From: a virus
IMG/VR virus record: IMGVR_UViG_3300044821_000131
Location: 1-64,000 of that record
Length of the DNA stretch: 64,000 bases
Strand: one strand, 5' to 3'
Numbering within the stretch: the stretch's first letter is position 1; the number at the start of each line of letters is the position of its first letter. The notes under the pieces were generated by a model. The model saw only the letters and a list, made by a program, of their open reading frames with translations, was not told where the DNA came from and did no database searches. Below, in pieces: positions 1-64,000 of this stretch. A program made the position numbers and the translations under genes.

Positions 1-1
1 C

Positions 2-379
2 GTGACGATCGACAATTACGTGACGATCGGCGATGACGTGACGATCGGCAATCGCGTGACGATCGGCGATTACGTGGCGCTCGGCAATGGCGTGACGATC
101 GGCGATGACGTGGTTATTCCCAAAGCTGCGAACATCCAACTCCAATACGACCTGGTCACCATCAACAACTTGGGATCCCGGAACGCGCCCTTATCCGCTG
201 TTAAAATCAAGGATATCGTCCATGTCGCGACTGGGTGCTTCAGTGGCACGATTGATGAGTTTGATAAGAGGGTAAAGGAAGTGCATGGGGAGAGTGAGCA
301 TGGGACGGCATACCGAAATGTGATAAACTACGTAAAACTACACTTTTCGTCGCATGAGAATTTCAAAAGCCAACGTTAA
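2..379 (+). CDS. Hexapeptide-repeat protein, copy 1 (5' end cut by window edge)
   Basis: The window opens inside this gene. Six hexapeptide units of the V-x-I-G-(N/D)-x type are visible, the pattern of left-handed beta-helix proteins. They are followed by a C-terminal domain (from VVIPKAANIQ onward, about 85 residues) containing GSRNAPLSAVKIKD and ATGCFSGTIDEF. The same domain recurs almost base for base at 3023-3250, 47650-47860 and 51644-51850. The real start lies upstream. Hexapeptide folds are known from acyltransferases, but no catalytic His or partner domain is visible, so no enzyme function is claimed. The last codons overlap the next gene by 26 bases. Confidence 0.8.
   Translation: MTIDNYVTIGDDVTIGNRVTIGDYVALGNGVTIGDDVVIPKAANIQLQYDLVTINNLGSRNAPLSAVKIKDIVHVATGCFSGTIDEFDKRVKEVHGESEHGTAYRNVINYVKLHFSSHENFKSQR
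5..112 (+). repeat. 18-bp coding tandem repeat, 6 visible units
   Basis: Six 18-bp units of the form ACG ATC GGC AAT TAC GTG. Differences fall in the first and second bases of three codons, while third bases stay fixed. The array is cut by the window edge. Confidence 0.9.
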
Positions 380-566
380 ATCGGACGCTGGGGAAGACGG
401 CTCGGATTTTATTGACGTCGACTGTTTTTATAACTTTGTTCACAGTTATCGGGATGCCGTCGAGAGTTTGGATCTGGCGTTGCTCTATGCCCGGAGTGAA
501 AGTCCTTTGGCCAAAAAGTTGCGACAGATTTCTGACCTTATGGATGATATAGACATCGACGTTTAG
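354..566 (+). CDS. Hypothetical protein, 70 aa
   Basis: Short acidic protein with no recognised family. It starts inside the 3' end of hexapeptide copy 1 and ends in an Asp-rich tail (DLMDDIDIDV). A following gene starts four bases after its stop. Start and reality rest on tight gene packing and unbroken reading frame only. Confidence 0.5.
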   Translation: MRISKANVKSDAGEDGSDFIDVDCFYNFVHSYRDAVESLDLALLYARSESPLAKKLRQISDLMDDIDIDV

Positions 567-569
567 GTT

Positions 570-737
570 ATGTACGACGAATCATTGGTGGCCAAGTACT
601 GTCCGTATTGCGGGCAGGAAATTGTCACCTACGCTCCGGAACTGTGGACCGCCAGAATGGACGCTTCGCCGGAATTGGAATCGAAAAATTTAATTCAGTA
701 CTACTGTGTAAATTGTGATCAGGCATTTTTTTCATGA
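570..737 (+). CDS. Small zinc-ribbon protein, 55 aa
   Basis: Starts MYDESLVAKYCPYCGQE and has a second cysteine pair near the C-terminus (YYCVNCDQ), so two CxxC pairs about 36 residues apart form a likely zinc ribbon. The stop overlaps the next start in an ATGA junction, supporting translational coupling. Function is unknown; small zinc ribbons in phages are often nucleic-acid or protein-binding adaptors, but nothing here shows which. Confidence 0.6.
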   Translation: MYDESLVAKYCPYCGQEIVTYAPELWTARMDASPELESKNLIQYYCVNCDQAFFS

Positions 738-988
738 GCAAAAAATTTAAATTCAAACCCAACAAGAATAAATCCGCTGGTGCTAGTAACGGCAGTCGAG
801 CAGACAAAGCCGAAGCTGTAGCGCGTCAGCTTGCGTTTGCTGCTGGCGTGAAACACCTCAGCTTGTCCGTTGATTCCGGAATCGTATCGGAAGCACTGGC
901 AGATCTATTTCATCTGTGTGATAGAGAAGGTTGGTCTGTACCGGAAGTAATCAAAGAGGGAATTGGTATTTGGGGATCCGAACGATGA
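734..988 (+). CDS. Hypothetical protein, 84 aa
   Basis: Lys-rich N-terminus (MSKKFKFKPNKNKSAG) followed by a mostly helical, mildly acidic body. Both ends overlap neighbours by ATGA, so it sits inside a translationally coupled run. No family recognised. Confidence 0.6.
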   Translation: MSKKFKFKPNKNKSAGASNGSRADKAEAVARQLAFAAGVKHLSLSVDSGIVSEALADLFHLCDREGWSVPEVIKEGIGIWGSER

Positions 989-1617
989 TATCTGTTTCAA
1001 TCAATACCTACAAATACGAAGAGTTGTCGGACTCGGCAAAAGAAAAAGCCCGAGACTGGTACCGAACCGCTTCGGCTGACGACAATTTCTGGTCTGAGTC
1101 TGTTCTTGAAGACGCTGAGAGTATTCTCAATATATTGGGCTATGAGTCGGTAAAGATATTTTTTCGCGGTTTCTGGAGCCAAGGCGACGGTGCGTGCTTC
1201 GAGGCTACTTGGCGCAACGGTACCGGACGTGCCGAGAAGTTGAAGGAATACGCTCCGAAAGACGAGGAGTTGCACCGCATAGCTGACGCTCTGCAAAAAG
1301 AAAGCGCGTGTTTCCCTTATATGTACATGAAGATTAAACATAGTGGACACTACTACCATGAGTACTGTACCAGTTTCGATGTCCGATTCACCGATAGCGA
1401 AGACAATGACATGGATACTTCTACGAGGGAGACTGGAGCGCAGACGGCGCAATGTGTGGAAGAACAACTGATCGATCTTTCTCGGGATCTGATGTGTTGG
1501 GTTTATAAATCGCTTGAGCAGGCGTGGGATTGGCAGAATGCAGATGAACAGGTCGCGGAGAGTATCTGCGCCAACGAATATGACTTCACAGTCGATGGTA
1601 AAAGATTTCGGTATTAA
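985..1617 (+). CDS. Conserved phage protein, 210 aa
   Basis: Begins MISVSINTYKYEELSDSAKEKARDWYR. This opening (YxYEELSDxAKExARDW) is familiar from many phage proteins, sometimes labelled antitoxin-like without experimental basis. The chosen ATG overlaps the previous stop by ATGA; an in-frame upstream ATG at 931 would overlap the previous gene by 58 bases and is less likely. Aromatic and acidic residues are abundant and there are no transmembrane segments. Function unknown. Confidence 0.65.
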   Translation: MISVSINTYKYEELSDSAKEKARDWYRTASADDNFWSESVLEDAESILNILGYESVKIFFRGFWSQGDGACFEATWRNGTGRAEKLKEYAPKDEELHRIADALQKESACFPYMYMKIKHSGHYYHEYCTSFDVRFTDSEDNDMDTSTRETGAQTAQCVEEQLIDLSRDLMCWVYKSLEQAWDWQNADEQVAESICANEYDFTVDGKRFRY

Positions 1618-1621
1618 AACT

Positions 1622-1816
1622 ATGGCAAAACTCGAAGTAACAACGGTATATCCGTTTATGGAGCTTTCACGTAAGGCGCAGGGCAAAGTATTGCGTCAGT
1701 ACAAACTCGACATGCGAAAATCGACTGGGCGCAAGCTGGCGGATATGGCGGCCATGTCGGCGCTGTCGCGGAGCGGTCTCAGATTTACTATCACCGGTGA
1801 ACTCTACACTGAATAA
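1622..1816 (+). CDS. Hypothetical protein, 64 aa
   Basis: Starts MAKLEVTTVYPFMELSRKAQ four bases after the previous stop. Small and basic (RQYKLDMRKSTGRKL), no recognised family. The frame extends upstream to 1514, but that part overlaps the previous gene and lacks a reason to be used. Confidence 0.55.
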   Translation: MAKLEVTTVYPFMELSRKAQGKVLRQYKLDMRKSTGRKLADMAAMSALSRSGLRFTITGELYTE

Positions 1817-1821
1817 CACAT

Positions 1822-2709
1822 ATGGCATTCGAAGCTAAAATCATCAAAGACTCAATTTGTAACGGTAATCGCCTGACCACGATGCAGCTGACGCATCCGC
1901 GCATCGTTCACGCTGAATTCAACACGCACAGGATGTTCTCCCGGAATGCTTCCAGCAGCCGGGCCATTCCGTTCGCTGTCGCGGTACAGAAGGTATTGGA
2001 AGATCCTTTTATTCCTGTATGGTGGGGTAAGAATCAGAAGGGCATGCAGGCTGTCGAAGAGATTGCTGGTCCGGAGAAGGACTTTGCTATTGTTCGTTGG
2101 TTGCACGCTCGAGATCAAGCTGTCGCACAAGCCAGTTTCTTTTCCGAATCACTCGACGTCCACAAGCAGATCGTCAATCGTCTGATTGAGCCATGGTCAT
2201 GGATCACCGTCTGCTGCACAGGCGACGCCGGCGCTTGGTCCAACTATTTCTCACTGCGCTGTCACAAGGATGCTCAGCCAGAGATTCAGAAACAGGCGTA
2301 CATGGCGCAGCTGGCCTATTATAATAGCAAGCCGGAGAATTTGGAACCCGGTGATTGGCATTTGCCGTACATTCTTTCAGAGGATTACGGATCGACACTT
2401 GACTCGACTTGCTTGAAGGCGCACCTCAAGAAAGTCTCGGTTGGACGCTGCGCCAGGGTTTCATATTTGACCCAAGAAGGTAAGCGTGATCTATCCAAGG
2501 ATGTCGAGCTGCATGATCGTTTATGCAAACAGATTCCGTTTCATGCCTCCCCGTTTGAACATGTGTGCGAGGCTATGGATGATAATGGCCGTTACGCTAA
2601 TTACGTCGGGTGGCGCTCGTATCGTTACATGATGCCGCATGAGTACGTTCGGGATTTCATGTGGAATCATCCAGACATTCTGGCGGAGATAAGTCGTTCC
2701 ATGGATTAA
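1822..2709 (+). CDS. thyX: Flavin-dependent thymidylate synthase ThyX
   Basis: Methylates dUMP to dTMP using methylene-tetrahydrofolate, FAD and NADPH, supplying thymidine for phage DNA synthesis. The ThyX signature RHRxxSxNxxSxR appears at residues 35-47 as THRMFSRNASSSR; the first Arg is Thr, as in some divergent phage members. A second conserved stretch includes RLIEPWSWITVCCTGD and NYFSLRCHKDAQPEIQ, the usual substrate-binding region. At 295 aa the length fits the family. It precedes hexapeptide copy 2 and lies upstream of the primase, consistent with a nucleotide-supply role next to replication genes. Confidence 0.9.
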   Translation: MAFEAKIIKDSICNGNRLTTMQLTHPRIVHAEFNTHRMFSRNASSSRAIPFAVAVQKVLEDPFIPVWWGKNQKGMQAVEEIAGPEKDFAIVRWLHARDQAVAQASFFSESLDVHKQIVNRLIEPWSWITVCCTGDAGAWSNYFSLRCHKDAQPEIQKQAYMAQLAYYNSKPENLEPGDWHLPYILSEDYGSTLDSTCLKAHLKKVSVGRCARVSYLTQEGKRDLSKDVELHDRLCKQIPFHASPFEHVCEAMDDNGRYANYVGWRSYRYMMPHEYVRDFMWNHPDILAEISRSMD

Positions 2710-2713
2710 ATTT

Positions 2714-3304
2714 ATGAACCTATATCTAAAAGATTCATACGGTAATTGGAAATCACACAGCTACGAAACGTTATCCGATTTGGCCAGGGAGTTTGCCAAA
2801 CGTAACATAAAAATCGGCAATCGTGTGGCGCTCGGCAGTGACGTGGCGATCGGCAATCGCGTGGCGATCGGCGATTACGTGACGATCGGCTATGGCGTGA
2901 CGATCGGCGATTACGTGGCGATCGGCAATTTCGTGAAGATCGGCGATGACGTGGCGATCGGCAATTTCGTGAAGATCGGCAACGACGTGATGATCGGCAA
3001 TTTCGTGAAGATCGGCAATGACGTGGTTATTCCCAAAGCTGCGAACATCCAACTCCAATACGACCTGGTCACCATCAACAACTTGGGATCCCGGAACGCG
3101 CCCTTATCTGCTGTTAAAATCAAGGATATCGTCCATGTCGCGACTGGGTGCTTCAGTGGATCGATTGATGAGTTTGCGAAGAAGGTGAAGGAAGTGCATG
3201 GGGAGAGTGAGCATGGGATGCGTTATTTGGATGCTATTGAGCACATCCGTAAACATTTTGCGCGGGCTATATCAATTAAGTCTCATGACGAAAAAGGTGT
3301 CTAA
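2714..3304 (+). CDS. Hexapeptide-repeat protein, copy 2 (complete, 12 units)
   Basis: Complete member of the five-copy family. Three parts: N-terminal block of about 32 residues (LYLKDSYGNWKSHSYETL then LAREFAKRN), twelve hexapeptide units (residues 33-104), and the shared C-terminal domain with NNLGSRNAPLSAVKIKD and ATGCFSGSIDEF. A left-handed beta-helix is the expected fold for the repeats. The last about 20 codons (MRYLDAIEHIRKHFARAISI) are unique to this copy. It starts five bases after thyX stops. No catalytic site is evident; a structural or binding role is inference. Confidence 0.85.
   Translation: MNLYLKDSYGNWKSHSYETLSDLAREFAKRNIKIGNRVALGSDVAIGNRVAIGDYVTIGYGVTIGDYVAIGNFVKIGDDVAIGNFVKIGNDVMIGNFVKIGNDVVIPKAANIQLQYDLVTINNLGSRNAPLSAVKIKDIVHVATGCFSGSIDEFAKKVKEVHGESEHGMRYLDAIEHIRKHFARAISIKSHDEKGV
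2810..3025 (+). repeat. 18-bp coding tandem repeat, 12 units
   Basis: Twelve 18-bp units in frame with copy 2. Variable codons: Thr/Ala/Lys/Met, Asn/Asp/Ser/Tyr and Tyr/Arg/Asp/Gly/Phe, with only two third-base exceptions (CGT and AAC). Confidence 0.9.
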
Positions 3305-3575
3305 GAAAAGTAAATCCGAAAAGTGCTTGTTGTCGGTAATAGATCAAGCCCGTATTCTTCAGCTATCGAATGACCTGTCGGAAGGTATCGCTAGTGGTAC
3401 GGTCCGAGAATGGCGTACTGTGGCTGAGTTTTTTCGTCAGGAACACGATACTCTGTATAGCCGGCTTCAAAGTATGCACTCTACGCTCGCGGCATTGGAA
3501 CTCGGTGAACGCATGCGCAACACGGCTCTGGAAGAAGTGTCGGAGTGGCTTCGAAGCTTTAAAAATATAACCTGA
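3285..3575 (+). CDS. Hypothetical protein, 96 aa
   Basis: Starts MTKKVSKKSKSEKCLLS, a basic N-terminus, then a helical heptad-like body (EFFRQEHDTLYSRLQSMHS). The ATG overlaps the end of hexapeptide copy 2 by 20 bases; an upstream in-frame ATG at 3198 would add 29 residues read out of frame through the hexapeptide gene and is unlikely. No known family. Confidence 0.55.
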   Translation: MTKKVSKKSKSEKCLLSVIDQARILQLSNDLSEGIASGTVREWRTVAEFFRQEHDTLYSRLQSMHSTLAALELGERMRNTALEEVSEWLRSFKNIT

Positions 3576-3585
3576 CATTCATAAC

Positions 3586-4782
3586 ATGGCGCATTATCTG
3601 ACAGAACAAGAAAAGCAGGTAGACGTACAGATGGGATCCAGTGCGCCATCGGTATTGGACCCAGAAATCCGTAAGCTGGCTGAAGAACTTAGCACAATTC
3701 ACGGGACCGTACGGATCACTCGTGAAAGTAACGGTGTGCATCTGTATATGGCTTGTCCAAACTGTCTGGAGACTTACGGGTCAGACGAGTTGTTCAAGAT
3801 GCACCTGGCCATAAACGCCGAGAAGTATTTGACCACCGATAACAACGTAGTTGGCATGTGCATGAAGGAAGGCGACAAGTTCAACGTTCTGGACTTGAAA
3901 GCCATGCCTCCTCTGAACGTTCGGGGCCACGAACACAAGCCGGCGGTGGTAATGCATAAAGAGGCAAACGAGAAGTATCTGGAACCAGATCAACACGGTG
4001 TAATGGTCCCGAAGAGCCCGGGTAAAGTTATTCCGGTTCAGGAACTGACGAACGACCATCCTGCCATAATGTATCTGAACTCTCGTAATTTCGACGTGTC
4101 ATCGCTGGCAGATCAGTTTCGGTTGTCTTATTGTGAACAGGAACGTGACGACATATTCTACCGAAAATTGCCGGGTGGTTTTCGGGCGACACCTCAAGGC
4201 CGCTTGGTATTTTATATCGTTCAAAAAGGAGTTGTCGTAGGATGGCAGGCTCGTATTTTGGAAATTGTAAATGATGGTCTGGTCTGGTACTGGCATCCGT
4301 ACAAGAAGTCTTGGACGCCCGTATTACAGACGCAGCCTGACGCCAAACCTTCCCCACTTCCCGGATGGGAGGAGTGGGATCCCGCCAAGTACATCTTGGC
4401 TCATGGTTGTGCACGTAATGAATGCCTTATGGGTTACGACGCGGCGGTGGCTTACAATGTTCGTACTAATGAAGGTTGGTGTGGCTTGGCTGAAGGGCCT
4501 TTGGATGCCGGACGCTGCGGCGCACCGATTATGGCGACGATGGGTAAGTTCTTCAGTGAGTCGCAAGCCCGATTGATTAAGGACGCCGGGTTCTCCAAGG
4601 TGATTTACATAGCGGATAGTGACGCAGCTGGTGAGAAGGGGAAGGCGTATGTGTGGAAGCAGTTTCAGTTTTTGGATATGGCCTCTAAATTAATTGTAGT
4701 CAACCCTCCGGCTGGGTATAAAGATCTTGGCGAGATGCCAGATCAGAACACGGCACGCGAGTACATTTTGTCGCATCTGTGA
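3586..4782 (+). CDS. DnaG-type DNA primase (zinc-binding plus TOPRIM)
   Basis: Synthesises RNA primers for lagging-strand replication. The N-terminal half has a zinc-binding arrangement, C57-x2-C60 (CPNC) with another Cys near 92. The C-terminal half is a TOPRIM domain: catalytic Glu in EGPLD (E303) and the metal-binding pair D344-S-D346 in YIADSDAAGEKG. At 398 aa it is primase only, without a helicase domain of the T7 gp4 kind; a replicative helicase must be elsewhere. It lies just upstream of the HerA-like ATPase and within reach of the polymerase gene. Confidence 0.8.
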   Translation: MAHYLTEQEKQVDVQMGSSAPSVLDPEIRKLAEELSTIHGTVRITRESNGVHLYMACPNCLETYGSDELFKMHLAINAEKYLTTDNNVVGMCMKEGDKFNVLDLKAMPPLNVRGHEHKPAVVMHKEANEKYLEPDQHGVMVPKSPGKVIPVQELTNDHPAIMYLNSRNFDVSSLADQFRLSYCEQERDDIFYRKLPGGFRATPQGRLVFYIVQKGVVVGWQARILEIVNDGLVWYWHPYKKSWTPVLQTQPDAKPSPLPGWEEWDPAKYILAHGCARNECLMGYDAAVAYNVRTNEGWCGLAEGPLDAGRCGAPIMATMGKFFSESQARLIKDAGFSKVIYIADSDAAGEKGKAYVWKQFQFLDMASKLIVVNPPAGYKDLGEMPDQNTAREYILSHL

Positions 4783-4816
4783 ATAAAAGACATTTTGACG
4801 TAGCACTGATTAACCA

Positions 4817-6556
4817 ATGAAAAATAGAATACTTCTAGGTGGCGGCGGTTCTGGGGAGGTTGCTATAGACCTTCCGACGCTCATCAAAACCAGGCTTCTA
4901 ATTCAGGCAAACTCCGGAGGAGGAAAGAGTTTTCTTATACGGAGATTGGCTGAACAGCTCTTCGGTACGGTGCCGGTTATCATCATCGACCCCGAAGGTG
5001 AATTCGCCACACTCCGGGAAAAATATGACTACGTCCTGGCGGGTCCTGGTGGTGAAACTCCGGCGGATATACGATCTGCAGGATTGCTGGCGCATAAGTT
5101 GCTTGAGCTGCGAGCTTCCGCAGTGTGCGATTTGTATGAGATGAAGCCTCAAGATCGGCATCAGTGGGTAAAACTTTTCTTGGATTCGTTGATAAATGCA
5201 CCTAAGAAATTGTGGGGCCCAACTGTCGTAATAATTGACGAAGTGCATCAATTTTGTCCAGAGAGCAAAACTGGCGAGAGCGTCGCCAGTGGTTCGGTAG
5301 TAGATTTGGCCACTCGTGGACGCAAGCGTGGCTATTGCAGCATATTCGCCACGCAACGTCTAGGTAAGTTGCGCAAGGACGCGGCGGCAGAGTTGCTGAA
5401 TGTCATGATCGGCATGACGTTCATAGACATTGATCGTGATCGGGCGGTAGATAGTCTGGGCGTTAGTCGGGAGGAAAAGCAGCGCTTCAATAACGAGATC
5501 AAGCTCTTGGAACCCGGTAATTTCTACTGCCTCGGTCGAGCTATCTCCAAGGACCGACTGTTGGTTAAAGTGGGTAGTGTGCTTACTACTCATCCTGAAG
5601 CTGGTGGTAGCAAGTTTACGCTGGTTCCGCCGTCACCAGCGGGTATTAAGGCATTATTGCCCAAGTTGGCAGATTTACCAAAAGCTGTGGAAGAACAGGC
5701 AACCACCGTTGCCGGCTTAAAACAAACTGTAACCGGTTTGCGTCGAGAGATATTGGAATTGAAAAAGGCGAAACCTCCTACTGCAGAACCGTCAAAAGTG
5801 TTGCCGGTTAAATCTGAGTCGGCGCTTTCAGGTAAGGATCGGGCGAGTCTGGCCAAGTTAGGTTCAATAATGGGCCGCGTAGACGGAGCCTGCGAGAAAT
5901 TGACTCAGCTGGGACAGACCCTTAATTCGGAACTCTCCTCTATCAAATCGTCACTGTCGAAAATTTTGTCATCTGACTCGTCTGTTAGAGTACCAACGGT
6001 TAAAACTACGTCGCCGGTTATGGTCAAACCGATGCCCGTCGTGATTCGCGAGGTTTGGAGAGATACGTCCGAGTCAGAAAGTGCTGACTATAAGCCCAGC
6101 AAGTGTCGTCAGAAAATTTTGGGTGTTCTTGCGCAATATCCTGACGGCTGTACGATTGGCAAGATTGCACTCCTGTCGGGGTATCATGTTAGTGGTGGGT
6201 TCAAGAATGAACTGGCTTATCTTCGTACGCACGGACTTATTCTTGGTGGCAACACAGAGCTGATGCGCATTACGAGCTTAGGCTTGGAGAAAGGACCGTT
6301 TGATGCGCTTCCAGTCGGTTCGGACTTTGTTAATTATTGGATGAGTCATTCCAGTTGTAGTTTATGTATGCGTCGTATTATGCAGTCACTTATTGACAAT
6401 CCTGTCGGTCTCGACATATCGAAATTGGCTGAGGCGTCTGGGTATCAGGTCTCTGGCGGATTTAAGAATGAACTGGCACGACTGAGGACGGCCGGACTTC
6501 TGGTTGGTAAGAATACTGGGACGATGACATTAGCCGAGGAGTTTTTCAATGCATAG
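4817..6556 (+). CDS. HerA/DUF87-like DNA-translocating ATPase with C-terminal tandem domains
   Basis: N-terminal ATPase of the HerA/FtsK type: Walker A SGGGKS at residues 33-38 and Walker B VVIIDE with D141-E142. HerA ATPases move along DNA and work with nucleases in end processing. A linker of about 150 residues contains a heptad-rich stretch (VAGLKQTVTGLRREILELKK). The C-terminus carries two similar domains of about 60 residues (about 430-490 and 517-577), each with SGGFKNELAxLRTxGL, resembling winged-helix DNA-binding units. Position between primase and polymerase suggests genome processing or repair. Packaging is an alternative role. Confidence 0.7.
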   Translation: MKNRILLGGGGSGEVAIDLPTLIKTRLLIQANSGGGKSFLIRRLAEQLFGTVPVIIIDPEGEFATLREKYDYVLAGPGGETPADIRSAGLLAHKLLELRASAVCDLYEMKPQDRHQWVKLFLDSLINAPKKLWGPTVVIIDEVHQFCPESKTGESVASGSVVDLATRGRKRGYCSIFATQRLGKLRKDAAAELLNVMIGMTFIDIDRDRAVDSLGVSREEKQRFNNEIKLLEPGNFYCLGRAISKDRLLVKVGSVLTTHPEAGGSKFTLVPPSPAGIKALLPKLADLPKAVEEQATTVAGLKQTVTGLRREILELKKAKPPTAEPSKVLPVKSESALSGKDRASLAKLGSIMGRVDGACEKLTQLGQTLNSELSSIKSSLSKILSSDSSVRVPTVKTTSPVMVKPMPVVIREVWRDTSESESADYKPSKCRQKILGVLAQYPDGCTIGKIALLSGYHVSGGFKNELAYLRTHGLILGGNTELMRITSLGLEKGPFDALPVGSDFVNYWMSHSSCSLCMRRIMQSLIDNPVGLDISKLAEASGYQVSGGFKNELARLRTAGLLVGKNTGTMTLAEEFFNA

Positions 6557-6734
6557 GTCTGATTGGAGGTTTCGGCTACACGCCGGAGATGAAGTTACTT
6601 GGAATGATCCTGACGGAGGTTCGTGCTCTTTCACTGGGATCGTTTCTGAGCTCGTATACAAGCCAGATTCTTCAGCTTGGATCCTTTTCTCGGATGGACA
6701 CGAGATCGAAGTTTATTTGGAGGAACTATCATGA
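6549..6734 (+). CDS. Hypothetical protein, 61 aa
   Basis: Overlaps the end of the HerA-like gene by 8 bases. Beta-rich sequence (AGDEVTWNDPDGGSCSFTG) reminiscent of small SH3-like phage proteins, but no family can be assigned. Its stop overlaps an ATG at 6731 that could encode only 13 residues and is not listed separately. Confidence 0.5.
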   Translation: MHRSDWRFRLHAGDEVTWNDPDGGSCSFTGIVSELVYKPDSSAWILFSDGHEIEVYLEELS

Positions 6735-6768
6735 CGCACGATTTTATTATTAATGACTGTAAGGACAA

Positions 6769-6963
6769 ATGAGCAAACCAACATTCTATAGAACGTTTAA
6801 GCGATCATGCACCAATTGGCGTGAGTTTGGATCCAGCAAAAAGCGCACAGTGGAGTCTGGTTTAACTTGGTCTCAGGCACGACAACGTTGTGCCGAGTTC
6901 AATGAAAATAGATCACAAGCACAGATTACTGCAGGCACGATGCTCGAATTTGAAGCCCTATAA
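6769..6963 (+). CDS. Hypothetical protein, 64 aa
   Basis: Basic and polar, with SGLTWSQARQRCAEFNENRS, a pattern common in short phage proteins of unknown function. It follows a 35-base gap and precedes another small gene by five bases. No family recognised. Confidence 0.5.
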   Translation: MSKPTFYRTFKRSCTNWREFGSSKKRTVESGLTWSQARQRCAEFNENRSQAQITAGTMLEFEAL

Positions 6964-6968
6964 TTAAA

Positions 6969-7271
6969 ATGAGTAAGACAATCAACACGATAAATTTCGA
7001 TCAGTTGGCAAAGGAATACTGCGAACGGCAGGTACAAACTCCAGAAGGCTTGCGGGAAATACTCATGCACCAGAAACAGACGTATAATCCTGATGGCTGG
7101 ATACTGTTGGAGTGTCGGATGATGGACTCTTCGCGGTGTGGGAGTTACACGATTCTTCCATATGGTCCGAAGAACACGTTTAAAGCTGTTCCGGAATATC
7201 CTATATCCCCAAGAGGCTTGGCATCTGACATGTCTGTTGTGGTGGCGGTTATGCCGTCTTCCGCATTATGA
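6969..7271 (+). CDS. Hypothetical protein, 100 aa
   Basis: Soluble, no transmembrane segment. Contains RCGSYTILPYGPKNTFK. The stop overlaps the next start (ATGA at 7268), supporting co-translation. No family recognised. Confidence 0.55.
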   Translation: MSKTINTINFDQLAKEYCERQVQTPEGLREILMHQKQTYNPDGWILLECRMMDSSRCGSYTILPYGPKNTFKAVPEYPISPRGLASDMSVVVAVMPSSAL

Positions 7272-8005
7272 AAATTCCCCCACTTTCGAGTGGTTCGATT
7301 TGGGGTTTTGACTCTAACGGCAATCGTCATAGTCGTGGTTCAATTATGGGCCGTCCGAATATACTTCCTGATAATTGCAAAGAACCTTTGGCCCTCACGG
7401 TGACACGTCTGCCGTGGGTTGACTGTGATTATGATTCAGAAGGTGCCTACTGGGGATTCGTTGCAGGCGACCATATCTGGCGCGCTGTCGGCGAATCTAA
7501 ATATCAATTGGTAGAAGTGTTCGTTCGGGCCAAGTCCGTCGATTCGGCGCGCTTGGCTATCATCGATCTATTGCCGCACGCGCATTTAACTTTTGATGCG
7601 GCGACACTCGGCTTGGACGGTCTTGACCCGTTCACGCGGGCCTACATCGAGTGCGCGTTGTGGTTGTCAGACGAAGAGGCTTCAAGTGGTGACTACGCAA
7701 AGACTGGCTTAGCGGATATCGGGTTCGATCAGATATCTCCGGCTGATTTGCAAGAGATGATTGAGGACTGCCAGCAATTCATGCAAATGCATCACGACAA
7801 TCTGGCGGCAGCTTACACGCGTTTCAGTGATTATATGCCAAGCAGTGCAGGTCACGATTTCTATCTGACCCGCAATGGTCACGGCGTAGGATTTTCCGAT
7901 CGCAATTTGGGCGTTCTTGGCGACGCGTTGTACGATGCCGCGCACAAATTTGGTGAACGTCAATTGGTGCGAGATTCCACTGATGGAAAATTGTATTATG
8001 AGTAA
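7268..8005 (+). CDS. Conserved phage hypothetical protein, 245 aa
   Basis: Two blocks match patterns seen in many unrelated phage proteins: RLPWVDCDYDSEGAYWG (about residues 48-65) and AGHDFYLTRNGHGVGFSDRN (about 195-214), joined here in one protein along with DPFTRAYIECALW. Such blocks usually occur in separate short proteins or as a fusion, always without known function. Cytoplasmic by composition. ATGA-coupled to the previous gene. Confidence 0.6.
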   Translation: MKIPPLSSGSIWGFDSNGNRHSRGSIMGRPNILPDNCKEPLALTVTRLPWVDCDYDSEGAYWGFVAGDHIWRAVGESKYQLVEVFVRAKSVDSARLAIIDLLPHAHLTFDAATLGLDGLDPFTRAYIECALWLSDEEASSGDYAKTGLADIGFDQISPADLQEMIEDCQQFMQMHHDNLAAAYTRFSDYMPSSAGHDFYLTRNGHGVGFSDRNLGVLGDALYDAAHKFGERQLVRDSTDGKLYYE

Positions 8006-8213
8006 GATAAACTGGACAACTAGTGATAGCAACAAGGCCCGGCGTTTAGGTTGGGACGTGTTTTATAATACGGACGTTGACGAGAACGAGATTCAACGCG
8101 TGGACGAGACCTCGGTATTCGAATCAGATGCTCATGCGATTGAGCATGTTTTAAGGAACGCTAAGCGTAACAAGACCTGTCGCAAGGCAATAAAGTTTGT
8201 ATATGGTTTCTAA
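7998..8213 (+). CDS. Hypothetical protein, 71 aa
   Basis: Starts MSKINWTTSDSNKARRLGWD, overlapping the previous gene by 8 bases. Acidic middle (DVDENEIQRVDETS). No family recognised. An in-frame upstream start at 7917 would overlap the preceding gene by 89 bases. Confidence 0.55.
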   Translation: MSKINWTTSDSNKARRLGWDVFYNTDVDENEIQRVDETSVFESDAHAIEHVLRNAKRNKTCRKAIKFVYGF

Positions 8214-8216
8214 ATT

Positions 8217-11200
8217 ATGAACAAGCCCACACACCCTCCAATACCTCCGCTGCTGCTTGACGCGGAGGAACAAGTATCGATGCCCTTGATGCCTATGACC
8301 GATGGCGGAGTTACCAAAAAGCCGTCTCGTATGTATCCAGAAGTGTTCGGAGATATGGAACCTCCGAAACAACTCTGGCGGTCGCGTCGTATCGGGGACG
8401 CCATGGTCACTCTGCCGAACCAGAAGAAAGTGAAGGGTGTGTTGCATGTTTGTGGTCGCGGCAGCAAGACCGCCCAGATCATGTTCATTAGCCCGTCCGT
8501 TTTCCGCGAAGAGGAGTCGATCACCCACACTAGTGAGCCTTCCATGCTCAAAGGCCCGGCAGGTAATCTGTTTACTCGATCCTTGTATCGTTGTGGTTTC
8601 AAGGAAGAAGAGTGGTATTACACCGCGGTATGCAAGTACAACGTGCCGAAACTGAAACCGACGGCGCAAGATCTTCGGTGGAATGAACAGATTCTCAGAG
8701 ACGAGATAGAGACCATCAAACCAAAGCTCATCGTGTGTCTGGGCAAGCTGCCGTTTGATATTCTGTTCAAGACCAAGTTCAAGTTGAAAGACATTCAAGG
8801 GGGATTCTTCCGAAGTGAGGAATTCAACTGTATGTTGTACCCGATGGACACGCTGCTGACTCCGCTGATGAAGCCGGAGTACCAAGAGCGGGTCATCGTG
8901 GATCTCAAAGAGATTCGTCGCGCGTTGAACGAGATCCAAGGTACGACCGTGGTCAAGGTGGCGACCAGTTATTCGGTGATCGATACGGCCGAGAAGTTGC
9001 AGAACCTCATGACCGATCTTGGCGATGAGATCAATGCCGACCGGCTGCACGCCGCCTCCATAGACGCGGAATGGCACGGGCAGACTGCTTGGAGTGGACA
9101 GCTTCGTTCGTGGCAGATGGCATGGAAACCCGGGGTTGCCGCCTGTGTACGTCTAACGTCGCCAGTGAAGGGTAAGTCCGAATATGTGATGGACCAGCCG
9201 TTGCCGGTTATTCGTGAGATCATTAAGCCTACCATGAACAATCCTAAGTTGAAATGGATTGGCCATAATGCTCATGCGGATATGGCTTGGATGGATCAGC
9301 ATCTTGATCTCGAAGTGTTCGGAAGATTCCTGTTCGACACTATGTTTGCACAGCAGCTTCTGAACGAATATTCGGATTTGAAGCTGGAACGATGTAGTGT
9401 GCAGTATACGGACCTTGGACGTTACGACATCGATTTGTTGTTGTGGAAGAAGAAGCACAAGTTCGATGAGGAAGACAATGAAGGGTACGGGCTGGTTCCG
9501 GACGAAATCTTAATACCCTACTCACTTCGTGACGTAGATTGCACCCTTCGTATTTATCCGGCGCTCCTGAAGCAGCTTATCCAACAGAATCTCTCCAGTT
9601 ATTACTTCAACTACACGCTGCCATTTACCACGGATGGTTTTTATGAGTTGATGTCTACAGGTTTACCGATCGATTCGGACTATCTGGATGAAATGCGGGA
9701 GACCTTTACACATCATGGTGGAATGTTGTTGGATGAGTTTCGTAAGTCAGTTAAGCGTGAGGCCGACACGCTTCTGCACACCATGTTAAGAGATCGTTCG
9801 ATCAGGATGGGTGGTACGTTGGAACAGGGTACCAATGCCTTCATCGAGATGTTTAAGCTGGCGAAGCGTGGACCGGAAGCCGAAAAAGAATTGCGTGAGC
9901 ACCTGCAGGCTTTCGTTGAGGACTCGTCCGACTTGGCTCAGATGTTGCCGCTTTACCTTCACTGGCGGGACTGCTCGACCTTCAATATTAGCAGTACGGA
10001 TCATCTTCGGCGTTGGCTGTACGACGTGAAGAAGTTCCAGCCCATCAAGACGACGAAGAAGGACGGGATTCAGATGGCTTGGGACAAGGTGCTGAACATG
10101 CCGCCTGATAAGCAGCTTCAGTACACACCCGCGGCGGACAAGCAGACGATCAAGGTATTCGCGGCCAAGGATCCGATGGTGGCACAGATTGAAGAGTTGA
10201 AGTCGGTACAGAATATCACGAAGATATTTTTGAAGGGTGTAGATGAAAAAGGGCGAGAGCAGGGCATCCATAAGTGGATACAGATGGACGGAAGGATACA
10301 TTCTAACTTCGCGGTAACGGAAACTGGCCGGCCCAGGTCTTGGAGACCCAACATTCTCAACTGGCCGAAGGCCATCACCAAGCCGATTGAGAAGGCGTTT
10401 GAGAGAATTAACATCGCTGTAATAAAGCAGGAATCAGCCAAACTTGGAACGGTGGCCGCTGATAAACATGTAAAGGCACTACGTCTGCTGGCCGATTCGC
10501 ATGCTTCGGAGAAGGATCAGTCTGCGGCTATGACCGCCCTTGTCGACGCTGGCTACTCGTCCGATGCTATTGACGCTTTCGTACGTTGTGTATCGTTGCC
10601 GGTATCTCTTCGGTCGGCCGCTCGGGCGCCGGAGGGCTGCGCGTTCATTGACATGGACTTGAAGACGGCGGAAGTGGTGGCCCTCGGGCGTCTGTCTGGT
10701 GACGAGAATTTGATCAAGGTACTCACGGAGCCAGATACCCAGTTTGCCAGGATTGATAAAGAAAATGCAAAGAAGGCAGTTCGTATATGTTACAATGATA
10801 ACGTCGAACTGCCCGAGGCCGAGCTGGATACTGCGCTATTGGTTGCGTTGGATGATCCGAGGATACTCAGGGATGCATCGGGCAATATCCTGCATCCGTT
10901 AAGGGATGTACACTGGGAGATGGCGGAGGAGACTGGCGGCAAGCCTCGGGAGAAGTTGGATGAGCGTTTGTACAGAGACGGAAGCGGCAAGGTGGGTAAC
11001 TTTTGTTTACTACACTCGTCTCGTGTACTAACTCTTCGGGGCGAGATTCCGATACAAGATGTGAAATTGACTGATCTTTTGTGGGATGGCGTAGATTGGG
11101 TTTCTCATGAAGGTGTGGTCTGTAACGGTTTAAAGCAAGTTTATGAATATCAAGGATTGTGGGCAACAGACAACCATGAAGTCTGGACTGAAACCGGAGA

Positions 11201-12044
11201 CAAAGTGTTGTTCGGAGATGCCCGTCGAAACGGCTGGAATTTGCTTCGACCTAATGCGCTACCGCACAAGATTGATGGATTCCGGGTATGGTTGAAAGAC
11301 GGACACTTAGTGTCGTGCGTAAAAGCGTTCGACAATAAGTTTTACGATGCTAGGAATTCGGCTGAGGATTGTGGCTTGGTCTACGACATTATCAACGCCG
11401 GACCCCGGCATCGGTTTACCTGTTCTGGCGTCTTAGTGTCCAATTCCATACCCTACGGTGCTACATCTACACTGTTGGAGCGCATGATCGAAGCAAATAC
11501 GGGCATCAAGCCGCCGGAAGGTACCGGCCAGAAAATGATCGATACGCACGCGCGGCGATATCCTGTAGCCACCAAATTCCAGAAATCTTTGGAAGATATG
11601 ATCCAAGACCCCGGCTATTATCGGTCGATTTCGGGCCGTGTGCGTCATTTCTTTTATACGAATCTCGGGGATCTGGACGGCTTGTCGGAATATACGTTGG
11701 AGGGGATATTGTCCCCGTTGAAGCGCCAAGCGCGTAATTTCCCCATGCAGAATTTGGTGGCGGATTCTACGGCTCGGGCGTTGATTCGATTCATCAAGGA
11801 ACGTCGTGAACGAGATTTCCATCGTTCCCGGGTCATGATGTTGTTGTACGACGCTATGACTGCGATTGCTCCGCTGGAGGCTTTGAAGAATACGGAGGAG
11901 TTGTTACGTAATTGTCTGACTATATGGTGCCCTTGGACAGTACACGGATCGACGTTTAACTTCGATGTCGACACCAGTATTGGATTTAGATGGGGTGTAA
12001 AACCTACAAAGAGAGAGAAGGAATTATTGAAAAAATATCTATGA
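8217..12044 (+). CDS. UDG-like domain fused to family A DNA polymerase, containing a mini-intein
   Basis: Replicative polymerase of 1275 aa, 1128 after intein removal. Residues about 75-245 resemble a family 4/5-type uracil-DNA glycosylase (GPAGNLFTRSLYRCGF, YYTAVCKYNVPK, KLIVCLGKLPFD). Next comes a DEDDy 3'-5' exonuclease: D283/E285, D355 in HNAHADM, Y435-x3-D439. The family A polymerase domain has motif A at D814-LKTA-E819, motif B K925-x3-F929...Y1080-G1081 interrupted by the intein, and motif C LLYDA at D1212. The glycosylase-like part could remove uracil ahead of copying or be a non-catalytic clamp; that is inference. The next start overlaps its stop (ATGA). Confidence 0.85.
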   Translation: MNKPTHPPIPPLLLDAEEQVSMPLMPMTDGGVTKKPSRMYPEVFGDMEPPKQLWRSRRIGDAMVTLPNQKKVKGVLHVCGRGSKTAQIMFISPSVFREEESITHTSEPSMLKGPAGNLFTRSLYRCGFKEEEWYYTAVCKYNVPKLKPTAQDLRWNEQILRDEIETIKPKLIVCLGKLPFDILFKTKFKLKDIQGGFFRSEEFNCMLYPMDTLLTPLMKPEYQERVIVDLKEIRRALNEIQGTTVVKVATSYSVIDTAEKLQNLMTDLGDEINADRLHAASIDAEWHGQTAWSGQLRSWQMAWKPGVAACVRLTSPVKGKSEYVMDQPLPVIREIIKPTMNNPKLKWIGHNAHADMAWMDQHLDLEVFGRFLFDTMFAQQLLNEYSDLKLERCSVQYTDLGRYDIDLLLWKKKHKFDEEDNEGYGLVPDEILIPYSLRDVDCTLRIYPALLKQLIQQNLSSYYFNYTLPFTTDGFYELMSTGLPIDSDYLDEMRETFTHHGGMLLDEFRKSVKREADTLLHTMLRDRSIRMGGTLEQGTNAFIEMFKLAKRGPEAEKELREHLQAFVEDSSDLAQMLPLYLHWRDCSTFNISSTDHLRRWLYDVKKFQPIKTTKKDGIQMAWDKVLNMPPDKQLQYTPAADKQTIKVFAAKDPMVAQIEELKSVQNITKIFLKGVDEKGREQGIHKWIQMDGRIHSNFAVTETGRPRSWRPNILNWPKAITKPIEKAFERINIAVIKQESAKLGTVAADKHVKALRLLADSHASEKDQSAAMTALVDAGYSSDAIDAFVRCVSLPVSLRSAARAPEGCAFIDMDLKTAEVVALGRLSGDENLIKVLTEPDTQFARIDKENAKKAVRICYNDNVELPEAELDTALLVALDDPRILRDASGNILHPLRDVHWEMAEETGGKPREKLDERLYRDGSGKVGNFCLLHSSRVLTLRGEIPIQDVKLTDLLWDGVDWVSHEGVVCNGLKQVYEYQGLWATDNHEVWTETGDKVLFGDARRNGWNLLRPNALPHKIDGFRVWLKDGHLVSCVKAFDNKFYDARNSAEDCGLVYDIINAGPRHRFTCSGVLVSNSIPYGATSTLLERMIEANTGIKPPEGTGQKMIDTHARRYPVATKFQKSLEDMIQDPGYYRSISGRVRHFFYTNLGDLDGLSEYTLEGILSPLKRQARNFPMQNLVADSTARALIRFIKERRERDFHRSRVMMLLYDAMTAIAPLEALKNTEELLRNCLTIWCPWTVHGSTFNFDVDTSIGFRWGVKPTKREKELLKKYL
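11004..11444 (+). mobile_element. Mini-intein in DNA polymerase motif B
   Basis: 147-residue intein from Cys930 to Asn1076. Block A begins CLLHSSRVLTL, block B is around ATDNHEVWTETG, the C-terminal block is LVYDIINAGPRHRF, and it ends GVLVSN before extein Ser1077. No homing endonuclease domain fits in this length. Penultimate residue is Ser rather than the usual His. Excision would rejoin GKVGNF to SIPYGAT, restoring the O-helix motif. Confidence 0.9.
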
Positions 12045-12487
12045 GTGAACCTTTGGTTGCAAGTGGACAGTCCGCGGTGGCGCAGAGTATATGTTTTGAT
12101 CTGAATCTGCTGCTTGCTGGTCTTACTCACCAGGCCCAACATTGTGCTACCGATAGTAATTTTGTGACGCAGTTTTTGCCTCATTGCCACAATTTGATCG
12201 ATTCAATACGTGATGGTGTTGAGCAACTTACGAATGCCAAGTGTGGAAATGCCAAAATTTTTGTTGCGCTCGAAGGCGACATGGTGAAGATTGAAGGCAC
12301 GTCGTCAATAGATGTCATATTGGCGATTTTGAGTGGTGATGGAAAATACAAATTCAAATTGAACAGAGAAACGTTGGTTCCCTTGTCTGAGGAAGCTTTT
12401 TTACATTTCGTACACGATACTTTGGCTGAAGATCTTCAGCAAGGTAACGTCACGGAAACGCAGTTAAACCTAATCGAAAACAAATAA
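12041..12487 (+). CDS. Hypothetical protein, 148 aa
   Basis: ATGA-coupled to the polymerase and followed at two bases by the candidate ssDNA-binding protein. N-terminal half is His/Cys containing (LTHQAQHCATDSNF), C-terminal half acidic. Placement in the replication cluster suggests an accessory role, but no family is recognised. Confidence 0.55.
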   Translation: MSEPLVASGQSAVAQSICFDLNLLLAGLTHQAQHCATDSNFVTQFLPHCHNLIDSIRDGVEQLTNAKCGNAKIFVALEGDMVKIEGTSSIDVILAILSGDGKYKFKLNRETLVPLSEEAFLHFVHDTLAEDLQQGNVTETQLNLIENK

Positions 12488-12489
12488 CT

Positions 12490-14004
12490 ATGCCTGCAAT
12501 AAAGAAATCGTTGGTTGGTGGCTCCGAAGGTGAGCCTGAGTTGAATTCCGCGCACCCGTTCTTCTTTCCTGATGTCAAAGCTCTGCAGCTGCTCAGCAAG
12601 AATACTTACGGTCTGCGTCTGCTTCCCGCTTACGACATGCACATGTTGGAAGCCGGGGACGAGAATTACAAGTTGAGTGTGGCCCCGTATCGTGACGTGG
12701 ATAAGATTGATCCAATGAGTGATCAGCCCAAGTTCACGGCTTGGTATTACGTTCTGAAGGCTTACAAGTTCGTCGGCAACGACTCACGGCATTTCGTGTC
12801 ACCGTTGACCGGGCATGCCAAGGATAACCGCGGCATCGATCCCCTGTTCGACATATTCTTCACGGCACGCAATAGCGGCAATCCGGACTGGACCTGCTTG
12901 GTGGCCAAGCCTGAAAAGGCGTCGGATGGCTATCAATCAGTTATCCCGCTGCCGAAACGTTGCGGCGTGGCTAATGCCTTGGTGAATATTGAGAAGACTC
13001 AATCCATCGAGAACCGCATCATTGTGTTCGGCAGTATGTGTCTTGACATGCTCAAGATGACGTTGAATACGATGCGCCCGGTGACTGTCGTTGAGCCTGT
13101 TGATCCGGATTGGCCGAACTATCTGTTTGGCGACGTAACCAGTCCTGCTCGTGGGTCTTGGGCCACCGTCAAGAAGACAATATTCAATACAGCTCAGATG
13201 GCCGACTCGGGAATGCACTTCTCGTCGAAACCCAACCAGTTGGTTGGGCATACGGCTTGGCCGATCGATACAGCCACGGAATGGGGTATCGCGGCACTTG
13301 CTGGTCGTTACAACATTGCGGATACCGAGAAGGTGACTCGGATCTGGACGGCCGAAGAGATCCTCGATTACATCGTATCCGACGGATTCATTCCATACGC
13401 ACTGATCGAGGAAGGCTGCAAGAAGCACTGGCATGTTCCTCCGGAGTCTGGCAACCCGACGTACTCGTTGCCTCCAGAATCGTCGGACGATGACGGTGGC
13501 CAGTTCGGACCAGTTCCTTCGGCTCCCGCTGCACCTGTAGCCCCAGCGGCTCCGGCAGCACCGGTAGCTGCGGCGGCACCAGTGGTTCCGCGTCCGTTTG
13601 TGGCACCGCCTCGTATCGCTGCGCCCGCAGCTCCTGCTTCGCAGACGCCTCCTGCACCGCGCGTCGCGCCGCCAGTGGCTCAAGGACATAATCCGTCAGT
13701 TCCGCGCACTGCGGCTCCGGGAGCGTTGCCTCCTCGGCCGGCGGCGCCGGCATCGGCTCCGAAGGCACCCGCAGCCCCGGGAGCGACTCCTCGTCCTCCG
13801 TCAACTCCGAAACCGGTGGTTGCGGCACCAGTTCCAGTACCTGTGGTTGCCAATACTCAGGCTCCGCTTACGGTGGAGGAGATTCAAGAGTTCAACACCT
13901 TGGCTGATGCCTTCAGTGCTGACCAGTCTTCGTTGACCAGTGATCAGATCCAGCGTTACGCGGCGCTTGGGGAGCGGGTGTCGGCGGCAGCTATACAGCA
14001 GTAA
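12490..14004 (+). CDS. Candidate ssDNA-binding or replication accessory protein, Ala/Pro-rich linker
   Basis: 504 aa in three parts. Residues 1-320 form a globular domain rich in aromatics (HPFFFPDVKAL, FTAWYYVLKAYKF). Residues about 340-450 are a long Ala/Pro linker, low complexity. The last 45 residues are an acidic helix (VEEIQEFNTLADAFSADQ). A core plus flexible linker plus acidic tail, between polymerase and RecA-like genes, matches the architecture and location of phage ssDNA-binding proteins. No OB-fold signature can be verified by eye, so the role is inferred. A strong terminator follows. Confidence 0.4.
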   Translation: MPAIKKSLVGGSEGEPELNSAHPFFFPDVKALQLLSKNTYGLRLLPAYDMHMLEAGDENYKLSVAPYRDVDKIDPMSDQPKFTAWYYVLKAYKFVGNDSRHFVSPLTGHAKDNRGIDPLFDIFFTARNSGNPDWTCLVAKPEKASDGYQSVIPLPKRCGVANALVNIEKTQSIENRIIVFGSMCLDMLKMTLNTMRPVTVVEPVDPDWPNYLFGDVTSPARGSWATVKKTIFNTAQMADSGMHFSSKPNQLVGHTAWPIDTATEWGIAALAGRYNIADTEKVTRIWTAEEILDYIVSDGFIPYALIEEGCKKHWHVPPESGNPTYSLPPESSDDDGGQFGPVPSAPAAPVAPAAPAAPVAAAAPVVPRPFVAPPRIAAPAAPASQTPPAPRVAPPVAQGHNPSVPRTAAPGALPPRPAAPASAPKAPAAPGATPRPPSTPKPVVAAPVPVPVVANTQAPLTVEEIQEFNTLADAFSADQSSLTSDQIQRYAALGERVSAAAIQQ

Positions 14005-14017
14005 GTTGGTTTAACCG

Positions 14018-14056
14018 GAGGCGCGTCGTCTGATGGCGACGCGCCTCATTCTATTT
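14018..14056 (+). terminator. Rho-independent terminator-like hairpin
   Basis: Perfect 11-bp GC-rich stem (GAGGCGCGTCG, loop 8, CGACGCGCCTC) followed by ATTCTATTT, a weak U tract. It separates the candidate SSB from the RecA-like gene. Confidence 0.7.
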
Positions 14057-14069
14057 GAAAGGAAGCTTT

Positions 14070-15527
14070 GTGGGACGAAAGAAAACAGAAAAGACGAATC
14101 CGTTCGCGGGACCCAAGTCCTTTAACATCTTGGAAGACGGCGCCAATCTCGTGAGTGCAGTTCGAGAAACCTTAGCCCGTACCGAGGCCGATGTAATGCT
14201 TGCTGGGGATCCCAACAAGCCCAAGCTCATTCTCCCGGTACCGTCGTTCGCGTTCTGCACCGCCATCAAGGCCCGTGGTTTGGTGGCAGGTACAATCGTG
14301 GATATTATCGGTGCCGACGGTATCGGCAAAACCAGTCTCATGTTCACCATTATGGGCTGGGCGATGGCGGCCAATGGACCGTGCATGTATGTGGAGACCG
14401 AAGGCAAGCCGCTGGATCAGACTCGTATCGAAGCTTGTCTTCATACGGATCGTTCGATTGCCGGTAAGATGTACAAGGCGATCTACATGACACCTGCTCG
14501 CGAATTGCGTGAGGCTGTCAACAAAATCGAAGAGTGGCTTATTTCGATCCGCGCGCCAGGTACAGTCATACCTCCCACTGCCACTGCAGTCATCGGGCTC
14601 GACACGTTTAGCAAGTTGATGTCTCCCTCTGAGGCCGCAGGTTTTTCGGCTTACGACAGTGCGGGGGACAAGGAAAAGAAGAAACAGGAAGACAAGAAGA
14701 AGGCGTTCAAGGCTGCTAAGAAGGGCGTTGAACCCGAGAAGATCAAACAGAAGGAAGCTGAACCGGACGAGTCCAAAGAACTGGGTTCTGGCAGCAACTT
14801 CGGTCATGCCAAACTGTCGCAGGAATGGACTCGGCGTCTGCCCTATTATCTGTCCAAGTACAATGCTATTCTCATCTTGAACCGGCATCAAAACGACAAG
14901 ATCGACATGGGCGGTGGTGGAGGTGTGTTCCTGTCGGCGGAGGCCAAAGATGCGTTTAATCGTACTTCTATTGGTGGCCGGGCTTGGTTGCAGAGTGCGG
15001 CTTACGAATTCATTCTTTCTCGGAAAGACTTTGTTCGCGCGACTGTTTCAGGTATCAGCGTCAAGTTGGCCGCCAATATCAAGATGTCGGTTGCCAAGAA
15101 TGGCTGGGGTCCGTTGCAGGATGGTATGTATCGGCTTTCCTTAATGCCGCGGCGTAATACGGAGAGTCAGTACGAGCCGGTGATTGACTTTGATCCATTC
15201 CTTCCGGATATTTTGAAGGATCACAAGTTGATGAAGTTATCCATGAAGAACGCCAACACGGTGGTATGTTCGGATTTCAACGAGCAGGGCAGAGCCGAGG
15301 AGTACGATCTGTACACGTTTTGCTCTATGTTCTATCAACGTCCGGCATTGGTCGAAGATCTTGGCCGGCGTCTCGGTTTTGCTCACTACGACGATCGTAG
15401 TATTTTCCCCAAGTTTATGACTGTACCCGTACCGACGATTGATACTCCATCGTCCGAGGAGTCTGTGGAAGCTCCAGTTTCGTCCGAGGATACAGCTAGT
15501 GTAGCAGTTGCTTCAGATCCAGCATGA
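14070..15527 (+). CDS. RecA/UvsX-like recombinase ATPase
   Basis: Homologous-recombination strand-exchange ATPase. Walker A is GADGIGKTS at residues 81-89 and Walker B VIGLDT with D178. The central part has a charged Lys/Glu-rich insertion (about 195-240) not present in bacterial RecA. Then [13 protein letters not shown] and a Gly run resemble the DNA-binding loop region. The GTG start at 14070 is preferred because AAAGGAAG sits five bases upstream; a TTG at 14055 is in frame but would place the ribosome site inside the gene. The C-terminus is a Ser/Glu-rich tail. Length of 485 aa is longer than RecA at about 350. Confidence 0.75.
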
Positions 15528-15982
15528 ACATTAACCGGTTACAGTTCAGACAAGCTTTGGCCTCGCTGGCGGGCCGCCCATTCCGTTCGATCGTCTGGCC
15601 ATCCAAGAGCGATGGTGATTTAACTGATGATTTTCGGAGTTGGGCTGAGACGGTTGAGGTATCGTATCCAGTTCTAACGGACAGTATATTTGTAATGTCG
15701 GAGCGTTTGCCTATTCTGAATGACATACAACGGAAGCAGCGCTCAGTTTTGGTACAACTCCTCCTGGATAGAAACGATGAGACCGCATTGGTCGTAGATT
15801 CGTTTCTTGGAGGAAAGGACTCTCTCTTCTTGGCTCAGCTGTTCGAGAATCGAACTACGGCTGAGGAGTGGGTGTCCAGCATGTGCCCGGCACGTATGTC
15901 ATTAACCATTCGTCCTATCGACAATCAACACAAGATCATGATCGCATCTCTTGGTAGTTATGTCTCCGTCGGCGGCAGTTGA
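15524..15982 (+). CDS. Hypothetical protein, 152 aa
   Basis: ATGA-coupled to the RecA-like gene. Soluble, with no recognised motif; includes [20 protein letters not shown]. Possibly part of the recombination operon by position only. Confidence 0.55.
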
Positions 15983-16329
15983 CTAACTGCCTTCTTTTTC
16001 CTCATGGCATAAGACTTGATTTTATCTTTGAGGATTTAGACGGTTGTCTCTACTGCAATTTTAAAGGTCCTTTGGAAGAGCACATTCCGTGCTCCCTGAT
16101 TCGTCAGCCCGCATGGCTGATGGAACGCGTCAGTCGTCTTGCCGGAGCGGATGACCTATATGACGGCCTCTGTGCAGTTGCCGTGGTCTCATCAGCCCGG
16201 GTAGCAGTTATTTTTGAAAAGCATCATTTGGCGGCTCAGATATTTGATCACAAAAGTTTGGCCGCCGGTCTGCGTGTGGCTTGGATTAGTTTAAGCGACT
16301 ATGAAAAAATCGTACATTTTGAGGTCTGA
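15979..16329 (+). CDS. Hypothetical protein, 116 aa (TTG start)
   Basis: Reads from a TTG overlapping the previous stop by four bases, the same coupling geometry seen at ATGA junctions here. Includes FEDLDGCLYCNFKGPLEEH. The frame is open and ends inside the next gene. No family recognised; the start is uncertain. Confidence 0.45.
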   Translation: MTNCLLFPHGIRLDFIFEDLDGCLYCNFKGPLEEHIPCSLIRQPAWLMERVSRLAGADDLYDGLCAVAVVSSARVAVIFEKHHLAAQIFDHKSLAAGLRVAWISLSDYEKIVHFEV

Positions 16330-16768
16330 CTTCTGTGCCCCGTCGTTGGTGTGGCGCGCAGGAGATGTTTTGGTGAGTGCTGGCGAAGGTTCTACTTTTG
16401 ACCTCCTGAGTGTACATCCTGAAGGTCACCCTTTGCCGTTCACCTTGGTGCCCCGGGATAAGCTTCTCGACATGTCACGTTTTCTTAAGCAGCAGCCCAG
16501 TAAGAATTTCTGGGGCTTACGACGACTCAACGTGTTAAGCTTAAACTACAACGTTGAGTATTTGGAGAATGCGACTACGGAGTCGTGGGGGAATTTGCCG
16601 TTTAGATTTGAGAGTCTCGGTGAGTTGGTTTATTACTGCAAGCTGCACTCGCTGATAACCAGCAGTTATTGGGTCGTTCATTTCGAGTATCTGCCCGACT
16701 TGGTGACGGCGCACTCGATAAAATTGTTTCAACGTAACCGGATCGAAAACACAAAAGAAAATATATGA
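16301..16768 (+). CDS. Hypothetical protein, 155 aa
   Basis: Starts MKKSYILRSDFCAPSLVWRAGD, overlapping the previous gene by 29 bases. Many aromatics in the C-terminal half (GELVYYCKLHSLITSSYWVVHFEY). No family recognised. Its end overlaps the RecQ-like helicase start. Confidence 0.5.
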   Translation: MKKSYILRSDFCAPSLVWRAGDVLVSAGEGSTFDLLSVHPEGHPLPFTLVPRDKLLDMSRFLKQQPSKNFWGLRRLNVLSLNYNVEYLENATTESWGNLPFRFESLGELVYYCKLHSLITSSYWVVHFEYLPDLVTAHSIKLFQRNRIENTKENI

Positions 16769-18456
16769 CAATTGCACAAGAGACAACAGTGGAACGACTA
16801 CCCGAGGTAACAGACCGCAAACACCCGGTACAGAACGATGCCTTCTTGCGAGGTATCAAGAACATGCCCAAGGCTTTGTCTCTCATGGGTTACCAAGAAT
16901 TGCGCAAGGGTCAAGACCGTGCAGTGTACAACCTGTTATCACATCGAGACACTTTGGCCATCTTACCTACTTCTGGTGGTAAGACTGCCATTTACGTCTT
17001 GCCGACGATCTGCATGGACTGGAAGTGTCTAATCTTCAGCCCTTTGGTTTCCTTAATGCAGGATCAGGTGATGGGACTACAGCGTTCAGGTTTATCGGCC
17101 GGGCAGGTGAGCAGTGGTCAGACACCGACGGAGAACATGATGGCGCTGAAAATGTGGGAGATGGGAGAGTTGCAGTTTCTGCTGGTGGCCCCGGAACGTC
17201 TTGAGAGTGCTGAGTTTCTTAAGGCTATGCAGCTCACACGTCCGAATATGGTGTGTCTCGACGAAGCCCACTGCGTTTCTCAATGGGCAGACAGCTTTCG
17301 TCCCGCGTATTGTAAAATAGGTAACTTCATTGCCTTATCGAATCCGGATGTGGTGCTGGCCATCACGGCTACAGCTACTGTGGAGGTGGAGACAGACATT
17401 CGTCGTGTACTAGGCATCAGTGGTGCCGCGCGCGTCGTCTATCTTCCCCGGCGTGAGAATTTGGTGTTCAAGAGTCGGGAGTTTAAGAATGACGATCAGG
17501 TGTTGATGTTCATTGAGAACGCCACCGGTCCTACAATCGTTTACTGTGCTACTCGCAAACGTACCGAGGATTTATTCAATCAGTTTCGTGACGAGATAAC
17601 AGGTGGTTGTTTAGTATATCATGGCGGCATGACACCGGACGCAAGGTTTAGTGCCCAACAGATGTTCATGACGAACCAGACTCGGGTTATGTTCGCGACC
17701 AACGCTTTCGGACTTGGTATCAATAAGCCGGACGTTCGAGCGGTGATTCATCGGGACGCGCCTAACAGTATTGAGGCGTACATCCAAGAAAGTGGCCGCG
17801 CCGGGCGTGATGGCGAGAAGTCGGATTGTGTGTTGCTGTTGGACGAGTCGGCTTTCAGTACACATTCCTATTTCATCAAGTCTACCTATCCTGAGCGGGG
17901 AATAATTGATAAGGTTTATTATCTGATCAAGACCAGCGTGGATAGTTCCGGGCAGCTGTTGATGACTGGCGCCGACATGGCATCCCGGCTGTCGTTACAG
18001 GAGCAAGTGGTCAACTCGGCGCTAGGTATTCTTAAATCGTCTGGTGTGATAGATCGGACGGATGAGCAAAGTCGTCCGGTGACCATTCAGATAATTCAGG
18101 ATCCTACGGATGAGAAGTTTCTCAAGTTGGTGGAAGACGTGAGGAAGTATGGGCTTTTGTTGCCGAATGGAAATTTTGAGGTCAGCATGGAACTGTTGCT
18201 GGCGCAGACCAACCGTAAACAGAAGACCACGGAAACGCACTTCAAGAAATTGGAACAGGATGGGTTTATCATTTACACACGTCCGTTCCGCGGTAAGACC
18301 ACGAGTTTGAAAGGGGACCTCAGTTTGGTTGATTTTGAACGGATTAAGGTTCGTCGGAATGAGGCTTACGAAAAGCTTGACTGTCTTCGGGAGTTCCATA
18401 ATGTTCCTGATCAGGATAAACATGAGTACCTGCAGAATTACTTTGGTGTAAAATGA
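16765..18456 (+). CDS. RecQ-like superfamily 2 DNA helicase
   Basis: 3'-5' DNA helicase for repair or replication restart. Motif I LPTSGGKTA (K73), DEAH box D166-H169 followed by the RecQ-typical CVSQWADSFRPAY, and motif VI QESGRAGRDG from Q341. After the helicase core, residues about 400-520 look like a winged-helix region. The C-terminal segment ending EYLQNYFGVK resembles the end of the RecQ zinc subdomain, yet only one Cys (DCLREF) is present, so zinc binding is probably lost. At 563 aa it is a compact RecQ. Confidence 0.8.
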   Translation: MTIAQETTVERLPEVTDRKHPVQNDAFLRGIKNMPKALSLMGYQELRKGQDRAVYNLLSHRDTLAILPTSGGKTAIYVLPTICMDWKCLIFSPLVSLMQDQVMGLQRSGLSAGQVSSGQTPTENMMALKMWEMGELQFLLVAPERLESAEFLKAMQLTRPNMVCLDEAHCVSQWADSFRPAYCKIGNFIALSNPDVVLAITATATVEVETDIRRVLGISGAARVVYLPRRENLVFKSREFKNDDQVLMFIENATGPTIVYCATRKRTEDLFNQFRDEITGGCLVYHGGMTPDARFSAQQMFMTNQTRVMFATNAFGLGINKPDVRAVIHRDAPNSIEAYIQESGRAGRDGEKSDCVLLLDESAFSTHSYFIKSTYPERGIIDKVYYLIKTSVDSSGQLLMTGADMASRLSLQEQVVNSALGILKSSGVIDRTDEQSRPVTIQIIQDPTDEKFLKLVEDVRKYGLLLPNGNFEVSMELLLAQTNRKQKTTETHFKKLEQDGFIIYTRPFRGKTTSLKGDLSLVDFERIKVRRNEAYEKLDCLREFHNVPDQDKHEYLQNYFGVK

Positions 18457-18875
18457 GTCTGTACCAAGCACTCGGGGTTTTGGAACAGATGCCGGAGGCT
18501 CCGGTCTTTAAGCCGCGTTCGTTTGAGCCTCCGCCTGGTCATTGTCCTTGTGCTTGCGGTAAGAAGTTTATTGCTCTGAGTGCGATTAAGTTTCACAACA
18601 CCAAATTGATTCAGGGTGTGACCGATTCTATTTGTGATGATTGCGAGCGTAACGTTAAGAATTTCGCAATTGTTGTGTGTATTAAATGTAAGAGCGTGGT
18701 GGCACGCATGCAGCCGAATGTGTTTCGCACCGGTTTTGTTGTCCGTGCTGGCGAGTATTATCACACTAATGCTTGTCCGAATTGTGTAAAAAATCTGAAC
18801 TCGTCCATTCTGATCGAGAAATATTTCTACGAGAAAGAGAACGGGTTCGCAGTAAAGGAATTAAAATGTTATTGA
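18453..18875 (+). CDS. Cysteine-rich zinc-finger protein, 140 aa
   Basis: Contains HCPCACGKKF, ICDDCERN, VVCIKCKS and NACPNCVKN: four Cys pairs suggesting two zinc sites. ATGA-coupled to the RecQ-like helicase, hence possibly a DNA-transaction partner, but that is inference. Confidence 0.6.
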   Translation: MSLYQALGVLEQMPEAPVFKPRSFEPPPGHCPCACGKKFIALSAIKFHNTKLIQGVTDSICDDCERNVKNFAIVVCIKCKSVVARMQPNVFRTGFVVRAGEYYHTNACPNCVKNLNSSILIEKYFYEKENGFAVKELKCY

Positions 18876-19048
18876 CGCTAGTTTTTGGCAGTGTCTGTCT
18901 CGTTTCTGGTGTGGTTGTAGGGGTGGCCCTCAGCGACCGTGGTATTCTCACTCTGGCTGATCTTCAGGCCTGTGCTGATAAATTGATCGCCGGTGGTCGT
19001 GTTCTCACGCGGCGCGACCTTGTTGCGTCTGCATCTCAATCTGCTTAA
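18866..19048 (+). CDS. Small membrane protein, 60 aa
   Basis: Starts MLLTLVFGSVCLVSGVVVG, one N-terminal transmembrane helix, then a short soluble tail. AAAGGAA six bases upstream supports this ATG rather than the longer reading from 18773, which runs inside the previous gene. Function unknown. Confidence 0.6.
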   Translation: MLLTLVFGSVCLVSGVVVGVALSDRGILTLADLQACADKLIAGGRVLTRRDLVASASQSA

Positions 19049-19073
19049 CCTCGGTTAACAAAATATCTTTATT

Positions 19074-19649
19074 ATGACTGAAACAACTGAACTTTTGAAC
19101 AAAGGCTCCTTGACTGATAAAGTTGAACTGCCTGAACCTCGCATTGCCACTGAAGTGGTCGAACGTATTACCGCGCCCCAACGTCATCCGGGTTATGACG
19201 AAACGCGAAAAGCTACTCTGTACTACATCTCGTATGTGACTACGGGGGGCACGGCGGTCACGAAGGAATGCACCAAAGAGGTGGCGGACTGGAACCTTCA
19301 ATCCCAGCCCGAGTATGATGTCCATGCCGCGTTCATTCTGAACATCAATCTCGACAACCAGCAAGTTATCGGCGTTGTGCGCAAGCCACATCTGCGGAAC
19401 GGCCCACTGTCCACACGGCTCAACATTGATCCGAACTTCCTTATTCTGCAGAAATCCGGCAACAATTACGAGCCGATCAATCTGCCGCTTCGGTTCTCCT
19501 CGCCGGTTTTGCAGGAGGCGATCCAGGCGTTGAACGCCGCTGGGCACGTGCGTCCTGGGAACAAACTCGGCAAGTTTGTGGTCAAGAATGTACTGGCCTC
19601 GGAAGTCGAGGACGCGGACTTGGTGGTGCTCGACATCTTGCCCGACTGA
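19074..19649 (+). CDS. Hypothetical protein, 191 aa
   Basis: Soluble protein with regular codon use and a strong open frame. The middle has alternating hydrophobics suggestive of beta structure (AAFILNINLDNQQVIGVV). It ends 61 bases before the next gene with only a weak hairpin (AGCAG...CTGCT) between. No family recognised. Confidence 0.6.
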   Translation: MTETTELLNKGSLTDKVELPEPRIATEVVERITAPQRHPGYDETRKATLYYISYVTTGGTAVTKECTKEVADWNLQSQPEYDVHAAFILNINLDNQQVIGVVRKPHLRNGPLSTRLNIDPNFLILQKSGNNYEPINLPLRFSSPVLQEAIQALNAAGHVRPGNKLGKFVVKNVLASEVEDADLVVLDILPD

Positions 19650-19710
19650 GTGTAATGCCGGTCTGTTCTGTGTTATATATATTTGAGCAGTCGTACTGCT
19701 TAAAATAACT

Positions 19711-20682
19711 ATGAACACCGACAAATTAGTTTACGGGGCAGATCTGCCAGACGAGGATACTTTAGCACTGTATTCGGACACCTCGGCAGATCTGCCTTTT
19801 TCGTTTCCAAACGGGGACGCCGACCCAGATCTTTGTTACGCGGCCATGGGTTGTATTCGTTATGCTTCCCACTATACGCTGCTGCGTGGACAGGTTCTTC
19901 CGTTCTGCAACCCTGTTCGTGGTACCTACAATAATACCTTGGAGTTTCTGTTGTATTTACTGGTAGCGAAGGTTCGCTTTGTGGAGCGTGATCGCGGCGC
20001 CCTGTATCGTTTCGAGATTATGTGTGCCGGCAAGCCCGGTTTTGGTAACACTCAGCTGCATGTGGAGGCGGGCATTCATTCGTTTCGGGCGGAATCAACC
20101 CTTGGTTTTCTTGGCCGGAATTACAGTCTGCTTAGTCCTGTGGATCGCACAGATGTTCACTCGATGGTCGTGGCCGACGGCTATTCATCGACGCCGGGTG
20201 GCTTGTTTGAACGTCGTTCGGATGGCCAACTGCCTTTCACACCTCGGTTCTACGTTCCGACACAGGGCGAAGGTAAGAAGTATTTCGACGTTGAATCCCG
20301 GCAATGGATCACCCTGACTGAACTGGTGGACGGTCCGTTATTCTTACCGTTCCCTGATCCTTCAGAACCTATGCCAGTTGAGCGTCTGACTACTCGATTG
20401 GCAACTCGCTTCAAATGGGGAACGTATATATATATTGGTACGGACACCATGTCTCCCCCTACGGTAGATCATGTGGACAAGCAGCACGAGATCATCAAGT
20501 TGCTGGAAACGCGGCAGGATACCTCGTTGGGATTTGACCGGCAATGTGAGATGGGCATACGCCCTGGTATTTGTCGGTTACCTCGAGCGCCGTCTTCGCT
20601 TTCGCTTCGAATGCGCGGACTGCGACAAGTTCTCAACGCAAACGGATTGTACAAGCTTCAAAAACAGTGCTTGGCACTGTAG
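19711..20682 (+). CDS. Hypothetical protein, 323 aa
   Basis: Large soluble unknown. Includes FCNPVRGTYNNTLEFLLYLL and FTPRFYVPTQGEGKKYFDV. The last about 60 codons become Arg/Leu-rich (LRMRGLRQVLNANGLYK), unlike the rest, and an alternative frame is open across 20471-20700, so a frameshift in the tail is possible but not shown. Followed by two hairpins. Confidence 0.55.
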   Translation: MNTDKLVYGADLPDEDTLALYSDTSADLPFSFPNGDADPDLCYAAMGCIRYASHYTLLRGQVLPFCNPVRGTYNNTLEFLLYLLVAKVRFVERDRGALYRFEIMCAGKPGFGNTQLHVEAGIHSFRAESTLGFLGRNYSLLSPVDRTDVHSMVVADGYSSTPGGLFERRSDGQLPFTPRFYVPTQGEGKKYFDVESRQWITLTELVDGPLFLPFPDPSEPMPVERLTTRLATRFKWGTYIYIGTDTMSPPTVDHVDKQHEIIKLLETRQDTSLGFDRQCEMGIRPGICRLPRAPSSLSLRMRGLRQVLNANGLYKLQKQCLAL

Positions 20683-20713
20683 TAACACGAAGGGACCTTG
20701 TGGTCTCTTCTTT
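20664..20713 (+). terminator. Tandem hairpins ending in a U-rich tract
   Basis: First hairpin ACAGTGC-TTG-GCACTGT (20664-20680), then AGGGACC-TTGT-GGTCTCT (20691-20708, one wobble pair) followed by TCTTT. Reads as an intrinsic terminator for the 19.7-20.7 kb gene. Confidence 0.65.
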
Positions 20714-20749
20714 ATGTATCGGTTGTTGAATTTAAAAACTGTGGAAACT

Positions 20750-21082
20750 ATGACTGAAAAATTCGGGTCTGAACTTACTCCGGTAACCGTGATCCCTACG
20801 GTGCACATTATCGTTCGGGACAAGGATGCTATTCGCGCTATGATTGGTGGTGACTGCCCGGCGCTCGCCCAGTTGTTACATCACGCTTCCGAACATTTCG
20901 GATCGATGGTGACGCGGCGATCTGACGTTCTGACGCCCTTGGGTCAGGACATTTACGACATATCCTACGATTACCTCATGATGGTGCGCGGGGCACTGAC
21001 GTTCTTGTCTCTGGACGCGATACTGAAATTGGAAGAATCTTATCCGTCTACTCTTAAATACTCGGTCGTAGTTACCCGATGA
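20750..21082 (+). CDS. Hypothetical protein, 110 aa
   Basis: Starts MTEKFGSELTPVTVIPTVHI, downstream of a terminator; the same frame is open back to 20471 but that stretch crosses the terminator. Contains HHASEHFGSMVTRRSDVLTP. No family recognised. ATGA-coupled to the next gene. Confidence 0.55.
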   Translation: MTEKFGSELTPVTVIPTVHIIVRDKDAIRAMIGGDCPALAQLLHHASEHFGSMVTRRSDVLTPLGQDIYDISYDYLMMVRGALTFLSLDAILKLEESYPSTLKYSVVVTR

Positions 21083-21270
21083 ATTCGGATGCCGACGAGG
21101 CCTTTCTCGCCACTGGAGATTGGTTGTTTCAAGAGGAAAAAAAGATTATCCGGAAGTGGGGTCGTGTGAAGGATCCTGCAAAGCTTCCGGATTCCGAGCG
21201 TCGTAAAATATTACACATACTTGCTCGCATGCATCAATGGTATCGGGACTATCATCGGGAGTGCGAGTAG
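21079..21270 (+). CDS. Hypothetical protein, 63 aa
   Basis: Charged helical protein (RRKILHILARMHQWYRDYHRE). ATGA overlap with the previous gene. No family recognised. Confidence 0.5.
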   Translation: MNSDADEAFLATGDWLFQEEKKIIRKWGRVKDPAKLPDSERRKILHILARMHQWYRDYHRECE

Positions 21271-21281
21271 TTATTTAATTG

Positions 21282-21310
21282 TTGACGGGCGTCTCTCGTG
21301 TTTGTAATCT
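21282..21310 (+). promoter_or_regulatory. Sigma70-like promoter TTGACG-17-TAATCT
   Basis: TTGACG at 21282-21287, 17-base spacer, TAATCT at 21305-21310. It lies in a gap between genes, about 30 bases upstream of the next ATG. Confidence 0.6.
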
Positions 21311-21339
21311 CTTCATGAAATTTGAACCGATTACAAATT

Positions 21340-21546
21340 ATGAGCACTCCAAATGTTGACGAAGCCGCCCTGTTACGCGCAAACCTTCTCGGGTTCATGA
21401 CTCAGGTCAAATACGCCACCGGCGCCACTGATGCTGAACTCCCGGCCTTGTACAAAAAGGCCACGGATTATCAGAACCAGGTGATGACCAAACGGGCAAA
21501 AGTTCGGGACTTGATTCTGGCCCAGATCGCCCCGGCGGCGGCCTGA
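21340..21546 (+). CDS. Hypothetical protein, 68 aa
   Basis: Starts MSTPNVDEAALLRANLLGF. Ala/Lys-rich helical protein ending AQIAPAAA. It has its own promoter upstream and a terminator downstream, so it is probably a monocistronic, well-expressed gene, perhaps a virion or DNA-binding protein; function unknown. A TTG at 21322 is an alternative start. Confidence 0.6.
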   Translation: MSTPNVDEAALLRANLLGFMTQVKYATGATDAELPALYKKATDYQNQVMTKRAKVRDLILAQIAPAAA

Positions 21547-21570
21547 AGTTTTTAGTTGCGCTTTCGCTTT

Positions 21571-21610
21571 GGGACCAGTAGACCTATGTCTGCTGGTCCC
21601 AATTATTTTA
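21571..21610 (+). terminator. Rho-independent terminator
   Basis: 13-bp stem GGGACCAGTAGAC / GTCTGCTGGTCCC with one T-G wobble and a CTAT loop, followed by AATTATTTT. It closes the single-gene unit started by the promoter at 21282. Confidence 0.75.
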
Positions 21611-22221
21611 TGCCCAAGCCGATTTACGCCGATCTATTCAAAGATAAGCTAAACCAGCACCGTGCCGATAATAATTTGTCGTATCAGCAGTTGTCCAAGC
21701 AAATAGGCTTCTCTACGCGGCATGTTATTCGATGGTTAAAAGGAACCTCATACCCGGCAGAAAAAAACTTGAAACAGGTGTGCCTGCGCCTGTGTTGGCC
21801 TTTTGATCAGTTCTCGATTGAAGCTAGATTGGATGCGAAGGCACTTGCCAATTTTTTGTCCTTGGAGGCCATTCAGGCGCGCTATCTGCGTTCCTGTGCC
21901 CGTGATAATTCGATCGAAGCCTATCACATGGTAGGGCTGGCCGCTTGGCATATATTCAACATGCTTCAAGTTAAAAATATTGTTTGCATTTTGACCGCCG
22001 ATTCGGTTCAGAGTGGCACCGCCTACATCACTTGTGCCGTGGCACCAAACTTGGGTGTCGTCATCAAGGTTGTCGGCGAGAAGGAAGGAATCAAGGCCGA
22101 AGTCTCAAACGGTGCAGATGCGGTCTTCGTCGGTCTGAAATTGGTGACGGATCAGACCGCACCAGAATTTACTGTCACTATCCCTAAACTCGTAGCTTAC
22201 TATGGAACCCATGAATCTTAA
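21610..22221 (+). CDS. HTH (Cro/XRE-like) regulator, 203 aa
   Basis: Residues about 20-60 form a lambda-repressor-like helix-turn-helix: LSYQQLSKQIGFSTRHVIRW then GTSYPAEKNL. The remaining 140 residues are an unassigned C-terminal domain that could bind a ligand or oligomerise. The ATG lies directly after the terminator U tract; an upstream start at 21556 would run through the terminator. Likely a transcription regulator; target unknown. Confidence 0.65.
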   Translation: MPKPIYADLFKDKLNQHRADNNLSYQQLSKQIGFSTRHVIRWLKGTSYPAEKNLKQVCLRLCWPFDQFSIEARLDAKALANFLSLEAIQARYLRSCARDNSIEAYHMVGLAAWHIFNMLQVKNIVCILTADSVQSGTAYITCAVAPNLGVVIKVVGEKEGIKAEVSNGADAVFVGLKLVTDQTAPEFTVTIPKLVAYYGTHES

Positions 22222-22672
22222 TCGCGGAACCCCACCTTTGGCGTTTGCACAACAAGAGGCACGTCGCCGTGGCGAACTTGACGCCGTACAACCAAATTCT
22301 CAACCCATGGAAACCGATCCGATTTCTCCTGCATCTCCACCCTCGCCACGCATGAGCGGGCGCTTGTTCCCTGTGACATTGACCTATAACCCTCCTCCGG
22401 GCACACACACTCCCGGTGGTGATCCACTGCCCAGTATCAGCATAAAGTTCAAAGCTCGATCCGTGGATATCAAGGAGCATTTCATTTCCTTGAATCACAG
22501 CCCCGACATCGACATTGAATTTACAGCGTTTGCCGAAGATCTGATTTGTAAGATCGGCGAGAAGGCCTATCCGGTGAGTTGGGTTGGATCTACTTTCAGC
22601 TTTCCAGACAACGACGTATATGGTATTCAGTTGTTGCGTCGGCAAGAACCGCCCGGTACATCAGGATCGTGA
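22202..22672 (+). CDS. Hypothetical protein, 156 aa
   Basis: Pro-rich N-terminal third (PISPASPPSPRMSG), then a beta-rich body. Overlaps the regulator by 20 bases and precedes the portal region. No family recognised. Confidence 0.5.
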   Translation: MEPMNLNRGTPPLAFAQQEARRRGELDAVQPNSQPMETDPISPASPPSPRMSGRLFPVTLTYNPPPGTHTPGGDPLPSISIKFKARSVDIKEHFISLNHSPDIDIEFTAFAEDLICKIGEKAYPVSWVGSTFSFPDNDVYGIQLLRRQEPPGTSGS

Positions 22673-22695
22673 CGGTGGTGTAAACTGAACTATCA

Positions 22696-22881
22696 ATGAT
22701 AAAAAATGGTCGCATCGAAATTGGCAAGACCCCTAGCGTTGTTACTGGCGCCTGTTCTACCCGCATCTTGGAGGGTGAACCAGTCGGCGATCATGAACAC
22801 CCGAATGATCCCGAATTCAGAAAACTTGCCTCTCTGATGGTGTTACCAACTCCCGACGATGTGAAGGAAATCGATGGCTGA
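22696..22881 (+). CDS. Hypothetical protein, 61 aa
   Basis: Small acidic protein (GEPVGDHEHPNDPEFRKL) overlapping the portal-like gene by 8 bases. May be co-expressed with the portal gene; function unknown. Confidence 0.5.
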   Translation: MIKNGRIEIGKTPSVVTGACSTRILEGEPVGDHEHPNDPEFRKLASLMVLPTPDDVKEIDG

Positions 22882-25624
22882 TTTTAACGATCTCGGTTAC
22901 GTGGGCTTGGGTGGCGAACGTCGCTTCGACGATCCATTCCTGCTGCCCAGCAGCGCGTCAATGCCGTTGACGCTGGAGACGGCCATCGACATGTGCCTTT
23001 TCCTGTACTACATGAACCCGCAGTACGTACAGGCTTCGGCGCGTGTCGCCCGGCACTTCATTACCGATTTCGATTTTCCTGGCGATGGCAGTAAGCAGGA
23101 AAAGGAAGATTTCAAAACCTATCTCAAATACCAGTTGCAGCTGCCCAGCTTCATGACTGAAATGGGTGACGAATGGAGCTGTTTTTCTGGTGATACGAAA
23201 GTCAACACGCGCGATGGTGTATTTGAGATTAAAGACTTGGCTGACAAACGTGTGGAGGTTTTGTCCAAAGGCGGTGTGTATCGTCCAGCGGATTTCAAGT
23301 GCTATGGTAAGCAGCCACTGATGGAGGTCACATTTAGCGATGGCCGAAAGGTTTACGCAACGGCGGCGCATCAATGGGAAGTGATCAATCGTAGTAACAA
23401 ACAAGTAGTCACTACAACGGACAAACTAATTCCCGGCTATAAGATTGAACGTACGGTGGCGCCTAGACCCGATCGGAACGACGAATACTACGAGGGTATA
23501 CGACATGGATTCATCTTTGGCGACGGCTCTCTTTCTTCCAGAAATAAACGCTCGACAGCTCTGTTTGTTGGCGCGAAAGACGCGGCCTTGTTTCCATTTT
23601 TCAAAGGTTACGGAAACACGCCTCGCCCTAGACGCGACAAAAAGGACATGGTTCGCATATCCGGATTCCCGGCCGCCTATAAAAGTCTACCGTCACGTAC
23701 GGCTAGTCCTTCGTACTGGTACGGTTTTGTTTGCGGTTTCTTGGCCGCGGATGGTTGTGTGTGTCCTTATGGCTGCGCCATGCTTACACAAATATCAAGA
23801 GCTACGATTGAGGCCGTAGTAGAGCAGCTTCCAAGGATCGGTATGTGTGCTGGTCCGATTCGCTCGCAGCGTCGTATCACGGATCTTAGCAAGTACAGCA
23901 AGTATCCAAATGCCGTGTACGATTCGACTATACATTTCGTGACGTTATTGAAACGCTTTATGCTGCCGCAGGATTTTCTGATCCCGGCACATCGTGAAAA
24001 GTTTATAAAGAAATTCAAAGGCGGTAATTACGGGCGTTACGTCATCATCAGGTCTGTCAAGAAAACGGATCGGGTTGAACCTGTATACTGTTGTACTGAG
24101 ATGCAGACACACAGGTTTGTAGTTGATAATGGTATCTTGACGGGCAATTGTTTTGGTAACTGCTTCGTACGCATACACATGCCGTTCGATCGGTTTCTGA
24201 TAGACGACCGGACGAACACGATGTACGCGCTGGATTATTTCGGTCGTAATTCCAAGTACAATTATCAAACCATGACGTATGAGGTTCCGGATCCTCTCCA
24301 TCCGGGCAAACGGGTTCGGCTACGCTTCAGAGATCAGCGGTCGCGCGATGCCTCTCGTATCCGGCTTCGTAAGTTGTATCCACGTTTAGTCACGATTCGA
24401 CACAACATTATTTCTGGTGGAAGTGAATACATTTACCGATTCGATCCCGAGTTTGTGAGCGATGTGAAAAAGGGTCGTTTGTATGTGGTGAACGAGACAC
24501 CGATGAAAATGTTGCAGGCGATCAAGAATAACCACGATTTCGCCTTTGACGCCGATTCCATTTTCCATCTCAAGTCTCCAACGGTGAGTGGTGTTTCGAA
24601 TGCTGGATGGGGCATCCCGAACACGATCGCGAATTACCGCAATCTTCATCAGTTGCAGGTGTATCGCAAGATTGATGAGGCGGTCGGCTTGGACTACATG
24701 CTGCCGTTTCGCCTCTTCAGTCCTGCGGAACACTCTGGACAGAACGACGCGTTCAATTACATGATCTCATCTCGTTGGGGTTCCGAGATCAAGAAGATAA
24801 TTGACTCTCGCCGTCGTGACAAATATGCCATGCACTCGCTGCCATTTCCGGTCACCTACCAAGAATTTGGCGCGCAAGGCAAGACCCTTACTTCGAAGGA
24901 TATGATGGAATTTCAGACCAGCGCGCTGTTGGATGGCATGGGCTATCCGCAAGAGCTGTTTAAAGGCAGTCTTACTTGGATGCAGGTTCCAACGGCGATG
25001 CGTCTGTTCGAGAACTCTTTCATGTTCCTGCACATGGGTTTCAATAACGTTACTGGATGGGTTACGCGACGGGTTAGAACGTATCTCAATCAGCCTCAGA
25101 TGGCTGTCACCATGCAGAAACCGTCCTTGGCGGACAGTTTGGAACGCAAACAGTTGGTGTTTCAATTGGGAGCCATGGGCGAAATCAGCCGTGAAAATGC
25201 CTACAACTCTCTGGGTATTGATGATCCGGTGGGCGAGATGAAGAAGCGGCTCGAAGAAGATATGGAGATTCAACGCGAGCAGATTCGCATGCAGTCGGAA
25301 TTTCAGAAGGAAGTGGAATCCGGATCCCTGTTGGCCCCGGAACAAGCTTCTGGTGGGTCTGCGTCCGGCAGCTTGCCTGGTGGAGGTGCCGCCGGTAGCG
25401 TGACTCCGACCGATTCTCAATCTCAAGCTCAAAGTCTGGCCTCCTACTGGTTGAGTATCCAAAGTCCTGGCGAGCGCCGACAAGCTATGAATGCTGTTCG
25501 AGCTCAGAATCAGGGCTTGTACGCCAGCGCCAAAGAGCAAATGGAGCGCATGAGATCTCAAGGTAGTAGTCAGGGGCGCCAAGCTGTGGAACAGCAGGCG
25601 CAGCAGCAGGGTGCCACGCAGTAA
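22874..25624 (+). CDS. Portal-like virion protein containing an intein
   Basis: 916 aa, of which 593 remain after removing the intein at 103-425. The extein has features of tailed-phage portal proteins: an N-terminal domain with MNPQYVQASARVARHF, a beta-rich middle with DADSIFHLKSPTVSG and WGIPNTIANYRNLHQLQVYRK, the ALLDGMGYPQELFKGSLTWMQ block, and a long C-terminal coiled-coil and Gln/Ser-rich tail. Portals form the dodecameric DNA gate and connect head to tail. The assignment is by sequence resemblance and context before Gly-rich virion-like genes; a related head protein is the main alternative. Confidence 0.65.
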   Translation: MADFNDLGYVGLGGERRFDDPFLLPSSASMPLTLETAIDMCLFLYYMNPQYVQASARVARHFITDFDFPGDGSKQEKEDFKTYLKYQLQLPSFMTEMGDEWSCFSGDTKVNTRDGVFEIKDLADKRVEVLSKGGVYRPADFKCYGKQPLMEVTFSDGRKVYATAAHQWEVINRSNKQVVTTTDKLIPGYKIERTVAPRPDRNDEYYEGIRHGFIFGDGSLSSRNKRSTALFVGAKDAALFPFFKGYGNTPRPRRDKKDMVRISGFPAAYKSLPSRTASPSYWYGFVCGFLAADGCVCPYGCAMLTQISRATIEAVVEQLPRIGMCAGPIRSQRRITDLSKYSKYPNAVYDSTIHFVTLLKRFMLPQDFLIPAHREKFIKKFKGGNYGRYVIIRSVKKTDRVEPVYCCTEMQTHRFVVDNGILTGNCFGNCFVRIHMPFDRFLIDDRTNTMYALDYFGRNSKYNYQTMTYEVPDPLHPGKRVRLRFRDQRSRDASRIRLRKLYPRLVTIRHNIISGGSEYIYRFDPEFVSDVKKGRLYVVNETPMKMLQAIKNNHDFAFDADSIFHLKSPTVSGVSNAGWGIPNTIANYRNLHQLQVYRKIDEAVGLDYMLPFRLFSPAEHSGQNDAFNYMISSRWGSEIKKIIDSRRRDKYAMHSLPFPVTYQEFGAQGKTLTSKDMMEFQTSALLDGMGYPQELFKGSLTWMQVPTAMRLFENSFMFLHMGFNNVTGWVTRRVRTYLNQPQMAVTMQKPSLADSLERKQLVFQLGAMGEISRENAYNSLGIDDPVGEMKKRLEEDMEIQREQIRMQSEFQKEVESGSLLAPEQASGGSASGSLPGGGAAGSVTPTDSQSQAQSLASYWLSIQSPGERRQAMNAVRAQNQGLYASAKEQMERMRSQGSSQGRQAVEQQAQQQGATQ
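23180..24148 (+). mobile_element. Intein with LAGLIDADG endonuclease in the portal-like gene
   Basis: 323-residue intein from Cys103 (CFSGDTKVNTRDG) to Asn425 (GILTGN), followed by extein Cys426. Block B ATAAHQWEV, and two endonuclease motifs: HGFIFGDGSL and VCGFLAADGC. C-terminal block is PVYCCTEMQTHRFVV. Penultimate Gly replaces the usual His. It appears intact and potentially able to home. Confidence 0.9.
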
Positions 25625-25628
25625 TTCG

Positions 25629-25657
25629 TTGTCAATTCTTCGGGGATTGGCTAATCT
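25629..25657 (+). promoter_or_regulatory. Promoter TTGTCA-17-TAATCT
   Basis: TTGTCA at 25629-25634, 17-base spacer, TAATCT at 25652-25657. The same -10 hexamer as at 21305. Expected transcription start is within a few bases of the ATG at 25666, implying a very short or absent leader. Confidence 0.55.
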
Positions 25658-25665
25658 TTCCCGAG

Positions 25666-25878
25666 ATGACACAGCCGCAGCAAAAAAACGTCGTTAGCCT
25701 GCTCAAGCAGCTTCGTGGAAAACCCGTACCGAATCATCCTACAGGCCTGCCGAGTCCTCGTTCAAATGATAACGATGTCACCACGGACGGCGTTTATCGA
25801 GACGAAGGTCTCACCGATCCCGGCATTATCGGCGGCGTCACGGGCACGGGTAATGGCCCGATCATTGGTGTAGGCTAA
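25666..25878 (+). CDS. Hypothetical protein, 70 aa
   Basis: Polar N-terminus, Gly-rich C-terminus (GIIGGVTGTGNGPIIGVG). First gene of the run after the portal-like gene; possibly a minor virion protein, by location only. Confidence 0.5.
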   Translation: MTQPQQKNVVSLLKQLRGKPVPNHPTGLPSPRSNDNDVTTDGVYRDEGLTDPGIIGGVTGTGNGPIIGVG

Positions 25879-25882
25879 ATTT

Positions 25883-26674
25883 GTGCAATCACCAGATATA
25901 AATAATTTCTTTTGGAATCAGATGAACCGCACGGGTCCCTCTGATATAGCCCAGCGTGTCGGTATTAATCCGAACCGCGGGCCGGCAAGTTTCATCCCCT
26001 CTCCCGGTACCCAGCCTTGGACTATCGGCTATCAGGCCGGACGTACCCTTCCGGACATGGCTGTTCGACATCAGATGCTTCGACCTTTGCGCGGCGCCAT
26101 AAACAATCTGGGCACTAACAACGCCGGCGCAGCTCTGGCTGGGGCCGGTATTGGTGGCGCTATTGGCGCCGGTTCAGCCTTGGTAGGTGGTGGTAACGTC
26201 GGACGGCGCACGGCCGTAGGCGCCGGTGTCGGCAGCCTCGGTATGTTGCTCCTCAGCTTGTACGCGCGTAATCGTTTGAATAACACGCAGTATCGTCAGA
26301 TCGAGCCTCCAGCGTTGCCGGGCCGTGTAAAAAGCAGTTTCTACGCGGTTGGCGAAGGCAGTCAAGAGATCGGGAGTAAATTGCTCTCTGATTCTGGACT
26401 CAGTTCGGCCGATAAGACCATGTTATTGAATTACGTGCAACGTCTGCCTAATTCTCAAAAAGCCGAGCTCGCACACTTGATCGGACCTGCGGTGGGTGCC
26501 GGTATTGGCATCATCATCGCCCGGTATCTGATGCGTTTGGGTATTGGTGGCACAGCGATTATGGCTTTGTTGGGTGCCGGCGTTGGTCGTCAGATAACGT
26601 CGGGTCCGCGTGACGCGTACGGCCATGTGATCAATACCCGGCGTGATGCTTTTGGTCAACCTCGATTCGTTTAA
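25883..26674 (+). CDS. Gly/Ala-rich membrane or virion protein, 263 aa (GTG start)
   Basis: Reads from GTG four bases after the previous stop. Two hydrophobic Gly/Ala segments (about residues 74-125 and 190-235) such as GAGIGGAIGAGSALVGGG suggest membrane insertion or glycine-zipper packing, like phage proteins involved in DNA ejection. No enzymatic motif. Its C-terminus (DAYGHVINTRRDAFGQP) is hydrophilic. Confidence 0.55.
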   Translation: MQSPDINNFFWNQMNRTGPSDIAQRVGINPNRGPASFIPSPGTQPWTIGYQAGRTLPDMAVRHQMLRPLRGAINNLGTNNAGAALAGAGIGGAIGAGSALVGGGNVGRRTAVGAGVGSLGMLLLSLYARNRLNNTQYRQIEPPALPGRVKSSFYAVGEGSQEIGSKLLSDSGLSSADKTMLLNYVQRLPNSQKAELAHLIGPAVGAGIGIIIARYLMRLGIGGTAIMALLGAGVGRQITSGPRDAYGHVINTRRDAFGQPRFV

Positions 26675-26676
26675 CA

Positions 26677-26892
26677 ATGTCTGCCAAACATACAGATTGG
26701 ATCATGCTTGGTGAAGAGATCGCCACACTCGCTGAATTTCACGCGACATGCGCGGTCAACATCGAGCAGGCCTTGGCGAAGTCGGATATCAAAGCCATGC
26801 CGTCCGATCTTTTGCAGTTGCAACGTCGGAGTATTATCAAACACCGGGAATGGAGCGTGTTGTTGCGTGCGCTCTCTAAAATTCAAGGTTGA
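26677..26892 (+). CDS. Hypothetical protein, 71 aa
   Basis: Helical soluble protein (IEQALAKSDIKAMPSDLLQL) two bases after the previous stop. No family recognised; part of the virion-like run. Confidence 0.5.
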   Translation: MSAKHTDWIMLGEEIATLAEFHATCAVNIEQALAKSDIKAMPSDLLQLQRRSIIKHREWSVLLRALSKIQG

Positions 26893-26924
26893 GGCGGAAG
26901 TCAATTTAAAATATATTTGGACCG

Positions 26925-27476
26925 ATGCAAAACGAAGCTTTCAATCTGGGTGTGGCTCTGGCTTGTGTGTCACACAATCTGCCGATGACATCTTTTCCCA
27001 AGCTGGCCGGGGTTGCCGCCAAGATGCAGAGCGCCGAGGCAATTCCGGCAAAACGGCTGTTGATAAAATCCGCGCACGATGTGATGGTGCTCTGTGGTAC
27101 CGGTCATACCGCCCCCGCCCGACATCTTGAGATCCTCGCCGATCTTCCTGGCTGGTCTACCCATGCTGAGGACGTCTATCATGACCTAGTGAAGGCTTGT
27201 GCCTTATCCGAAACTCTCGAGAAGCACGCATTTAATGAGGCTGTGGAAGGTGCCGGTAATCTTGCAAAAGGTATCGGCTACGCTGGTGTGCTTGGTGGCG
27301 CTGGTCTCGGTTCCCTCTATTGGATGTTGTCTCGTCATGCGACTCAGAACGAAGCCGATGTGGAGGCTAAAAAGCGGCAGCTTCAGTATTATCAGCATCT
27401 CAATCACGAGCTGCAGGACTCATTGCGTCGTAAGTATCGGTACTCCAACGCCACTGAACCCGGGGTGCAAGTATGA
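26925..27476 (+). CDS. Hypothetical protein with one Gly-rich transmembrane segment, 183 aa
   Basis: N-terminal 100 residues soluble, then GIGYAGVLGGAGLGSLYWML as a probable membrane helix, then a charged helix ending ELQDSLRRKYRY. The same soluble-membrane-charged plan as neighbours suggests virion or membrane-ejection proteins. No family recognised. ATGA overlap with the next gene. Confidence 0.55.
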   Translation: MQNEAFNLGVALACVSHNLPMTSFPKLAGVAAKMQSAEAIPAKRLLIKSAHDVMVLCGTGHTAPARHLEILADLPGWSTHAEDVYHDLVKACALSETLEKHAFNEAVEGAGNLAKGIGYAGVLGGAGLGSLYWMLSRHATQNEADVEAKKRQLQYYQHLNHELQDSLRRKYRYSNATEPGVQV

Positions 27477-27859
27477 CCGGTGATCGTATGCCCGCGGCGC
27501 TTGGTGTTGGCTATGGCGTGCCCCAGACACGTTCGCGCCCGGACAAGAAGTTCAAGCCTGCGGGAGTTGTTCCGGATCTTCCGGACGACTGGTCCGACAC
27601 CCCGACAATTTCAGGTCAGATCAATAATCCCGAACTGTGGCGTGTGAAGGATGAAGAGGTCAAAGTTTTCGATCTTACCCAAGCTGAAGACATCAAGCAG
27701 TATAACGAGCTTCTGACCTGCGTTAACCAGGTCAACACGAACAAACTGATTCGTGATCGAAAGACTGAGGCGTTTCCTGCGATTTCGGGCTGGAAAGTTT
27801 TGGTACATGTGGTTACCATCGAGTTTCGAAAAATACTTAAAACCGAGAAACCAAAATGA
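27473..27859 (+). CDS. Hypothetical protein, 128 aa
   Basis: Soluble, Pro/Asp-rich first half (VPDLPDDWSDTPTISG), then a mixed second half. ATGA-coupled on both sides within the virion-like run. No family recognised. Confidence 0.5.
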   Translation: MTGDRMPAALGVGYGVPQTRSRPDKKFKPAGVVPDLPDDWSDTPTISGQINNPELWRVKDEEVKVFDLTQAEDIKQYNELLTCVNQVNTNKLIRDRKTEAFPAISGWKVLVHVVTIEFRKILKTEKPK

Positions 27860-29181
27860 ACAAAATTGCCGGAGTTGATTGGGGTTCCGTTGCCAAGATG
27901 TTGGCTGGCGGAGCGATGCTTGGTACCGGCGCTGGCGCGGCCGTCACATTTCTGAACCATCTGAAAGAATTGCAGTCCAGCGCCAAGCTTCCTAGCGAGG
28001 ACGGCGGCGATTCTAATGTTCTGTATCTGGAGTTGCCGAGTAAGCGTCTTGCCCCGCAGGCGCCGGCGCGCATGCCTTACAAACGTGCTTCCTCGGCCAA
28101 TCCGAATACAAATACTGCTTCTACGTTTGCTTTGTCGTCGTTGGCTGGGTTGGTTGGCTCGGCTTTGGCTTACAACACGGTTCGCGATGTTTACAATCGG
28201 AGACGCAAGCGTGAGGTCGAAAACGACCTGTCGAATGCTCAGCATATCTATCTGAACCAACTGCCGGCTACCAAAGTCGCCAGTCAGTACTCAATGCCTA
28301 CCAAGATGGTTGGCACTGGTTATCTTGCTCTGTTGCTGACGGCGCTGGGTAGTGCCGTGGTTGCGAACAAGATGTTACAGAAACGTTTTCCACCGCTACA
28401 GAATCCTACGTCCGGGCAGCCGCGCAAGATCGTTATCAGGTCAGTGGATCCCGTCACGCATAAGCCGTTAACCGAGGGCCACGCTTTGAATGATGTTAGC
28501 CCTGACGCCGTCGAGGGTGTGGTGAGAACACAAATGGCCAATACCAAGATGGCCGCGCGCAACGATTTGGTGAATGTGGTGCACGCCGTGGCGTCCGGGC
28601 GTGGTGAAGAAATCAAGGAACTTATTAAATACGCCGGTGTCGACGGCATGTTGGACGCGGTTAAGGGATCCTCGACCGAAGCAACCGATCCGGTTCTTCG
28701 TAACATCGCAATTACTTGGATATGCAATGATCCATTGGTTAAGGAGGCTTTGGCTCCGACTATCGCCGCGGAGTTCTTCAAGAATGCTTCGTGGACGTTT
28801 GAGTTGTTGCCGCGCTTGTCTGATCTGGGTTTCAAGGAAGCCAGTTTGATCGGTCTTGTGGAGGCATCGACCAGGGCTGTTCGGGCTAACACGCTGGCCC
28901 CGGTGATGGAGAAGATGGCTCTCACAAAAGCTGCCGAGGAGCCTGGTGTGTCGCCGCTGAAGACATTGTTCTTTGCTGGTGCGCTTAACAGCATCATGGA
29001 TCCGCGCAAGCGAGAAGCGGTGCAGGATCAAACCATGAATACGATGGTGAACGAAGAGAGTCCGGTAAAGACTCGTAAGTATCATCACGGTATCGATCTC
29101 GAGATCGGTGACGACGACGCGCGCCGGTTTGCACAAACGATGCTGCCTGCCGTAGATAAGACCTTGGCTCGAAATTCGTAA
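27856..29181 (+). CDS. Putative virion/membrane protein, 441 aa
   Basis: Two or three hydrophobic segments: KMLAGGAMLGTGAGAAVTFL (about 14-33), SSLAGLVGSALAY (about 93-105) and GYLALLLTALGSAVV (about 154-168). The remaining 270 residues are soluble and helical, Ala-rich. End of the operon running from the portal-like gene. It could be an internal head or ejection protein; no family recognised and no enzyme motif. Confidence 0.5.
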   Translation: MNKIAGVDWGSVAKMLAGGAMLGTGAGAAVTFLNHLKELQSSAKLPSEDGGDSNVLYLELPSKRLAPQAPARMPYKRASSANPNTNTASTFALSSLAGLVGSALAYNTVRDVYNRRRKREVENDLSNAQHIYLNQLPATKVASQYSMPTKMVGTGYLALLLTALGSAVVANKMLQKRFPPLQNPTSGQPRKIVIRSVDPVTHKPLTEGHALNDVSPDAVEGVVRTQMANTKMAARNDLVNVVHAVASGRGEEIKELIKYAGVDGMLDAVKGSSTEATDPVLRNIAITWICNDPLVKEALAPTIAAEFFKNASWTFELLPRLSDLGFKEASLIGLVEASTRAVRANTLAPVMEKMALTKAAEEPGVSPLKTLFFAGALNSIMDPRKREAVQDQTMNTMVNEESPVKTRKYHHGIDLEIGDDDARRFAQTMLPAVDKTLARNS

Positions 29182-29192
29182 GCTCGTCGTAT

Positions 29193-29221
29193 TTGACAGC
29201 CATTCCCTTTCGTCGTACAAC
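29193..29221 (+). promoter_or_regulatory. Promoter TTGACA-17-TACAAC, start codon at expected +1
   Basis: Consensus TTGACA at 29193-29198, 17-base spacer, TACAAC at 29216-29221. The ATG at 29228 coincides with the expected transcription start, suggesting a leaderless mRNA; no ribosome-binding site is visible. Confidence 0.55.
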
Positions 29222-29227
29222 TGTCTT

Positions 29228-29779
29228 ATGGGCAAGAAACGCATTCCTTTGGGAGTCCTTGGACTTCCGGCTATTCTGCAGCTTCAATCCGAAGGTTTCA
29301 ATGTGTCCAAAGAATTGACGGACCGTGGCCGTTCCGATCTCATTTGTACGGTAGCACCACCGGTATCCAAGGCGCCACTCATCGATCGCATTAACAAGTA
29401 CGGTGTGTCGGCGGCAGAAGATCGCACACATGACGGTATTACTTTCGATTCCAAGCTGGAGAAAAATGCCTATATCCTGTTAAAGGATTATGGTGTGGAT
29501 TTCACATACCATCCGGTGTACGAGTTGCAGGAGGCATTCAAAGATGGAACCGGCCGGTCACACCGGGCTATTCGGTACGAAGGTGATTTCCTGCTCAATC
29601 ATCCGGCTGGTGCTGTTTTGATAGATATGAAGGGCGTGCTGACTCCCAGTTTTAAGATGAAAGAAAAAATGTTGATCCACAAGTATGGGTTGACTCTGTA
29701 CTGTCCGAAATCTCTTAACAAATTGATGCTTCTCTTGGCGGAGCACAATCTTATCGGACCTAAGAAATTGTTGAAGTAA
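29228..29779 (+). CDS. DUF1064-like restriction-fold nuclease, 183 aa
   Basis: Matches the DUF1064 pattern: FDSKLEKNAY (Glu), then YEGDFLLNHPAG (Asp) and VLIDMKGVLTPSFKMKEKML (D-x-K). These are the PD-(D/E)xK metal-binding residues, expected to cut DNA, in phages possibly Holliday junctions or branched DNA. It has its own promoter and appears not coupled to neighbours. Substrate not determinable here. Confidence 0.65.
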   Translation: MGKKRIPLGVLGLPAILQLQSEGFNVSKELTDRGRSDLICTVAPPVSKAPLIDRINKYGVSAAEDRTHDGITFDSKLEKNAYILLKDYGVDFTYHPVYELQEAFKDGTGRSHRAIRYEGDFLLNHPAGAVLIDMKGVLTPSFKMKEKMLIHKYGLTLYCPKSLNKLMLLLAEHNLIGPKKLLK

Positions 29780-29792
29780 ACAAAATTTTTAA

Positions 29793-29903
29793 ATGACAAT
29801 AGCCACCGGCGCACAATTGAGAAAAGTTCTGGATTACTTGCGACAACACCCGGAAGAAGCTGCAGCCGCATTTGGCTTTTGTGATGTCTATAAAGAAACA
29901 TAA
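29793..29903 (+). CDS. Small hypothetical protein, 36 aa
   Basis: Starts MTIATGAQLRKVLDYLRQHP and ends with a Cys-containing tail (GFCDVYKET). Amphipathic helix predicted. It fills the gap between neighbours exactly, but at 36 codons chance cannot be excluded. Confidence 0.4.
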   Translation: MTIATGAQLRKVLDYLRQHPEEAAAAFGFCDVYKET

Positions 29904-29912
29904 ATTATACCC

Positions 29913-30146
29913 ATGATCGTACGCGCTCTAATTTTACTCAGCTTGTGGATTGCCGGTATCCTGATACAACTTCGGTTTTGTAATAACTGGTGGGATAATA
30001 ACCGCTCAAAAGGCTGCGGCTGTCATAGTCCCATGGACGAAGCTTCTTTGTTGAAAGGCGTTTTGCTGGCAGTGTCGGCATTCGTGTGGCTGCTATTACC
30101 ATTCGTGGCGGCCATTGTTTATTGGTTCTCAGGGTTTCAAAAATGA
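29913..30146 (+). CDS. Small membrane protein with two helices, 77 aa
   Basis: Two hydrophobic segments, ALILLSLWIAGILIQL and LLAVSAFVWLLLPFVAAIVY, separated by a Cys-containing loop (NRSKGCGCHSP). Size and topology would fit a holin or spanin-like lysis factor, but no lysin is adjacent, so this is only a possibility. Confidence 0.55.
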   Translation: MIVRALILLSLWIAGILIQLRFCNNWWDNNRSKGCGCHSPMDEASLLKGVLLAVSAFVWLLLPFVAAIVYWFSGFQK

Positions 30147-30361
30147 AAATGTCGTGGTCGAAACAATCTACGGAAATTAAACATATGACAATCAAAAAGC
30201 GAAAATCAAAATCGCGACCTGCACCACCTCCTTTGAAAACTTATATTGTGATCAACGATGCTGACGGTAACGACTCGTTCGAGGTAGAGGCAGAGTCTGA
30301 CTATCACGCGCACATTATAGCTTTGCAAGAACTCGGTTGGTGGGTATCGACACCAGCATGA
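30143..30361 (+). CDS. Hypothetical protein, 72 aa
   Basis: ATGA-coupled to the membrane protein. Basic N-terminus (KKRKSKSRPAPPPLK), then a small folded segment (NDADGNDSFEVEAESDYHAH). An internal ATG at 30185 is an alternative start. No family recognised. Confidence 0.45.
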   Translation: MKMSWSKQSTEIKHMTIKKRKSKSRPAPPPLKTYIVINDADGNDSFEVEAESDYHAHIIALQELGWWVSTPA

Positions 30362-30708
30362 GAAATATCATACGCGACAACTACAAATTCGTTGGCCAGG
30401 CATTTTCGGGTCATCTATTCGCGTGGGCGGCATTTATAGCCACTGTTGGTATAGTCCTTATACTCATTGTTCTACCAAGTGCCGACATGACGGTTACATC
30501 TGCGACGGTTACGACGTCTCGGCATCGACCGTCTGTTCAACGATCGCCTCAAGTAGTACTTACATACAAGGAACTGACCAATTTTATCGCGCAGTTGCCC
30601 GCAACCAATTGTTCGGTCCAAGACGTTTTGATATGGACCAACAAGGCCGGAGACAAGACGATCGGAATAACCAAGGACGGCATGGTGTTCCTACGTGTGA
30701 AGTTCTAG
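30358..30708 (+). CDS. Single-pass membrane protein, 116 aa
   Basis: N-terminal helix LFAWAAFIATVGIVLILIVL anchors a soluble C-terminal domain of about 75 residues, probably outside the cytoplasm. ATGA overlap with the previous gene. No family recognised. Confidence 0.55.
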   Translation: MRNIIRDNYKFVGQAFSGHLFAWAAFIATVGIVLILIVLPSADMTVTSATVTTSRHRPSVQRSPQVVLTYKELTNFIAQLPATNCSVQDVLIWTNKAGDKTIGITKDGMVFLRVKF

Positions 30709-30711
30709 TTT

Positions 30712-31161
30712 GTGATCACGAACACACCCGAGTGTAGACAGTTGATTGATGCATTGGCGCAACTGGTCATGCAGACATGTTCTCCGTATGTTGCAGAGTG
30801 CCGGGTTATAACCGATCCCGAGATGATGCGTATACGGCATATTGTCTTTAGTTGGCTCCGATCTCGGTTTCCACAGACTCCCGTCGACGAGTTTCGACAG
30901 TGGATCACATTAGAAAACAATCCCCGGGCGCCGGGAAAGCTTGAGGCGCGTCTCAATCATCAAAAAATGGTTGAAGACTTGGATAGTGTTCCGGATTGGG
31001 TGTACGCATTGTACTGGGCTTTTAATCCGAATTTTAAACCGACCTTCGAACCGTCGGTAAGAGTTAAACCAGAAACGTGGCCAGCTGCGGTAGAACCCAG
31101 TTCCGGGCATCACGGTAAACAAGAATCCTTTAATTATGACGATCGAACAAATACAGACTAA
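30712..31161 (+). CDS. Hypothetical protein, 149 aa (GTG start)
   Basis: Begins at GTG three bases after the previous stop. Soluble and aromatic-rich in the middle (DWVYALYWAFNPNFKP). It overlaps the HD-domain gene by 26 bases. No family recognised. Confidence 0.5.
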   Translation: MITNTPECRQLIDALAQLVMQTCSPYVAECRVITDPEMMRIRHIVFSWLRSRFPQTPVDEFRQWITLENNPRAPGKLEARLNHQKMVEDLDSVPDWVYALYWAFNPNFKPTFEPSVRVKPETWPAAVEPSSGHHGKQESFNYDDRTNTD

Positions 31162-31885
31162 TTTTAATAAATTGGAACACAGCATCAGTTTCCACATTCA
31201 AAATTTAGAACTTCGCACAACTCTAATCGACTTCGTGCAGACCAATCAATCGCGGTTGAAGTCATCCCCAGCCTCGACCATGACCAGCCGTCATCACGCT
31301 GAGTCTGGTGGTCTGCTCCAACACATCAATGAGGTTATCGGCCTGTCTTGTGATCTCATTCAATACATGGCGTCCTTCGTTCACCGCGCTGATGTTCTGC
31401 AAGGTCTCGAAGACGTGGTGGTCGCTTCGATACTGCACGATATTCACAAGATAGGAGATCCGTTCGGACGTACCTATTATGAGCCGAACATGGTGAAAGC
31501 CAGTAAGCGTAAGGACGAGACCCAGATGGTGCAGTCCACGGCCAAGCCTTATGCCGTCACTGAAAACACATACAAATGCAGTCATGCACAATTGGTCTCA
31601 CCGATCCTCATCGCCACTGCCGCGCTTGTGGACCGCAATTTGGAGCAGCTACCTGAAGGCGATCTATCGTTGCTGTTTGTGCAGGCCACCTCTCCTAAAT
31701 TGTGGTCTTTGTTGAACGACACGGTAAAGTTCACGATTCGTCATCACGACGGCGCCTACGGCACATCCAAGTACGAGCTGGCCGGCAAGGAGACCGCAGT
31801 GATGCTGGCAGTACATACGGCCGATATGATCTCGTCCCGGAGCAGTCGGTTGTTTGTGACGCCGGCAGAGGTTGCAGAAGACTAA
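31136..31885 (+). CDS. HD-domain phosphohydrolase, 249 aa
   Basis: HD motif in ASILHDIHKIGD (H101-D102), an upstream His in RHHAESGGLLQH, a further metal-ligand set in IRHHDG (H203-D205) and final Asp in HTADM. This is the metal-dependent HD hydrolase layout; family members hydrolyse nucleotides, cyclic dinucleotides or remove phosphates. In a phage, plausible substrates are nucleotide pools or host alarmones, but sequence does not choose between them. Confidence 0.7.
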   Translation: MTIEQIQTNFNKLEHSISFHIQNLELRTTLIDFVQTNQSRLKSSPASTMTSRHHAESGGLLQHINEVIGLSCDLIQYMASFVHRADVLQGLEDVVVASILHDIHKIGDPFGRTYYEPNMVKASKRKDETQMVQSTAKPYAVTENTYKCSHAQLVSPILIATAALVDRNLEQLPEGDLSLLFVQATSPKLWSLLNDTVKFTIRHHDGAYGTSKYELAGKETAVMLAVHTADMISSRSSRLFVTPAEVAED

Positions 31886-31903
31886 GATCTGCTGCAGAAC
31901 TCT

Positions 31904-32110
31904 ATGAAGTATTTTGTAAATGGACATTGCTTGAATCCAAAGGCAAACGATGACCTTGTTGTGCCACCGCTCTGTGCGTGCTGCCATAAACCACAGCATA
32001 AATGGAACACCATGCGCGTTCTCGGATGCGGTGGAGATTACGAGGACTGGCCGTGTAGACTGTGCCAGCCAGAAGAATATGAAAAAACTTTACGAGACGC
32101 CTATCTCTAG
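31904..32110 (+). CDS. Small Cys-rich protein, 68 aa
   Basis: Contains CACCHKPQH and CRLCQPEEY: paired cysteines and His suggest one zinc site. It is the last gene before the first attC-like island and has phage-like codon use. Function unknown. Confidence 0.5.
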   Translation: MKYFVNGHCLNPKANDDLVVPPLCACCHKPQHKWNTMRVLGCGGDYEDWPCRLCQPEEYEKTLRDAYL

Positions 32111-32240
32111 TCGGCACGATATAAAAGCTGAGCCGCAGCCAACTAATGATAGTCATGAACCAAATGACTCCTGCGGATAAACAGAACGCGCCAATAGAGC
32201 GATTTGATGCTCCACCGGGCTCGGCGGAGCGTGCTGGCCA
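32111..32240 (+). repeat. Possible degenerate attC-like remnant (left edge of island A)
   Basis: The stretch CCAATA...CGATTTGATGCTCCA...CCGGG...TCGG at about 32190-32226 resembles the right arm of the site at 42442-42552 (CCAATACCGATTGTTCTCCA...CCGGGTTCGG). No convincing left arm is present, so this is a weak call. Confidence 0.3.
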
Positions 32241-32454
32241 GAATATGGAACGCGTTTTTAGGTGGTCTAAGGTCTGTGACTGTAAATCCACCGCGTCAAC
32301 GTGTGAAATTCGATGCAAGGGCGAATACGTCAACGCCACATGGACGATGACTGCGACATTTTACCCAATGCTTTCTTGCGATGAATGCGGCGCGACATGG
32401 AAACTCGACGCAGTTAACGTGGGAGTTGACCTACAGTCCCGCCGAAAGAAATAA
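32155..32454 (+). CDS. Island A ORF 1: zinc-ribbon-like protein, 99 aa
   Basis: Starts MNQMTPADKQNAP; has CDCKSTASTC and SCDECGATW cysteine groups suggesting a zinc ribbon. An in-frame ATG at 32146 is an alternative. First gene of a 1.7-kb island with codon use richer in AAA/AAC/GAC than neighbours. No family recognised. Confidence 0.5.
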   Translation: MNQMTPADKQNAPIERFDAPPGSAERAGQNMERVFRWSKVCDCKSTASTCEIRCKGEYVNATWTMTATFYPMLSCDECGATWKLDAVNVGVDLQSRRKK

Positions 32455-32487
32455 AAATATGGTATTAACTCAATAGACCAACGACCA

Positions 32488-32751
32488 ATGACACCAAACC
32501 AAGCCAGAGATGGACTGCTCGAAGCCATGCCGCTGACAACGGAAGCGGTAACGACGATAAAGAAATGGGGACGGGAATGCTCTGATGAGCGCAAGGCTGA
32601 CCCTGAAACCTACAATAAATGCCCGCGCTGCTATGGTCTCCACAGCATCCGTGGAAACTTCGACAACCTGTGTGATGGGTGCGTGAAAACAATCCTCGAA
32701 CACTTCCCAAACCATGAAAGCGTGCCGCACATCAAAGCAGCACTCGCTTAG
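32488..32751 (+). CDS. Island A ORF 2: hypothetical protein, 87 aa
   Basis: Contains NKCPRCYGLH and LCDGCVKTILEHF, a possible zinc ribbon. The stop codon lies in a 27-base sequence repeated at the end of the next ORF, where it is read in another frame. This indicates the repeat is a DNA-level boundary element rather than shared protein sequence. Confidence 0.5.
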   Translation: MTPNQARDGLLEAMPLTTEAVTTIKKWGRECSDERKADPETYNKCPRCYGLHSIRGNFDNLCDGCVKTILEHFPNHESVPHIKAALA

Positions 32752-32766
32752 ATGTTTAACGTCCGC
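32740..32766 (+). repeat. 27-bp boundary repeat, copy 1
   Basis: Identical to 32990-33016 (core GCTTAGATGTTTAACGTCC). It supplies the stop codon of ORF 2 and is followed by CCGC...GCGG, then the next ATG 20 bases on. Confidence 0.8.
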
Positions 32767-32785
32767 ATGAGTCGCGGTAAATCGT

Positions 32786-33007
32786 ATGGACATCACAAAA
32801 TTAAGCATTAAAGAATGTGCGGAACTTCAATCGCACGAAGGCAATTCCGAACTGGACAGGCGCGTAATGGAAGAACAGGACCGCATCGTTCGACTTTCCA
32901 TTGAGCAACTCACGGCGCTCTTGCTTGCCAGAAGTATTCGGCCAGATAAAACCGACATCAGGCTGAGAGCGGTAAGAGATGAACTCCTCACTCGCTTAGA
33001 TGTTTAA
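32786..33007 (+). CDS. Island A ORF 3: hypothetical protein, 73 aa
   Basis: Charged helical protein (MDITKLSIKECAELQSHEGN), no cysteine cluster. It ends within the second copy of the 27-base repeat, read in a different frame from ORF 2. No family recognised. Confidence 0.5.
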   Translation: MDITKLSIKECAELQSHEGNSELDRRVMEEQDRIVRLSIEQLTALLLARSIRPDKTDIRLRAVRDELLTRLDV

Positions 33008-33016
33008 CGTCCGCAG
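32990..33016 (+). repeat. 27-bp boundary repeat, copy 2
   Basis: Same 27 bases as 32740-32766. Followed by a small CCGCA...TGCGG hairpin and the ATG of the next ORF at 33038. Confidence 0.8.
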
Positions 33017-33037
33017 AATCCATGCGGCGATTTCAAA

Positions 33038-33295
33038 ATGACATCCAAAATTGCAACTGAACCGTTCAAGCACGGGAACAACCCGCATTGGCTTCATGCG
33101 GTGGTTCGGCGACTGGTTGCATGTCTGCACGTTCACCGCTGGGAAGAAACGCTTTGGAACGCATGGGGCATAGACGTGGAGCAACGCTGCCGCTGCGGTC
33201 AATACCGGCATCACCTGTTTGAGCATCGTCGCGGTTTCTGTCAAGAACCAAACTGGCAACTTGGAAAACATCCCAACCGATACATGGCAAAATGA
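33038..33295 (+). CDS. Island A ORF 4: hypothetical protein, 85 aa
   Basis: Contains LHVHRWEETLWNAWG and QRCRCGQYRHH, a pattern like short prophage proteins with HxW...CxC. ATGA-coupled to the next ORF. Function unknown. Confidence 0.5.
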   Translation: MTSKIATEPFKHGNNPHWLHAVVRRLVACLHVHRWEETLWNAWGIDVEQRCRCGQYRHHLFEHRRGFCQEPNWQLGKHPNRYMAK

Positions 33296-33591
33296 ACACT
33301 GATAATAGTCGAAAATATGAAAACGAAAATAAGATATTCGGATATGAATGGTCGGACATCCAGCGAGCGCAGCAAGGCGGAAGGCTGGCGCAGCCAGTCC
33401 GAACCGGCAACCTAAACGCATCGGTGCAATGCTTCCGATGTCACAAATACTTTCGGCTGCCGCAAACGATGGAAACCGACCCGTGGCCGGTGCAATGCCT
33501 TCACTGCGGCTATATGCACACGTCGCATGACGGAGAATCGGCTATGTGGCCGAAATGGGGCGATGATAACAAATGGCATACAGTGGCCTAA
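33292..33591 (+). CDS. Island A ORF 5: zinc-ribbon protein, 99 aa
   Basis: Two CxxC pairs, QCFRCHKYF and QCLHCGYMH, form a likely zinc ribbon. Its TAA stop is formed by the GCCTAAC left end of the attC-like site at 33586, the usual geometry of integron gene cassettes whose ORF runs up to the recombination site. Confidence 0.55.
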   Translation: MNTDNSRKYENENKIFGYEWSDIQRAQQGGRLAQPVRTGNLNASVQCFRCHKYFRLPQTMETDPWPVQCLHCGYMHTSHDGESAMWPKWGDDNKWHTVA

Positions 33592-33694
33592 CGCCGTGCG
33601 TGAGCCATCCCGGATTCACGACACACAACAATCAAAAACCTGAACGAATAAAGTGCAGCGGCCAACCGGGATTGGCTCGACGCACTTGTTAGGC
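33586..33694 (+). repeat. attC-like site A1 (109 bp)
   Basis: Left arm starts GCCTAAC and right arm ends GTTAGGC, perfectly complementary. Inner arms GAGCCATCCCGG and CCGGGATTGGCTC pair except for one extra base in the right arm. Folded stem of 28-29 positions around a central spacer of about 50 bases: the layout of a 59-base element. The bulge is on the right arm, so canonical orientation would be the minus strand. Confidence 0.7.
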
Positions 33695-33704
33695 AGCACG
33701 GTTT

Positions 33705-33827
33705 ATGAAAACAAAACCAATGATAACGGAAACAGTGACACTCTCTTTTGAGGTGAAGCTCAACTACCAAAACGATGAAGGCCGGGCATGGCTCGTAAAA
33801 TCGCTGAAGCGTGATGCTCGGAGATAA
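33705..33827 (+). CDS. Island A ORF 6: short protein, 40 aa
   Basis: Starts MKTKPMITETVTLSFEVKL eleven bases after the attC-like site and ends SLKRDARR. Length is small, but the placement right after a cassette boundary matches the other island ORFs. Confidence 0.4.
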   Translation: MKTKPMITETVTLSFEVKLNYQNDEGRAWLVKSLKRDARR

Positions 33828-33878
33828 GGAAATAGGCCGCACAGCCTTTGCTCTGAACCGTCTAAAGGAAATTTTGCC

Positions 33879-33912
33879 GAACAGTTGATTCTACCAACTT
33901 GGTTGGTTTATT
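33879..33912 (+). repeat. Shared island-end sequence, copy A
   Basis: GAACAGTTGATT...ACCAACTTGGTTGGT...TTTA, matching 43357-43390 at the end of island B. It includes a short palindrome ACCAAC/GTTGGT. It may be the original insertion target or a phage operator left at the island edge. Confidence 0.6.
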
Positions 33913-33997
33913 TGCCAGCGCAAATTTAAAAAACTTGCACACCACAACTCGATTCTGATATAAATGACAGCATAGATGTCATAGCAGATGTCCTAAG

Positions 33998-34009
33998 TTC
34001 CACGTGGAA
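33998..34009. promoter_or_regulatory. parS-like palindrome TTCCACGTGGAA
   Basis: Perfect 12-bp palindrome; with flanking bases it reads GTTCCACGTGGAAT, close to the bacterial parS consensus TGTTNCACGTGNAACA bound by ParB. Single copy in this window and no parA or parB gene seen here. Confidence 0.4.
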
Positions 34010-34014
34010 TTCTC

Positions 34015-34042
34015 TTGGCTGGTCCAGATTGTGACATAATCT
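34015..34042 (+). promoter_or_regulatory. Possible promoter TTGGCT-16-TAATCT
   Basis: Weak -35, -10 hexamer identical to those at 21305 and 25652, lying among the TGACA half-sites upstream of the 34143 gene. Confidence 0.35.
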
Positions 34043-34142
34043 ATGACACCTTTAGCGTTAACTGTCTCGAAGTATGACACTGTTTTGATCGAATTTGATG
34101 CCGGTGTCATTTCCTGAATTTCGGTAACTAGTTGTCTATTAA

Positions 34143-34577
34143 ATGTTTCTTATGGAACAATCTAAGGTCTGTACTGAAAATGCTGCTCGAAATGTCATTA
34201 TTTCTTGCAAATGCGGCGCCGAAGCTCGGGTCGGTCAGCGCACGTGCCTAGAGTGTCATGCCCGACAAGAGCGAAACTATAGACGAGATCGACACTTGTC
34301 TTTGGAGATATGGTCCGTGTACCTGCAGAGTACTGCGTTACACGCCGACCCCGATACCCGGCAGCACTTTGAGGACAGGATCGACACACATCTGGTCGAG
34401 GTCTTGACATCTGGTACTGACCCGTCCTACATTGCCCTGCCGGTAGGTTTTCTTCCGGATGACGTCGTGATCGTGGCCGATCAGTCAGGTCATATCAAAC
34501 AGGTAAAACTGGATCAAATTATCAATTATGGTACGAAACGGAGAACTACAAAAAAATTATCACATCCTGACCGCTAA
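34143..34577 (+). CDS. Zinc-ribbon protein, 144 aa
   Basis: N-terminal Cys set ISCKCGAEARVGQRTCLECHARQ (a CxC...CxxC zinc site), then a charged region. The second half includes DDVVIVADQSGHIKQVKL. An ATG at 34152 is an alternative start. Possibly a DNA-binding protein, given the operator-like region upstream; unproven. Confidence 0.5.
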   Translation: MFLMEQSKVCTENAARNVIISCKCGAEARVGQRTCLECHARQERNYRRDRHLSLEIWSVYLQSTALHADPDTRQHFEDRIDTHLVEVLTSGTDPSYIALPVGFLPDDVVIVADQSGHIKQVKLDQIINYGTKRRTTKKLSHPDR

Positions 34578-34881
34578 GGAAGCCTGCTCTCTCGACCCGG
34601 CTCGCTACCGGGTGCCACCACCTGATGCACTGCGTATGTTGCGCCCAGGGCACGTCGTCAAGCTGTTGGTCGATACTGCAAACAATAAAGGCGAAGAGGT
34701 GTGGGTGGCTGTCACCTACCGCCGCAACGCCAACTTCATCGGTATGGTCCATGGCGAGTTGGGCCGGACTCAGCATCACGGGCTGTATAAAGGTTGCGCC
34801 GTGAAGTTTCGAGATCGGAACGTTTTGGACGTTCTGTTTCAGTTGCCGAAAGATACCCCTAAGAGTGTGAGGATCATTTGA
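34528..34881 (+). CDS. Hypothetical protein, 117 aa (DUF2314-like features)
   Basis: Central pattern VWVAVTYRRNANFIGMVHGEL then GCAVKFRDRNVLDV resembles the DUF2314 (YegJ-like) fold, whose function is unknown. It overlaps the previous gene by 50 bases and the next by one base. Assignment is tentative. Confidence 0.5.
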   Translation: MVRNGELQKNYHILTAKEACSLDPARYRVPPPDALRMLRPGHVVKLLVDTANNKGEEVWVAVTYRRNANFIGMVHGELGRTQHHGLYKGCAVKFRDRNVLDVLFQLPKDTPKSVRII

Positions 34882-35435
34882 TGCAATACAAGATCTGGGT
34901 GGATCTGGACGGGGTGCTGGCCAACTGGCACAAGAGCGCCTGCGAGGTCTTTGGGGTGCCATACCCAACCCGCACCGTGCTGTATCGTGACTGGATAGCC
35001 GAAACTACCAAGTTGCCAATAAATAAGCTGCTTGATCAGACGGACGATGTGCCCAGCTTCTGGAAGGATATGGAGCTTCTGCCGGTGGCGCCGCGGCTCA
35101 TATCCTACTTGGATGTCAATTTCCCCGATTGGCATTTTCTTACACATCCGACTTTGAGTTCGGTGTCATGGGGCGGTAAAGCGGCATGGGTCCGTAAGTA
35201 TTTCGGTAATGACGGCATGCGGCGCTTGGTGATGATGGGTGGTAAAAAGTCCCTGTTCGCAGATCGATATTCCGTTCTGATCGATGATACCCGCAAAATC
35301 ATCGACGAGTGGACCGCGGCCGGCGGCTTGGCATTTCATTGGGTTGAGTATACTTCTGATTGGAAAGAGGCGCATGAGACGCAACTGATACGGCTGATTA
35401 CGTATCTGGATTCGTTGAAAGAAAGCACAAAATAG
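34881..35435 (+). CDS. HAD-family 5'(3')-deoxyribonucleotidase-like protein, 184 aa
   Basis: HAD motif I is WVDLDGVLANW with the catalytic Asp pair. Later THPTLSSVSWGGKAAWVRKYFG supplies the motif II/III region, and VLIDDTRKIIDEW is motif IV. The layout matches phage and bacterial 5'-nucleotidases that dephosphorylate dNMPs, balancing nucleotide pools with ThyX and the MazG-like protein. The ATG at 34881 is preferred over the TTG one codon upstream. Confidence 0.75.
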   Translation: MQYKIWVDLDGVLANWHKSACEVFGVPYPTRTVLYRDWIAETTKLPINKLLDQTDDVPSFWKDMELLPVAPRLISYLDVNFPDWHFLTHPTLSSVSWGGKAAWVRKYFGNDGMRRLVMMGGKKSLFADRYSVLIDDTRKIIDEWTAAGGLAFHWVEYTSDWKEAHETQLIRLITYLDSLKESTK

Positions 35436-35477
35436 TATTTGCACCGGTGGTTTTCTTGTGCGATTAATAAGAACCAG

Positions 35478-35496
35478 TAGTCGGATGAACCGACTA
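35478..35496 (+). other. Short hairpin before the 35506 gene
   Basis: TAGTCGG-ATGAA-CCGACTA, a 7-bp stem ending 9 bases before the ATG at 35506. No U tract, so more likely a leader hairpin affecting translation than a terminator. Confidence 0.4.
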
Positions 35497-35505
35497 GGTA
35501 TTATT

Positions 35506-35985
35506 ATGAACGAACAAGAAAACAATACATCCAGTAACAACCCCAATCCTCAGTGTCTTCCGGCCAAGCCCGACTTCTCCGCGGTTTACATGGAGGCCTT
35601 ACGGACGTTGGAGGCGGTCATAGCAGCGAACCCGGAGACTCTTAGCAAGGATCTGTCTTCGGCATTGGAAGTCGGTAATGCACTGTTTCAACTGTTGGAG
35701 GCGTTGGCCCTGTACGGCCGGGGTCTTCAATGTAACTTGGACTCACTCGTGGCGCATCTGCCGGACACGGCCTTTCCAGAGGCCGCGTCTTTGAAAGCGT
35801 TGGCTATTCAGCTTCACACGGCATTTCACGAGGAGTCTCGATTTTGCGCCAACATGGAACGCATGGTGCGGGCGCGCATTCTGGAGAGCGCCGGCATCGA
35901 CCCGAATGACAATGACGCGGTTGTCAAATTTTTTACGAACGTCGGCCAAGCCGTAATGATGGCACCGGCCAACAAGGACAATTGA
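35506..35985 (+). CDS. Hypothetical protein, 159 aa
   Basis: Starts MNEQENNTSSNNPNPQ, a disordered polar head, then a helical body (LSSALEVGNALFQLLEALAL). The upstream in-frame start at 35458 reads through the hairpin. No family recognised. Confidence 0.55.
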   Translation: MNEQENNTSSNNPNPQCLPAKPDFSAVYMEALRTLEAVIAANPETLSKDLSSALEVGNALFQLLEALALYGRGLQCNLDSLVAHLPDTAFPEAASLKALAIQLHTAFHEESRFCANMERMVRARILESAGIDPNDNDAVVKFFTNVGQAVMMAPANKDN

Positions 35986-35997
35986 TTTATAAACAAT

Positions 35998-36603
35998 ATG
36001 GAACAAATTGAATATGCAGACATGGTGGCCAAGCTCAGAAAGCCTGGTGACGCCATCGTGAAAGAACTGAACGCCGATGACGCCGATCTGTTGCACATGA
36101 CCATCGGGCTAGTGGGCGAGGCTTCCGGTGAATTGCTCAGGACGTTGTACGCATCGGAAACACCAACTCAAGCGGCCCAAGACATGGAAAATATCATGGA
36201 GGAGCTCGGCGACATCGAATTCTATTTGGAAGGTATTCGCCAGTGTCTGGGCTTGGAGCGATCAACCGAGATCGACATATCCCGGATTCTTAATGTCCCG
36301 ACTGGCACTCTTTACTTGGCCATTATTCTGGCGTTCACGTCCGCAGATCAGCTGTTGGATCACGTGAAGAAAAAAGTGATTTATCGCAAACCCTTGGATA
36401 TGCATCAGATTCGCGAGGCGCTCGCTATGATTGAATTCTGTCTGTTTGGCTTACGCAACAACTTAGGACTTGGACGGGACCACATCTTGCAGTTGAACAT
36501 GGACAAGCTGGCTAAACGGTATCCGGGGTATAGTTACTCCAATGCTTCGGCACAAGCCCGGGCGGATAAGCTGACAGCCGAGGCGCCTGCAACAGGAGGC
36601 TGA
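35998..36603 (+). CDS. MazG-like nucleotide pyrophosphohydrolase, 201 aa
   Basis: All-alpha NTP pyrophosphatase pattern: GLVGEASGELLRTL then EELGDIEFYLEGIRQCLGL, matching the EExx12-28ExxD signature of the MazG superfamily. The second half partly repeats the layout (REALAMIEFCLFGLRNNLGL), and NMDKLAKRYPGYSYS matches the typical MazG C-terminus. Phage MazG enzymes hydrolyse (d)NTPs or lower ppGpp. The second half lacks the acidic metal ligands and is probably not catalytic. Confidence 0.65.
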   Translation: MEQIEYADMVAKLRKPGDAIVKELNADDADLLHMTIGLVGEASGELLRTLYASETPTQAAQDMENIMEELGDIEFYLEGIRQCLGLERSTEIDISRILNVPTGTLYLAIILAFTSADQLLDHVKKKVIYRKPLDMHQIREALAMIEFCLFGLRNNLGLGRDHILQLNMDKLAKRYPGYSYSNASAQARADKLTAEAPATGG

Positions 36604-36658
36604 TTTGGGTTATAAATAGATGAGCAGGTAGTTTCTTTTAAGTGCTCGGACAGTGTGA

Positions 36659-36690
36659 CGACCGGCCGAAGTTTATGGCCGGTCGTTTTC
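36659..36690 (+). terminator. Rho-independent terminator
   Basis: CGACCGGCC stem, 9-base loop, GGCCGGTCG, then TTTTCG. Ends the 34.1-36.6 kb operon. Confidence 0.8.
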
Positions 36691-36726
36691 GTTTATATCA
36701 ACAAACCTCGGTTAACTAAAAATCAC

Positions 36727-37698
36727 ATGAATAATTCGAAACAAGATGGTTTGGACATTAGCGTAGTCAGTGAAGCGGCGGCTAGTCGTTATGGTGATTA
36801 CCGTTCACGCATGGACAGTTCGAGAATCACCTTCTCCAAGTCGAGCAAGGAGTTGGCAGCCGAACGCTTGGCCTACTTGGGTCAGCTCGAAGTTCCACCC
36901 AGTTCCGTGCCCATGTTTGACTTGGAGCGCACCAGTAACGAAGTGTTGCATCATCTGACGGAACACAACGTCAAGCAATTGCTCATTTCGAGCATGGCCG
37001 TTCTCGGTGTTCTCCGCGGTAATGACCCGCGTACGGTGTTTCGCCTTACCAAGGATATTCGTGTGCCCGATGAGGTCACCCGGCTCCGCAAGGAGAACGA
37101 ACGTCTGTCTGGCGATATCGTCATTGCTCAAGCGACGGCGGTCAACGCCAAGCGGTATTCCGACAAGCTGGAGGCCAAGATCGAGGAACTGGAAGAACAG
37201 CTGGTGGCCAAGCCCGAGGACACGGCAGCCTTCGAGCAGGCACTACAGACCAACATCGAAGCGTCCGACGCTTTCGGCGTGTATGGTGAACCGCTGCTTG
37301 CGCTGTTCGATCAGGTGATCGAGGCTTTGGAATTGAACAAGGAAAATCCGGACTCGGATTTTATTGTCGGTACGCTTCAGCACGTCATGGACGCCATGAG
37401 CAACGTTATTCTGCCTTGGAAGGAACTTGCACGTCCGCTGACAATCCCGGCCGCGGAAGAAGTCCCGCCGGATCTCGCGGAACGTATCGCGTCGGCGGCG
37501 CCCGAAGCCTTGGAAGTGCCGATCGCACCGGCTCCGCCTGTGGCAACCGAAACTCCTGAAGTGTCAGCGCCGGTCGCGGCACCCGAAAATACTACGATGC
37601 CGGAGGCGACGGAAGTTGCCGCGGTATCCGAGCCTCCGGTGGCTGAAACTTCGACCGAAGTGTCGGTTGTGGAGACGCCCTCGGCGGATACGGTTTAA
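36727..37698 (+). CDS. Coiled-coil protein with Ala/Pro/Glu-rich tail, 323 aa
   Basis: Starts MNNSKQDGLDISVVSEAA after the terminator; a longer reading from 36655 would start inside it. Residues about 120-180 form a coiled coil (RLRKENERLSGDIVIAQATA, KLEAKIEELEEQL). The last 90 residues are low complexity, Ala/Pro/Glu/Thr. It lies in its own unit between two terminators, so probably abundant; scaffold or structural role is possible. Confidence 0.55.
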   Translation: MNNSKQDGLDISVVSEAAASRYGDYRSRMDSSRITFSKSSKELAAERLAYLGQLEVPPSSVPMFDLERTSNEVLHHLTEHNVKQLLISSMAVLGVLRGNDPRTVFRLTKDIRVPDEVTRLRKENERLSGDIVIAQATAVNAKRYSDKLEAKIEELEEQLVAKPEDTAAFEQALQTNIEASDAFGVYGEPLLALFDQVIEALELNKENPDSDFIVGTLQHVMDAMSNVILPWKELARPLTIPAAEEVPPDLAERIASAAPEALEVPIAPAPPVATETPEVSAPVAAPENTTMPEATEVAAVSEPPVAETSTEVSVVETPSADTV

Positions 37699-37709
37699 TT
37701 ACTCATCTC

Positions 37710-37750
37710 GACGGGTGGGAACAAGCAATTGTTCTCACCCGTCTTTTCTT
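37710..37750 (+). terminator. Rho-independent terminator
   Basis: GACGGGTG-GGAACAA stem with TTGTTCT-CACCCGTC around a GCAA loop, followed by TTTTCTTTCTT. Strong hairpin and U tract. Confidence 0.85.
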
Positions 37751-37781
37751 TCTTCTTTATTTATCTGAATCATTTCGTACG

Positions 37782-37967
37782 ATGGCAAAACATGACTCAC
37801 ACATTCCGACAATCGCCCTTACCGCTGGATTTCTGGCGGCTCCCGTCGCTGTACCAGTGGCACTGGTAATCTTTGGCGGCTATCTCATTTACTCGATTTT
37901 ACATTGCGGCAAATCAACACATGAAAACGACACTAACTCGGAACGACCTGGTTCTGATACTCCTTAA
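37782..37967 (+). CDS. Small membrane protein, 61 aa
   Basis: One or two hydrophobic stretches (LTAGFLAAPVAVPVALVIFG and YLIYSIL), then a polar tail. It overlaps the next gene by 47 bases. Function unknown. Confidence 0.5.
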   Translation: MAKHDSHIPTIALTAGFLAAPVAVPVALVIFGGYLIYSILHCGKSTHENDTNSERPGSDTP

Positions 37968-38556
37968 CTCATATCCCCATCACGACTTTGATATTCCATG
38001 GAATTTCGAAAATTCCAAAACTATTACCGTCCCGGTTGGGGATCCGTTGATAACGGCATTGTTGGAATCATTTGCGGGAGTTGCTGGATCAGCTGACTCC
38101 GTCGAAGATATTTTGGGTTCGCTTTATAATGGGTTGAAATCTTGGCAGACAGACTTGAACGACACTTTGAATAATCTGCAGCGCCACGTGATGAATGTTT
38201 GCACGGCGCAGTACGCGGAATTCTTGGTCGAAAACTCGGCCGTTCACACCGAGAATATTTTTCTTTATTGGCATTCTTTTGCGCACAAGGGTTCGGTTTT
38301 TACCAATTTGACGCGGCTGCTGGTGCGTGATAGATATGAGACAGAATACCGGAAGGCTAGTGCGGAGTTATCGCCGACCCAGCATGGAGAGATGGAGCGA
38401 AACAAAAAAGTCTTGGCAAGCCTTCGACAGCAGCTTATGATCAATTTATCTGGTATTCCCGACGGCATCAGTAAAGAGCCTTTGTGGAAGACCGATAAAA
38501 AAGATGCCACCGATCCAGCAACTCCTGTTGACGAAACTAAGCGCCCGGTCGCCTAA
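37921..38556 (+). CDS. Hypothetical protein, 211 aa
   Basis: Starts MKTTLTRNDLVLILLNSYPH. Predominantly helical, soluble. It overlaps the small membrane protein; an earlier in-frame start at 37873 would overlap further. No family recognised. Confidence 0.5.
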   Translation: MKTTLTRNDLVLILLNSYPHHDFDIPWNFENSKTITVPVGDPLITALLESFAGVAGSADSVEDILGSLYNGLKSWQTDLNDTLNNLQRHVMNVCTAQYAEFLVENSAVHTENIFLYWHSFAHKGSVFTNLTRLLVRDRYETEYRKASAELSPTQHGEMERNKKVLASLRQQLMINLSGIPDGISKEPLWKTDKKDATDPATPVDETKRPVA

Positions 38557-38575
38557 GCAACGAGGGTTCTACGCC

Positions 38576-39187
38576 ATGGTGAGGTCCGTTCAAAATGGCG
38601 AGCGCCCACTTCATAGCGTCACAAAATCTGTATCCGATGCGGCGCAGAAGCTGTTGCCGAAAGATGCTTCGCAGGAATCAAATGTTACCTACACCTCGGA
38701 ACCTCAATCGGTGAGTCCACCTGAAGCGTCTCGTAAGATGTCTTGCGCCCAGCGTTTCTTCGTCGCCGATTTTATCCCGAAGTTGGCCAACATCAGCAGC
38801 ATGATTCTTCGATCACACAAGGCTATCCATCAAGCTGGGGCTGCCCGACGTCAAGTGCTGGCCAAGGAGATCGACAAACTCCGTAAGCACAATGAGAAGC
38901 TGCAAACGCAGGCTCAGAAAGCTGAGGAAAAGGCTGTACAGTCTGAGCAGAAGGTTCGAGAGGCTGAGATGCAAGTAGCACAGGCCGGTAAGACGGTCGA
39001 ACAGATTCAGGCCATGCAAATGGCACAAAGAACTCCTCCTCCACCCGAACAGCCGCCGTATGGTAATATGTTGCTTGGTGGTGCGCCTGGTGGCGCTACT
39101 CCTGGCGCTACTCCTGTGCCGCAAGCTACTCCTGCGCCTCCGGCTAATCCCTCCATTCCCGGTATGACGATGGCGCCTGCGGTATAA
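38576..39187 (+). CDS. Coiled-coil protein with Gly/Pro/Ala tail, 203 aa
   Basis: Starts MVRSVQNGERPLHSV with GAGG upstream; the same frame is open from an ATG at 38504 inside the previous gene. Residues about 95-150 form a coiled coil (RKHNEKLQTQAQKAEEKAVQ). The final 50 residues are Pro/Gly/Ala-rich (PGGATPGATPVPQATPAP), likely disordered. Could be a scaffold or virion tether; unproven. Confidence 0.5.
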   Translation: MVRSVQNGERPLHSVTKSVSDAAQKLLPKDASQESNVTYTSEPQSVSPPEASRKMSCAQRFFVADFIPKLANISSMILRSHKAIHQAGAARRQVLAKEIDKLRKHNEKLQTQAQKAEEKAVQSEQKVREAEMQVAQAGKTVEQIQAMQMAQRTPPPPEQPPYGNMLLGGAPGGATPGATPVPQATPAPPANPSIPGMTMAPAV

Positions 39188-39230
39188 TCGTCTTTCCTTC
39201 GGTTTTCAAGGTCGTGAACTTTCGTGTCCG

Positions 39231-39259
39231 TTGACTTAATACATATTTTGATTTAAAAA
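39231..39259 (+). promoter_or_regulatory. Possible promoter TTGACT-17-TAAAAA
   Basis: TTGACT at 39231-39236 and TAAAAA at 39254-39259 with a 17-base AT-rich spacer, immediately before the ATG at 39263. The -10 is weak. Confidence 0.35.
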
Positions 39260-39262
39260 TTC

Positions 39263-39787
39263 ATGAAGATACATCTTTTGGTTGGCCAGCGAAAAGAGAG
39301 CTATGCTGGCGAGTTTGCTCCTGAAGTTTTGGAAGCCATAGACGAATTCGGTAATTGCGAAAATGCCGGCGAATGGCTGCAGGGTAAGATGAAGGAGTAC
39401 CGCGTTGACGCTTCTTTTGAAGCACTAGTCATAGTTACATTGGAAGTTCCTACACTTAAAATTTTGGAACGTTTACGTCCGAATAATGAACCTATTGTCG
39501 CCGAGGTGGTAGACACAGATTTATTGACCCTATATCTAAAAGATTCAGACGGTATTTGGAAATCACACAGCTACGAAACGTTATCCGATTTGGCCGGGGA
39601 GTTTGCCAAACGTAACATAAAAATCGGCAATGACGTGAAGATCGGCAATTTCGTGAAGATCGGCAATGACGTGACGATCGGCAATCGCGTGGCGATTGGC
39701 AATGACGTGATGATCGGCAATCGCGTGACGATCATTGATAACACATGTATACCTCCGGAGCTTATCATTCAAAAAAGACTAAGCTGA
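39263..39787 (+). CDS. Hexapeptide-repeat protein, chimeric and truncated (copy 3)
   Basis: Differs from the other copies at both ends. The first about 80 residues (LVGQRKESYAGEFAPEVLEA, EYRVDASFEALVIVTLEVP) are a separate short phage-protein domain. It is followed by the family N-terminal block (LYLKDSDGIWKSHSYETL) and six hexapeptide units. The C-terminal domain is missing: the frame runs into NTCIPPELIIQKRLS and stops at a TGA in the sequence AAGCTGA that also ends the ORFs at the attC-like sites in 42.1-42.5 kb. So a cassette-type rearrangement probably removed the original 3' end. Confidence 0.7.
   Translation: MKIHLLVGQRKESYAGEFAPEVLEAIDEFGNCENAGEWLQGKMKEYRVDASFEALVIVTLEVPTLKILERLRPNNEPIVAEVVDTDLLTLYLKDSDGIWKSHSYETLSDLAGEFAKRNIKIGNDVKIGNFVKIGNDVTIGNRVAIGNDVMIGNRVTIIDNTCIPPELIIQKRLS
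39620..39727 (+). repeat. 18-bp coding tandem repeat, 6 units
   Basis: Six units in frame with copy 3, after which the repeat decays into non-family sequence. Confidence 0.9.
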
Positions 39788-39896
39788 GACATCGGCACGG
39801 TCGAGAAATGACGGATACATTTGAAATCGCAACCAAACTAAAATCTATGGCCTATGGAAAGAGTAGTGCCGATTGTTCTCCAACACCGTGTTCGGC
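39780..39896 (+). repeat. Partial attC-like site B0
   Basis: Inner left arm AAGCTGAGACATCGGC and right arm CCGATTGTTCTCCAACACCGTGTTCGGC closely match the site at 42442-42552, including the extra bases on the right arm. The outer left end (RYYYAAC) is missing, replaced by hexapeptide-gene sequence: a junction or deletion scar. Confidence 0.55.
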
Positions 39897-40062
39897 GGAG
39901 CCGTCTTGGACGGCCTTCGTCGCGCGAATGAAAAAGGAAGCTCCAACGTTGGTCCCGGATGAAAATGACGACAAGTGGAAAAATTTGCATGCTGTTTATA
40001 TCATGGGCTACGCTGCTTGCCTCGATACCATGAGAGCAGAATTGGACGTACAGATCGACTGA
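39808..40062 (+). CDS. Hypothetical protein, 84 aa
   Basis: Starts inside the partial attC-like site; residues about 20-32 (SADCSPTPCSAEPS) are encoded by its right arm. The rest (FVARMKKEAPTLVPDENDDKW) looks like a real small protein. The true start may be further downstream. Confidence 0.4.
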   Translation: MTDTFEIATKLKSMAYGKSSADCSPTPCSAEPSWTAFVARMKKEAPTLVPDENDDKWKNLHAVYIMGYAACLDTMRAELDVQID

Positions 40063-40064
40063 CT

Positions 40065-40673
40065 ATGACTTTTGCAACCTTTGATACAGCGACCACTGGA
40101 AAGATTAATTGGAAACAGCCGCTGTCTTGGCATGGACAGCCACGTATTGTCTCCACAGGTGCGGTTCTGTTCGACGATGTCGGACGAGAGCTCGCCAGCT
40201 ATTATTCCCTGATCAGACCGGAGGGGTTTCTTATTCCTTCCGATGCCACCAAGGTTCACGGCATCACCACAGAGAAGGCGGAGCAGTATGGAGTCAATTA
40301 CAACATCGCCATGACTTCGGTGATCTCAATGCTCAACTTGGCGGATTATATTCTGATCTTCAATGAAGCGTTCGATCGCAACATGGTTAATATCGAGGCG
40401 TTGATGCGCAGTAATGCGAATGGATACTTGGAGCGTAATCGTTCTCGTATCCGGTGTATGATGCAGGTTATGACCGCGCGTTGTAAGCTAGCTCATCCCT
40501 ACGACACCGGTGACTACAAGGGGCCCAGTTTGGATGAGGCGTGGCAATACACTTTCGGTTTACCACGAGATGTATCTAAAGTGCATAACGCTGGGGTCGA
40601 TGCGCGTGAGACCGGATTGATAGCTTTGGAACTGATACGTAGAAATGACTGGAATATCAACGACGCAACTTAA
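40065..40673 (+). CDS. DEDD-family 3'-5' exonuclease-like protein lacking one catalytic Glu, 202 aa
   Basis: DnaQ-like fold pattern. Motif I should be D-x-E-T-T-G but reads D7-T-A9-T-T-G (FATFDTATTG), so the catalytic Glu is Ala. Motif II IFNEAFDRNM and motif III VHNAGVDARET keep the later Asp and His. If the substitution is genuine the enzyme may be inactive, a binding protein, or use another residue. Starts at the ATG at 40065; a longer frame begins at 39975 inside the previous gene. Confidence 0.65.
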   Translation: MTFATFDTATTGKINWKQPLSWHGQPRIVSTGAVLFDDVGRELASYYSLIRPEGFLIPSDATKVHGITTEKAEQYGVNYNIAMTSVISMLNLADYILIFNEAFDRNMVNIEALMRSNANGYLERNRSRIRCMMQVMTARCKLAHPYDTGDYKGPSLDEAWQYTFGLPRDVSKVHNAGVDARETGLIALELIRRNDWNINDAT

Positions 40674-40679
40674 ACACAC

Positions 40680-41162
40680 ATGAAAGAATTACATCCTGAC
40701 GATCCCCGACTTAAGATAAAAATGAATCGATTGGCCAACACCAAGAATCAGCACCAAGGTATACACAAAAAAGTTTTGTGTGTTTGCTCGGCCGGGCTGC
40801 TCCGATCGCCGACACTGGCCTGGGTTTTATCGAATCCTCCATGGAACTGCAACACCCGCGCTTGTGGTGCTGAACCCGAGTACGCATTGATTCCATTAGA
40901 CTTGGCTCTTGTCGAATGGGCTGATGAAATCGTTTGTGCTGAACAGGAGCACGTGGACGCTGCAAAGGCGTTCGTGAAGCATTGCTCGGATGCAGACAAA
41001 CGGATTTTCAATCTGGATCTACCCGATTATCACAGCACGCGCTCTACCAGTCTGGTCCATCTTATTAACGAGCGTTTGGACGCGGTTAAATTTGAAGGTA
41101 CGGTACCGACAGATCTGTCGTCCACTAAGCGTCGGGATTTATCGTCATCGTCAATTGTCTGA
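40680..41162 (+). CDS. Low-molecular-weight phosphotyrosine phosphatase-like protein, 160 aa
   Basis: P-loop C36-x5-R42-S (CVCSAGLLRSPT) is the LMW-PTP signature, here without the usual Asn, and the LDLPDYH near residue 130 could supply the general acid Asp. Such enzymes remove phosphate from tyrosine; related folds are arsenate reductases. In a phage it might reset host signalling or act in RNA metabolism; the substrate is unknown. Confidence 0.55.
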   Translation: MKELHPDDPRLKIKMNRLANTKNQHQGIHKKVLCVCSAGLLRSPTLAWVLSNPPWNCNTRACGAEPEYALIPLDLALVEWADEIVCAEQEHVDAAKAFVKHCSDADKRIFNLDLPDYHSTRSTSLVHLINERLDAVKFEGTVPTDLSSTKRRDLSSSSIV

Positions 41163-41207
41163 ACTTGGAATGAGGATAATTTTTGGAGCCGACGGCTGCA
41201 ATTCCGT

Positions 41208-41381
41208 ATGAGCAATCCGCGTGATCCCCTTACACCTGAACAAATCAAGCACTGGCGTGACATGCTTGTCGGTATGTTCGGTCCTTGGGCCTTCATAATG
41301 CCAGAGGAGGACATCCAGCGTATGAGGGAGCATTTACAAAGTGATTTGGATTCACATGAAATCAATGACTCAAAAGAATAA
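41208..41381 (+). CDS. Hypothetical protein, 57 aa
   Basis: Starts MSNPRDPLTPEQIKHWRDML and continues GPWAFIMPEEDIQRMREHL; helical and acidic. Its end lies just before the first core-like GTTATGC of island B. No family recognised. Confidence 0.45.
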   Translation: MSNPRDPLTPEQIKHWRDMLVGMFGPWAFIMPEEDIQRMREHLQSDLDSHEINDSKE

Positions 41382-41406
41382 ACGGAAACGGTTGGTGTGA
41401 CTTGTT

Positions 41407-41670
41407 ATGCCACGAGAACACTCAATGTCGTGCGAATGGCCAGAGGGTTGTAGCTGTGGAGCATCAGCGTGGAATCGATTGGAGCGTGAGCGTGACTGGT
41501 ATCGCTGTCGCGTAAAACTGTTGGAACAGCACAAGTCAATGCTCCGAGAGCCAGAACTAACGCTGGTATGTGATATCATGGCAAACGGCCAACTAATGCC
41601 CGACCCAGACGGGAAACGATATGGGCCTAACGCAGACTTGTCAGGCATATCGATAACAAAACTGACATAA
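41407..41670 (+). CDS. Island B ORF 1: hypothetical protein, 87 aa
   Basis: The ATG is inside a GTTATGC core (41404-41410), as for two other island ORFs. Contains CEWPEGCSCGAS and a helical middle. Near its end GCCTAACGCAGACTTG resembles the left arm of an attC-like site without a partner arm. No family recognised. Confidence 0.5.
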   Translation: MPREHSMSCEWPEGCSCGASAWNRLERERDWYRCRVKLLEQHKSMLREPELTLVCDIMANGQLMPDPDGKRYGPNADLSGISITKLT

Positions 41671-41675
41671 AACAT

Positions 41676-41882
41676 ATGACTGAAACTCCACAAACCAAAA
41701 AAACTCTGCTGCCGAAATACGAAGACGGAAGCGGATATAGGATCGAAAGAGAACTGTGTGTCTTCTGCCACAAACCGCTGCTCGACTCATTCCACTTTGC
41801 CAGCGATGACGGTAAGCAACACTGGCACACATACTGCGCAAACAGAAAAGGCGTAACGTCCCGGATGAGCCGCCCGCGATAG
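41676..41882 (+). CDS. Island B ORF 2: small Cys/His protein, 68 aa
   Basis: Contains LCVFCHKPL and HWHTYCANR, a likely zinc-binding set (CxxC, HxxxC). Its end passes through the left arm of the site at 41851. No family recognised. Confidence 0.5.
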   Translation: MTETPQTKKTLLPKYEDGSGYRIERELCVFCHKPLLDSFHFASDDGKQHWHTYCANRKGVTSRMSRPR

Positions 41883-41959
41883 GCGACTCACGAACACCAA
41901 AAGATTTATGATCAAAAAGAAAGCGTCAACGCGGGTTGGCTCCATCGGGCGGGTTATGC
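41851..41959 (+). repeat. attC-like site B1 (109 bp)
   Basis: Left end GCGTAAC, right end GTTATGC; arms pair as GATGAGCCGCCCGCG against the complement GATGGAGCCAACCCGCG, again with extra bases only on the right arm. Same length as site A1. The next ORF's ATG is inside the terminal GTTATGC. Confidence 0.65.
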
Positions 41960-42135
41960 CTCAGTTGGTGATATGCGACCATCATGGGCATGACTACTGC
42001 GAGGGATGCCAACATAACGAACCCCACAAAGCAAACAGTGAGGACGACGGCGAACTCTGCACATGCGGCGGAGTCTGTGGGGCAAACGGGCCAAACTTCA
42101 ACGTGCGCTGCCTGCGACATAACGCCTCAAGCTGA
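41956..42135 (+). CDS. Island B ORF 3: Cys/His-rich protein, 59 aa
   Basis: Starts MPQLVICDHHGHDYCEGC at the core site and has ELCTCGGVCGAN. Two clusters of Cys/His suggest zinc. It ends HNASS because the next attC-like left arm encodes the last residues and stop. A start at 41908 is possible but lies inside site B1. Confidence 0.5.
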   Translation: MPQLVICDHHGHDYCEGCQHNEPHKANSEDDGELCTCGGVCGANGPNFNVRCLRHNASS

Positions 42136-42236
42136 GGCACGTCGGACTAAAGACTTTATGAAACCTGTGAAACCAAAAATCCGTAGCGATAAAAACAAAC
42201 CGTCCAACCGACGTTGCCTCCGGCGCGGTGTTAGGC
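42117..42236 (+). repeat. attC-like site B2 (120 bp)
   Basis: Left end ACATAACGCC, right end GTTAGGC. Inner arms GAGGCACGTCGG and CCGACGTTGCCTC pair perfectly apart from one extra base on the right arm. Spacer of about 65 bases. One of the clearest sites in the window. Confidence 0.7.
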
Positions 42237-42262
42237 GACACGATTGGATAAACGGCCCCGAT

Positions 42263-42460
42263 ATGATTCCGAAGCCTGTAAAAAAGGCGATCAAAGAATG
42301 GCGGGCCATCACAAGTCCAATGGAGAAAATCGGATTCATCCTGCACGCTTTCGACCCGACAATACAGTTCCGCTGTCCCGACAGTAACCGAGTGTTTGAT
42401 ATGTCAATAAGTGCCGTCAAACGCATAAATGCCGCCTTGTCGCCTAACGCCTCAAGCTGA
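42263..42460 (+). CDS. Island B ORF 4: hypothetical protein, 65 aa
   Basis: Starts MIPKPVKKAIKEWRAITSP; basic and helical. Ends NASS, identical to ORF 3, because both stops are formed by the attC-like left arm ending AAGCTGA. A cassette-sized unit between sites B2 and B3. Confidence 0.55.
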   Translation: MIPKPVKKAIKEWRAITSPMEKIGFILHAFDPTIQFRCPDSNRVFDMSISAVKRINAALSPNASS

Positions 42461-42552
42461 GACATCGGCGACCTGCGATGTCCAGCAACCCAAAACCTTA
42501 TGCTCAAAACTGAAAGCGCCAATACCGATTGTTCTCCAGCGCCGGGTTCGGG
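42442..42552 (+). repeat. attC-like site B3 (111 bp)
   Basis: Left end GCCTAAC, right end GTTCGGG; inner arms GAGACATCGG against complement GAGAACAATCGG. Closely related to partial site B0 at 39780. The right-end core deviates from GTTRRRY. Confidence 0.6.
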
Positions 42553-42851
42553 TGCTGGCTTGGATAACTGAATGGGTCGAAGCAATCTGGAAGGCGTTTC
42601 GACCGCCAAAACGGAAGCGGCTGGAACTGCGGCTCTGCACATGGACTGCCGCAGACAAGCTGATTCGGGAAGGTGGCGGCGCTTGGACGGTAGCCGCCGA
42701 AGATGACCACAACATGGTGCTTGGGTGTGTGTGGTTGGAACGCCTGGAACAATATCCCGACTTCTCGAAGCAGCAGTCGAACGGTGAAGTCAGCGATGGC
42801 GGGACGCTGACTTCCGAATTGAAATCCAAACGCGAACCCGCCATTCGCTGA
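42552..42851 (+). CDS. Island B ORF 5: hypothetical protein, 99 aa (GTG start)
   Basis: Reads from GTG directly after site B3: MLAWITEWVEAIWKAFRPPK. Tryptophan-rich and basic at the start, acidic later. Its 3' third overlaps site B4. The same frame continues upstream through site B3 to 42429, which is unlikely to be translated. Confidence 0.45.
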   Translation: MLAWITEWVEAIWKAFRPPKRKRLELRLCTWTAADKLIREGGGAWTVAAEDDHNMVLGCVWLERLEQYPDFSKQQSNGEVSDGGTLTSELKSKREPAIR

Positions 42852-42861
42852 ATTGTTATGG
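42776..42861 (+). repeat. attC-like site B4 (86 bp, overlapping a gene end)
   Basis: Left end GTCGAAC, right end GTTATGG; inner arms CAGCGATGGCGGG and CCCGCCATTCGCTG pair with one extra base on the right. The following ATG is within the GTTATGG core. Confidence 0.55.
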
Positions 42862-43124
42862 CACTAATACACGAAGAAACTGAACACGAGCTTGGAGCGA
42901 AACTGATGGTATCGGAACGCCAAGAAGGTGAAACCCGCGCCCCGTGGAAAATCATCACGCTCGACGCAGACCGATTCGAGAATCTAACACCAACGGAACT
43001 CCGAAAGCTCGGAAAGTGGCTCATACACCAAGGGAGGCGCATCGGAAGTGAATACAAGTCCAACGGTGCGTTGAAGGCCAAGAGCCATAACGAAAAGCTG
43101 ATCGACAGCGGAAGGAAATTATGA
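42858..43124 (+). CDS. Island B ORF 6: hypothetical protein, 88 aa
   Basis: ATG lies in the core of site B4. Soluble and charged (LGAKLMVSERQEGETRAPWK), ending LIDSGRKL. ATGA-coupled to the next ORF. No family recognised. Confidence 0.5.
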   Translation: MALIHEETEHELGAKLMVSERQEGETRAPWKIITLDADRFENLTPTELRKLGKWLIHQGRRIGSEYKSNGALKAKSHNEKLIDSGRKL

Positions 43125-43357
43125 GCTTTAAAAACGGCGGATATAACAACGGGCTTGGTCGGCCAAAGGCGAAGAAGCTGTTCGCTCCGGCGCGTTGTTC
43201 TACGGCGTGGTTGAGCGTGGAATCCCGTTGGCCAGTCAAGGGTGAACTCGAAACCAAAAGATGCCTGACAATCCTAGACGCGGTAATAGAAGGAAAACGC
43301 GCCCTCCAATGTGGGGCGTGGCGCGTAACAATAACTCAGTGCAACGGAGCGCCGTAG
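43121..43357 (+). CDS. Island B ORF 7: hypothetical protein, 78 aa
   Basis: Starts MSFKNGGYNNGLGRPKAKKL, basic. Near its end GCGTAACAATAACTCAG resembles an unpaired attC-like left arm. It stops where the shared island-end sequence begins. No family recognised. Confidence 0.45.
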   Translation: MSFKNGGYNNGLGRPKAKKLFAPARCSTAWLSVESRWPVKGELETKRCLTILDAVIEGKRALQCGAWRVTITQCNGAP

Positions 43358-43390
43358 AACAGTTAATTAAACCAACGTTGGTCGTTTAAC
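43357..43390 (+). repeat. Shared island-end sequence, copy B
   Basis: GAACAGTTAATT...ACCAACGTTGGT...GTTTAAC, matching 33879-33912 at the end of island A. Contains the palindrome ACCAACGTTGGT. Confidence 0.6.
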
Positions 43391-43440
43391 TCATACGAAA
43401 GCCGATTGCCAAACGGGGCCTCAGTAAGTAGTATTCAAAA

Positions 43441-44985
43441 ATGACCGACGACGTAGCCGCACCCCCGGGAGTGGAAATTACAGCTTGGGATGACTTTCCC
43501 AAGAAACGCCAGCAGATTCTCACTGGCGCTAAAACTGCCCTGCAAGAATCATTTCCCCAATCCTATGGCGGGGTGCGGCTTGAACTACACGACCTCGATT
43601 ACGACAATCCCAAGGAATTCACATTGTCGGAACAGAAGGACGCCCTGATGAAGAACCAGTTTCTCCATCACAAACTCAAGGGTACGTTAAAATTATTCGA
43701 TGAGAAAACCGGTGCGTTGCTGGATCAGAAAACTCAGACGCTCATGCGAGTTCCTTACCTTACCGAGCGTGGTACATTTCTACATAATGGTAACGAGATC
43801 ACCACCAACAGCCAGGCTCGGCTCATGCCGGGCATCTATACGCGGCGTAAGAATTCTGGTGAAATTGAGTCTCAGGTGAACGCCAAGCGTGGATCGGGAT
43901 CATCCTTCCGTGTACGTCTCGAACCCGAGTCCGGTTTGTTTAAGGTCGACATCGGTCAGAGTAGTCTGCGGCTTTATTCGTTGTTGAAAGATATTGGAGT
44001 GTCCGATCAGCAGATTGAGAAGACTTGGGGACCAGAACTGTTGAAGAAGAATCAGGACTCCTACGATGCCAGGGTGTTCGAGAAGGCTTACGATCGATTG
44101 GTGCGGCGTCCCGATCCGAAGGCCACGCGCGAGCAGAAGGTAGAGGCAATCAAGCAGGCTTTGGACAATACGCAGGTGGATCGGTCGGTGGTCATGAGGA
44201 CATTGCCGAATCTGTTCGCCACCAAGTTCTCCTCGATGTTGGCATTCGATCCTACCATGCCTCGGCCGCAGAGCGAGAAGAAGGAATTCAATCACGACGA
44301 TTGCCTGATGCTGGCGGAGCTGTTGAATCAGAAGTTTCATGCTGGCATTCCGTTGGATGCCCCGACCTCAGAGATCGTAGCCATGGTGATGGGTGAAATA
44401 CAGAAGCTCATGCCGTCGGTGAATGAGCAGATGCTGGCACAGACTGTAGGGCAACAGCAGAAAGAGGCGCGATCGAAACAAGGTTATCTGATGTTGAATT
44501 TCGAACCGGAAGACGCCATGAGGTTTTCCAAGTGGTCAAGGCAGAATATCCCGGATTCGAAACTGGGTGCGTCCGGACGTGAAGACACCCCGCATATCAC
44601 TTTGCGTTGGGGTATCAACACGGGTGATATTGGGCACCTGAAATCATTCTTCTCAGAACAGTCCCCAGTCCAAGCCACGCTCGGCGCTCTGACTCGATTT
44701 CCTGGCGTCGACGACGGAAACCAAGATGCACTAGTGGCGCCGGTAGAGTCCGAATCCATTCACAAGCTACACCATGCTGTCGTATCGACGTTTCATTCTC
44801 ATCTCGGACCCGTCAAGTTCAATACCTACCGGCCACATGTTACTCTAGCCTATTTAAGGCGTGGCGAGATGCCGGAATTGGAAGGTAACAAGGAGTTTCA
44901 TGGCCAGACATTCCAGTTGAAGAAGGTGGTGTATTCCAATCCTCGCACCAGCTCGTATATTGACATTCCGCTGGGTACAAATTAG
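43441..44985 (+). CDS. RNA polymerase beta-subunit N-terminal part fused to a 2H phosphoesterase
   Basis: Residues about 45-200 match the start of bacterial RpoB: MRVPYLTERGTFLHNGNEIT and NSQARLMPGIYTRR correspond to the PLMTxxGTFIINGxERV...QLxRSPGVYF block, then FRVRLEPESGLFKVDIG and LRLYSLLKDIGVS. Residues about 355-514 are a different domain with two H-x-T/V-L signatures, TPHITLRWG (H385) and RPHVTLAYL (H466), the 2H phosphoesterase (LigT-like) pair acting on 2',3'-cyclic or 2'-5' RNA ends. Such a fusion could clean RNA ends or protect phage transcripts. The rest of beta continues in a separate gene at 45712. Confidence 0.7.
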   Translation: MTDDVAAPPGVEITAWDDFPKKRQQILTGAKTALQESFPQSYGGVRLELHDLDYDNPKEFTLSEQKDALMKNQFLHHKLKGTLKLFDEKTGALLDQKTQTLMRVPYLTERGTFLHNGNEITTNSQARLMPGIYTRRKNSGEIESQVNAKRGSGSSFRVRLEPESGLFKVDIGQSSLRLYSLLKDIGVSDQQIEKTWGPELLKKNQDSYDARVFEKAYDRLVRRPDPKATREQKVEAIKQALDNTQVDRSVVMRTLPNLFATKFSSMLAFDPTMPRPQSEKKEFNHDDCLMLAELLNQKFHAGIPLDAPTSEIVAMVMGEIQKLMPSVNEQMLAQTVGQQQKEARSKQGYLMLNFEPEDAMRFSKWSRQNIPDSKLGASGREDTPHITLRWGINTGDIGHLKSFFSEQSPVQATLGALTRFPGVDDGNQDALVAPVESESIHKLHHAVVSTFHSHLGPVKFNTYRPHVTLAYLRRGEMPELEGNKEFHGQTFQLKKVVYSNPRTSSYIDIPLGTN

Positions 44986-44994
44986 TATTCGGGC

Positions 44995-45711
44995 ATGCCT
45001 AGTCATAGCAAAGCGCAGCAACGGGCGTTCGGAATGGCCGCCGCTCTCCAAGAAGGTAAACTTTCTCCCAGCAAGGTGTCTCCCAGTGTACGCCGCATTG
45101 CCCGGGATGTATCTCATACGGATGTGCGTCATTTCGCCACTACCAAGCACACTGGCCTTCCTGAGCATGTTGCCAAGCACGCTTCATATCTGAAGCCAAT
45201 GACGGCCGGCACGGCTGTAGGGGATTTTGGCAGACTTGAAGGCAACCCCAATACTTGGAACATGCCGATGCCGCGCTATAACCAAGCTCCTCCAGCGTGG
45301 GCACCCGCGGAGAAGCCCCTGACATTCATGAGCAGTGTCGGGCAGATGGGCAAAGGCTTATATCGTATGGGTATGGGTGGTGCATCCGCGGCTACGATTG
45401 GTCAAAATGGATCTCCTGGCGTGTTGGAGAACACGTTGGGCAATGCCGTACATGGAGTTGGCGATGTATGGTCGGGACAGGGCGCGTGGGGAAAAGTGCC
45501 TGGGTACATCCGGAAGCCTCTGGCACCGATTGCCGGGCCTTGGTATGGTGCTATGAACACCCCCGGGCAGTTCAGTGGTCCCTACGGCAGGTTCTTGGAC
45601 AACTCCGGTCAGGATCGTGCCATGGCTGCTGCTCCTTATACGTGGGCACAGCATAGTTGGCGCGATATGGTGAATGGCTGGAATCAATTCATGAACAATA
45701 AAATGCAGTAA
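44995..45711 (+). CDS. DUF3008-like protein with Gly-rich tail, 238 aa
   Basis: N-terminal about 65 residues have the DUF3008-like pattern: MPSHSKAQQRAFGMAAALQE, RRIARDVSHTDVRHFATTKH and GLPEHVAKH. This small domain is frequent in phage genomes and often sits near head genes. The remaining 170 residues are Gly/Trp/Pro-rich, perhaps structural. It is placed between the two beta-subunit pieces and abuts the second. Confidence 0.6.
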   Translation: MPSHSKAQQRAFGMAAALQEGKLSPSKVSPSVRRIARDVSHTDVRHFATTKHTGLPEHVAKHASYLKPMTAGTAVGDFGRLEGNPNTWNMPMPRYNQAPPAWAPAEKPLTFMSSVGQMGKGLYRMGMGGASAATIGQNGSPGVLENTLGNAVHGVGDVWSGQGAWGKVPGYIRKPLAPIAGPWYGAMNTPGQFSGPYGRFLDNSGQDRAMAAAPYTWAQHSWRDMVNGWNQFMNNKMQ

Positions 45712-47163
45712 ATGCTCACTTACGAAAAGATTTTCGCGCAGGCTAAAAAAGCTTTCGTCGAATCCAAATCTGCTACTGCCGAACCGGCTCAGCCCACAGA
45801 GGATACCGTTCCGGTCAATCCTGACGCGATCTTGGCTATCACCAGCAAGTTGTTAGCTGTGACTAGAGGTGAGGCGGATCCGGACGAACGTGATAGCCTT
45901 CAATTTAAAAGAGTTCACACTCCCGATAAACTGTTCGCCGAACGCATTAAGATGGATGCCCATAAACTGCGTAAGATCGCGATGCGTCGCGTTTCGCGTG
46001 TCCGCAATCTATCACCTATCGGTGTGGCGCATTTCGATCCTTACACGGGAGGATTGATCGTTGGGCATCCGTTATCCAGTCCTTTGGAAGAGACGAACCC
46101 GTTATCGCTTACGGAGCAGGCGAGACGCGTGACGCAGATGGGACCTGGTGGTATTCCTTCCTCGGATTCGATCACGGAAGAGGCACAATCTGTGTCTCCT
46201 TCGATATTCGGTTTCTTGTCAGCGATCGAAGGGCCGGAATGCTTTTCAGATGACACAGAGGTGTTCACTTATAACGGGTGGAAGTTTTGGAGTAGCATTA
46301 CAAATTCGGATCGTCTGGCCTGTCGTGATGAACACGGGCAAATGTTTTTCTCGGCCCCTAGTCGCCTAATAGCTGCACCTTATACTGGACCTATGGTCCA
46401 AGCTGACGCTCGGATGTTTCATTTAAAGGTTACGCCGAATCACAGGTTACTTGTCGCTAAGCACATGAGAAAATCACAAGTTCCCACGACTTGGTTTAAA
46501 ATTTTTGCCGGTGATTTTTCTGATCATAATGTTTTGCGATTCGACACCGGCAGCCTTCCATATTCTGGAAATTCTGTTTTAACATGGTCTCTACCCGATT
46601 ATGCTCTTGATAAGTTCATTCCGGAATACTTGTTCGATGCACCAATTTCTGCCCGACAGAAGTTGTTTGAAGCCCTACTTTTGGGAGATGGTCGGATTAA
46701 CAAAAACCACACCAATTTTACCAGCAGCAGCAAACAATTGGCTACTGATTTTGAACGTTTGGCCGTAGGCTTAGGACACACCACCAATTTTAGAAAATAT
46801 TTCGACAAGCGACCCCATGTACAAGCTTGGACTTATGAGATTAGTATTTTGAAGTTGCGCGAGCGCGTGGCGGCTAGAAAACCCAAGTCTGGTGTTGGCG
46901 GGCTGTTTTCGATAGTCGATTATTCTGGTATTGTGTATTGTGCCACGGTTCCCGGCGGCCTGTTGCTGACTCGACGTGGCGTATCTACCGGTGTATGGTC
47001 AGGCAATAGTGAACGCATCGGTGTAGATACGCGTCTCGCTTGGGGCGCTAACGTTGGCTCAGACGGAAAAATTTATCAGAAACTCTTGAATCGCAGGACT
47101 GGTCAGCATCAGTATGTGTCACCGGACGATCTCGTCGGTCGCACGGTTGGTATCCCTGAATAG
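45712..47163 (+). CDS. RNA polymerase beta-subunit middle part, containing an intein
   Basis: Extein of about 227 residues matching RpoB around the rifampicin pocket. RDSLQFKRVHTPDKLFAERI aligns with the DIDHLGNRRVR region; NPLSLTEQARRVTQMGPGG is the NPLSEITHKRRISALGPGG block; then IEGPE-intein-SERIG corresponds to IETPEGPNIGLI. After the intein the frame runs only 50 codons (GANVGSDGKIYQKLL) and ends GRTVGIPE, so the catalytic C-terminal half of beta must be a different gene outside this window. Together with the 43441 gene it makes a split beta subunit of a phage multisubunit RNA polymerase. Confidence 0.75.
   Translation: MLTYEKIFAQAKKAFVESKSATAEPAQPTEDTVPVNPDAILAITSKLLAVTRGEADPDERDSLQFKRVHTPDKLFAERIKMDAHKLRKIAMRRVSRVRNLSPIGVAHFDPYTGGLIVGHPLSSPLEETNPLSLTEQARRVTQMGPGGIPSSDSITEEAQSVSPSIFGFLSAIEGPECFSDDTEVFTYNGWKFWSSITNSDRLACRDEHGQMFFSAPSRLIAAPYTGPMVQADARMFHLKVTPNHRLLVAKHMRKSQVPTTWFKIFAGDFSDHNVLRFDTGSLPYSGNSVLTWSLPDYALDKFIPEYLFDAPISARQKLFEALLLGDGRINKNHTNFTSSSKQLATDFERLAVGLGHTTNFRKYFDKRPHVQAWTYEISILKLRERVAARKPKSGVGGLFSIVDYSGIVYCATVPGGLLLTRRGVSTGVWSGNSERIGVDTRLAWGANVGSDGKIYQKLLNRRTGQHQYVSPDDLVGRTVGIPE
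46240..47007 (+). mobile_element. Intein in RNA polymerase beta
   Basis: 256-residue intein from Cys177 (CFSDDTEVFTYNG) to Asn432 (GVWSGN), before extein Ser433. Block B MFHLKVTPNHRLL; one endonuclease motif FEALLLGDGRI; a second is not clear, so the endonuclease may be decaying. C-terminal block VYCATVPGGLLL. It interrupts the IEGPE/SERIG loop. Confidence 0.9.
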
Positions 47164-47192
47164 CACTATTTCTGACGGAACACTTAACAGTC

Positions 47193-47223
47193 ACGCGCAG
47201 TAATCCCTTACTGCGCGTTTTTG
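47193..47223 (+). terminator. Rho-independent terminator, duplicated copy 1
   Basis: ACGCGCAGTAA-TCCC-TTACTGCGCGT perfect 11-bp stem then TTTTT. The hairpin and the following TGCATTTTATG leader are identical at 51424. Confidence 0.9.
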
Positions 47224-47229
47224 CATTTT

Positions 47230-47901
47230 ATGAACCTATTATATCTAAAAGATTCAGACGGTAATTGGCGATCACATAGCTACGAAACGTTATCCGATTT
47301 GGCCGGGGAGTTTGCCAAACGTAACATAAAAATCGGCAATCGCGTGGCGATCGGCAATTACGTGACGCTCGGCAATTACGTGACGATCGGCAGTGACGTG
47401 ACGATCGGCAATTACGTGACGATCGGCAGTGACGTGACGATCGGCAATTACGTGACGATCGGCAATCGCGTGGCGATCGGCAATTACGTGACGATCGGCT
47501 ATGGCGTGACGATCGGCTATGGCGTGACGATCGGCAATCGCGTGAAGATCGGCAATGACGTAAAGATCGGCAATGACGTGACGATCGGCGATGACGTGGA
47601 GATCGGCGATGACGTGATGATCGGCAATTACGTGAGGATCGGCAATTACGTGGTTATTCCCAAAGCTGCGAACATCCAACTCCAATACGACCTGGTCACC
47701 ATCAACAACTTGGGATCCCGGAACGCGGCCTTATCTGCTGTTAAAATCAAGGATATCATCCATGTCGCGACTGGGTGCTTCAGTGGCACGATTGATGAGT
47801 TTGAGAAGAGGGTGAAGGAAGTGCATGAAGAGAGTGAGCATGGGATGCGTTACGGTCTGGTTATTGAAGTTATTCGTAAATGGTTTTCGGTACAACGGTA
47901 A
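47230..47901 (+). CDS. Hexapeptide-repeat protein, copy 4 (complete, 18 units)
   Basis: Longest member: N-terminal block (LYLKDSDGNWRSHSYETL), 18 hexapeptide units (residues about 34-141) and the shared C-terminal domain (NNLGSRNAALSAVKIKD). The ATG at 47230 is chosen because the other copies start MNLYLKD; a TTG at 47221 sits in the terminator tail. It lies directly after the terminator of the beta gene. Eighteen units would form about six beta-helix turns; function unknown. Confidence 0.85.
   Translation: MNLLYLKDSDGNWRSHSYETLSDLAGEFAKRNIKIGNRVAIGNYVTLGNYVTIGSDVTIGNYVTIGSDVTIGNYVTIGNRVAIGNYVTIGYGVTIGYGVTIGNRVKIGNDVKIGNDVTIGDDVEIGDDVMIGNYVRIGNYVVIPKAANIQLQYDLVTINNLGSRNAALSAVKIKDIIHVATGCFSGTIDEFEKRVKEVHEESEHGMRYGLVIEVIRKWFSVQR
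47329..47652 (+). repeat. 18-bp coding tandem repeat, 18 units
   Basis: Largest array. Variable codons show Thr/Ala/Lys/Glu/Met/Arg at one position, yet third bases stay G, T and C in their columns. Confidence 0.95.
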
Positions 47902-47929
47902 ACAAAAACAAACAACTGAAAGGAAACAT

Positions 47930-48355
47930 ATGAGTCTATTACAAGCATTATTCTGGCCGTGGCGTTTCGTCTCGGAGGTCATTGATACCCATCCAACCGC
48001 CGGACAGATACGTCAGGATCTGCAGCAGAATCGTCCGATAGTCGTATCCAATAACACCGGTGTGGCTGTGGGACTACGCCTCGACGGCACGGACAAAGTC
48101 TCACCGCTGGAGGACGTAATCACGCGCAAGGTTGGAAGTCCCGAGGAGCTGCCTCTGGCCTTGGCCTTCGGTGAAGGTGTTGTGTCCGGGTATGGTCTGG
48201 CGGTGAAACGTGCAATCAATCTTCGACGCTCGTCTCTTGCCGAGGATAATAAGTTGCGCCGAGCCGCCTTAGCCGCAGATGCAGCGGCGAGCGAACCGGA
48301 GCCGGCGTCGGAAGCGTTCGTTGGATCAGAATTGTTGCCGGCCTCTGCTGTCTAG
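47930..48355 (+). CDS. Hypothetical protein, 141 aa
   Basis: AAAGGAAA six bases before the ATG supports this start (MSLLQALFWPWRFVSEVI) over an upstream in-frame ATG at 47825. One amphipathic N-terminal segment, then a soluble body with an Ala/Glu-rich end. No family recognised. Followed by a terminator. Confidence 0.6.
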   Translation: MSLLQALFWPWRFVSEVIDTHPTAGQIRQDLQQNRPIVVSNNTGVAVGLRLDGTDKVSPLEDVITRKVGSPEELPLALAFGEGVVSGYGLAVKRAINLRRSSLAEDNKLRRAALAADAAASEPEPASEAFVGSELLPASAV

Positions 48356-48374
48356 TCGAGATTACACTCAACAA

Positions 48375-48411
48375 ACGCCCGGATCGACTTTTGTCTTTCC
48401 GGGCGTTTCTC
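48375..48411 (+). terminator. Rho-independent terminator
   Basis: ACGCCCGG, 16-base loop, CCGGGCGT, then TTCTCTATTT. Confidence 0.75.
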
Positions 48412-48420
48412 TATTTAATA

Positions 48421-50004
48421 ATGAATTTTACTGAGAAATTGGCCGTCTATCTCAAGGCGGCGTATCCCATAATTGGCGTAGAGACGTACGAAGAAGGGCG
48501 TCTGTTGGAGACTGGAATTTATCCATTAAAAATGCCGGTTGAGCGCCGTCTATACCAGTGGGATTGCGCCACCGGTATGGTCGACACAACTGATCGAAAT
48601 AAGCCGGTGAAGCTGGACAAGACCGCGGATCCAATGGCTATGTTGGCCATCGTCTCTGGTAACGTTGAGAGCGCCATTTTCGTGCTAAAGGACATCCACG
48701 CGCATTTCAACAACGTCCGGCACATACGGATGCTTCGGTCTATGATTAAGACGTTATCGAACCGTAAGCAGACCATCGTGCTTGTGGCGCCGAGGCTGAA
48801 CCTTCCGTTTGATCTCCAGAAGGATGTTCAGATGATGGACTTTGCGCTGCCTACCAAAGCTGAATTGTCGGCCATGACAGAAACTTTTATCGAAACTTCG
48901 ATTCGGCGTAATGAGAACGCCGCGTACAAGGAGTTCCGTTTGTCGTTGTCCGATCGCGAGGCCATCGTCGAAGCAGCCACCGGCATGACTAGTATTGAGT
49001 TCTGTAACGCCTTGTCGTCTTGCTCCATTGGACAGAGCCAAGATAATGGCAAGCTTACGATGACCGGTGATTTCCCGAAACGCATCTTCGACGAGAAAAT
49101 TATTAATCTGAAGAATGGATTACTGGAGTACGTACCGGAGGCTGGTGGTTTCGACACGATCGGTGGTCTAACCCCAGTCAAGGAGTGGGCGAAACAACGC
49201 CGTCTCGGTTACGAGGAAGTCGCGCGCAAGGCGCACCTGCCATATCCTAAAGGCTGTCTCTTGGTAGGCTTGCGCGGATGCGGCAAATCGGTTCTGGCCA
49301 TGGCTATCGCTCAAGCATTCAACTTCCCGTTGTTCAAACTGGATATAGGCAAGATCTTCGGTAGCAAGGTGGGTGAATCCGAAGGCAATGTTAGAGAACT
49401 CATCCGTCTATTGGAAGGTCTCGGTCGTGCCGTCATCTACATGGACGAAATTGAGAAAGGTCTCAATAACAGTGCGGCGTCTGGTCAAGGTGATTCCGGC
49501 ACAGGTTCCCGGGTATTCGGGACTCTGATCTCTTGGATGGCCATTAAGAAGTGTCCGGTGTTTCTTATCGGTACAGCTAACAATATTGATGTCCTGCCAC
49601 CTGAGTTGATTCGTAAAGGTCGGTTCGATGAGATATGGTGGGTGGATCTGCCGACGTCCGAGGAGCGGGTGGATATCTTCAACAAACTGCTACAACACAA
49701 GTTTCAACGTGAGTTTGAGGTGACTGGCGTCAAAGACAAACTGATAACCAGCACCAAGGATTACAGTGGCGCCGAGATTGAGGCGGTTATTGAGGCTGCG
49801 TTGTATGAGATGTTGTCTTCCAAGGATAAGAATTTCAGGAAGATTCTGGAGTCGACGATCGAGCGTACCGAGCCACAGGCTCAGATCAATCCAGAGTATA
49901 TAAACAAGATGCGGGAGAAGTCTAAGGCCGGTTATCGCAAGGCTAATGATCCCGAAGTTCATAATGCAAGTGTATCAAACATGTATCGGAAGGTTCAGTT
50001 ATGA
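48421..50004 (+). CDS. Ycf46-type AAA+ ATPase, 527 aa
   Basis: N-terminal 250 residues are a family-specific domain (AAYPIIGVETYEE, then FVLKDIHAHFN). The C-terminal AAA+ module has Walker A GLRGCGKS (K289), Walker B AVIYMDEIEKG (D342-E343) and sensor/arginine-finger region LPPELIRKGRFDE. The best match by pattern is the Ycf46 group, whose exact role is unknown but which often occurs with DUF1257 and DUF2997 proteins, as here (51883 and 52230). The upstream start at 48391 overlaps the terminator. Confidence 0.75.
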   Translation: MNFTEKLAVYLKAAYPIIGVETYEEGRLLETGIYPLKMPVERRLYQWDCATGMVDTTDRNKPVKLDKTADPMAMLAIVSGNVESAIFVLKDIHAHFNNVRHIRMLRSMIKTLSNRKQTIVLVAPRLNLPFDLQKDVQMMDFALPTKAELSAMTETFIETSIRRNENAAYKEFRLSLSDREAIVEAATGMTSIEFCNALSSCSIGQSQDNGKLTMTGDFPKRIFDEKIINLKNGLLEYVPEAGGFDTIGGLTPVKEWAKQRRLGYEEVARKAHLPYPKGCLLVGLRGCGKSVLAMAIAQAFNFPLFKLDIGKIFGSKVGESEGNVRELIRLLEGLGRAVIYMDEIEKGLNNSAASGQGDSGTGSRVFGTLISWMAIKKCPVFLIGTANNIDVLPPELIRKGRFDEIWWVDLPTSEERVDIFNKLLQHKFQREFEVTGVKDKLITSTKDYSGAEIEAVIEAALYEMLSSKDKNFRKILESTIERTEPQAQINPEYINKMREKSKAGYRKANDPEVHNASVSNMYRKVQL

Positions 50005-51068
50005 TTGATGTTTTTCCGTCTGCTAGTCAGACTCCAAAGTTGTCGGAAGCGGCTCAGGCCGCGTTGCAGCGTACGTTTCAAGAAGGTTGTATTATTATTC
50101 TCAGCATCGGCAAGAAAAGCTGGAGCACCAAGCTCACTCCCGACCTGCTCGGCCTCGACGCGCTTCCCCCCGCCTGTAAAGGTCGATGGGATCTATTGCA
50201 GGAGGAATCCGATCCTGAGAACCCTGAAGAGCAGGACCTGACCAAGAAGGATCCGGCAGCGAAGATCAGTAGTATCGAAGGCAAGGCTCGAAATTACCTG
50301 CGCAAGCAATCTCTGTCCTTCGGCAACGAAGCCCGGGCCAATTTTCGCTTTGTTCGCACGGATATGATGATCGATACTCTGTTGAGTTTGCAGGAGTTCA
50401 AAAAGCAGTACTTCGATGCGGTCGATGAATTGATTTTGGCACTGCCAGCTATCAAAGAGAATCTCAAGCTTAACAAGCCGAAGCAGTGGGAGAAGTTGAA
50501 AGACTTTTATGACGTGGGTAGCGATTTTATCAAGAAGCAGTATTACTTCGTATATGAATCCATGGCCATGGCCTTCCCGAAAGCTTTGGACAGCATGGAT
50601 ATCGAAGATCTGCTTCGGCGACAAACAATCGAGGGTCGGGTTACTGACGAGTATCGGGCCAAGGCGGAGCTGGTACTGCGTGAGCAGTCGATGCAGGCCA
50701 AAGAAACGGCCAAGGGATTCGTTGAGGACACGATCCGGGCGATACGTGGCCAAGCCGTCAAGGCTTTTCAGGAAATCGGGGCTAAGATTCAAAAGGGTGA
50801 CGCGCTTAATAAGAAGAATATCGAGAAGATTCGGGAGGCAGTTCAGTATGTTAAACGTATGGACTTTCTCGGAGACCGTGACTTCGTAACTCATATGTCG
50901 AACGTGGAAAACATGTTGGATGGCACCTCCACCTTCAAGGACAACGATCAAGCCGTGGCCGAATTGGATAAGATTCTGAAGCAGACCGTGGCGTTTGTGG
51001 GGAGTACGACTGACTCCGCAGTAGCGTCCATGACTGAATCGTATTTCGCCAGAAACTTGTCCTTATAG
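50001..51068 (+). CDS. Hypothetical protein, 355 aa (possible AAA partner)
   Basis: ATGA-coupled to the Ycf46-like ATPase. Strongly helical with charged stretches (LRRQTIEGRVTDEYRAKAEL). The general layout recalls DUF3150-type proteins that accompany AAA+ ATPases, but no diagnostic motif is visible, so this is only a suggestion. Confidence 0.5.
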   Translation: MIDVFPSASQTPKLSEAAQAALQRTFQEGCIIILSIGKKSWSTKLTPDLLGLDALPPACKGRWDLLQEESDPENPEEQDLTKKDPAAKISSIEGKARNYLRKQSLSFGNEARANFRFVRTDMMIDTLLSLQEFKKQYFDAVDELILALPAIKENLKLNKPKQWEKLKDFYDVGSDFIKKQYYFVYESMAMAFPKALDSMDIEDLLRRQTIEGRVTDEYRAKAELVLREQSMQAKETAKGFVEDTIRAIRGQAVKAFQEIGAKIQKGDALNKKNIEKIREAVQYVKRMDFLGDRDFVTHMSNVENMLDGTSTFKDNDQAVAELDKILKQTVAFVGSTTDSAVASMTESYFARNLSL

Positions 51069-51092
51069 TTTGGTCGATTTGACGGTTGTCAT

Positions 51093-51120
51093 TTGACGAC
51101 GCATTCATCCGTGCTATCTT
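51093..51120 (+). promoter_or_regulatory. Promoter TTGACG-16-TATCTT
   Basis: TTGACG at 51093-51098 and TATCTT at 51115-51120. A second TTGACG lies at 51079. It precedes the 51176 gene with a leader of about 50 bases. Confidence 0.55.
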
Positions 51121-51175
51121 GATTGCACGTTAAGTACCTGGTGTTGATGTCGACATCCGGGTCTAAATTTAAAAT

Positions 51176-51406
51176 ATGAATGCAAAAGTATCGTCTGATT
51201 GTGCCGAGTTGTCGTCTCCTTCGTCCGTAGTCCAGTTCTTCATTAAGTTGTTTGAAGACAAGCCCGTGTCCGATATCCGGCGTGCTCTCCTTGCAGTCAA
51301 TAGTGGCGGCTATGCCGATCTATTGCCGAATGAGAGCACGGCCTGTCTGGCGGGCAGTGGTCTCATTGGTCTGCTGGTGGACCGAAAAGCCTGTTTAGTC
51401 GAATAG
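51176..51406 (+). CDS. Hypothetical protein, 76 aa
   Basis: Starts MNAKVSSDCAELSSPSSV. Short, helical. It has its own promoter and a strong terminator after it, suggesting independent expression. Function unknown. Confidence 0.55.
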   Translation: MNAKVSSDCAELSSPSSVVQFFIKLFEDKPVSDIRRALLAVNSGGYADLLPNESTACLAGSGLIGLLVDRKACLVE

Positions 51407-51423
51407 TGGAATTATCAACAAGT

Positions 51424-51454
51424 ACGCGCAGTAATCCCTTACTGCGCGTTTTTG
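51424..51454 (+). terminator. Rho-independent terminator, duplicated copy 2
   Basis: Identical hairpin to 47193 (ACGCGCAGTAA-TCCC-TTACTGCGCGT plus U tract), again followed by TGCATTTTATG and a hexapeptide gene. Confidence 0.9.
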
Positions 51455-51460
51455 CATTTT

Positions 51461-51886
51461 ATGCTCCTATATCTAAAAGATTCAAACGGTATTTGGAAAT
51501 TACACAGCTACGAAACGTTATCCGATTTGGCCAATGAGTTTGCCAAACGTAACATAAAAATCGGCAATGACGTGACGATCGGCGATTACGTGGCGCTCGG
51601 CAATGACGTGGCGCTCGGCAATCGCGTGAAGATCGGCAATGGCGTGGTTATTCCCAAAGCTGCGAACATCCAACTCCAATACGACCTGGTCACCATCAAC
51701 AACTTGGGATCCCGGAACGCGCCCTTATCTGCTGTTAAAATCAAGGATATCGTCCATGTCGCGACTGGGTGCTTCAGTGGCACGATTGATGAGTTTGATA
51801 AGAAGGTGAAGGAAGTGCATGAAGAGAGTGAGCATGGGATGCGTTATCTGAAGGCCATTAAATATATCAAAGATCAATTAACATGA
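51461..51886 (+). CDS. Hexapeptide-repeat protein, copy 5 (complete, 5 units)
   Basis: Shortest complete copy: N-terminal block (LYLKDSNGIWKLHSYETL), five units, and the shared C-terminal domain (ATGCFSGTIDEFDKK). The ATG at 51461 follows the duplicated leader; a TTG at 51452 is in frame. ATGA overlap with the DUF1257-like gene links it to the Ycf46 module, possibly by insertion. Confidence 0.85.
   Translation: MLLYLKDSNGIWKLHSYETLSDLANEFAKRNIKIGNDVTIGDYVALGNDVALGNRVKIGNGVVIPKAANIQLQYDLVTINNLGSRNAPLSAVKIKDIVHVATGCFSGTIDEFDKKVKEVHEESEHGMRYLKAIKYIKDQLT
51557..51646 (+). repeat. 18-bp coding tandem repeat, 5 units
   Basis: Five units in frame with copy 5. Same variable positions as the other arrays. 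Confidence 0.9.
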
Positions 51887-52233
51887 GTCATATTGTAAAA
51901 TTTTCAGCGGCCAAGTTTACAAATTTGGATATACTGAAAAAGGCGTTTGCAAAATTCAATTGGCAATCCGTCGGCAACGTGATACTGCATCCCGAAAAAC
52001 GGGGCAATATCACCTTGGTGCAGAATACGGTTTCGATGGAGTGGGACCTGCAAGGTGACCTGTCGATGGGAGGCATATACGACACCTTCGGTCGAAACTT
52101 TGAGAAGTTGCAGCAGCAATACGGGTTGGAAATGCTTGAACAGTACGTGCAGGAGAAAGCCGGAACTATGGCGTGCGAAACGTTGGAGGATGGCACGATC
52201 ATGGGTGAAATTGAGATGGAGGTGATGCTGTGA
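51883..52233 (+). CDS. DUF1257 (Ycf35-like) protein, 116 aa
   Basis: Starts MSHIVKFSAAKFTNLDILKK, matching the MSH...L..AL opening of DUF1257/Ycf35, with LQQQYGLEMLEQYVQEKAG matching the family end. DUF1257 proteins co-occur with Ycf46 AAA+ ATPases and DUF2997; the joint role is unknown. ATGA-coupled to neighbours on both sides. Confidence 0.65.
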   Translation: MSHIVKFSAAKFTNLDILKKAFAKFNWQSVGNVILHPEKRGNITLVQNTVSMEWDLQGDLSMGGIYDTFGRNFEKLQQQYGLEMLEQYVQEKAGTMACETLEDGTIMGEIEMEVML

Positions 52234-52430
52234 AGGCTAAGATCAAATTCCGGCTGACTCCTGATGGCAAGGTTCATTGGGACAATATCGAGAATGTGGG
52301 ATCGTCCTGCACCAAGGTCATTGACGACGTTTCATCTGATCTTGGTCTACATGTAGAGACGCTGGGTCCGACGACGCCAGCCTTTTACGAGGAAGTCCAG
52401 CAGGATAACGAACAAGACATTACGACATGA
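52230..52430 (+). CDS. DUF2997-like protein, 66 aa
   Basis: Pattern KIKFRLTPDGKVHWDNIENV, GSSCTKV and DLGLHVETLGPTTPAFYEE matches DUF2997 (I-x-PDG ... G-x-SC ... LG ... TPxFY). It completes the Ycf46-DUF1257-DUF2997 set. The start is GTG in an ATGxTGTGA overlap with the previous gene. Confidence 0.65.
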   Translation: MKAKIKFRLTPDGKVHWDNIENVGSSCTKVIDDVSSDLGLHVETLGPTTPAFYEEVQQDNEQDITT

Positions 52431-52696
52431 TTCAGCCACCTAAAATTCCTGAAAACTTGGGCACGCTTGATATGCCCGCCTTGGTCGAGCTTTACCGATT
52501 GACCGGGTCGAAGCGGGTAGCCTCGGCCATTCACAAGTTGAGCCAAGCGCCAGTCCCGACCGCACCGATTGCACCTGTGGTGCACCCAAGACCCGGCGGC
52601 ACTCCGAAAGGATTTCATGTGCCACGACGGGAACAGGGTAGTTATAAACCGAGGCCAATTGAACGCCAGCCCAAGTTGACGTCAGATGAAGGTTAA
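52427..52696 (+). CDS. Hypothetical protein, 89 aa
   Basis: Helical N-terminal half (LDMPALVELYRLTGSKRVAS), Pro/Arg-rich disordered C-terminal half (HPRPGGTPKGFHVPRREQGS). ATGA overlap with the DUF2997-like gene. Possibly part of the module. Confidence 0.5.
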   Translation: MIQPPKIPENLGTLDMPALVELYRLTGSKRVASAIHKLSQAPVPTAPIAPVVHPRPGGTPKGFHVPRREQGSYKPRPIERQPKLTSDEG

Positions 52697-52943
52697 GGCG
52701 AAAGTATTCTTGCGCCCAGATGGCACAGTCGAAGCCGTGTATCGAGACACACTGTTCCCTTTATTCGGATCCATAACACAGGTCACCCGGGTGACCGATG
52801 TAGAGTTCAATCTATCATCGCAGACGTGGGAATCGAGAGATGTTCACGGCTGTCTGTTGGTACAGAACGTTTCTCGTGATCAGTGTGTTCAAGAGGAACA
52901 CTCCATCGTTGAAGACCGCATGCGCCTCGCGTGCGCAGTTTGA
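52686..52943 (+). CDS. Hypothetical protein, 85 aa
   Basis: Starts MKVKAKVFLRPDGTVEAVYR; beta-rich. It overlaps the previous gene by 11 bases and ends before a terminator. Middle block TQVTRVTDVEFNLSSQTWES is a pattern common in phage unknowns. Confidence 0.5.
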   Translation: MKVKAKVFLRPDGTVEAVYRDTLFPLFGSITQVTRVTDVEFNLSSQTWESRDVHGCLLVQNVSRDQCVQEEHSIVEDRMRLACAV

Positions 52944-52951
52944 TTCAATTA

Positions 52952-52990
52952 ACCGACGGCGCTTACATGGGTCGTCGGTCTCTTTCGTTT
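52952..52990 (+). terminator. Rho-independent terminator
   Basis: ACCGACG, 14-base loop, CGTCGGT then CTCTTTCGTTT. A second hairpin GTTTCGAC...GTCGAAAC follows at 52987-53010. Closes the Ycf46/DUF1257 operon. Confidence 0.75.
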
Positions 52991-53089
52991 CGACCAGCCA
53001 GTGTCGAAACACTCATGGTTGCCACCTATTGTCAACCTTGTCATATCCAACAAAATCCCCACTGGTGTCTTTCCTACTAAACTACTGTT

Positions 53090-54085
53090 ATGCAAATACA
53101 GCTAGATAATCCCCCCAGTTCCAAACTTACGTCACAAGAACGTCGGATAACGCAGGCCGTGCCCTCAACGCCCGGCTCCGAAGTTAATCCACAGGTGCGT
53201 CGAGTAACGCAGTCGCAGACGACAATCAATAACTCGAATGTGCGCCAAGCATCGGCATCGTCAACAACCACAGGTTTTCGTAAGCGCATCGACCGAGTGC
53301 CTGGCACCTATACACTGAAGCGCACCGGCGGACCTGGCCACGGATATGGTCAACTGTTGGTACGTCGATGCAATAAAGGCTTTGATGTCATTGCGGACTA
53401 TCTTCCCGGCAATGTCGAGAAGCTCGGACGTTGGTTGAGTTACACACCGCTGGAATACAAAGCGTTCCCATTCATCCCGGTGTATCGCTCTTTCGATTCC
53501 AGGACGCCGGATGAGGTTCAGGTTATGGAGATCAGTGTCAACACGATCGACGGTGTCAAATTCCGGCTGCTCACGCTCGATGCTCAGCCGGCCAGCAACT
53601 GGCGAGACTACGCCGGGGTAAAGTCGGACGTGCACAGCGTGGACGCTGGCGTTCGGACTCGTATCCGGAACTTTACTTCGGTCAAGCTGTATCCGGTCGG
53701 AAAGTCGGTTGTCAATAGCGCGGAAGCCGCGCAGTTTTTCGCACCGAAGCCTGTTGCTCCAGCAGTGGTAGGACCCGCTCCGGTCGCTGTTGCGCCAATC
53801 GCACCGATTCCGTCAAAGCCGTGGATCTCGGCGAAACCGGATTATGTCTGGCCTTTGCCTCAACGACCCAAGACTGTTCCTACGTTGGTCTCACGGCATC
53901 CGCTCAAGAAGCCGGCGACCCCGCACAAGTTCAAGACTCCGGTGTATCAATGGTCGGAGTTGTATCGTATGATTCTTAAGAATTGGAAGCGCGTGGCGCC
54001 GAGTGTACAACCCGCACAACGGTCTGCTGCGGAAACGGCGTCGGCTATAGCCCGCAATGGCCAGCGTAATGCCCGATATGCCTGA
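53090..54085 (+). CDS. Hypothetical protein with Pro-rich tail, 331 aa
   Basis: First 60 residues polar and disordered. Residues about 60-210 fold-like (VPGTYTLKRTGGPGHGYGQL, then FIPVYRSFDSRTPDEVQV). The rest is Pro/Ala/Lys-rich (APAVVGPAPVAVAPIAPIPS). Transcribed after a terminator, so probably its own unit. No family recognised. Confidence 0.5.
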   Translation: MQIQLDNPPSSKLTSQERRITQAVPSTPGSEVNPQVRRVTQSQTTINNSNVRQASASSTTTGFRKRIDRVPGTYTLKRTGGPGHGYGQLLVRRCNKGFDVIADYLPGNVEKLGRWLSYTPLEYKAFPFIPVYRSFDSRTPDEVQVMEISVNTIDGVKFRLLTLDAQPASNWRDYAGVKSDVHSVDAGVRTRIRNFTSVKLYPVGKSVVNSAEAAQFFAPKPVAPAVVGPAPVAVAPIAPIPSKPWISAKPDYVWPLPQRPKTVPTLVSRHPLKKPATPHKFKTPVYQWSELYRMILKNWKRVAPSVQPAQRSAAETASAIARNGQRNARYA

Positions 54086-54311
54086 CAGTATGAAGTTTAA
54101 ACTGGTTAAAAACGCCAAAGTGTTGGTGAAGGATAGAGCAAGCACTTCACCATTCGAATGGGAAATACGGGAAGGTATTGTAATCGACGCGTTGCGCGAT
54201 CACATCTTGGTTAAATTCCATTGGTGGATCTTTCCATACCAGCGTTGGGTGTCGTTACAAGCATCGCCGTCACACGAAGTGGCTTATAGAGACGAAGACA
54301 CCCGGGACTGA
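54057..54311 (+). CDS. Hypothetical protein, 84 aa
   Basis: Beta-rich small protein (DALRDHILVKFHWWIFPYQR) overlapping the previous gene. Several in-frame ATGs (54057, 54069, 54078, 54090) could start it; the one at 54078 overlaps the previous stop best. Function unknown. Confidence 0.45.
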   Translation: MASVMPDMPDSMKFKLVKNAKVLVKDRASTSPFEWEIREGIVIDALRDHILVKFHWWIFPYQRWVSLQASPSHEVAYRDEDTRD

Positions 54312-54313
54312 TT

Positions 54314-54553
54314 ATGATAATAACGAAGATCATTCCCGGTTTTGTTTCTCAACGTTTCGATACTGAGAAACAGTGTTGGCTGGACCAAGAGTTTGTGGGC
54401 GGTGACAGCGAGATATTCGATGCTAATGGTGAGGAGTTGTCGACGCAACTCGCCGAGCAGTTACAACGTGACTACCCGGTGCTGTCAGAGTCTTCTCTGC
54501 CGCTTCTCATGGTTCAGCCGAAATCCGTTGACGGTGTCAGTTTGGCTGGCTAG
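54314..54553 (+). CDS. Hypothetical protein, 79 aa
   Basis: Acidic (MIITKIIPGFVSQRFDTEKQ, then GGDSEIFDANGEELS). Shares a typical short phage-protein look of IPGFVxQxFD. Ends 18 bases before the tmRNA. No family recognised. Confidence 0.5.
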   Translation: MIITKIIPGFVSQRFDTEKQCWLDQEFVGGDSEIFDANGEELSTQLAEQLQRDYPVLSESSLPLLMVQPKSVDGVSLAG

Positions 54554-54571
54554 GGTTTGTTTATAGTTTAC

Positions 54572-54991
54572 GGGCACGTACTGGTATCGATTGTTGTTGG
54601 GACTGAAAGACTGCGTGTAGCGGATGGTCGTTGGCCGCTTTAAACTCCGACCAAAACGAAAACGCTAATAGCGGATTCAATATGGGGCCAAGTGTGGCCG
54701 AAGCTGACGCGCTCCTCGCTAAGTTCGGATACACTGAAGCCGTTCTGGCCTGATTAAACAGGCCTCCCGATCTGCCGGGTTAGATGCTCGCTATACCGGC
54801 GGATCGTCACCAGCGAGACCAAGCCTTGGATAGGGCAACGGCTGTTTTTCTGAACAGAGCCGAGAATCTGGTTGGGAGTTTGTCTGAAGCTGGTTGTCGG
54901 TCCTTTCAGGCAGAGTATAAAATCGAATACACACGTAGCGGTTTGAAGCACTAGCAGCAAGACAGGGGTTCGACTCCCCTCGTGTCCACCA
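54572..54991 (+). ncRNA. ssrA: Phage-encoded transfer-messenger RNA
   Basis: 420-nt gene. The 5' end GGGCACG pairs with CGTGTCC before a templated ACCA (7-bp acceptor stem, one G-U). Next to the 5' end is CTGGTATCGATTG, the usual tmRNA D-arm-like start; the 3' end has the T-arm AGGGGTTCGACTCCCCT. Inside, a reading frame including NENANSGFN and ending KFGYTEAVLA stops at 54751-54753, the stop lying in the hairpin GGCCTGATTAAACAGGCC, the helix 5 position. The tag is longer than typical (about 30 residues). It rescues stalled ribosomes and tags nascent proteins for proteolysis; the SmpB partner would be host or elsewhere. Confidence 0.85.
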
Positions 54992-55019
54992 TTTCCCGGT
55001 GAAAGCTGGGGATTAGCCT

Positions 55020-55082
55020 GGACGGAAGTTCCGTCCGGTTTTGTTGGACGCCACTGGGCTTGATAACCCAGTGGCGTTTTTA
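55020..55082 (+). terminator. Terminators downstream of tmRNA
   Basis: First GGACGG-AAGTT-CCGTCC followed by GGTTTTG, then a strong CGCCACTGGG-CTTGATAA-CCCAGTGGCG-TTTTT (55049-55082). These define the tmRNA transcription unit. Confidence 0.85.
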
Positions 55083-55103
55083 ATTATTTAGTATGCTGGA
55101 ATT

Positions 55104-55469
55104 ATGAATACAAGTGAAGAGATTAGGTGCCTGTCCGAGGCGCTTATGGCGAGTTCGCGTGGAATCGAAATCAATTGGTGGTTGTTACGTGCCGCCTCCT
55201 ACGCTCTCGATGAGCTTCAAAAGGAAAGAGAAGCAGACAAAGCAACTATCGATGGCTTGGAACAATATCATACTGGTCTTACTGTTGCCAACGAAAGAGC
55301 TTTTAAAGCTGAAGGAGAAGTCGGGCAACTCCGCCTCGCCATCAAGTCTAAGGACGAAGCGCTTCTGGCGCACGTCAAGTGGCACGAGGAATATGACGAG
55401 TATGGCGGATGGACCGACTCTGATCTATGTGAATTGACTTATAAAGCTTTGAAAACAGACTTCAAATGA
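55104..55469 (+). CDS. Coiled-coil hypothetical protein, 121 aa
   Basis: Residues about 35-85 form heptads (LDELQKEREADKATIDGLEQ). Ends DSDLCELTYKALKTDFK. ATGA-coupled to the next gene. Composition typical of short accessory phage proteins. Confidence 0.55.
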   Translation: MNTSEEIRCLSEALMASSRGIEINWWLLRAASYALDELQKEREADKATIDGLEQYHTGLTVANERAFKAEGEVGQLRLAIKSKDEALLAHVKWHEEYDEYGGWTDSDLCELTYKALKTDFK

Positions 55470-55876
55470 CCATTACGAAAGAAGAAATTTGTCAACTTAT
55501 AGACGAGTTGCATGCGGCCCCGTATGTGGCTGGCGATCTTCATCATCGATCGGAGTCAGCAATGGCTATTCTGTATCGAGAACGAGAAGAGGCGCGTAAC
55601 CATGATGCGTCAGTGTGCCAGGCGTTAGAGGCGAGAACATCTGAACGCGAGCGCCTGCTGCTCGAAGTAAAGTTAGGGAACGAGCAGATCGACAGACTTA
55701 AGGTGGAAAAACTACGGGCAACTTTGGTCGGGGCGATCCAATGCCAGTGTGGATGTGCGTACTCAAGCATCGATCCCGAGACTGGCGATTTGCATTTCGG
55801 CCCGGGCTTCTTAGTACAACAATGCCCGCGTTGTATTCTAGTTAATACTTTAGAGCAGGAACTCAAAAATAAATGA
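55466..55876 (+). CDS. Coiled-coil zinc-ribbon protein, 136 aa
   Basis: Helical first 90 residues (ERERLLLEVKLGNEQIDRLK), then QCQCGCAYSSIDPETG and QCPRCILVN, a CxC...CxxC zinc site. ATGA overlaps on both sides. Function unknown. Confidence 0.55.
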   Translation: MTITKEEICQLIDELHAAPYVAGDLHHRSESAMAILYREREEARNHDASVCQALEARTSERERLLLEVKLGNEQIDRLKVEKLRATLVGAIQCQCGCAYSSIDPETGDLHFGPGFLVQQCPRCILVNTLEQELKNK

Positions 55877-56310
55877 ATAATATAACTGAAACAGATCCGA
55901 CTGTACCTCTTGGTGAGTGCCGAGTATGTCGAACCAAAACTGAGCGAGATGACCTTATTCACTTGGCCATATACGTGGCAGGTAGCGAAGGTATTACCGT
56001 GTGTAACGCGTGTCGTCTCGTACTTGCCGAAGTTGTGCGGGGCATGATGCGTGCCAATATCTCTGGAAGAAAACAGGGGTATTTAGCCGCTAAAAACCCT
56101 CAACACAACAACACGACGCCAACTATAAAAGACGATGCACCGCCGAGACCGTGGCATTTTGTAAACTACGGGTATAATATCGGAGTTTACGAAGGCGCTA
56201 TTAAAACCCGCGACGGCGTTACGGTTGCTCATTTGAAAGCTTGTGAATGCGACGAACTTGAGGCTAGAGCCGCTTTAATCATCCAATCCGTCAATGAACA
56301 CTTCGTCTAA
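55873..56310 (+). CDS. Zinc-finger hypothetical protein, 145 aa
   Basis: CRVCRTKTERDD and TVCNACRLVL give two CxxC pairs near the N-terminus. The C-terminal half (KDDAPPRPWHFVNYGYNIGV) contains a short EAGxI-like hypothetical pattern seen in many phages. It overlaps the next gene by 17 bases. Confidence 0.5.
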   Translation: MNNITETDPTVPLGECRVCRTKTERDDLIHLAIYVAGSEGITVCNACRLVLAEVVRGMMRANISGRKQGYLAAKNPQHNNTTPTIKDDAPPRPWHFVNYGYNIGVYEGAIKTRDGVTVAHLKACECDELEARAALIIQSVNEHFV

Positions 56311-56548
56311 AAAATCATTTGAACCATGCAACTGGCCATTCAACGACGGAGCGGAATACAATCCTTGCGAGCGTTTGAAAATCCGTGGTGGTTATATTTA
56401 CTTCCGCCCGCAATCTGAACATTTTCAATTCACCGTTTCTTGCGGACCTAATAGTGAACGTAGTTTTTCCGGTTGCTATTTCGGACATGACGGAATGACA
56501 GCGGACAAAGTGCGTGCCGATTTAATACGTCGTTCTGGCAGCTTCTAA
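56294..56548 (+). CDS. Hypothetical protein, 84 aa
   Basis: Contains GGYIYFRPQSEHFQFTVSCG, suggesting a small beta fold. It begins a run with AT-richer codons than the phage core. No family recognised. Confidence 0.45.
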   Translation: MNTSSKKSFEPCNWPFNDGAEYNPCERLKIRGGYIYFRPQSEHFQFTVSCGPNSERSFSGCYFGHDGMTADKVRADLIRRSGSF

Positions 56549-56566
56549 CCATTAACACCAAAAACT

Positions 56567-57004
56567 ATGAAAACTACAAACGCCAAAGCGACTCCGAGCC
56601 CAAAACAGCAAGTTATTATTCAAATCACTTCCCAAAAAACTTACCTTCCCGAATCGAAGATGCGGCAGCAGGTTGAGGCAGATTTAAATAAGCTGTCCAT
56701 GTCAACTGTTTACGGGTTGCAAACATTAATTGCGCTTCGTCTCGCTGAACAAAAAAGCGAACTGGAATGCGAACACGCCGCGCTAAACACCGTTGCGGAA
56801 GCGGCTAAACGGCATTTGGTGGTGGAGAAGGGAAAAGTTAAATGGCTACAAAATTGGCTCCACAATGGCGAGGGGAAAACATTATCAGAGGTTAGTCGCG
56901 CCTCCCTGGGGCAACTTTTAGCTGAAATGTTCCAGCTCACATCTGGCTCGAAATTGCCGCAAACTCTCGCCGCCCTCGCCGCGATCCGTGGAGGTGAAAA
57001 ATGA
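56567..57004 (+). CDS. Hypothetical protein, 145 aa (LAALAAIRGG ending)
   Basis: Helical protein ending QTLAALAAIRGGEK. The block EHAALNTVAEAA and the ending recur in the gene at 57228 (EHAALNAVADML; SNLAALAAIRGKK), so the two share ancestry at their 3' ends, with a near-identical stretch of DNA at 56966 and 57465. Function unknown. Confidence 0.5.
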   Translation: MKTTNAKATPSPKQQVIIQITSQKTYLPESKMRQQVEADLNKLSMSTVYGLQTLIALRLAEQKSELECEHAALNTVAEAAKRHLVVEKGKVKWLQNWLHNGEGKTLSEVSRASLGQLLAEMFQLTSGSKLPQTLAALAAIRGGEK

Positions 57005-57231
57005 AAACAACTACAAACGACAAAACGACTCCAGACAAAAACAAAATGTTCAAAACAGCCTATGCAACTGTTGCTTGCGCTTGCATAAAGGTTGGCGATT
57101 GTGTCAGTGTTGAGTTTTCACACTACGGCAACAATGGGTTAGCTTGGTTCTACATTGACCGAAGCCAACACGGCCAACTTCCGCATAAAGTCGCCTATCC
57201 GGCCAACCATTTGAAGGATTTTTGTTTATGA
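57001..57231 (+). CDS. Hypothetical protein, 76 aa
   Basis: Includes ATVACACIKVGDCVSVEFSH and a Cys-containing beta-like region. ATGA overlap with the previous gene. Function unknown. Confidence 0.5.
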   Translation: MKTTTNDKTTPDKNKMFKTAYATVACACIKVGDCVSVEFSHYGNNGLAWFYIDRSQHGQLPHKVAYPANHLKDFCL

Positions 57232-57548
57232 AAGAATCACCATTTCACACACTAGCAACGGCATACGTGGCTAACAGTTATCAATCGTATGAGGAAAAGT
57301 CTGCCGTAATAAATCCAGCTGTCAACGAACACGCCGCCTTAAACGCCGTGGCGGATATGCTTAAAGATGCAGCTAGATTCTTACAAGCTCATTCCGAATC
57401 ATCCACCACCACTTGCGGAAATGCGGATGCTTTCCGTGCGCGTTCAAAGCAATACCGCTCCAACCTCGCCGCCCTCGCCGCGATCCGTGGAAAGAAACAA
57501 GCCATGAATAAAAACAAGGTACGAAAACATGAGAGAAAAATACATTGA
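57228..57548 (+). CDS. Hypothetical protein, 106 aa (partner of the 56567 gene)
   Basis: Starts MKESPFHTLATAYVANSYQS in an ATGA overlap. Its second half repeats the EHAALN...LAALAAIRG pattern of the 56567 gene. The C-terminus is basic (NKVRKHERKIH). Function unknown. Confidence 0.5.
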   Translation: MKESPFHTLATAYVANSYQSYEEKSAVINPAVNEHAALNAVADMLKDAARFLQAHSESSTTTCGNADAFRARSKQYRSNLAALAAIRGKKQAMNKNKVRKHERKIH

Positions 57549-58425
57549 GAAGCGTTTCGGCGTGAAGGCTCAGGAGATGGTTCTGATAATCAACAAAATT
57601 CTCGCTGAATATGCCGCCGATGGCTATGACCTGTCCCTGCGCCAACTCTACTACCAACTCGTCAGTCGAAATGTGGTGGAGAACACCGAACGCAGTTACA
57701 AGAACGTCGGCAACATCGTGAGCGATGGAAGGCTGGCCGGCTTGATAGACTGGGACATTATCAAAGACCGTGGTCGCGAGATGATACAGAATCCTCACTG
57801 GTTATCTCCGGCTGACATCCTGAATACCGCTGCTACACAGTATCGCATTGATCGGTGGGACACACAGCCGCGCTACGTAGAAGTGATGGTGGAAAAACAG
57901 GCGCTCGAAGGTGTGCTGATTCCGGTCTGCTCGGACTGGGATGTGCCATTCACGGCCAATAAGGGATACTCTTCATCGAGTGCAATGCACGAAGCTGGTA
58001 AGCGAATCTATAAACGATTGCGCGATGAAAAGGATATCATCATCATCTATCTCGGTGACCACGATCCCAGCGGTATCGATATGACCCGCGATGTGGAAGA
58101 ACGACTGCGCCTCTTTGCGGAATGTCACATCGACGATACAATCACTGTGAACGTGCGTCGGGTAGCTTTAAACATGAGCCAGATCGAAGAAATGCGTCCA
58201 CCTGAAAACCCGGCTAAGATGACGGATAGTCGGGCCGAAGCGTATGTACAGCGATTTGGAGAGTCATCTTGGGAGTTGGACGCAATTGAGCCAAAACGCT
58301 TGGCCCAACTTGTGTCTTCGGCAATCGAACAGGAAGTGGACAAAAAAGCTTGGAAGCAAAGTGGTATTCAACAGCAGGCCGGTCGCGACTACATCGCGAA
58401 GATGGCCCGTGACTACAAACCGTAA
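57529..58425 (+). CDS. TopoVI-A/Spo11-like protein with TOPRIM motif, 298 aa
   Basis: N-terminal region LSLRQLYYQLVSRNVVENTE resembles the winged-helix (5Y-CAP) domain of TopoVI-A, with tyrosines in LYYQL as candidates for the catalytic residue. The middle has IIIIYLGDHDPSGIDM, with D177 and D179 in a TOPRIM DxD. The EExE-like acidic partner is not certain. Such proteins cut DNA in Spo11, Topo VI and anti-plasmid systems. The real activity is unknown. Overlaps the previous gene by 20 bases. Confidence 0.6.
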   Translation: MREKYIEKRFGVKAQEMVLIINKILAEYAADGYDLSLRQLYYQLVSRNVVENTERSYKNVGNIVSDGRLAGLIDWDIIKDRGREMIQNPHWLSPADILNTAATQYRIDRWDTQPRYVEVMVEKQALEGVLIPVCSDWDVPFTANKGYSSSSAMHEAGKRIYKRLRDEKDIIIIYLGDHDPSGIDMTRDVEERLRLFAECHIDDTITVNVRRVALNMSQIEEMRPPENPAKMTDSRAEAYVQRFGESSWELDAIEPKRLAQLVSSAIEQEVDKKAWKQSGIQQQAGRDYIAKMARDYKP

Positions 58426-58432
58426 TCCTCCT

Positions 58433-58666
58433 ATGAACAAGCAATTATCGTTGGGTTTGAACCGCGGTTCTCGCCCGACCAAATTTCCAGAAGTCGACTT
58501 GTCGCACCACGACTTCGGTCCGGAGTTTGGCTACTACTACAGAACCCCGATCCAGCTGCGCCCTGAAGGCGGTATGGCCTATCGCTATGGCCGACCTAAT
58601 AACGCCGTCACGGCCGGACATCCGATCGGACATCCAGAAATAGATCTTAGGAATTCGATGAAATGA
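58433..58666 (+). CDS. Hypothetical protein, 77 aa
   Basis: Starts MNKQLSLGLNRGSRPTKFPE seven bases after the previous stop. Gly/Arg/Tyr/Pro rich (EFGYYYRTPIQLRPEGGMAY). An upstream in-frame region belongs to the previous gene. No family recognised. Confidence 0.5.
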   Translation: MNKQLSLGLNRGSRPTKFPEVDLSHHDFGPEFGYYYRTPIQLRPEGGMAYRYGRPNNAVTAGHPIGHPEIDLRNSMK

Positions 58667-59019
58667 GCATAAATCCAGCAGACCCGGTAGCGGCACATAT
58701 AAATATTCTGCAAACCGTCGTTGATCAGCTCAAAGCTGCGCGCGAACGGTATAAGCCCGACACCTCTGTAATCTATGTGGTACATGCCGTGTATGAGGAT
58801 AACGAACAGCTGTACGTCAGCTTCTGTGAGTTTCCTGAGCGTGTAGATCATACCGTCGTTCTGAAAAAGATGTGGGCTGAAATCGTGAAAAGTAATGGTT
58901 GGGAACTCGACGACGAAGAAAGCTATGCTGAAAACACTAAGGTGCGCTGGCTGTCAGTTATACATTTCGAAAATTACAAACCTGTGTTTGATTGGACGGA
59001 CAGCTATTACGTGGATTAG
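58663..59019 (+). CDS. Hypothetical protein, 118 aa
   Basis: ATGA-coupled. Beta-strands and aromatics in the middle (VIYVVHAVYEDNEQLYVSFC). No family recognised. Confidence 0.5.
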   Translation: MSINPADPVAAHINILQTVVDQLKAARERYKPDTSVIYVVHAVYEDNEQLYVSFCEFPERVDHTVVLKKMWAEIVKSNGWELDDEESYAENTKVRWLSVIHFENYKPVFDWTDSYYVD

Positions 59020-59072
59020 TTCGTGTAGTAGATTTCGCTTGCACGAATCTGGTTTCGTGTTAAAACGTTCTT

Positions 59073-59285
59073 GTGATCGAAGCGCTGCTCGAAACTAGTT
59101 TAGTTGAGGGACCCGAAGGAAAGTCCGTCGAAGGCCTGTCTCTCACCTGCGGCGATTGCGATCTCTGCGTTGAATGCGTAGGATCCGACTGCCGGGAGAA
59201 TCGAGAAAAGCTGAAGGCTATGTTGCATGAACGTTGTCCTGAGAAAGAGCATGGCCGGCACGTTATAAAAATCACCACTTCTTAA
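59073..59285 (+). CDS. Cysteine-containing small protein, 70 aa (GTG start)
   Basis: Starts at GTG: MIEALLETSLVEGPEGKSVE. Contains LTCGDCDLCVECVGSDC, a dense Cys motif that could bind metal or form a zinc finger. No family recognised. Confidence 0.5.
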   Translation: MIEALLETSLVEGPEGKSVEGLSLTCGDCDLCVECVGSDCRENREKLKAMLHERCPEKEHGRHVIKITTS

Positions 59286-59304
59286 ACTTAACTTCATCGA
59301 ATCT

Positions 59305-59460
59305 ATGAGTCTCGGCGGCAAATTCAAGACCGAGGGCGGACAAGGCGGAAAACGCGGACATTCCAACATGACCCACTGGAATTATACTGAGGAAATTAAA
59401 CGTCGTAGCAAGAAGCGTCGACGTCTCGAAACGAAACGGCTGAGCTCGGATTATGAGTAG
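59305..59460 (+). CDS. Small basic protein, 51 aa
   Basis: Starts MSLGGKFKTEGGQGGKRGHS and continues NMTHWNYTEEIKRRSKKRRR. Very Arg/Lys rich at the end, so probably nucleic-acid-binding. Short proteins with GHSNMTHW...E are common in phages. Confidence 0.5.
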   Translation: MSLGGKFKTEGGQGGKRGHSNMTHWNYTEEIKRRSKKRRRLETKRLSSDYE

Positions 59461-59502
59461 AAAGTCGAATAAACCCTCTGTTTTGTCAGGTATCTCACAA
59501 CA

Positions 59503-59820
59503 ATGAACAAAGAATTACATTATTTACAGCACATCAAGGCTGCCGTTGAGTCGGTCGTGTATGGTCCGTTTTCAAATAGATACGAGGTGCAACAGTGTTT
59601 GCTTCGGCTCCTTACCGTGGCGCCTGGCTTGGCCAATGCTATCAGCCCGGACACCGTGTTCGAACTCGTTATGATGGGCAACAACCAGCTCAAAGCTTAC
59701 ACGTTCGCTGTAGGTTATATGGATAATCTTCGAGCACATGCTTTGGGACAGATCGACCAAGAATTGGATCGAGACTTTCCCTTGTTGCTAAAGCCTGAGC
59801 GTAAAACCAAGAAGAAATAA
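59503..59820 (+). CDS. Hypothetical protein, 105 aa
   Basis: Helical, acidic then basic tail (PLLLKPERKTKKK). Contains RYEVQQCLLRLLTVAPGLAN. No family recognised. Confidence 0.5.
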   Translation: MNKELHYLQHIKAAVESVVYGPFSNRYEVQQCLLRLLTVAPGLANAISPDTVFELVMMGNNQLKAYTFAVGYMDNLRAHALGQIDQELDRDFPLLLKPERKTKKK

Positions 59821-59823
59821 ATT

Positions 59824-60228
59824 ATGTTGAGATCCTTAATCACCTGCACTCTGTCTGCACTGCTGCTCGTGGTTGGATCGTCAACCACTTCCGGTCGTCC
59901 TATCTTCGAAGCGCTCGGCCTCATCGAGTCCGGAAATAACGACGCGGCCGTCGGTAAGAAGAAGGAAATCTCGCGTTATCAAATTCGCCCGGCGGTCTGG
60001 AAGGCCTACGCTAAACCTGGTGAGAGTTATTTAAACCCGCAGGATTCGTTATCGGTGGCACAACGTGTATTGTGGGAACGAATTAAGAAGTTCGAGCATC
60101 GGACGAGTCGATCTCCGACGAATTTTGAGATCTACACCTTGTGGAATGCTCCGGCTGAAGTTAATCACCCTAGCCGGGTGGTGGCGGAGCGCGCTGAGCG
60201 TTTCTGCAATCTGGTGTCGACACGCTAG
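59824..60228 (+). CDS. Exported lysozyme-like (SLT-type) protein, 134 aa
   Basis: N-terminal signal peptide (SLITCTLSALLLVVGSS, cleavage near residue 24). Mature part has LGLIESGNNDAAVGKKKEIS with E35 as the likely catalytic Glu, then RYQIRPAVWKAYAK, resembling the lytic transglycosylase core. Phage lysins and virion peptidoglycanases have this fold. Length is short, so it may be a minimal or partial domain. Confidence 0.6.
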   Translation: MLRSLITCTLSALLLVVGSSTTSGRPIFEALGLIESGNNDAAVGKKKEISRYQIRPAVWKAYAKPGESYLNPQDSLSVAQRVLWERIKKFEHRTSRSPTNFEIYTLWNAPAEVNHPSRVVAERAERFCNLVSTR

Positions 60229-60300
60229 ATTCCCGGATCTTCCTGCCAGTTTTCACTAACCAATAACGGCGCATTCATTGCACTGTTAAAACCATACTAT

Positions 60301-60579
60301 ATGCCAACAAACCCAATTATCCATACTGCCCGTGCTGAAACGGTAATGCTTAGTCTGTGCGATGAAATAGATTATCTTCGACATGAACTTGAAGCTTCTC
60401 AAGAACGTGAACGTCAATTACGGTTGGCCTACGCCAAGCTGCAGAATGATTGCATTCAAGATAGTTATAGCACTATTGGCGCGGTGTTGACACACCTATT
60501 GAAACCAACAATGCCTGGTGCACAAGCAAAACCACACGATGAAATCAAAACAAACCAAAGTACCAGTCCTGAAGCCTGA
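60301..60579 (+). CDS. Coiled-coil hypothetical protein, 92 aa
   Basis: Residues about 18-50 form a helix (LCDEIDYLRHELEASQERER). It overlaps the next gene by 41 bases. No family recognised. Confidence 0.45.
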   Translation: MPTNPIIHTARAETVMLSLCDEIDYLRHELEASQERERQLRLAYAKLQNDCIQDSYSTIGAVLTHLLKPTMPGAQAKPHDEIKTNQSTSPEA

Positions 60580-60847
60580 AGAAGTTCTTTACGATCTGGA
60601 TGACACGGCGTTGGAGCAAGGCGGAGTATTGCGGTGTTGCCTTGCCTTCGTGGCCTCTGAGTATGAAGGCAAGAAGGTGAAGCTGGGCGATAAAAGTTCT
60701 TGCCGGTATTGTAACACAACTTTCACACTCGTGATGGTTCCTCCGGGCATGCTGTCGTGTTATACCAAGAAGGTACTTAAAACAACGCCAGTCTGGAAAC
60801 CGGACTGGCAACTAAAGGAAGAGCATGGGCCACAGATTCTATCCTAA
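60539..60847 (+). CDS. Hypothetical protein, 102 aa
   Basis: Starts MKSKQTKVPVLKPEEVLYDL. Contains SSCRYCNTTFTLVMVPPGML, a single CxxC. It overlaps both neighbours. No family recognised. Confidence 0.45.
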   Translation: MKSKQTKVPVLKPEEVLYDLDDTALEQGGVLRCCLAFVASEYEGKKVKLGDKSSCRYCNTTFTLVMVPPGMLSCYTKKVLKTTPVWKPDWQLKEEHGPQILS

Positions 60848-61142
60848 GCATGGTAATGTTCAGCCTCCCGTAGTGCCATCTGTACGTTGGTTGCCCAGGT
60901 GGTTTTGGATAATTTACTGGCGCTTTAAAGCCCGGTCTGATGACCAATTCTGCATCTGGGCAAAGTCGTGCGAGGGCGAAGGTTGGTATTGTGAAGATGA
61001 TATGGGAGGCACTAAATATACGGATGATCCGACAAAGGCTGAAGTGTATTATGTTTATGAATTGCTCCAGTATCTACGCGGCACGTATGTCCATAAAACC
61101 CCAGTACGTCTGGTTAGAATGAAGTATGACCGCAATCCGTGA
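60825..61142 (+). CDS. Hypothetical protein, 105 aa
   Basis: Trp/Tyr-rich (RWLPRWFWIIYWRFKARSDD, then GEGWYCEDDMGGTKYTDDPT). The second block is a pattern seen in short phage proteins with unknown role. A possible amphipathic membrane-associated segment near residue 22-36. Confidence 0.5.
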   Translation: MGHRFYPKHGNVQPPVVPSVRWLPRWFWIIYWRFKARSDDQFCIWAKSCEGEGWYCEDDMGGTKYTDDPTKAEVYYVYELLQYLRGTYVHKTPVRLVRMKYDRNP

Positions 61143-61167
61143 AACAATGAAAGGAAAAGTTTGATTT

Positions 61168-61521
61168 ATGAATAATAACTATACAGATACACAGTTGAAA
61201 CTCTTACTGGCGAAGATGTTGCCGGAGAAGCTTTGTTGGGTAATAGAAGACAGTCCCGCAACTCTATGCCGGAGAAACAGTGTTGTTCCAGTCCTCGACA
61301 CCGAGCTCCTGGATCTTTGTTGGTGGGTGGAGGAGGAACTTGGTCTGTTCGAGCGTTCAAAATATGCTTGGAATTTGTTATGTGCCTTAATTGCTGACAG
61401 CTTTGAGTTTGGAAACAACTGTTTCTCTATATCATGGCGACAGTTATTTCATGTCACTCACGCCACATGGCAACAACGTGTAATAGCACTAGCTAAAGTG
61501 AAAGGAATTGAGATTGTATGA
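61168..61521 (+). CDS. Hypothetical protein, 117 aa
   Basis: Trp-rich helical protein (ELLDLCWWVEEELGLFERSK). Includes KLLLAKMLPEKLCWV. No family recognised. ATGA overlap with the next gene. Confidence 0.5.
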   Translation: MNNNYTDTQLKLLLAKMLPEKLCWVIEDSPATLCRRNSVVPVLDTELLDLCWWVEEELGLFERSKYAWNLLCALIADSFEFGNNCFSISWRQLFHVTHATWQQRVIALAKVKGIEIV

Positions 61522-61823
61522 AAACAGCAGAAGAGTGGATACAAGAAAACAATCCACTGCTCCTTGTGGGTGGCGGAACATATAACGGCATCCTAGAACG
61601 ATACAAACAAATCCAACTCGACGCCATGGAAGAAGGTATGAGGAGGGCAGACAAAGAGCAACGTCAACAATTAGAAAGCACCTTTAGAGCCTTAGGCTGG
61701 AATCTTGAGGTATTAGAAGTGGCTCAAAATGCTAACTCAAAAGCCATCCTCACCACTGCCGACCAACTAACCGAGAAAGATTTATGCCCAACTCGACGCC
61801 ACAACAGCCGGCTGATGAGTTAG
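61518..61823 (+). CDS. Hypothetical accessory protein, 101 aa
   Basis: Starts MKTAEEWIQENNPLLLVGGG. The TAEEW opening and the helix QIQLDAMEEGMRRADKEQ recur in short accessory proteins of environmental phages. No function known. Confidence 0.5.
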   Translation: MKTAEEWIQENNPLLLVGGGTYNGILERYKQIQLDAMEEGMRRADKEQRQQLESTFRALGWNLEVLEVAQNANSKAILTTADQLTEKDLCPTRRHNSRLMS

Positions 61824-62092
61824 CGGAGAAGGTTGCGGCTTCATGTGCTTTAGGCCCAATACTAACATCAATTATCAAACAAAAAATCCTCGACGAACTC
61901 AACCTCGCATCACTCATTGAGGATAGGATGAAGGCCGTGAAGTCGCTGGCTGAACTGCGAGATGCCGTGAAGCGTACCGTGAATCTGGACGACTGTGGCC
62001 ATGCTGACGGCGTGAGCCTCATTCTTGTGGATGCCGTCAAAAACGCTGACGAAGTGCTGAACATATCCGCACCGCAATCCGTGAAGCAATGA
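61784..62092 (+). CDS. Hypothetical accessory protein, 102 aa
   Basis: Overlaps the previous gene by 40 bases in another frame. Helical and acidic (ADELAEKVAASCALGPILTS). No family recognised. Confidence 0.45.
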   Translation: MPNSTPQQPADELAEKVAASCALGPILTSIIKQKILDELNLASLIEDRMKAVKSLAELRDAVKRTVNLDDCGHADGVSLILVDAVKNADEVLNISAPQSVKQ

Positions 62093-62102
62093 AAAGCAAA
62101 CA

Positions 62103-62501
62103 ATGAACACTGACACACCAGAGACTGATTTATGCGTAAAATCAGCCGATAGATATGGCGACCGAGATGTGGTTCCGGCGACCATCGCCCGCCAACTCAA
62201 ACGCGAACTAGACCAAGCCAAAGAACTAATGAAAACCGCCGCAATCTGGATTGAGGCGTGTCCATTTGAAAATTCAATTCCGCTCGGACTAAAACTGCGC
62301 AACGCCGCGATGCCCGAAGTGGAGGGCGTAGAGGCCTTGGCAACTGGTTCGGCGACTCCGATCACGATAGCAGATGCCATCGCTGAATACAAAGCCACGC
62401 GAGGAACGTCGGCTGTCAATCTACTGCATAAAGTACTCGACCAAATAATCGGTCTCCGCTGCCCGCAATGCGGAGAAGACATAAAGGTCACGCTGGAATG
62501 A
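62103..62501 (+). CDS. Hypothetical zinc-ribbon-ending protein, 132 aa
   Basis: Starts MNTDTPETDLCVKSADRYGD. The C-terminus LRCPQCGEDIKVTLE has one CxxC. Middle is helical. No family recognised. Confidence 0.5.
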   Translation: MNTDTPETDLCVKSADRYGDRDVVPATIARQLKRELDQAKELMKTAAIWIEACPFENSIPLGLKLRNAAMPEVEGVEALATGSATPITIADAIAEYKATRGTSAVNLLHKVLDQIIGLRCPQCGEDIKVTLE

Positions 62502-62528
62502 AACCTGACTGTCAACTTGTGAAATAAC

Positions 62529-62879
62529 ATGTACTCACATCAAATTAGTGAAATGGCTGAATTGTTGGCCAAAACCGTCAAGCTACCTATGGAGCCGGCT
62601 GCGAGAACCGCCATGATTTTGGATTTTGTTCATGCTCTCAGTAATTACTGGAGTGACAAAATAGCTATCACTTGGTCTCTCGACGACGTTCGGCATGTGG
62701 CAGAGATGCATGCTGAGGACTATACCTGTTCTGAGGCTCAGTTGCGCGAATGCCTGCACAACATACTGCATGGAAGCTCCGCGGACATAGGTGTAACGTG
62801 GGCGACGATTGACGATGAATTACAGCACCTGACCAGCGATGAAAAAACAACCTGCTTATCCTGTCACGCCAGAGCTTGA
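62529..62879 (+). CDS. Hypothetical protein, 116 aa
   Basis: Helical protein with HAEDYTCSEAQLRECLHNIL. Overlaps the next gene by 41 bases. No family recognised. Confidence 0.45.
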   Translation: MYSHQISEMAELLAKTVKLPMEPAARTAMILDFVHALSNYWSDKIAITWSLDDVRHVAEMHAEDYTCSEAQLRECLHNILHGSSADIGVTWATIDDELQHLTSDEKTTCLSCHARA

Positions 62880-63168
62880 TAAGGTGAAGGCCGTGCACGA
62901 GAAGGCTCAAGCCATCGGAGAGTTTTTAGATATCTTCCTTTCTGAAAAGGGAGGTTACTCGATCGGCCGACCGCACAAGCATGGCCCACAATGTGGCGTA
63001 ATTTTTGAAGACGATAGCCCAAGCTGTGGTTATCGAACTGGCGAATTCGAGGCATTGAATGGCGCTATTGAACAGCGCCTTGCTGAGTTCTTCGGTATTG
63101 ATCTCAAGAAGGTTGAACGCGAACGCCGGCAGGTTTTAGACTACATACAAACTCTCAATGACAGATAA
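62839..63168 (+). CDS. Hypothetical protein, 109 aa
   Basis: Contains AIGEFLDIFLSEKGGYSIGR and EFFGIDLKKVERERRQVLDY. The F(L/E)xWLxEKG-like block is frequent in short phage unknowns. ATGA-like overlap of 11 bases with the next gene. Confidence 0.5.
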   Translation: MKKQPAYPVTPELDKVKAVHEKAQAIGEFLDIFLSEKGGYSIGRPHKHGPQCGVIFEDDSPSCGYRTGEFEALNGAIEQRLAEFFGIDLKKVERERRQVLDYIQTLNDR

Positions 63169-63406
63169 AACTGAATCCCCTACACTCTCGGATAGCATAC
63201 TCCCGATTTGTCCGCTTTGTGGTCGGGTTTTAACCACTGATGATAAGCTAATTTTGCATTACAACATTACCAGGAAATATTGGGTGACGTCACACTTGGT
63301 GAAGCGGGACAACGGTGAGCTCGCTCTTCGGGATTTCTCCGGACAACTCTGTCAATGGACGAGTAGATGTGCCTGTGCAGATATACAAACAGTGATAGAT
63401 AGATGA
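63158..63406 (+). CDS. Zinc-ribbon hypothetical protein, 82 aa
   Basis: Starts MTDKTESPTLSDSILPICPL. One CPLCG plus SRCACAD, possibly two metal ligand sets. No family recognised. Confidence 0.5.
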   Translation: MTDKTESPTLSDSILPICPLCGRVLTTDDKLILHYNITRKYWVTSHLVKRDNGELALRDFSGQLCQWTSRCACADIQTVIDR

Positions 63407-63455
63407 ATTATGACTGAATCCGAATCGAACCGGCGCCGCCTGCGAGCAAAACTTT

Positions 63456-63977
63456 ATGAGACACCAACTAAAGCTATGGCCTGAATATTTCAAGGCCGTA
63501 GCTACTGGAACGAGAACTTTCGAGGTGCGTGAAAATGACCGCAACTTCAAGGTGGGTGATGTGCTGGAACTCCGCGAATGGATACCGCAGCAAAATGATC
63601 CCGAATGTGAAATCCATTACTACCTCATGGGTGATGGTAACTGCACCTGTGGCACAAAAGGCAAATACACAGGGCGGCGCCTCGAATTTCGAGTGACCTA
63701 CATGACAGACTTTGGTCAACCGGACAATCAGGTAGTCATGGCTATTATCCCTAACATGCACAAAAATCAATGGCAATTAATCGAAACCGCTCCGCTTGAT
63801 AGCACAGTCATAGATATATGGTCTGCCAGCGAGGGCAGGCTGACAAACTATCGGCGCGTGAAACTGTCAAAAGACAACATCTTTTACGACCCTGACGAAT
63901 CTGGTGCCTGCTGCATCCGTGATGCAACTCATTGGATGTCGATACCGAATCCGCCGAACGCAAAGGAACGAATATGA
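63456..63977 (+). CDS. DUF3850 (ASCH-like) domain fused to DUF551
   Basis: N-terminal 85 residues match DUF3850: [20 protein letters not shown], then [24 protein letters not shown]-fold RNA-binding domains of unknown substrate. The C-terminal 65 residues match DUF551: [20 protein letters not shown] and [11 protein letters not shown]. These normally occur as separate short phage proteins, so this is a two-domain fusion. An alternative ATG at 63410 gives only 24 codons in another frame. Confidence 0.65.
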
Positions 63978-64000
63978 AATGCCCTAAATGCAACCATGAA
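63974..64000 (+). CDS. Start of a further gene (partial, CPKC motif)
   Basis: ATGA overlap with the DUF3850-DUF551 gene; reads MKCPKCNHE to the window edge, indicating a zinc-ribbon protein that continues beyond. Confidence 0.4.

Follow-up and report, generated by a model that had tools for sequence, protein, structure and literature searches.

Cassette islands in the phage genome

The stretch of DNA analysed here (the window, 64,000 bases) comprises bases 1-64000 of a virus record of 204,257 bases that encodes a terminase, a DNA polymerase, a primase and a UvsX-like recombinase. Two groups of small genes and attC-like sites, islands A and B, lie within it, each closed on its right by an attI-like sequence (Table 1). 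In island A, the initial annotation had described six small open reading frames (ORFs), several of them with zinc ribbons. The six ORFs are present and CxxC motifs are visible in several, but the Pfam matches fall below the curated cut-offs. It had also described a hairpin with perfectly complementary 7-base ends and bulged inner arms; its coordinates and ends are borne out by the sequence (GCCTAAC at 33586-33592, GTTAGGC at 33688-33694), the extra bases of the inner arms are confined to one side, and the preceding ORF does take its TAA stop from the left box. The element thus combines R boxes of the form RYYYAAC/GTTRRRY, paired inner arms and extra-helical bases, the structure of an attC site.

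Table 1. Coordinates of features in islands A and B and nearby (positions in the window unless stated).
Position	Strand	Feature	Evidence or remark
32146..32454	+	Island A ORF, 102 aa	
32488..32751	+	87-aa ORF of island A with CxxC motifs like those of a zinc ribbon	Without Pfam family
32741..32767	+	27-base direct repeat, copy 1	Covers the end of a gene, the GTTTAAC R box and the first part of an attC 5' arm
32786..33007	+	Island A ORF, 73 aa	TAA stop within GTTTAAC box
32989..33015	+	27-base direct repeat, copy 2	Overlaps start of decayed attC
33002..33110	+	Decayed attC, GTTTAAC ... GTTCGGC	R2 E 8.3e-5 in 204 kb
33038..33295	+	Island A ORF, 85 aa	Start inside decayed attC
33292..33591	+	Island A ORF, 99 aa, zinc-ribbon-like	TAA stop within GCCTAAC; Zn_ribbon_4 E 0.03, below cut-off
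33586..33694	+	Intact attC site, island A	Structural scan, shuffles, folding, covariance models
33705..33889	+	Final cassette gene of island A, ahead of attI-like site	40-aa ORF, apparently frameshifted, frames read by eye
33876..33909	+	Right end of island A, attI-like, GCCGAA^CAGTTGATTCTACCAACTTGGTTGG...	Matrix score 34.6, best of 204 kb
39777..39896	+	Weak, degenerate attC-like site between islands	R2 E 0.0018
41851..41959	+	attC of island B; with the gene after it, unit common to L015 and L016	R1 E 3.7e-8
41908..42135	+	75-aa cassette gene	Two further phage contigs carry it at 88% identity
42117..42236	+	attC, island B	R1 E 1.2e-8, R2
42442..42552	+	attC, island B	R1 E 7.7e-7, R2
42776..42862	+	Decayed attC, island B	R2 E 3.2e-5
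43085..43203	+	attC, island B	R1 E 1.1e-4 (match at 43084), R2
43354..43387	+	Right end of island B, attI-like, GTAGAA^CAGTTAATTAAACCAACGTTGG...	Matrix score 30.1
G000:64010-64040 (L002:10-40)		Third attI-like site, just past window end, motif 64014	Score 24.0

In a structural scan for consensus boxes with a scored inner stem, run on both strands of the 204,257 bases, this was the sole site with at least 6/7 R-box pairs and at least 10/12 inner matches. None of 40 shuffles reached its 7 + 12 (shuffle maximum, 7 + 10), and on each strand all of 200 shuffles folded less well than the site itself (z -3.6 and -4.3). The attC-like reading also survived a covariance-model scan, in which a model built from 25 bacterial sites, none of them from the window or from a virus (R1), returned the hairpin as the top match of the 204-kb record (E 1.8e-11), and a phage-trained model built from 150 viral sites, none of them from the window (R2), returned it with an E value of 1.3e-15. 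Sequence and predicted fold identify the 33586-33694 hairpin as an attC site of the integron type.

The remainder of island A is less well preserved. The site at 33002 folds poorly and scores E 1.4 in an unfiltered R1 search, the site that begins in the first copy of the 27-base repeat has, by eye, no recognisable 3' half, and a doubtful attC relic lies near 32111-32237 (E 2.1). In the last cassette, whose end boxes GTTAGGC and GCCGAAC match at 6/7 positions, the second reading frame, again read by eye, terminates as LPNS* within the attI-like site. Island A alone holds one intact and one decayed attC; it is partly decayed, looks older or more worn than island B and, as a single one of its several sites is intact, may be a relic. 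The earlier description of island A as a cassette island holds, but it had missed the decayed sites and the attI-like end. Protein searches found no relatives of the 33292-33591 ORF in viral contigs, phages or plasmids, blastn of 32000-33800 gave no match in phages or plasmids, and megablast of 30-45 kb gave none in phages. A-T skew marks both islands, yet is not unique to them.

All five plus-strand R1 matches below E 1e-3 in the 204 kb fall in islands A and B. Other R1 matches below E 0.3 lie in island B on the same strand, except for the reverse strand of the 33586 site (E 0.0063), and the one remaining match, at 48612, is at chance level (E 0.39). R2 adds the sites at 42776, 33002 and 39777, and nothing more up to E 5 in the 204 kb. 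Taken together, islands A and B contain at least two attC sites without intI, the arrangement that defines a CALIN.

Other features of the window include an ORF at 39263-39787 in which six 18-base repeats (39605-39748) encode hexapeptide repeats (Hexapep E 4e-9) and are not an attC feature, and an ORF after island B (43441-44985) with an RNA ligase-like domain in its C-terminal third (phrog_755 E 9e-11). A tmRNA gene with the tag ARYTGGSSPARPSLG lies at 54572-54991 and was the only match in an Rfam scan; no tRNA genes were found in the window.

The attC family, its integrase and the attI-like array ends

The R1 helices covary, with 94.9% of cells paired and a covariation score, inflated by relatedness, above those of 500 of 500 shuffles. 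A search pattern describing the 3' half of the attC, TTGGCTCSRNSNNYTTGTTAGRC, matches 33 stretches in viral contigs (30 contigs by count) and 91 in bacterial contigs, of which 66 belong to Verrucomicrobiota, as counted from record titles. By this sequence census the attC family is mainly verrucomicrobial. Eleven of the 91 (L062, L065, L067, L074, L080, L086, L091, L092, L112, L122 and L124) come from one Oscillospiraceae metagenome-assembled genome (MAG) with a different-looking site; these, together with L054, L082 and L131-L141, were left out of the R1 searches among L051-L141. The Oscillospiraceae MAG carries many copies of a site GTATAACAAGGGAGGCAAGCC ... GGCTCGGCCCCCTTGTTAGAC, possibly another repeat element. 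In viral loci, R1 gave 159 matches at E <=0.01 in 39 loci, arranged in tight same-strand clusters. One of these phages (G038), 46 kb long and encoding terminase, portal and major head proteins, has six attC sites and another (G034) has more than a dozen; a terminase domain exceeded its cut-off in 6 of 30 viral attC records, the others of which may be fragments or misclassified.

In bacteria, this type of attC site is linked to intI. Thirteen of 25 bacterial genomes, versus none of 25 viral records, scored above the cut-off for the integrase family TIGR02249. At seven of these 13 bacterial loci, attC lay within the fetched flank 5' of intI, each time on the same modelled strand (the position used for L151 is that of the TIGR02249 family match). 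Searches of the 204-kb record, which may be incomplete, with TIGR02249 (intI) and PF00589 gave no match, so no tyrosine recombinase was found there. The record therefore carries sites and no enzyme, and, as far as it extends, lacks the intI in cis of a complete integron.

Both islands end in a related sequence directly after an R box: AACAGTTGATTCTACCAAC in island A (33880) and AACAGTTAATTAAACCAAC in island B (43358), where the box, GTAGAAC, is complemented by the end box GTTCTAC of the 43085 attC. Elsewhere in the window there was no match to this motif with fewer than 3 mismatches (shuffle mean, 0.53 matches). With a matrix built from 10 other viral loci, the three top-scoring places of the 204 kb are 33880, 43358 and 64014, in that order; the next score is 14.4. 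An R2 search found no attC near the third of these sites. The reading frame that precedes it ends in its GCCTAAC box. A scan of viral sequences for the motif yielded 104 stretches, 80 of which were fetched. R2 found attC in 11 of the 80 (L239 and L256 among them being near-copies); the 69 loci without attC may be chance matches. In all 11, the nearest attC lies upstream on the same strand, 160-1677 bases away, with an end box complementary to the attI-like box, and no intI exceeded the cut-off in these 11 records, in which two weak partial matches were seen. In 10 of the 11, the longest frame that runs open into the site terminates at AAC-AGT-TRA, so that the attI-like site seems to supply a stop codon for the inverted genes described below.

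In bacteria, intI-proximal and array-end sites share with these sequences the box followed by CAGT and a subsequent inverted repeat. A matrix from 11 such bacterial sites ranks the ends of island A 12th, of island B 59th and the third site 2nd of 408,474 positions, a modest similarity. Given the top ranks with the viral matrix and the modest ones with the bacterial matrix, the predicted role of the attI-like sequence as a conserved array end is well supported, and a role as functional attI less so. The AACAGT box alone was rejected as an attI marker; it is not specific, RYYNAACAGT occurring 11 times in the 204 kb.

Cassette units, their probable exchange and gene polarity

IntI is known to cleave at G^TTRRRY, the complement of which is RYYYAA^C. 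If this is where cassettes are cut, each should carry at its far end a box that matches the end box of its attC. This is what we observed: among discordant segments, the far cassette box was a closer match to the end box than the attC's own start box was in 54 phage segments (the reverse in 7) and in 73 bacterial segments (the reverse in 5), and permuted R-box controls were at the within-site level. Units thus run from one predicted IntI cleavage point to the next and carry complementary boxes at their two ends, and this linkage across the cassette implies that a unit consists of an attC and the gene downstream of it, in the attC orientation used here. The arm that carries the extra-helical bases agrees with this, on a comparison with the aadA7 site. 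The cassette reading of the initial annotation is upheld, with one correction: as the unit is an attC plus its downstream gene, the gene that ends at 33591 belongs to the previous cassette.

One island B unit, 41855-42124, is shared with two other phages, at 93% identity with L016 and 91% with L015. It starts at GCGTAA^C, GCCCAA^C or GCAGAA^C and ends at CATAA^C, followed by three different sites, so its limits are the predicted cleavage points RYYYAA^C, with AA^C on both sides. The 33586 attC itself recurs, at 87-95% over its length, in six other phage contexts (L044; L050/L033; L048; L032/L016; L042; and L029/L022/L047/L039, in the last four of which the start box is degenerate). The matches end at or near the limits of the site and the neighbouring genes differ among the six groups; in L050 the gene before the site encodes an N6/N4 DNA methylase (PF01555, E 2e-18). 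The initial annotation had named a hairpin conserved at a fixed locus as the finding that would speak against it. That is not what we found, both because the site adjoins different genes in other phages and because L014, a distant relative (38% amino acid identity in the flanking gene) and the one relative found, keeps the flanking genes with no attC between them. When viral cassette ORFs were compared with 110 host loci, 0 of 79 matched, so cassette flow between phage and host was not seen.

The orientation of genes relative to attC differs between phages and bacteria. In bacterial arrays the genes lie mostly on the strand opposite to the modelled attC, the usual integron arrangement, whereas in phage arrays they lie on the same strand. 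By longest ORF with a margin, 52 phage segments were plus, 13 minus and 34 undecided, versus 16, 107 and 33 in bacteria; a codon model gave plus:minus ratios of 52:2 for phages and 9:44 for bacteria among decided segments (45 and 103 undecided). Counted by locus, 20 of 21 phage loci were plus and 17 of 20 bacterial loci minus, although loci are not fully independent. At the level of sequence, phage cassette genes are thus inverted relative to attC when compared with bacterial cassettes. The same test applied to the window is weak: the longest ORF favours the minus strand in 2 of 3 island B segments, the codon model decides one of the three (plus) and leaves two undecided, and several plus ORFs of island A have codon scores at or below zero. 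Plus-strand coding in the window is instead suggested by third-position differences (9 of 12 relative to L016 fall at third codon positions), by the cysteine motifs and by the codon model, in which the antisense ORFs score strongly negative. An in-frame ATG lies within attC for 26 of 52 genes. We do not claim attC as a source of N-terminal tags, since no preferred reading frame through it was found (the three frames are used by 17, 16 and 19 genes).

Interpretation and relation to known integrons

We propose that islands A and B form an integrase-less phage integron that would be served by a host IntI in trans, a reading to which we assign a probability of roughly 0.78. The phage has sites and an attI-like docking sequence but no integrase of its own, so that the integrase of a host is probably borrowed, to swap small genes with other phages. 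The host is likely verrucomicrobial, as we infer solely from the attC family. The cassettes would be small genes, each joined to a verrucomicrobial-type attC and stacked against the attI-like site. In an infected cell with a chromosomal IntI, attC on the phage coding strand would fold as single-stranded DNA, and the host IntI would cut at RYYYAA^C and join cassettes to the attI-like site of the phage or to other attC sites; phages of one host pool would thereby exchange small accessory genes. Being inverted relative to attC, these genes would be read with phage transcription, and may use stop codons from the R box of the next site or from attI. In this scheme we infer the action of IntI in trans, the expression of the cassettes and the function of their cargo.

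The strongest competing explanation, which we regard as unlikely, is a passive CALIN relic, in which cassettes entered by off-target or illegitimate recombination and are now immobile and decaying. The lack of an integrase in the phage record, the decayed 33002 site and frameshifted last gene of island A, and the weak scores of about half of the window's sites would all fit such a relic. Yet the 33586 site is intact and 92-95% identical in most of the other phages that carry it, amid different surrounding genes, the shared unit ends exactly at a cleavage point, and attI-like sites are conserved at the island ends. It is improbable that the exchange between phages arose by ordinary homologous recombination, with attC sites as mere homology patches and nothing site-specific about them. 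Phages are mosaic, and the attC sites are similar enough to one another to seed such events, but the boxes match better across the cassette than within attC (54 versus 7), and the breakpoints fall at RYYYAA^C rather than anywhere within the 109-base site. Finally, a fortuitous hairpin, terminator or coding artefact at 33586, to which its folding on both strands and its place between genes might point, has a negligible chance of being correct given the structural scan, shuffles and covariance-model search, which exclude chance, and the matches across unrelated phages and bacterial integrons.

Beyond this phage, we lean, by a narrow margin of belief, towards a phage-specific class of non-autonomous integron that would be widespread in phages of Verrucomicrobiota, with its own attI type and attC subtypes, inverted cassettes read with the phage operon, stops from attI or the R box, no integrase, and a gene pool shuffled between unrelated phages by host IntI. 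If true, phages would be users of the bacterial integron, beyond mere carriers, with the host enzyme as a gene-shuffling service, which would explain tiny accessory genes and DNA methyltransferases common to unrelated phages. Because one attC type occurs with many genes, the system also bears on how cassettes and attC come together.

Phage attC clusters as such are already published (PMC9892861). Qi et al. 2023 (PMC9892861) describe 17 phage CALINs, and in their recombination of phage attC with attI1 by IntI1, 5 of 6 tested sites recombined. Those CALINs resemble the islands in being attC clusters without integrase, with cassette genes that include methyltransferases; they differ in that the sections considered here describe no attI-like site in an integrase-less phage and no inverted polarity, and a search for Verrucomicrobia in the paper gave no occurrence. 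Among the open-licence papers listed in literature searches, none concerned verrucomicrobial phage integrons, attI in integrase-less phages or inverted cassettes, which is weak evidence of absence. The chromosomal integrons of Verrucomicrobiota (MAGs) share with the islands the attC family, RYYYAA^C junctions, R-box linkage and attI candidates with CAGT beside the box, but they have intI, the usual gene orientation in 44 of 53 decided segments, and no cassette genes that were found in common with the phages. Also close to the islands is a phage contig with portal, terminase and Mu Gam-like genes (G046/L028, IMGVR_UViG_3300025162_000136), which by its sequence carries a complete integron: positions 3659-5983 hold three attC, a cassette encoding a DNA methyltransferase, an attI-like box and the gene of an IntI-like integrase, all in one direction. 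It shares the attC family, the attI-like box and the inverted genes with the window phage, and differs from it in having the IntI-like integrase (TIGR02249 263.6 bits, cut-off 265).

Follow-up and report, generated by a model that had tools for sequence, protein, structure and literature searches.

An integrase-less array of attC sites in a large phage genome, with attC polarity opposed to that of its genes

A 64,000-nucleotide stretch of phage DNA (the window; bases 1-64000 of the 204,257-base virus record IMGVR_UViG_3300044821_000131) carries a run of small genes separated by long inverted repeats, which a first-pass annotation likened to the attC recombination sites of integrons. The question raised by this locus is whether these elements are attC sites that delimit gene cassettes and, if so, what it means that they appear to point against the genes they accompany. 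Terminase, phage DNA polymerase, UvsX-like recombinase and helicase genes are present in the window, together with a tmRNA gene at 54572-54991 (ARAGORN; Rfam RF00023, 103 bits; predicted tag ARYTGGSSPARPSLG). Two RNA polymerase beta-like pieces were also observed, one at 43441-44985, whose start resembles phage RNA polymerase beta and whose end matches an RNA ligase family, and one at 45712-47163, which contains an intein-looking stretch recognized by eye only (ECFSDDTEVFTYNG...). The neighbouring RNA polymerase protein had no relatives among viral contigs, an IstB-like ATPase had matches only in the two known phages, and the array DNA had no match in phage and plasmid collections.

Both strands were searched with two covariance models. 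R1 derives from bacterial integrons only (19 attC sites from Alteromonadales, whose orientation was taken from the accompanying integrase genes) and contains no phage sequence; R2 was built from 30 attC sites of other phage contigs and contains no sequence from the window. With R2, the window yielded eight sites, every one of them on the minus strand:

33002-33110, minus strand: attC, first site of island A (R2 29.8 bits, E 1.8e-5)
33586-33694, minus strand: attC, second site of island A, with the top score (R2 88.5 bits, E 4e-19; R1 37.8 bits, E 6e-8)
39768-39896, minus strand: degenerate attC with an R'' box that lacks AAC (R2 21.7 bits, E 0.0014)
41851-41959, minus strand: attC site 1 (R2 56.4 bits, E 1e-11; R1 19.7 bits, E 0.0026)
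42117-42236, minus strand: attC site 2 (R2 67.3 bits, E 4e-14; R1 15.2 bits, E 0.037)
42442-42552, minus strand: attC site 3 (R2 58.2 bits, E 5e-12)
42776-42861, minus strand: attC site 4 (R2 38.4 bits, E 2e-7; DNA fold z -3.6)
43085-43203, minus strand: attC site 5 (R2 37.6 bits, E 3e-7)

The top plus-strand score between 30 and 45 kb was 13 bits, and R2, at E up to 1, had no match in this genome outside 33.0-43.2 kb. R1, run on the window with filters off, passed three of the eight sites, again on the minus strand only; the remaining five were found with R2 alone. Sites 1 to 4 are those that had been proposed initially. All of them are present, with R2 E values from 2e-7 to 4e-14, and they have the proposed attC layout of R'' and R' boxes, pairing L'' and L' arms and a variable loop. 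The original list was correct in each entry and incomplete, as four more sites on the same strand had been missed (33002-33110, 33586-33694, 43085-43203 and 39768-39896). A polarity-free structural scan, for which dinucleotide shuffles gave a null rate of 0.15 hits per 100 kb per strand at a score of 12, detected three of the four proposed sites as well as 33002-33110 and 33586-33694. Minimum-free-energy folding of isolated sites rose clearly above shuffles only for 33586-33694 and 42776-42861. Because the fold z-scores of most window sites are unremarkable, support comes from architecture, covariation and comparison, and not from stability alone. No attC match was obtained in an Rfam search at Rfam thresholds. 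The array meets the definition of a CALIN (at least two attC sites close together, without an integrase) and fails that of a complete integron, which requires an intI gene.

Comparison of individual sites showed 85% DNA identity over R'' to R' between 33002-33110 and a site in another carrier contig (G125), and 95% over the same span between 33586-33694 and a site in contig G003 (IMGVR_UViG_3300050009_000007) that is flanked by different genes. The degenerate site has repeats D3 and D10 in common with site 3. An ORF at 39263-39787 ends at this degenerate site and contains, at 39605-39748, an 18-bp tandem repeat that encodes hexapeptide repeats (Pfam Hexapep, E 4e-9). A short GCCTAAC...GTCAGGC element (41625-41646), which borders island B on its upstream side, has R''-like and R'-like boxes without arms; its match was excluded as not significant (E 0.2-0.3), and it may be the remnant of an attC without its hairpin or a product of chance.

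The same attC family was found in about 20 distinct IMG/VR phage contigs besides this record, comprising 150 or more sites and 121 units. G001 (IMGVR_UViG_3300037185_000032) was found by a 17-base motif search of viral contigs, G003 via a shared cassette protein, and right-arm patterns yielded 12 and then nine further contigs, a few of which are overlapping copies. R1 gave 22 matches on 674 kb of phage contigs (best E 3e-7) and 13 on a further 308 kb, and 157 R2 matches were listed at E up to 1 over 908 kb of carriers. Compensatory changes occur in 11 of the 14 arm pairs of the R2 alignment; since its sites were selected for pairing, this covariation is partly circular, which is why the matches to R1 matter.

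Sites of the phage family consist of R'' (RYYYAAC) and R' (GTTRRRY) boxes, pairing L'' and L' arms and a variable loop, with two extrahelical bases at constant spacing on the right arm. In canonical attC sites, the extra unpaired bases lie on the arm adjoining the stop of the gene. When sites were read along the genes, 113 such bases fell on the right arm and 13 on the left arm in the phage family, as compared with 7 and 66 in bacterial attC sites oriented by intI. The original observation that the unpaired bases occupy a near-constant place on the right arm thus extends to the whole family. Judged from sequence, the four sites noted at the outset are true attC sites; recombination data are not available.

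If these sites delimit cassettes, their ends should carry a record of insertion. A cassette enters as a circle in which its two ends form a single R box, so that the bases after G|TT should complement those before the next AAC. Across 121 units, end complementarity averaged 7.76 of 12 positions within a unit and 4.78 of 12 between the two boxes of one site, and the match to a unit's own end was the better one in 97 units versus 11 (Wilcoxon p 1e-16). Agreement within units was 74-98% over the first nine positions and reached background by about position 12. Within-unit values in the window were 9, 9, 11, 9, 9 and 10, against same-site values of 5, 7, 7, 6, 4 and 6, and for each window unit the best AAC within 1.7 kb was that of the next annotated box. 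The units and the gene that precedes them are as follows:

33008-33591, plus strand: cassette between the island A sites, ORF 33292-33588 (98 aa); ends complementary at 9/12 vs 5/12 for the same site
41676-41882, plus strand: gene of the unit that opens island B; its 68-aa product is rich in cysteine and histidine, and its 3' end lies within the following attC
41857-42122, plus strand: cassette with attC core and gene 41956-42135 (or from a loop ATG at 41908), extending to the next R''
42123-42447, plus strand: cassette, ORF 42158-42460 (100 aa) with its ATG in the attC loop; ends complementary at 11/12
42448-42781, plus strand: cassette, ORF 42552-42851 (99 aa) with a GTG start adjoining R'; ends complementary at 9/12
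42782-43090, plus strand: cassette, ORF 42858-43124 (88 aa) with its ATG within the R' box; ends complementary at 9/12
43091-43359, plus strand: last cassette, ORF 43121-43357 (78 aa) with its start in the attC loop; own-end match 10/12

A 12/12 inverted repeat (43196-43207 and 43350-43361) also marks the last cassette. The right border of the array is an R'' box, GTAGAAC, at 43354-43360, beyond which lie phage backbone and the RNA polymerase gene. For the gene at 41676-41882, no R' complementary to its R'' was found upstream, and its own upstream attC was not found. Self-complementary unit ends would be expected of cassettes inserted from circles, and would not be expected of terminators or random hairpins. 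The proposal that the small ORFs end in left arms and start in or just after right-end cores held true in the window and family-wide.

More direct evidence for the extent of a unit came from a cassette shared with other phages. Window positions 41855-42124 are 93% identical to G003 and 91% identical to G001; homology starts at the AAC (41855) of the upstream R'' and stops at the AAC of the downstream R'' (42117-42123). Identity of the upstream attC is 0.94-0.99 and that of the downstream attC 0.55-0.66, against a background median of 0.58. The upstream attC appears to travel with the gene, as would fit a unit that consists of attC followed by gene. Only one gene-containing unit demonstrates this directly, and two of the three phages are close relatives. 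In G001 and G003, flanks are 73-90% identical at the DNA level, but the arrays share one of about six units; comparison of related phages thus revealed the presence/absence pattern that had been suggested as a check. A gene shared by contigs G124 and G128 also ends at R'', its upstream side lying off the contig. Another, shared by G128 and G142, has R boxes on either side, but neither of the adjoining attC cores matches between the two contigs, which suggests that cores can be replaced or exchanged, with no single explanation. On the combined basis of independent model hits, self-complementary unit ends and a whole shared unit, the interpretation of the array as integron gene cassettes is supported.

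We then considered the direction of the genes relative to attC. R1 matched one strand per phage array, opposite to the genes. Full-length reading frames were antisense-only with respect to attC in 66 of 120 units, sense-only in 5, open on both strands in 36 and on neither in 13; bacterial control arrays gave 82 sense versus 10 antisense (ties counted as sense). Substitutions in shared genes, counted by codon position in the gene frame, were 2, 1, 10 for the window cassette (41857-42122, plus strand) and 4, 3, 11 for another shared gene. Pfam matches to methylase, Dam, MT-A70 and YopX families lie on the strand of the genes, as do HTH and radical SAM domains. The definition of a canonical cassette, with attC 3' of the ORF in the same orientation, is not satisfied: attC is 5' and opposite. 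The suspected reversal is accordingly borne out, with every model hit in the array on the minus strand and genes on the plus strand, and likewise in other phage arrays with a resolvable direction. Reversed gene/attC polarity appears well supported. A 32-kb phage contig (G138; L129, L130) carries two opposite attC arrays, with gene polarity reversed in both.

The reversed arrangement places start and stop codons within the sites. An in-frame ATG inside the attC loop opens the gene frame in 72 of 121 units, 20 of which (20/72) have a Shine-Dalgarno-like motif; translation from this ATG is inferred. Stops of upstream genes are concentrated in two clusters, one on the TAA belonging to the R'' box and one on a left-arm TGA, and the NASS ending previously seen in two ORFs corresponds to the latter cluster. 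As the reading frame through the right arm varies among units, the arm is probably tolerated N-terminal sequence, not a selected peptide.

Could the polarity be only apparent, with canonical attC sites serving real minus-strand genes and the plus-strand ORFs spurious? The units open on both strands would permit this, although such a number (36/120) is expected for short units. We consider it very improbable and contradicted by the data: most substitutions in shared genes fall on third codon positions when read in the gene frame, recognizable protein families are encoded on that same strand, unambiguous units are antisense to attC by 66 to 5, and the genes run with the flanking phage operon. 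The same low standing is given to a reading of the hairpins as terminators or other structures between ordinary phage genes, without any recombination history. attC sites are thought to be weak terminators, according to PMC9892861. Terminator-like patterns were not in excess in our analysis, however (2 found vs 3.0 expected; one minus-strand pattern, 42832-42848, overlaps attC), and the criterion for an intrinsic terminator, a short G+C-rich stem followed by a T run, was not met at the sites. The sites span 86-135 nt with fixed R boxes and extrahelical bases, unit ends complement each other and not the hairpin's own partner box, and a whole unit ending at R'' boxes is common to unrelated phages. 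What would have refuted the first-pass annotation, namely the absence of any model hit, stable non-modular ORFs and hairpins acting only as terminators, was not encountered.

The source and mobility of the units are harder to settle. The 204,257-base record yielded neither a tyrosine recombinase nor an IntI, in line with the earlier remark that no integrase is visible; TIGR02249 had no match in G000, G001 or G003, and PF00589 was absent from all carriers except G127/G132, whose protein resembles XerC-type recombinases and falls below all curated cut-offs. Records of attC carriers are labelled 'linear' and may be incomplete, so a missing integrase is weak evidence. When 84,980 bacterial genomes were searched for an attC motif, the only four hits were attributable to chance, and R2 detected only scattered, lower-scoring ordinary attC sites in 399 Pseudomonadota and 396 Bacteroidota genomes, with no host or donor integron found among them; two bacterial examples with clear sites and ORFs were inspected and had sense orientation. 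The lack of an integrase in any carrier, the absence of a host integron from the sample, and attC modules common to different genes, as in sedentary chromosomal integrons, would all be compatible with passive capture, in which fragments of bacterial integrons entered by homologous or illegitimate recombination, are now immobile, and inherited their polarity from the host integron. We regard this as unlikely, though deserving more weight than the other alternatives: some twenty different arrays have almost no genes in common, the genes are of phage type (Dam, YopX, methylases) and run in line with phage operons, and G001 and G003 differ in nearly all units between conserved flanks. The least credible alternative is that carrier contigs are misassigned bacterial integron fragments. 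Some short contigs do have few phage genes, but the main carriers contradict it, given the terminase, polymerase, UvsX and helicase genes in the window of the 204-kb record and terminase or portal genes in other carriers. Carrier terminases belong to different families (phrog_979, phrog_2, phrog_15 and phrog_2666), which places the arrays in unrelated phages.

We judge it highly probable that the locus is an integrase-less cassette array in a large phage, with attC polarity set against the genes and IntI supplied in trans. According to the standard model, the extrahelical bases determine which folded strand IntI cuts. Strand selectivity rests on unpaired features (PMC8946536); with these features reversed, crossover would occur at the left box (R'', AA|C), and the mobile unit would comprise the attC core, the gene and the greater part of the following R box, which puts attC 5' of the gene. 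The upstream gene's stop codon lies in the left arm of attC, and in many cases an ATG for the downstream gene lies in the loop, so that inserted units could be read through in line with phage transcription. IntI acting in trans, most likely from a host with a chromosomal integron, would move units between phages that share the host; such action of a host integrase is a likely inference, unsupported as yet by recombination data. DNA methyltransferases in other arrays suggest, by inference, that the benefit of the units is escape from host restriction. That the class is adapted to phages is plausible and not proven, resting on phage-type methyltransferase and YopX genes and on the sense orientation of the bacterial control. 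A stronger proposal, which in our estimation could equally be right or wrong, is that phages of one host group maintain a dedicated pool of "5-prime attC" cassettes, in which attC, joined to the 5' side of the gene, provides the stop of the preceding gene as well as the start of its own, so that units inserted by the host integrase are translatable in a phage operon without an integron promoter.

These findings suggest that phages hold a reservoir of integron cassettes of their own, with many DNA-modification genes among its contents. The importance ascribed to attC strand selectivity is that cassettes are inserted in the orientation in which Pc can express them (PMC8946536). A large family whose genes consistently face the other way, in elements where no Pc was recognized, makes this explanation testable from the opposite side. 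Cassette genesis is also at issue, as a gene with a 5' attC must have an origin other than that of a gene with a 3' attC. Annotation of viral integrons that ignores polarity would assign genes to the wrong attC.

Several features are shared with known systems. Cassettes of class 1 and sedentary chromosomal integrons likewise have R''/L''/L'/R' boxes, two extrahelical bases on one arm, an unpaired central spacer, a variable loop and matching unit ends. A cassette is defined as an ORF with a 3' attC in the abstract of PMC4670013; by that standard the phage units differ in having attC at the 5' side, an in-frame start in many units, and no intI or Pc that could be recognized. At the right end of the G003 array, a 127-bp backbone segment is duplicated (97.6%) inside the array (L022 7539-7665 and 9214-9340), where it lies on the margin of a unit between an R''-like and an R'-like box. 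This duplication, present only in G003, may represent an attI-like site copied into a unit; a resemblance to the Delta-attI-type cassettes of mobile integrons, as described in the abstract of PMC12901181, is speculative.

The closest relatives are phage CALINs. Qi et al. 2023 (PMC9892861) described 17 integrase-less attC clusters in virulent phages, as separate cases, and five of six phage attC sites that they tested recombined with attI1 through IntI1. Those arrays and ours are alike in lacking an integrase and in cassettes rich in DNA methyltransferases; ours differ in that a single attC family recurs in about 20 contigs, phages have a complete cassette in common and the opposed polarity of genes and attC is quantified. 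The polarity of genes relative to attC is not mentioned in the passages of that paper that were read, and no paper on consistently reversed cassettes or on start codons in attC was found in the open-licence literature. Applied to published phage CALINs, R1 and R2 placed TJE1 attC sites in the sense orientation, those of PH101/H101 antisense and those of ctTUS972 weakly antisense; in the CALIN of Pseudoalteromonas phage H101/PH101 (L149 25919-27987), four attC sites are opposite to the annotated genes. The initial suggestion of a distinct, reversed class is therefore upheld as to reversal and needs qualifying as to distinctness, since integrase-less attC clusters in phages had been published (PMC9892861) and PH101/H101, by our reading of its record, is also antisense. 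Integrase-less phage attC arrays were already known; what is new is a pool of cassettes in phages whose genes run opposite to attC and which a host IntI presumably mobilizes.

Follow-up and report, generated by a model that had tools for sequence, protein, structure and literature searches.

Why should a coding repeat change freely at the first and second bases of certain codons while its third bases hardly move? The question is posed by a gene (gene D) that lies in the first 64,000 bases, hereafter the window, of an IMG/VR phage record of 204,257 bases, and that carries a tandem array of eighteen-base units. The earlier note on this DNA saw in the pattern a targeted or selected diversification of exposed residues, maintained by recombination among the repeats. 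The answer that we consider probable is that these are recombining and concertedly evolving solenoid arrays, selected for a small alphabet of exposed residues, and that their products would serve as intracellular binding scaffolds.

The gene family and its predicted fold

The repeat family is directly observed: 82 eighteen-base units are distributed over six paralogous genes, A to F, in the 204-kb record (Table 1), a count that applies to metagenome-assembled arrays which may be partly collapsed, and to a record that itself ends within array F. The window holds five copies with 6 (at the window start), 12, 6, 18 and 5 units, which makes exactly 47, just as the earlier note had approximated. 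In an alignment the DNA of the paralogs is nearly identical over a stretch that begins at the start codon and ends about 190 bases past the array, and beyond that point the C-terminal tails are private to each paralog. Gene C departs from this plan in that its cassette forms a fusion with some 88 amino acids of unrelated sequence on the N-terminal side and has no C-terminal domain. The 5' part of gene F lies in the final ~350 bases of the record, which join the window start via a 61-base terminal overlap.

Table 1. Array genes and associated features; positions are those of the window unless the record is named
Feature	Position	Strand	Evidence
Gene F, 3' part; 17 units in all after joining	1..379	+	unit search
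Gene B, paralog, 12 units (array 2813-3028)	2714..3304	+	unit search
Gene C, paralogous cassette, 6 units (array 39623-39730)	39263..39787	+	unit search
Terminator-like hairpin just 5' of the gene D start codon	47195..47216	+	exact match
Gene D, 223 aa: short N-terminal domain, 18-unit hexapeptide solenoid, C-terminal domain with private tail	47230..47901	+	ORF, translation, Pfam, PHROG
Array D, 18 units of 18 bases	47332..47655	+	tandem repeat detection, unit listing
C-terminal domain of gene D, nearly base-identical in copies A, B, E and F	47656..47847	+	flank alignment, pN/pS
Gene E, paralog, 5 units (array 51560-51649)	51461..51886	+	unit search
Gene A, sixth paralog, 24 units	record 79001-79432 (beyond the window)		unit search

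Several features of the surroundings are worth recording. The terminal overlap falls inside array F (window 1-61 against record 204197-204257), and the record is listed without end repeats despite it; the assembler probably opened a circular or circularly permuted genome at the repeat. The hairpin in front of gene D recurs in identical form at 51426-51447, directly preceding the start codon of gene E, and may therefore be part of the duplicated unit. The region immediately upstream of gene D, window 45712-47163, encodes a fragment that resembles RNA polymerase beta (PF04565) and is interrupted by an apparent intein with a LAGLIDADG-like domain. Further upstream (43441-44985) lies a 2'-5' RNA ligase-like domain whose match to the anti-CBASS protein Acb1 is weak and below the cut-off.

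The units encode hexapeptides such as IGNDVT, with the overall form IG[NDSY][DYRGF]V[TAKMER]. Gene D matches the Pfam Hexapep family PF00132 with an E-value of 2e-30 and 103.6 bits against a curated cut-off of 27, which is passed by all five window copies, and it also matches phrog_5353 and phrog_20532. Comparison with PDB sequences returns LpxA/LpxD-type left-handed beta-helix proteins, and from these matches the unit is predicted to be a left-handed beta-helix hexapeptide of the PF00132 type. Strands recur at 18 residues, the length of a coil of three hexapeptides, in a structure model, but the model is weak (pLDDT 62) and yields no significant Foldseek match. Since histidine is absent from all 82 repeat units, the acyltransferase or gamma-carbonic-anhydrase site that is usual in hexapeptide enzymes, and with it the corresponding activity, is unlikely to be present.

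No close kin turned up among the sequences searched. A blastn search among phages gave no match; scans of viral contigs with the gene, with a four-unit DNA pattern and with the paralog alignment gave zero or one distant match; and a search of genome contigs gave none. The DNA polymerase of the phage, used as a query, found a sole relative at 49%, whose 15-kb locus does not contain an array.

Codon variation and recombination within the record

Variation in the units is concentrated in three codons, and counting confirms the codon sets that had been listed for them: AAT/GAT/AGT/TAT (N/D/S/Y) at codon 3, GAC/TAC/CGC/GGC/TTC (D/Y/R/G/F) at codon 4 and ACG/GCG/AAG/ATG/GAG/AGG (T/A/K/M/E/R) at codon 6. 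The core codons ATC, GGC and GTG are nearly uniform across units, and in 11 of the 18 unit columns no more than two of the 82 units depart from the commonest base. Third bases do stay put with few exceptions, as claimed, the synonymous codons in the 82 units amounting to AAC twice and ATT, CGT and GTA once each, with the GTT of the last unit treated as a fixed boundary and kept outside this list. Even so, synonymous mutations are not depleted and third bases enjoy no special protection, because the distinct mutational steps, whose count is only approximate for recombining arrays, comprise 14 nonsynonymous and 4 synonymous changes where neutrality predicts a synonymous fraction of 0.24 (P=0.56). 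The premise that neutral drift would place most changes at third bases is mistaken, as only ~24-27% of random changes in the unit are synonymous.

Synonymous diversity (pS) is 0.029 in the units and 0.036 and 0.096 in the two flanks, and because of this resemblance the frozen look of the third bases can be put down mostly to recent common ancestry and to copy-number weighting. Nonsynonymous diversity (pN), on the other hand, reaches 0.20 in the units against 0.05 and 0.04 in the flanks, that is, it is four to five times higher. What needs explanation is the number and frequency of the amino-acid variants rather than the constancy of third bases. Counting synonymous against nonsynonymous differences over all units, the check that the earlier note had proposed, gives a divided result, with steps in neutral proportion and allele frequencies that are strongly skewed: synonymous alleles are all rare and nonsynonymous alleles mostly common (exact permutation p=0.00065), an excess of amino-acid change among the common variants that is directly observed. 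Moreover, codons 3, 4 and 6, which occupy the outward (X) positions, account for 12 of the 14 nonsynonymous steps (p=0.013). Taken by itself this record is suggestive of a nonsynonymous excess and not conclusive, because 6-11% of the runs of a neutral coalescent of units yield pairwise differences with as low a synonymous share as the one observed.

The variants do not assort independently. Only 32 distinct unit types occur among the 77 complete units, where free codon assortment would give 45.9, and the variation therefore travels as linked unit types, which are spread over arrays of differing length (MI p=0.001). Recombination, which the earlier note had invoked among the repeats, is directly seen within and between the paralogs, namely in the flanks, where 39 of 55 informative site pairs are incompatible with a single tree, and between arrays A and F, which have 179 identical bases in common when shuffled unit orders give 64 at most. 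Adjacent unit pairs also recur more often than expected (29 versus 7.0). This neighbour signal stems mostly from A and F (p=0.03 without F, p=0.28 without A), and the unit-order evidence for exchange depends mainly on these two arrays.

Arrays in other phages and competing explanations

The control set consisted of 73 YdcK-type solenoid arrays (PF18836) from IMG/VR contigs and one Streptococcus prophage, so that most controls represent a sister solenoid family and not PF00132 itself. Overall these arrays show 962 nonsynonymous and 209 synonymous steps, a synonymous fraction of 0.179 against 0.271 expected. The disparity widens in the 25 low-diversity, i.e. young, arrays, a subset selected by total diversity, with 236 nonsynonymous to 20 synonymous steps (0.08 against ~0.27 expected). 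In this subset the nonsynonymous steps fall chiefly at codons 2, 4 and 6 and the same residues keep recurring (E and N in 25/25 arrays, W and D in 24/25), yet the arrays carry 19 distinct third-base signatures, each fixed inside its array. Conversely, the aligned units of arrays L064 and L082 differ by 12 synonymous and 0 nonsynonymous codons. Residues, in other words, vary inside an array, and third bases vary between lineages.

A handful of PF00132-like control arrays behave in the same manner. L104, with 25 units, has 6 nonsynonymous and 0 synonymous steps, L101-L103 have 4-7 and 0, and L097 has 2 and 0; all five again show the D/N/Y/S and G/R/Y/D alphabets, set on different third bases. 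Two further arrays, L098 and L099, look older and mixed, with synonymous variation present. Recombination among repeats is further supported by the prophage pair L029/L037, whose sampled flanks (140 and 250 bases) are 100% identical and whose arrays, of 19 and 16 units, differ by 8 nonsynonymous and 0 synonymous codons. The pattern thus recurs, as a matter of direct observation, in other, unrelated phages, and with their arrays added the nonsynonymous excess is clear.

Two side observations concern the YdcK-type arrays only. In the low-diversity subset, 25/25 consensus units (L018, L019, L020 and others) end codon 6 in G, the base required if tryptophan (TGG) is to lie a single step from R codons and two steps from those for K or E; this may reflect evolvability. 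Some viral contigs (L051, L073, L074, L087) hold many such arrays inside a few kilobases.

The best-surviving competitor is a young neutral expansion, in which the units would descend from a very recent ancestor and be shuffled by slippage and recombination, their nonsynonymous appearance arising from chance and copy-number weighting over a core under ordinary purifying selection. The step ratio of this record, the closeness of unit pS to flank pS and the neutral coalescent runs that reproduce the pattern all sit comfortably with such an expansion. It accords poorly with the finding that all four synonymous alleles are among the rarest, with the strong nonsynonymous bias of young arrays in other phages and with the recurrence of identical residues on differing third-base backgrounds. 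We regard it as unlikely, albeit with an appreciable residual chance, and infer that selection is the cause of the excess.

Could the third bases instead be fixed by a constraint acting on DNA or RNA, be it codon optimality, an antisense gene or a GATC-bearing motif? GATC is found at the unit junction in most units (68 in the arrays) and 386 times in the window against 249 expected from base composition, and one in-register antisense frame is open across array D. However, the mean background fraction of the used codons is just 0.40 and other phages carry the same residues on different third bases, which leads us to reject codon bias, while an antisense gene is rejected because no antisense ORF of at least 100 amino acids spans array B. 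The contrast between variation inside an array and variation among lineages can arise from recent expansion if the same residues are selected repeatedly, but not from codon preference, and an explanation at the level of nucleic acid constraint is very improbable.

With regard to function, beta-helical phage proteins are frequently tailspikes, and the genes might accordingly encode tail fibres or receptor-binding proteins whose diversity serves host range. The predicted fold type, however, is the left-handed hexapeptide and not the right-handed trimeric spike, and the company that the genes keep is of another kind: window neighbours include thymidylate synthase, primase, the RNA polymerase-like gene and an AAA ATPase, and the control genes lie next to genes for DNA methyltransferase, Erf, replication initiator, antirepressor, exonuclease and Gam. 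A tail-fibre role was rejected as these gene neighbours do not fit, and is very unlikely. Because the control neighbours are genes of early DNA metabolism and host takeover, an intracellular role of early genes, e.g. in binding host or defence proteins, is more likely, and binding is the function that we infer.

Finally, a diversity-generating retroelement, or any other adenine-directed mutagenic copying, can be dismissed almost entirely: the third bases T, C and G are indeed non-A, and AAT and AAG are conceivable template codons, but RVT_1 (PF00078) is absent from the 204-kb record and from 25 control phage records, no additional template-like unit array occurs anywhere in the record, AAC is never seen at codon 4 in the 82 units, the first base of ATC mutates only to C (7/82), no nonsynonymous codon is private in the sense of occurring just once, and the variation consists of linked unit types shared by arrays of different length. 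The search for a template repeat and reverse transcriptase suggested by the earlier note has consequently come up empty for this record; of its alternatives, targeted diversification finds no support and selected diversification is supported, with the variable codons at outward positions.

A proposed shuffled solenoid and its parallels

The selected, concertedly evolving arrays that we favour would work as follows. Duplication, loss and exchange of units, both inside each of the six genes and from one gene to another, would make the arrays evolve in concert and keep third bases and core codons near-uniform, while selection would retain a limited choice of residues at the three positions that face outward (N/D/S/Y, D/Y/R/G/F and T/A/K/M/E/R). 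Each gene would then present a different permutation of one residue alphabet on one rod, and the specificity of the binding surface could be altered through reshuffling of units instead of new mutation.

If this is true, phages have a means of diversifying a binding surface that needs no enzyme and that occurs in two solenoid families and across many unrelated genomes: near-identical repeat modules are shuffled and selection holds the residue alphabet fixed. Genes that are otherwise annotated as hypothetical proteins could then be recognised by a simple mark in their DNA that the fixed third bases provide, namely 18-base arrays in which all variation is nonsynonymous, and their targets would be worth seeking among host defence proteins. 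A bolder and decidedly tentative generalisation, which we think doubtful as it stands, is that phage hexapeptide solenoids constitute a modular recognition system with a fixed rod, a small exposed alphabet, unit shuffling among paralogs and repeated re-evolution on new synonymous backgrounds, devoted to the intracellular binding of fast-changing host and defence proteins.

No description of hexapeptide arrays in phages was found in the open-access literature, and the known systems resemble them in part. With the bacterial transferases of PF00132 the arrays share the six-residue repeat with an aliphatic residue at i and a small one at i+4, but the phage repeats are almost identical in DNA and devoid of histidine. 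The YdcK-type arrays of PF18836, common in phages and prophages, likewise have 18-base units, third bases fixed per array, few variable codons and early-gene neighbours; their unit is V[YSC]G[ND]A[ERWK] and their flanking domains differ. Diversity-generating retroelements also change first and second codon bases and leave third bases alone (PMC3240598), but the phage arrays lack the reverse transcriptase, the template and the private random variants.

The closest described parallel is the WD40 repeats of the NWD/HNWD genes of Podospora anserina (HET-D, HET-E, HET-R). In this fungal family the WD40 repeats are nearly identical and evolve in concert, four of their codons being under positive selection (PMC1805685), and the majority of spontaneous mutants carry rearranged arrays (PMC2873952). 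In both systems units are near-identical within and between paralogs, evolve in concert and form arrays of variable length and order. A nonsynonymous excess at a few surface codons may be a further common trait, one that in the phage record takes the form of a frequency skew with a neutral step ratio and that is clear in the control arrays. The scaffolds, however, are different: the phage genes encode a predicted left-handed beta-helix without a signalling domain, whereas the fungal repeats build a WD40 beta-propeller in STAND receptors with a proven role in recognition.
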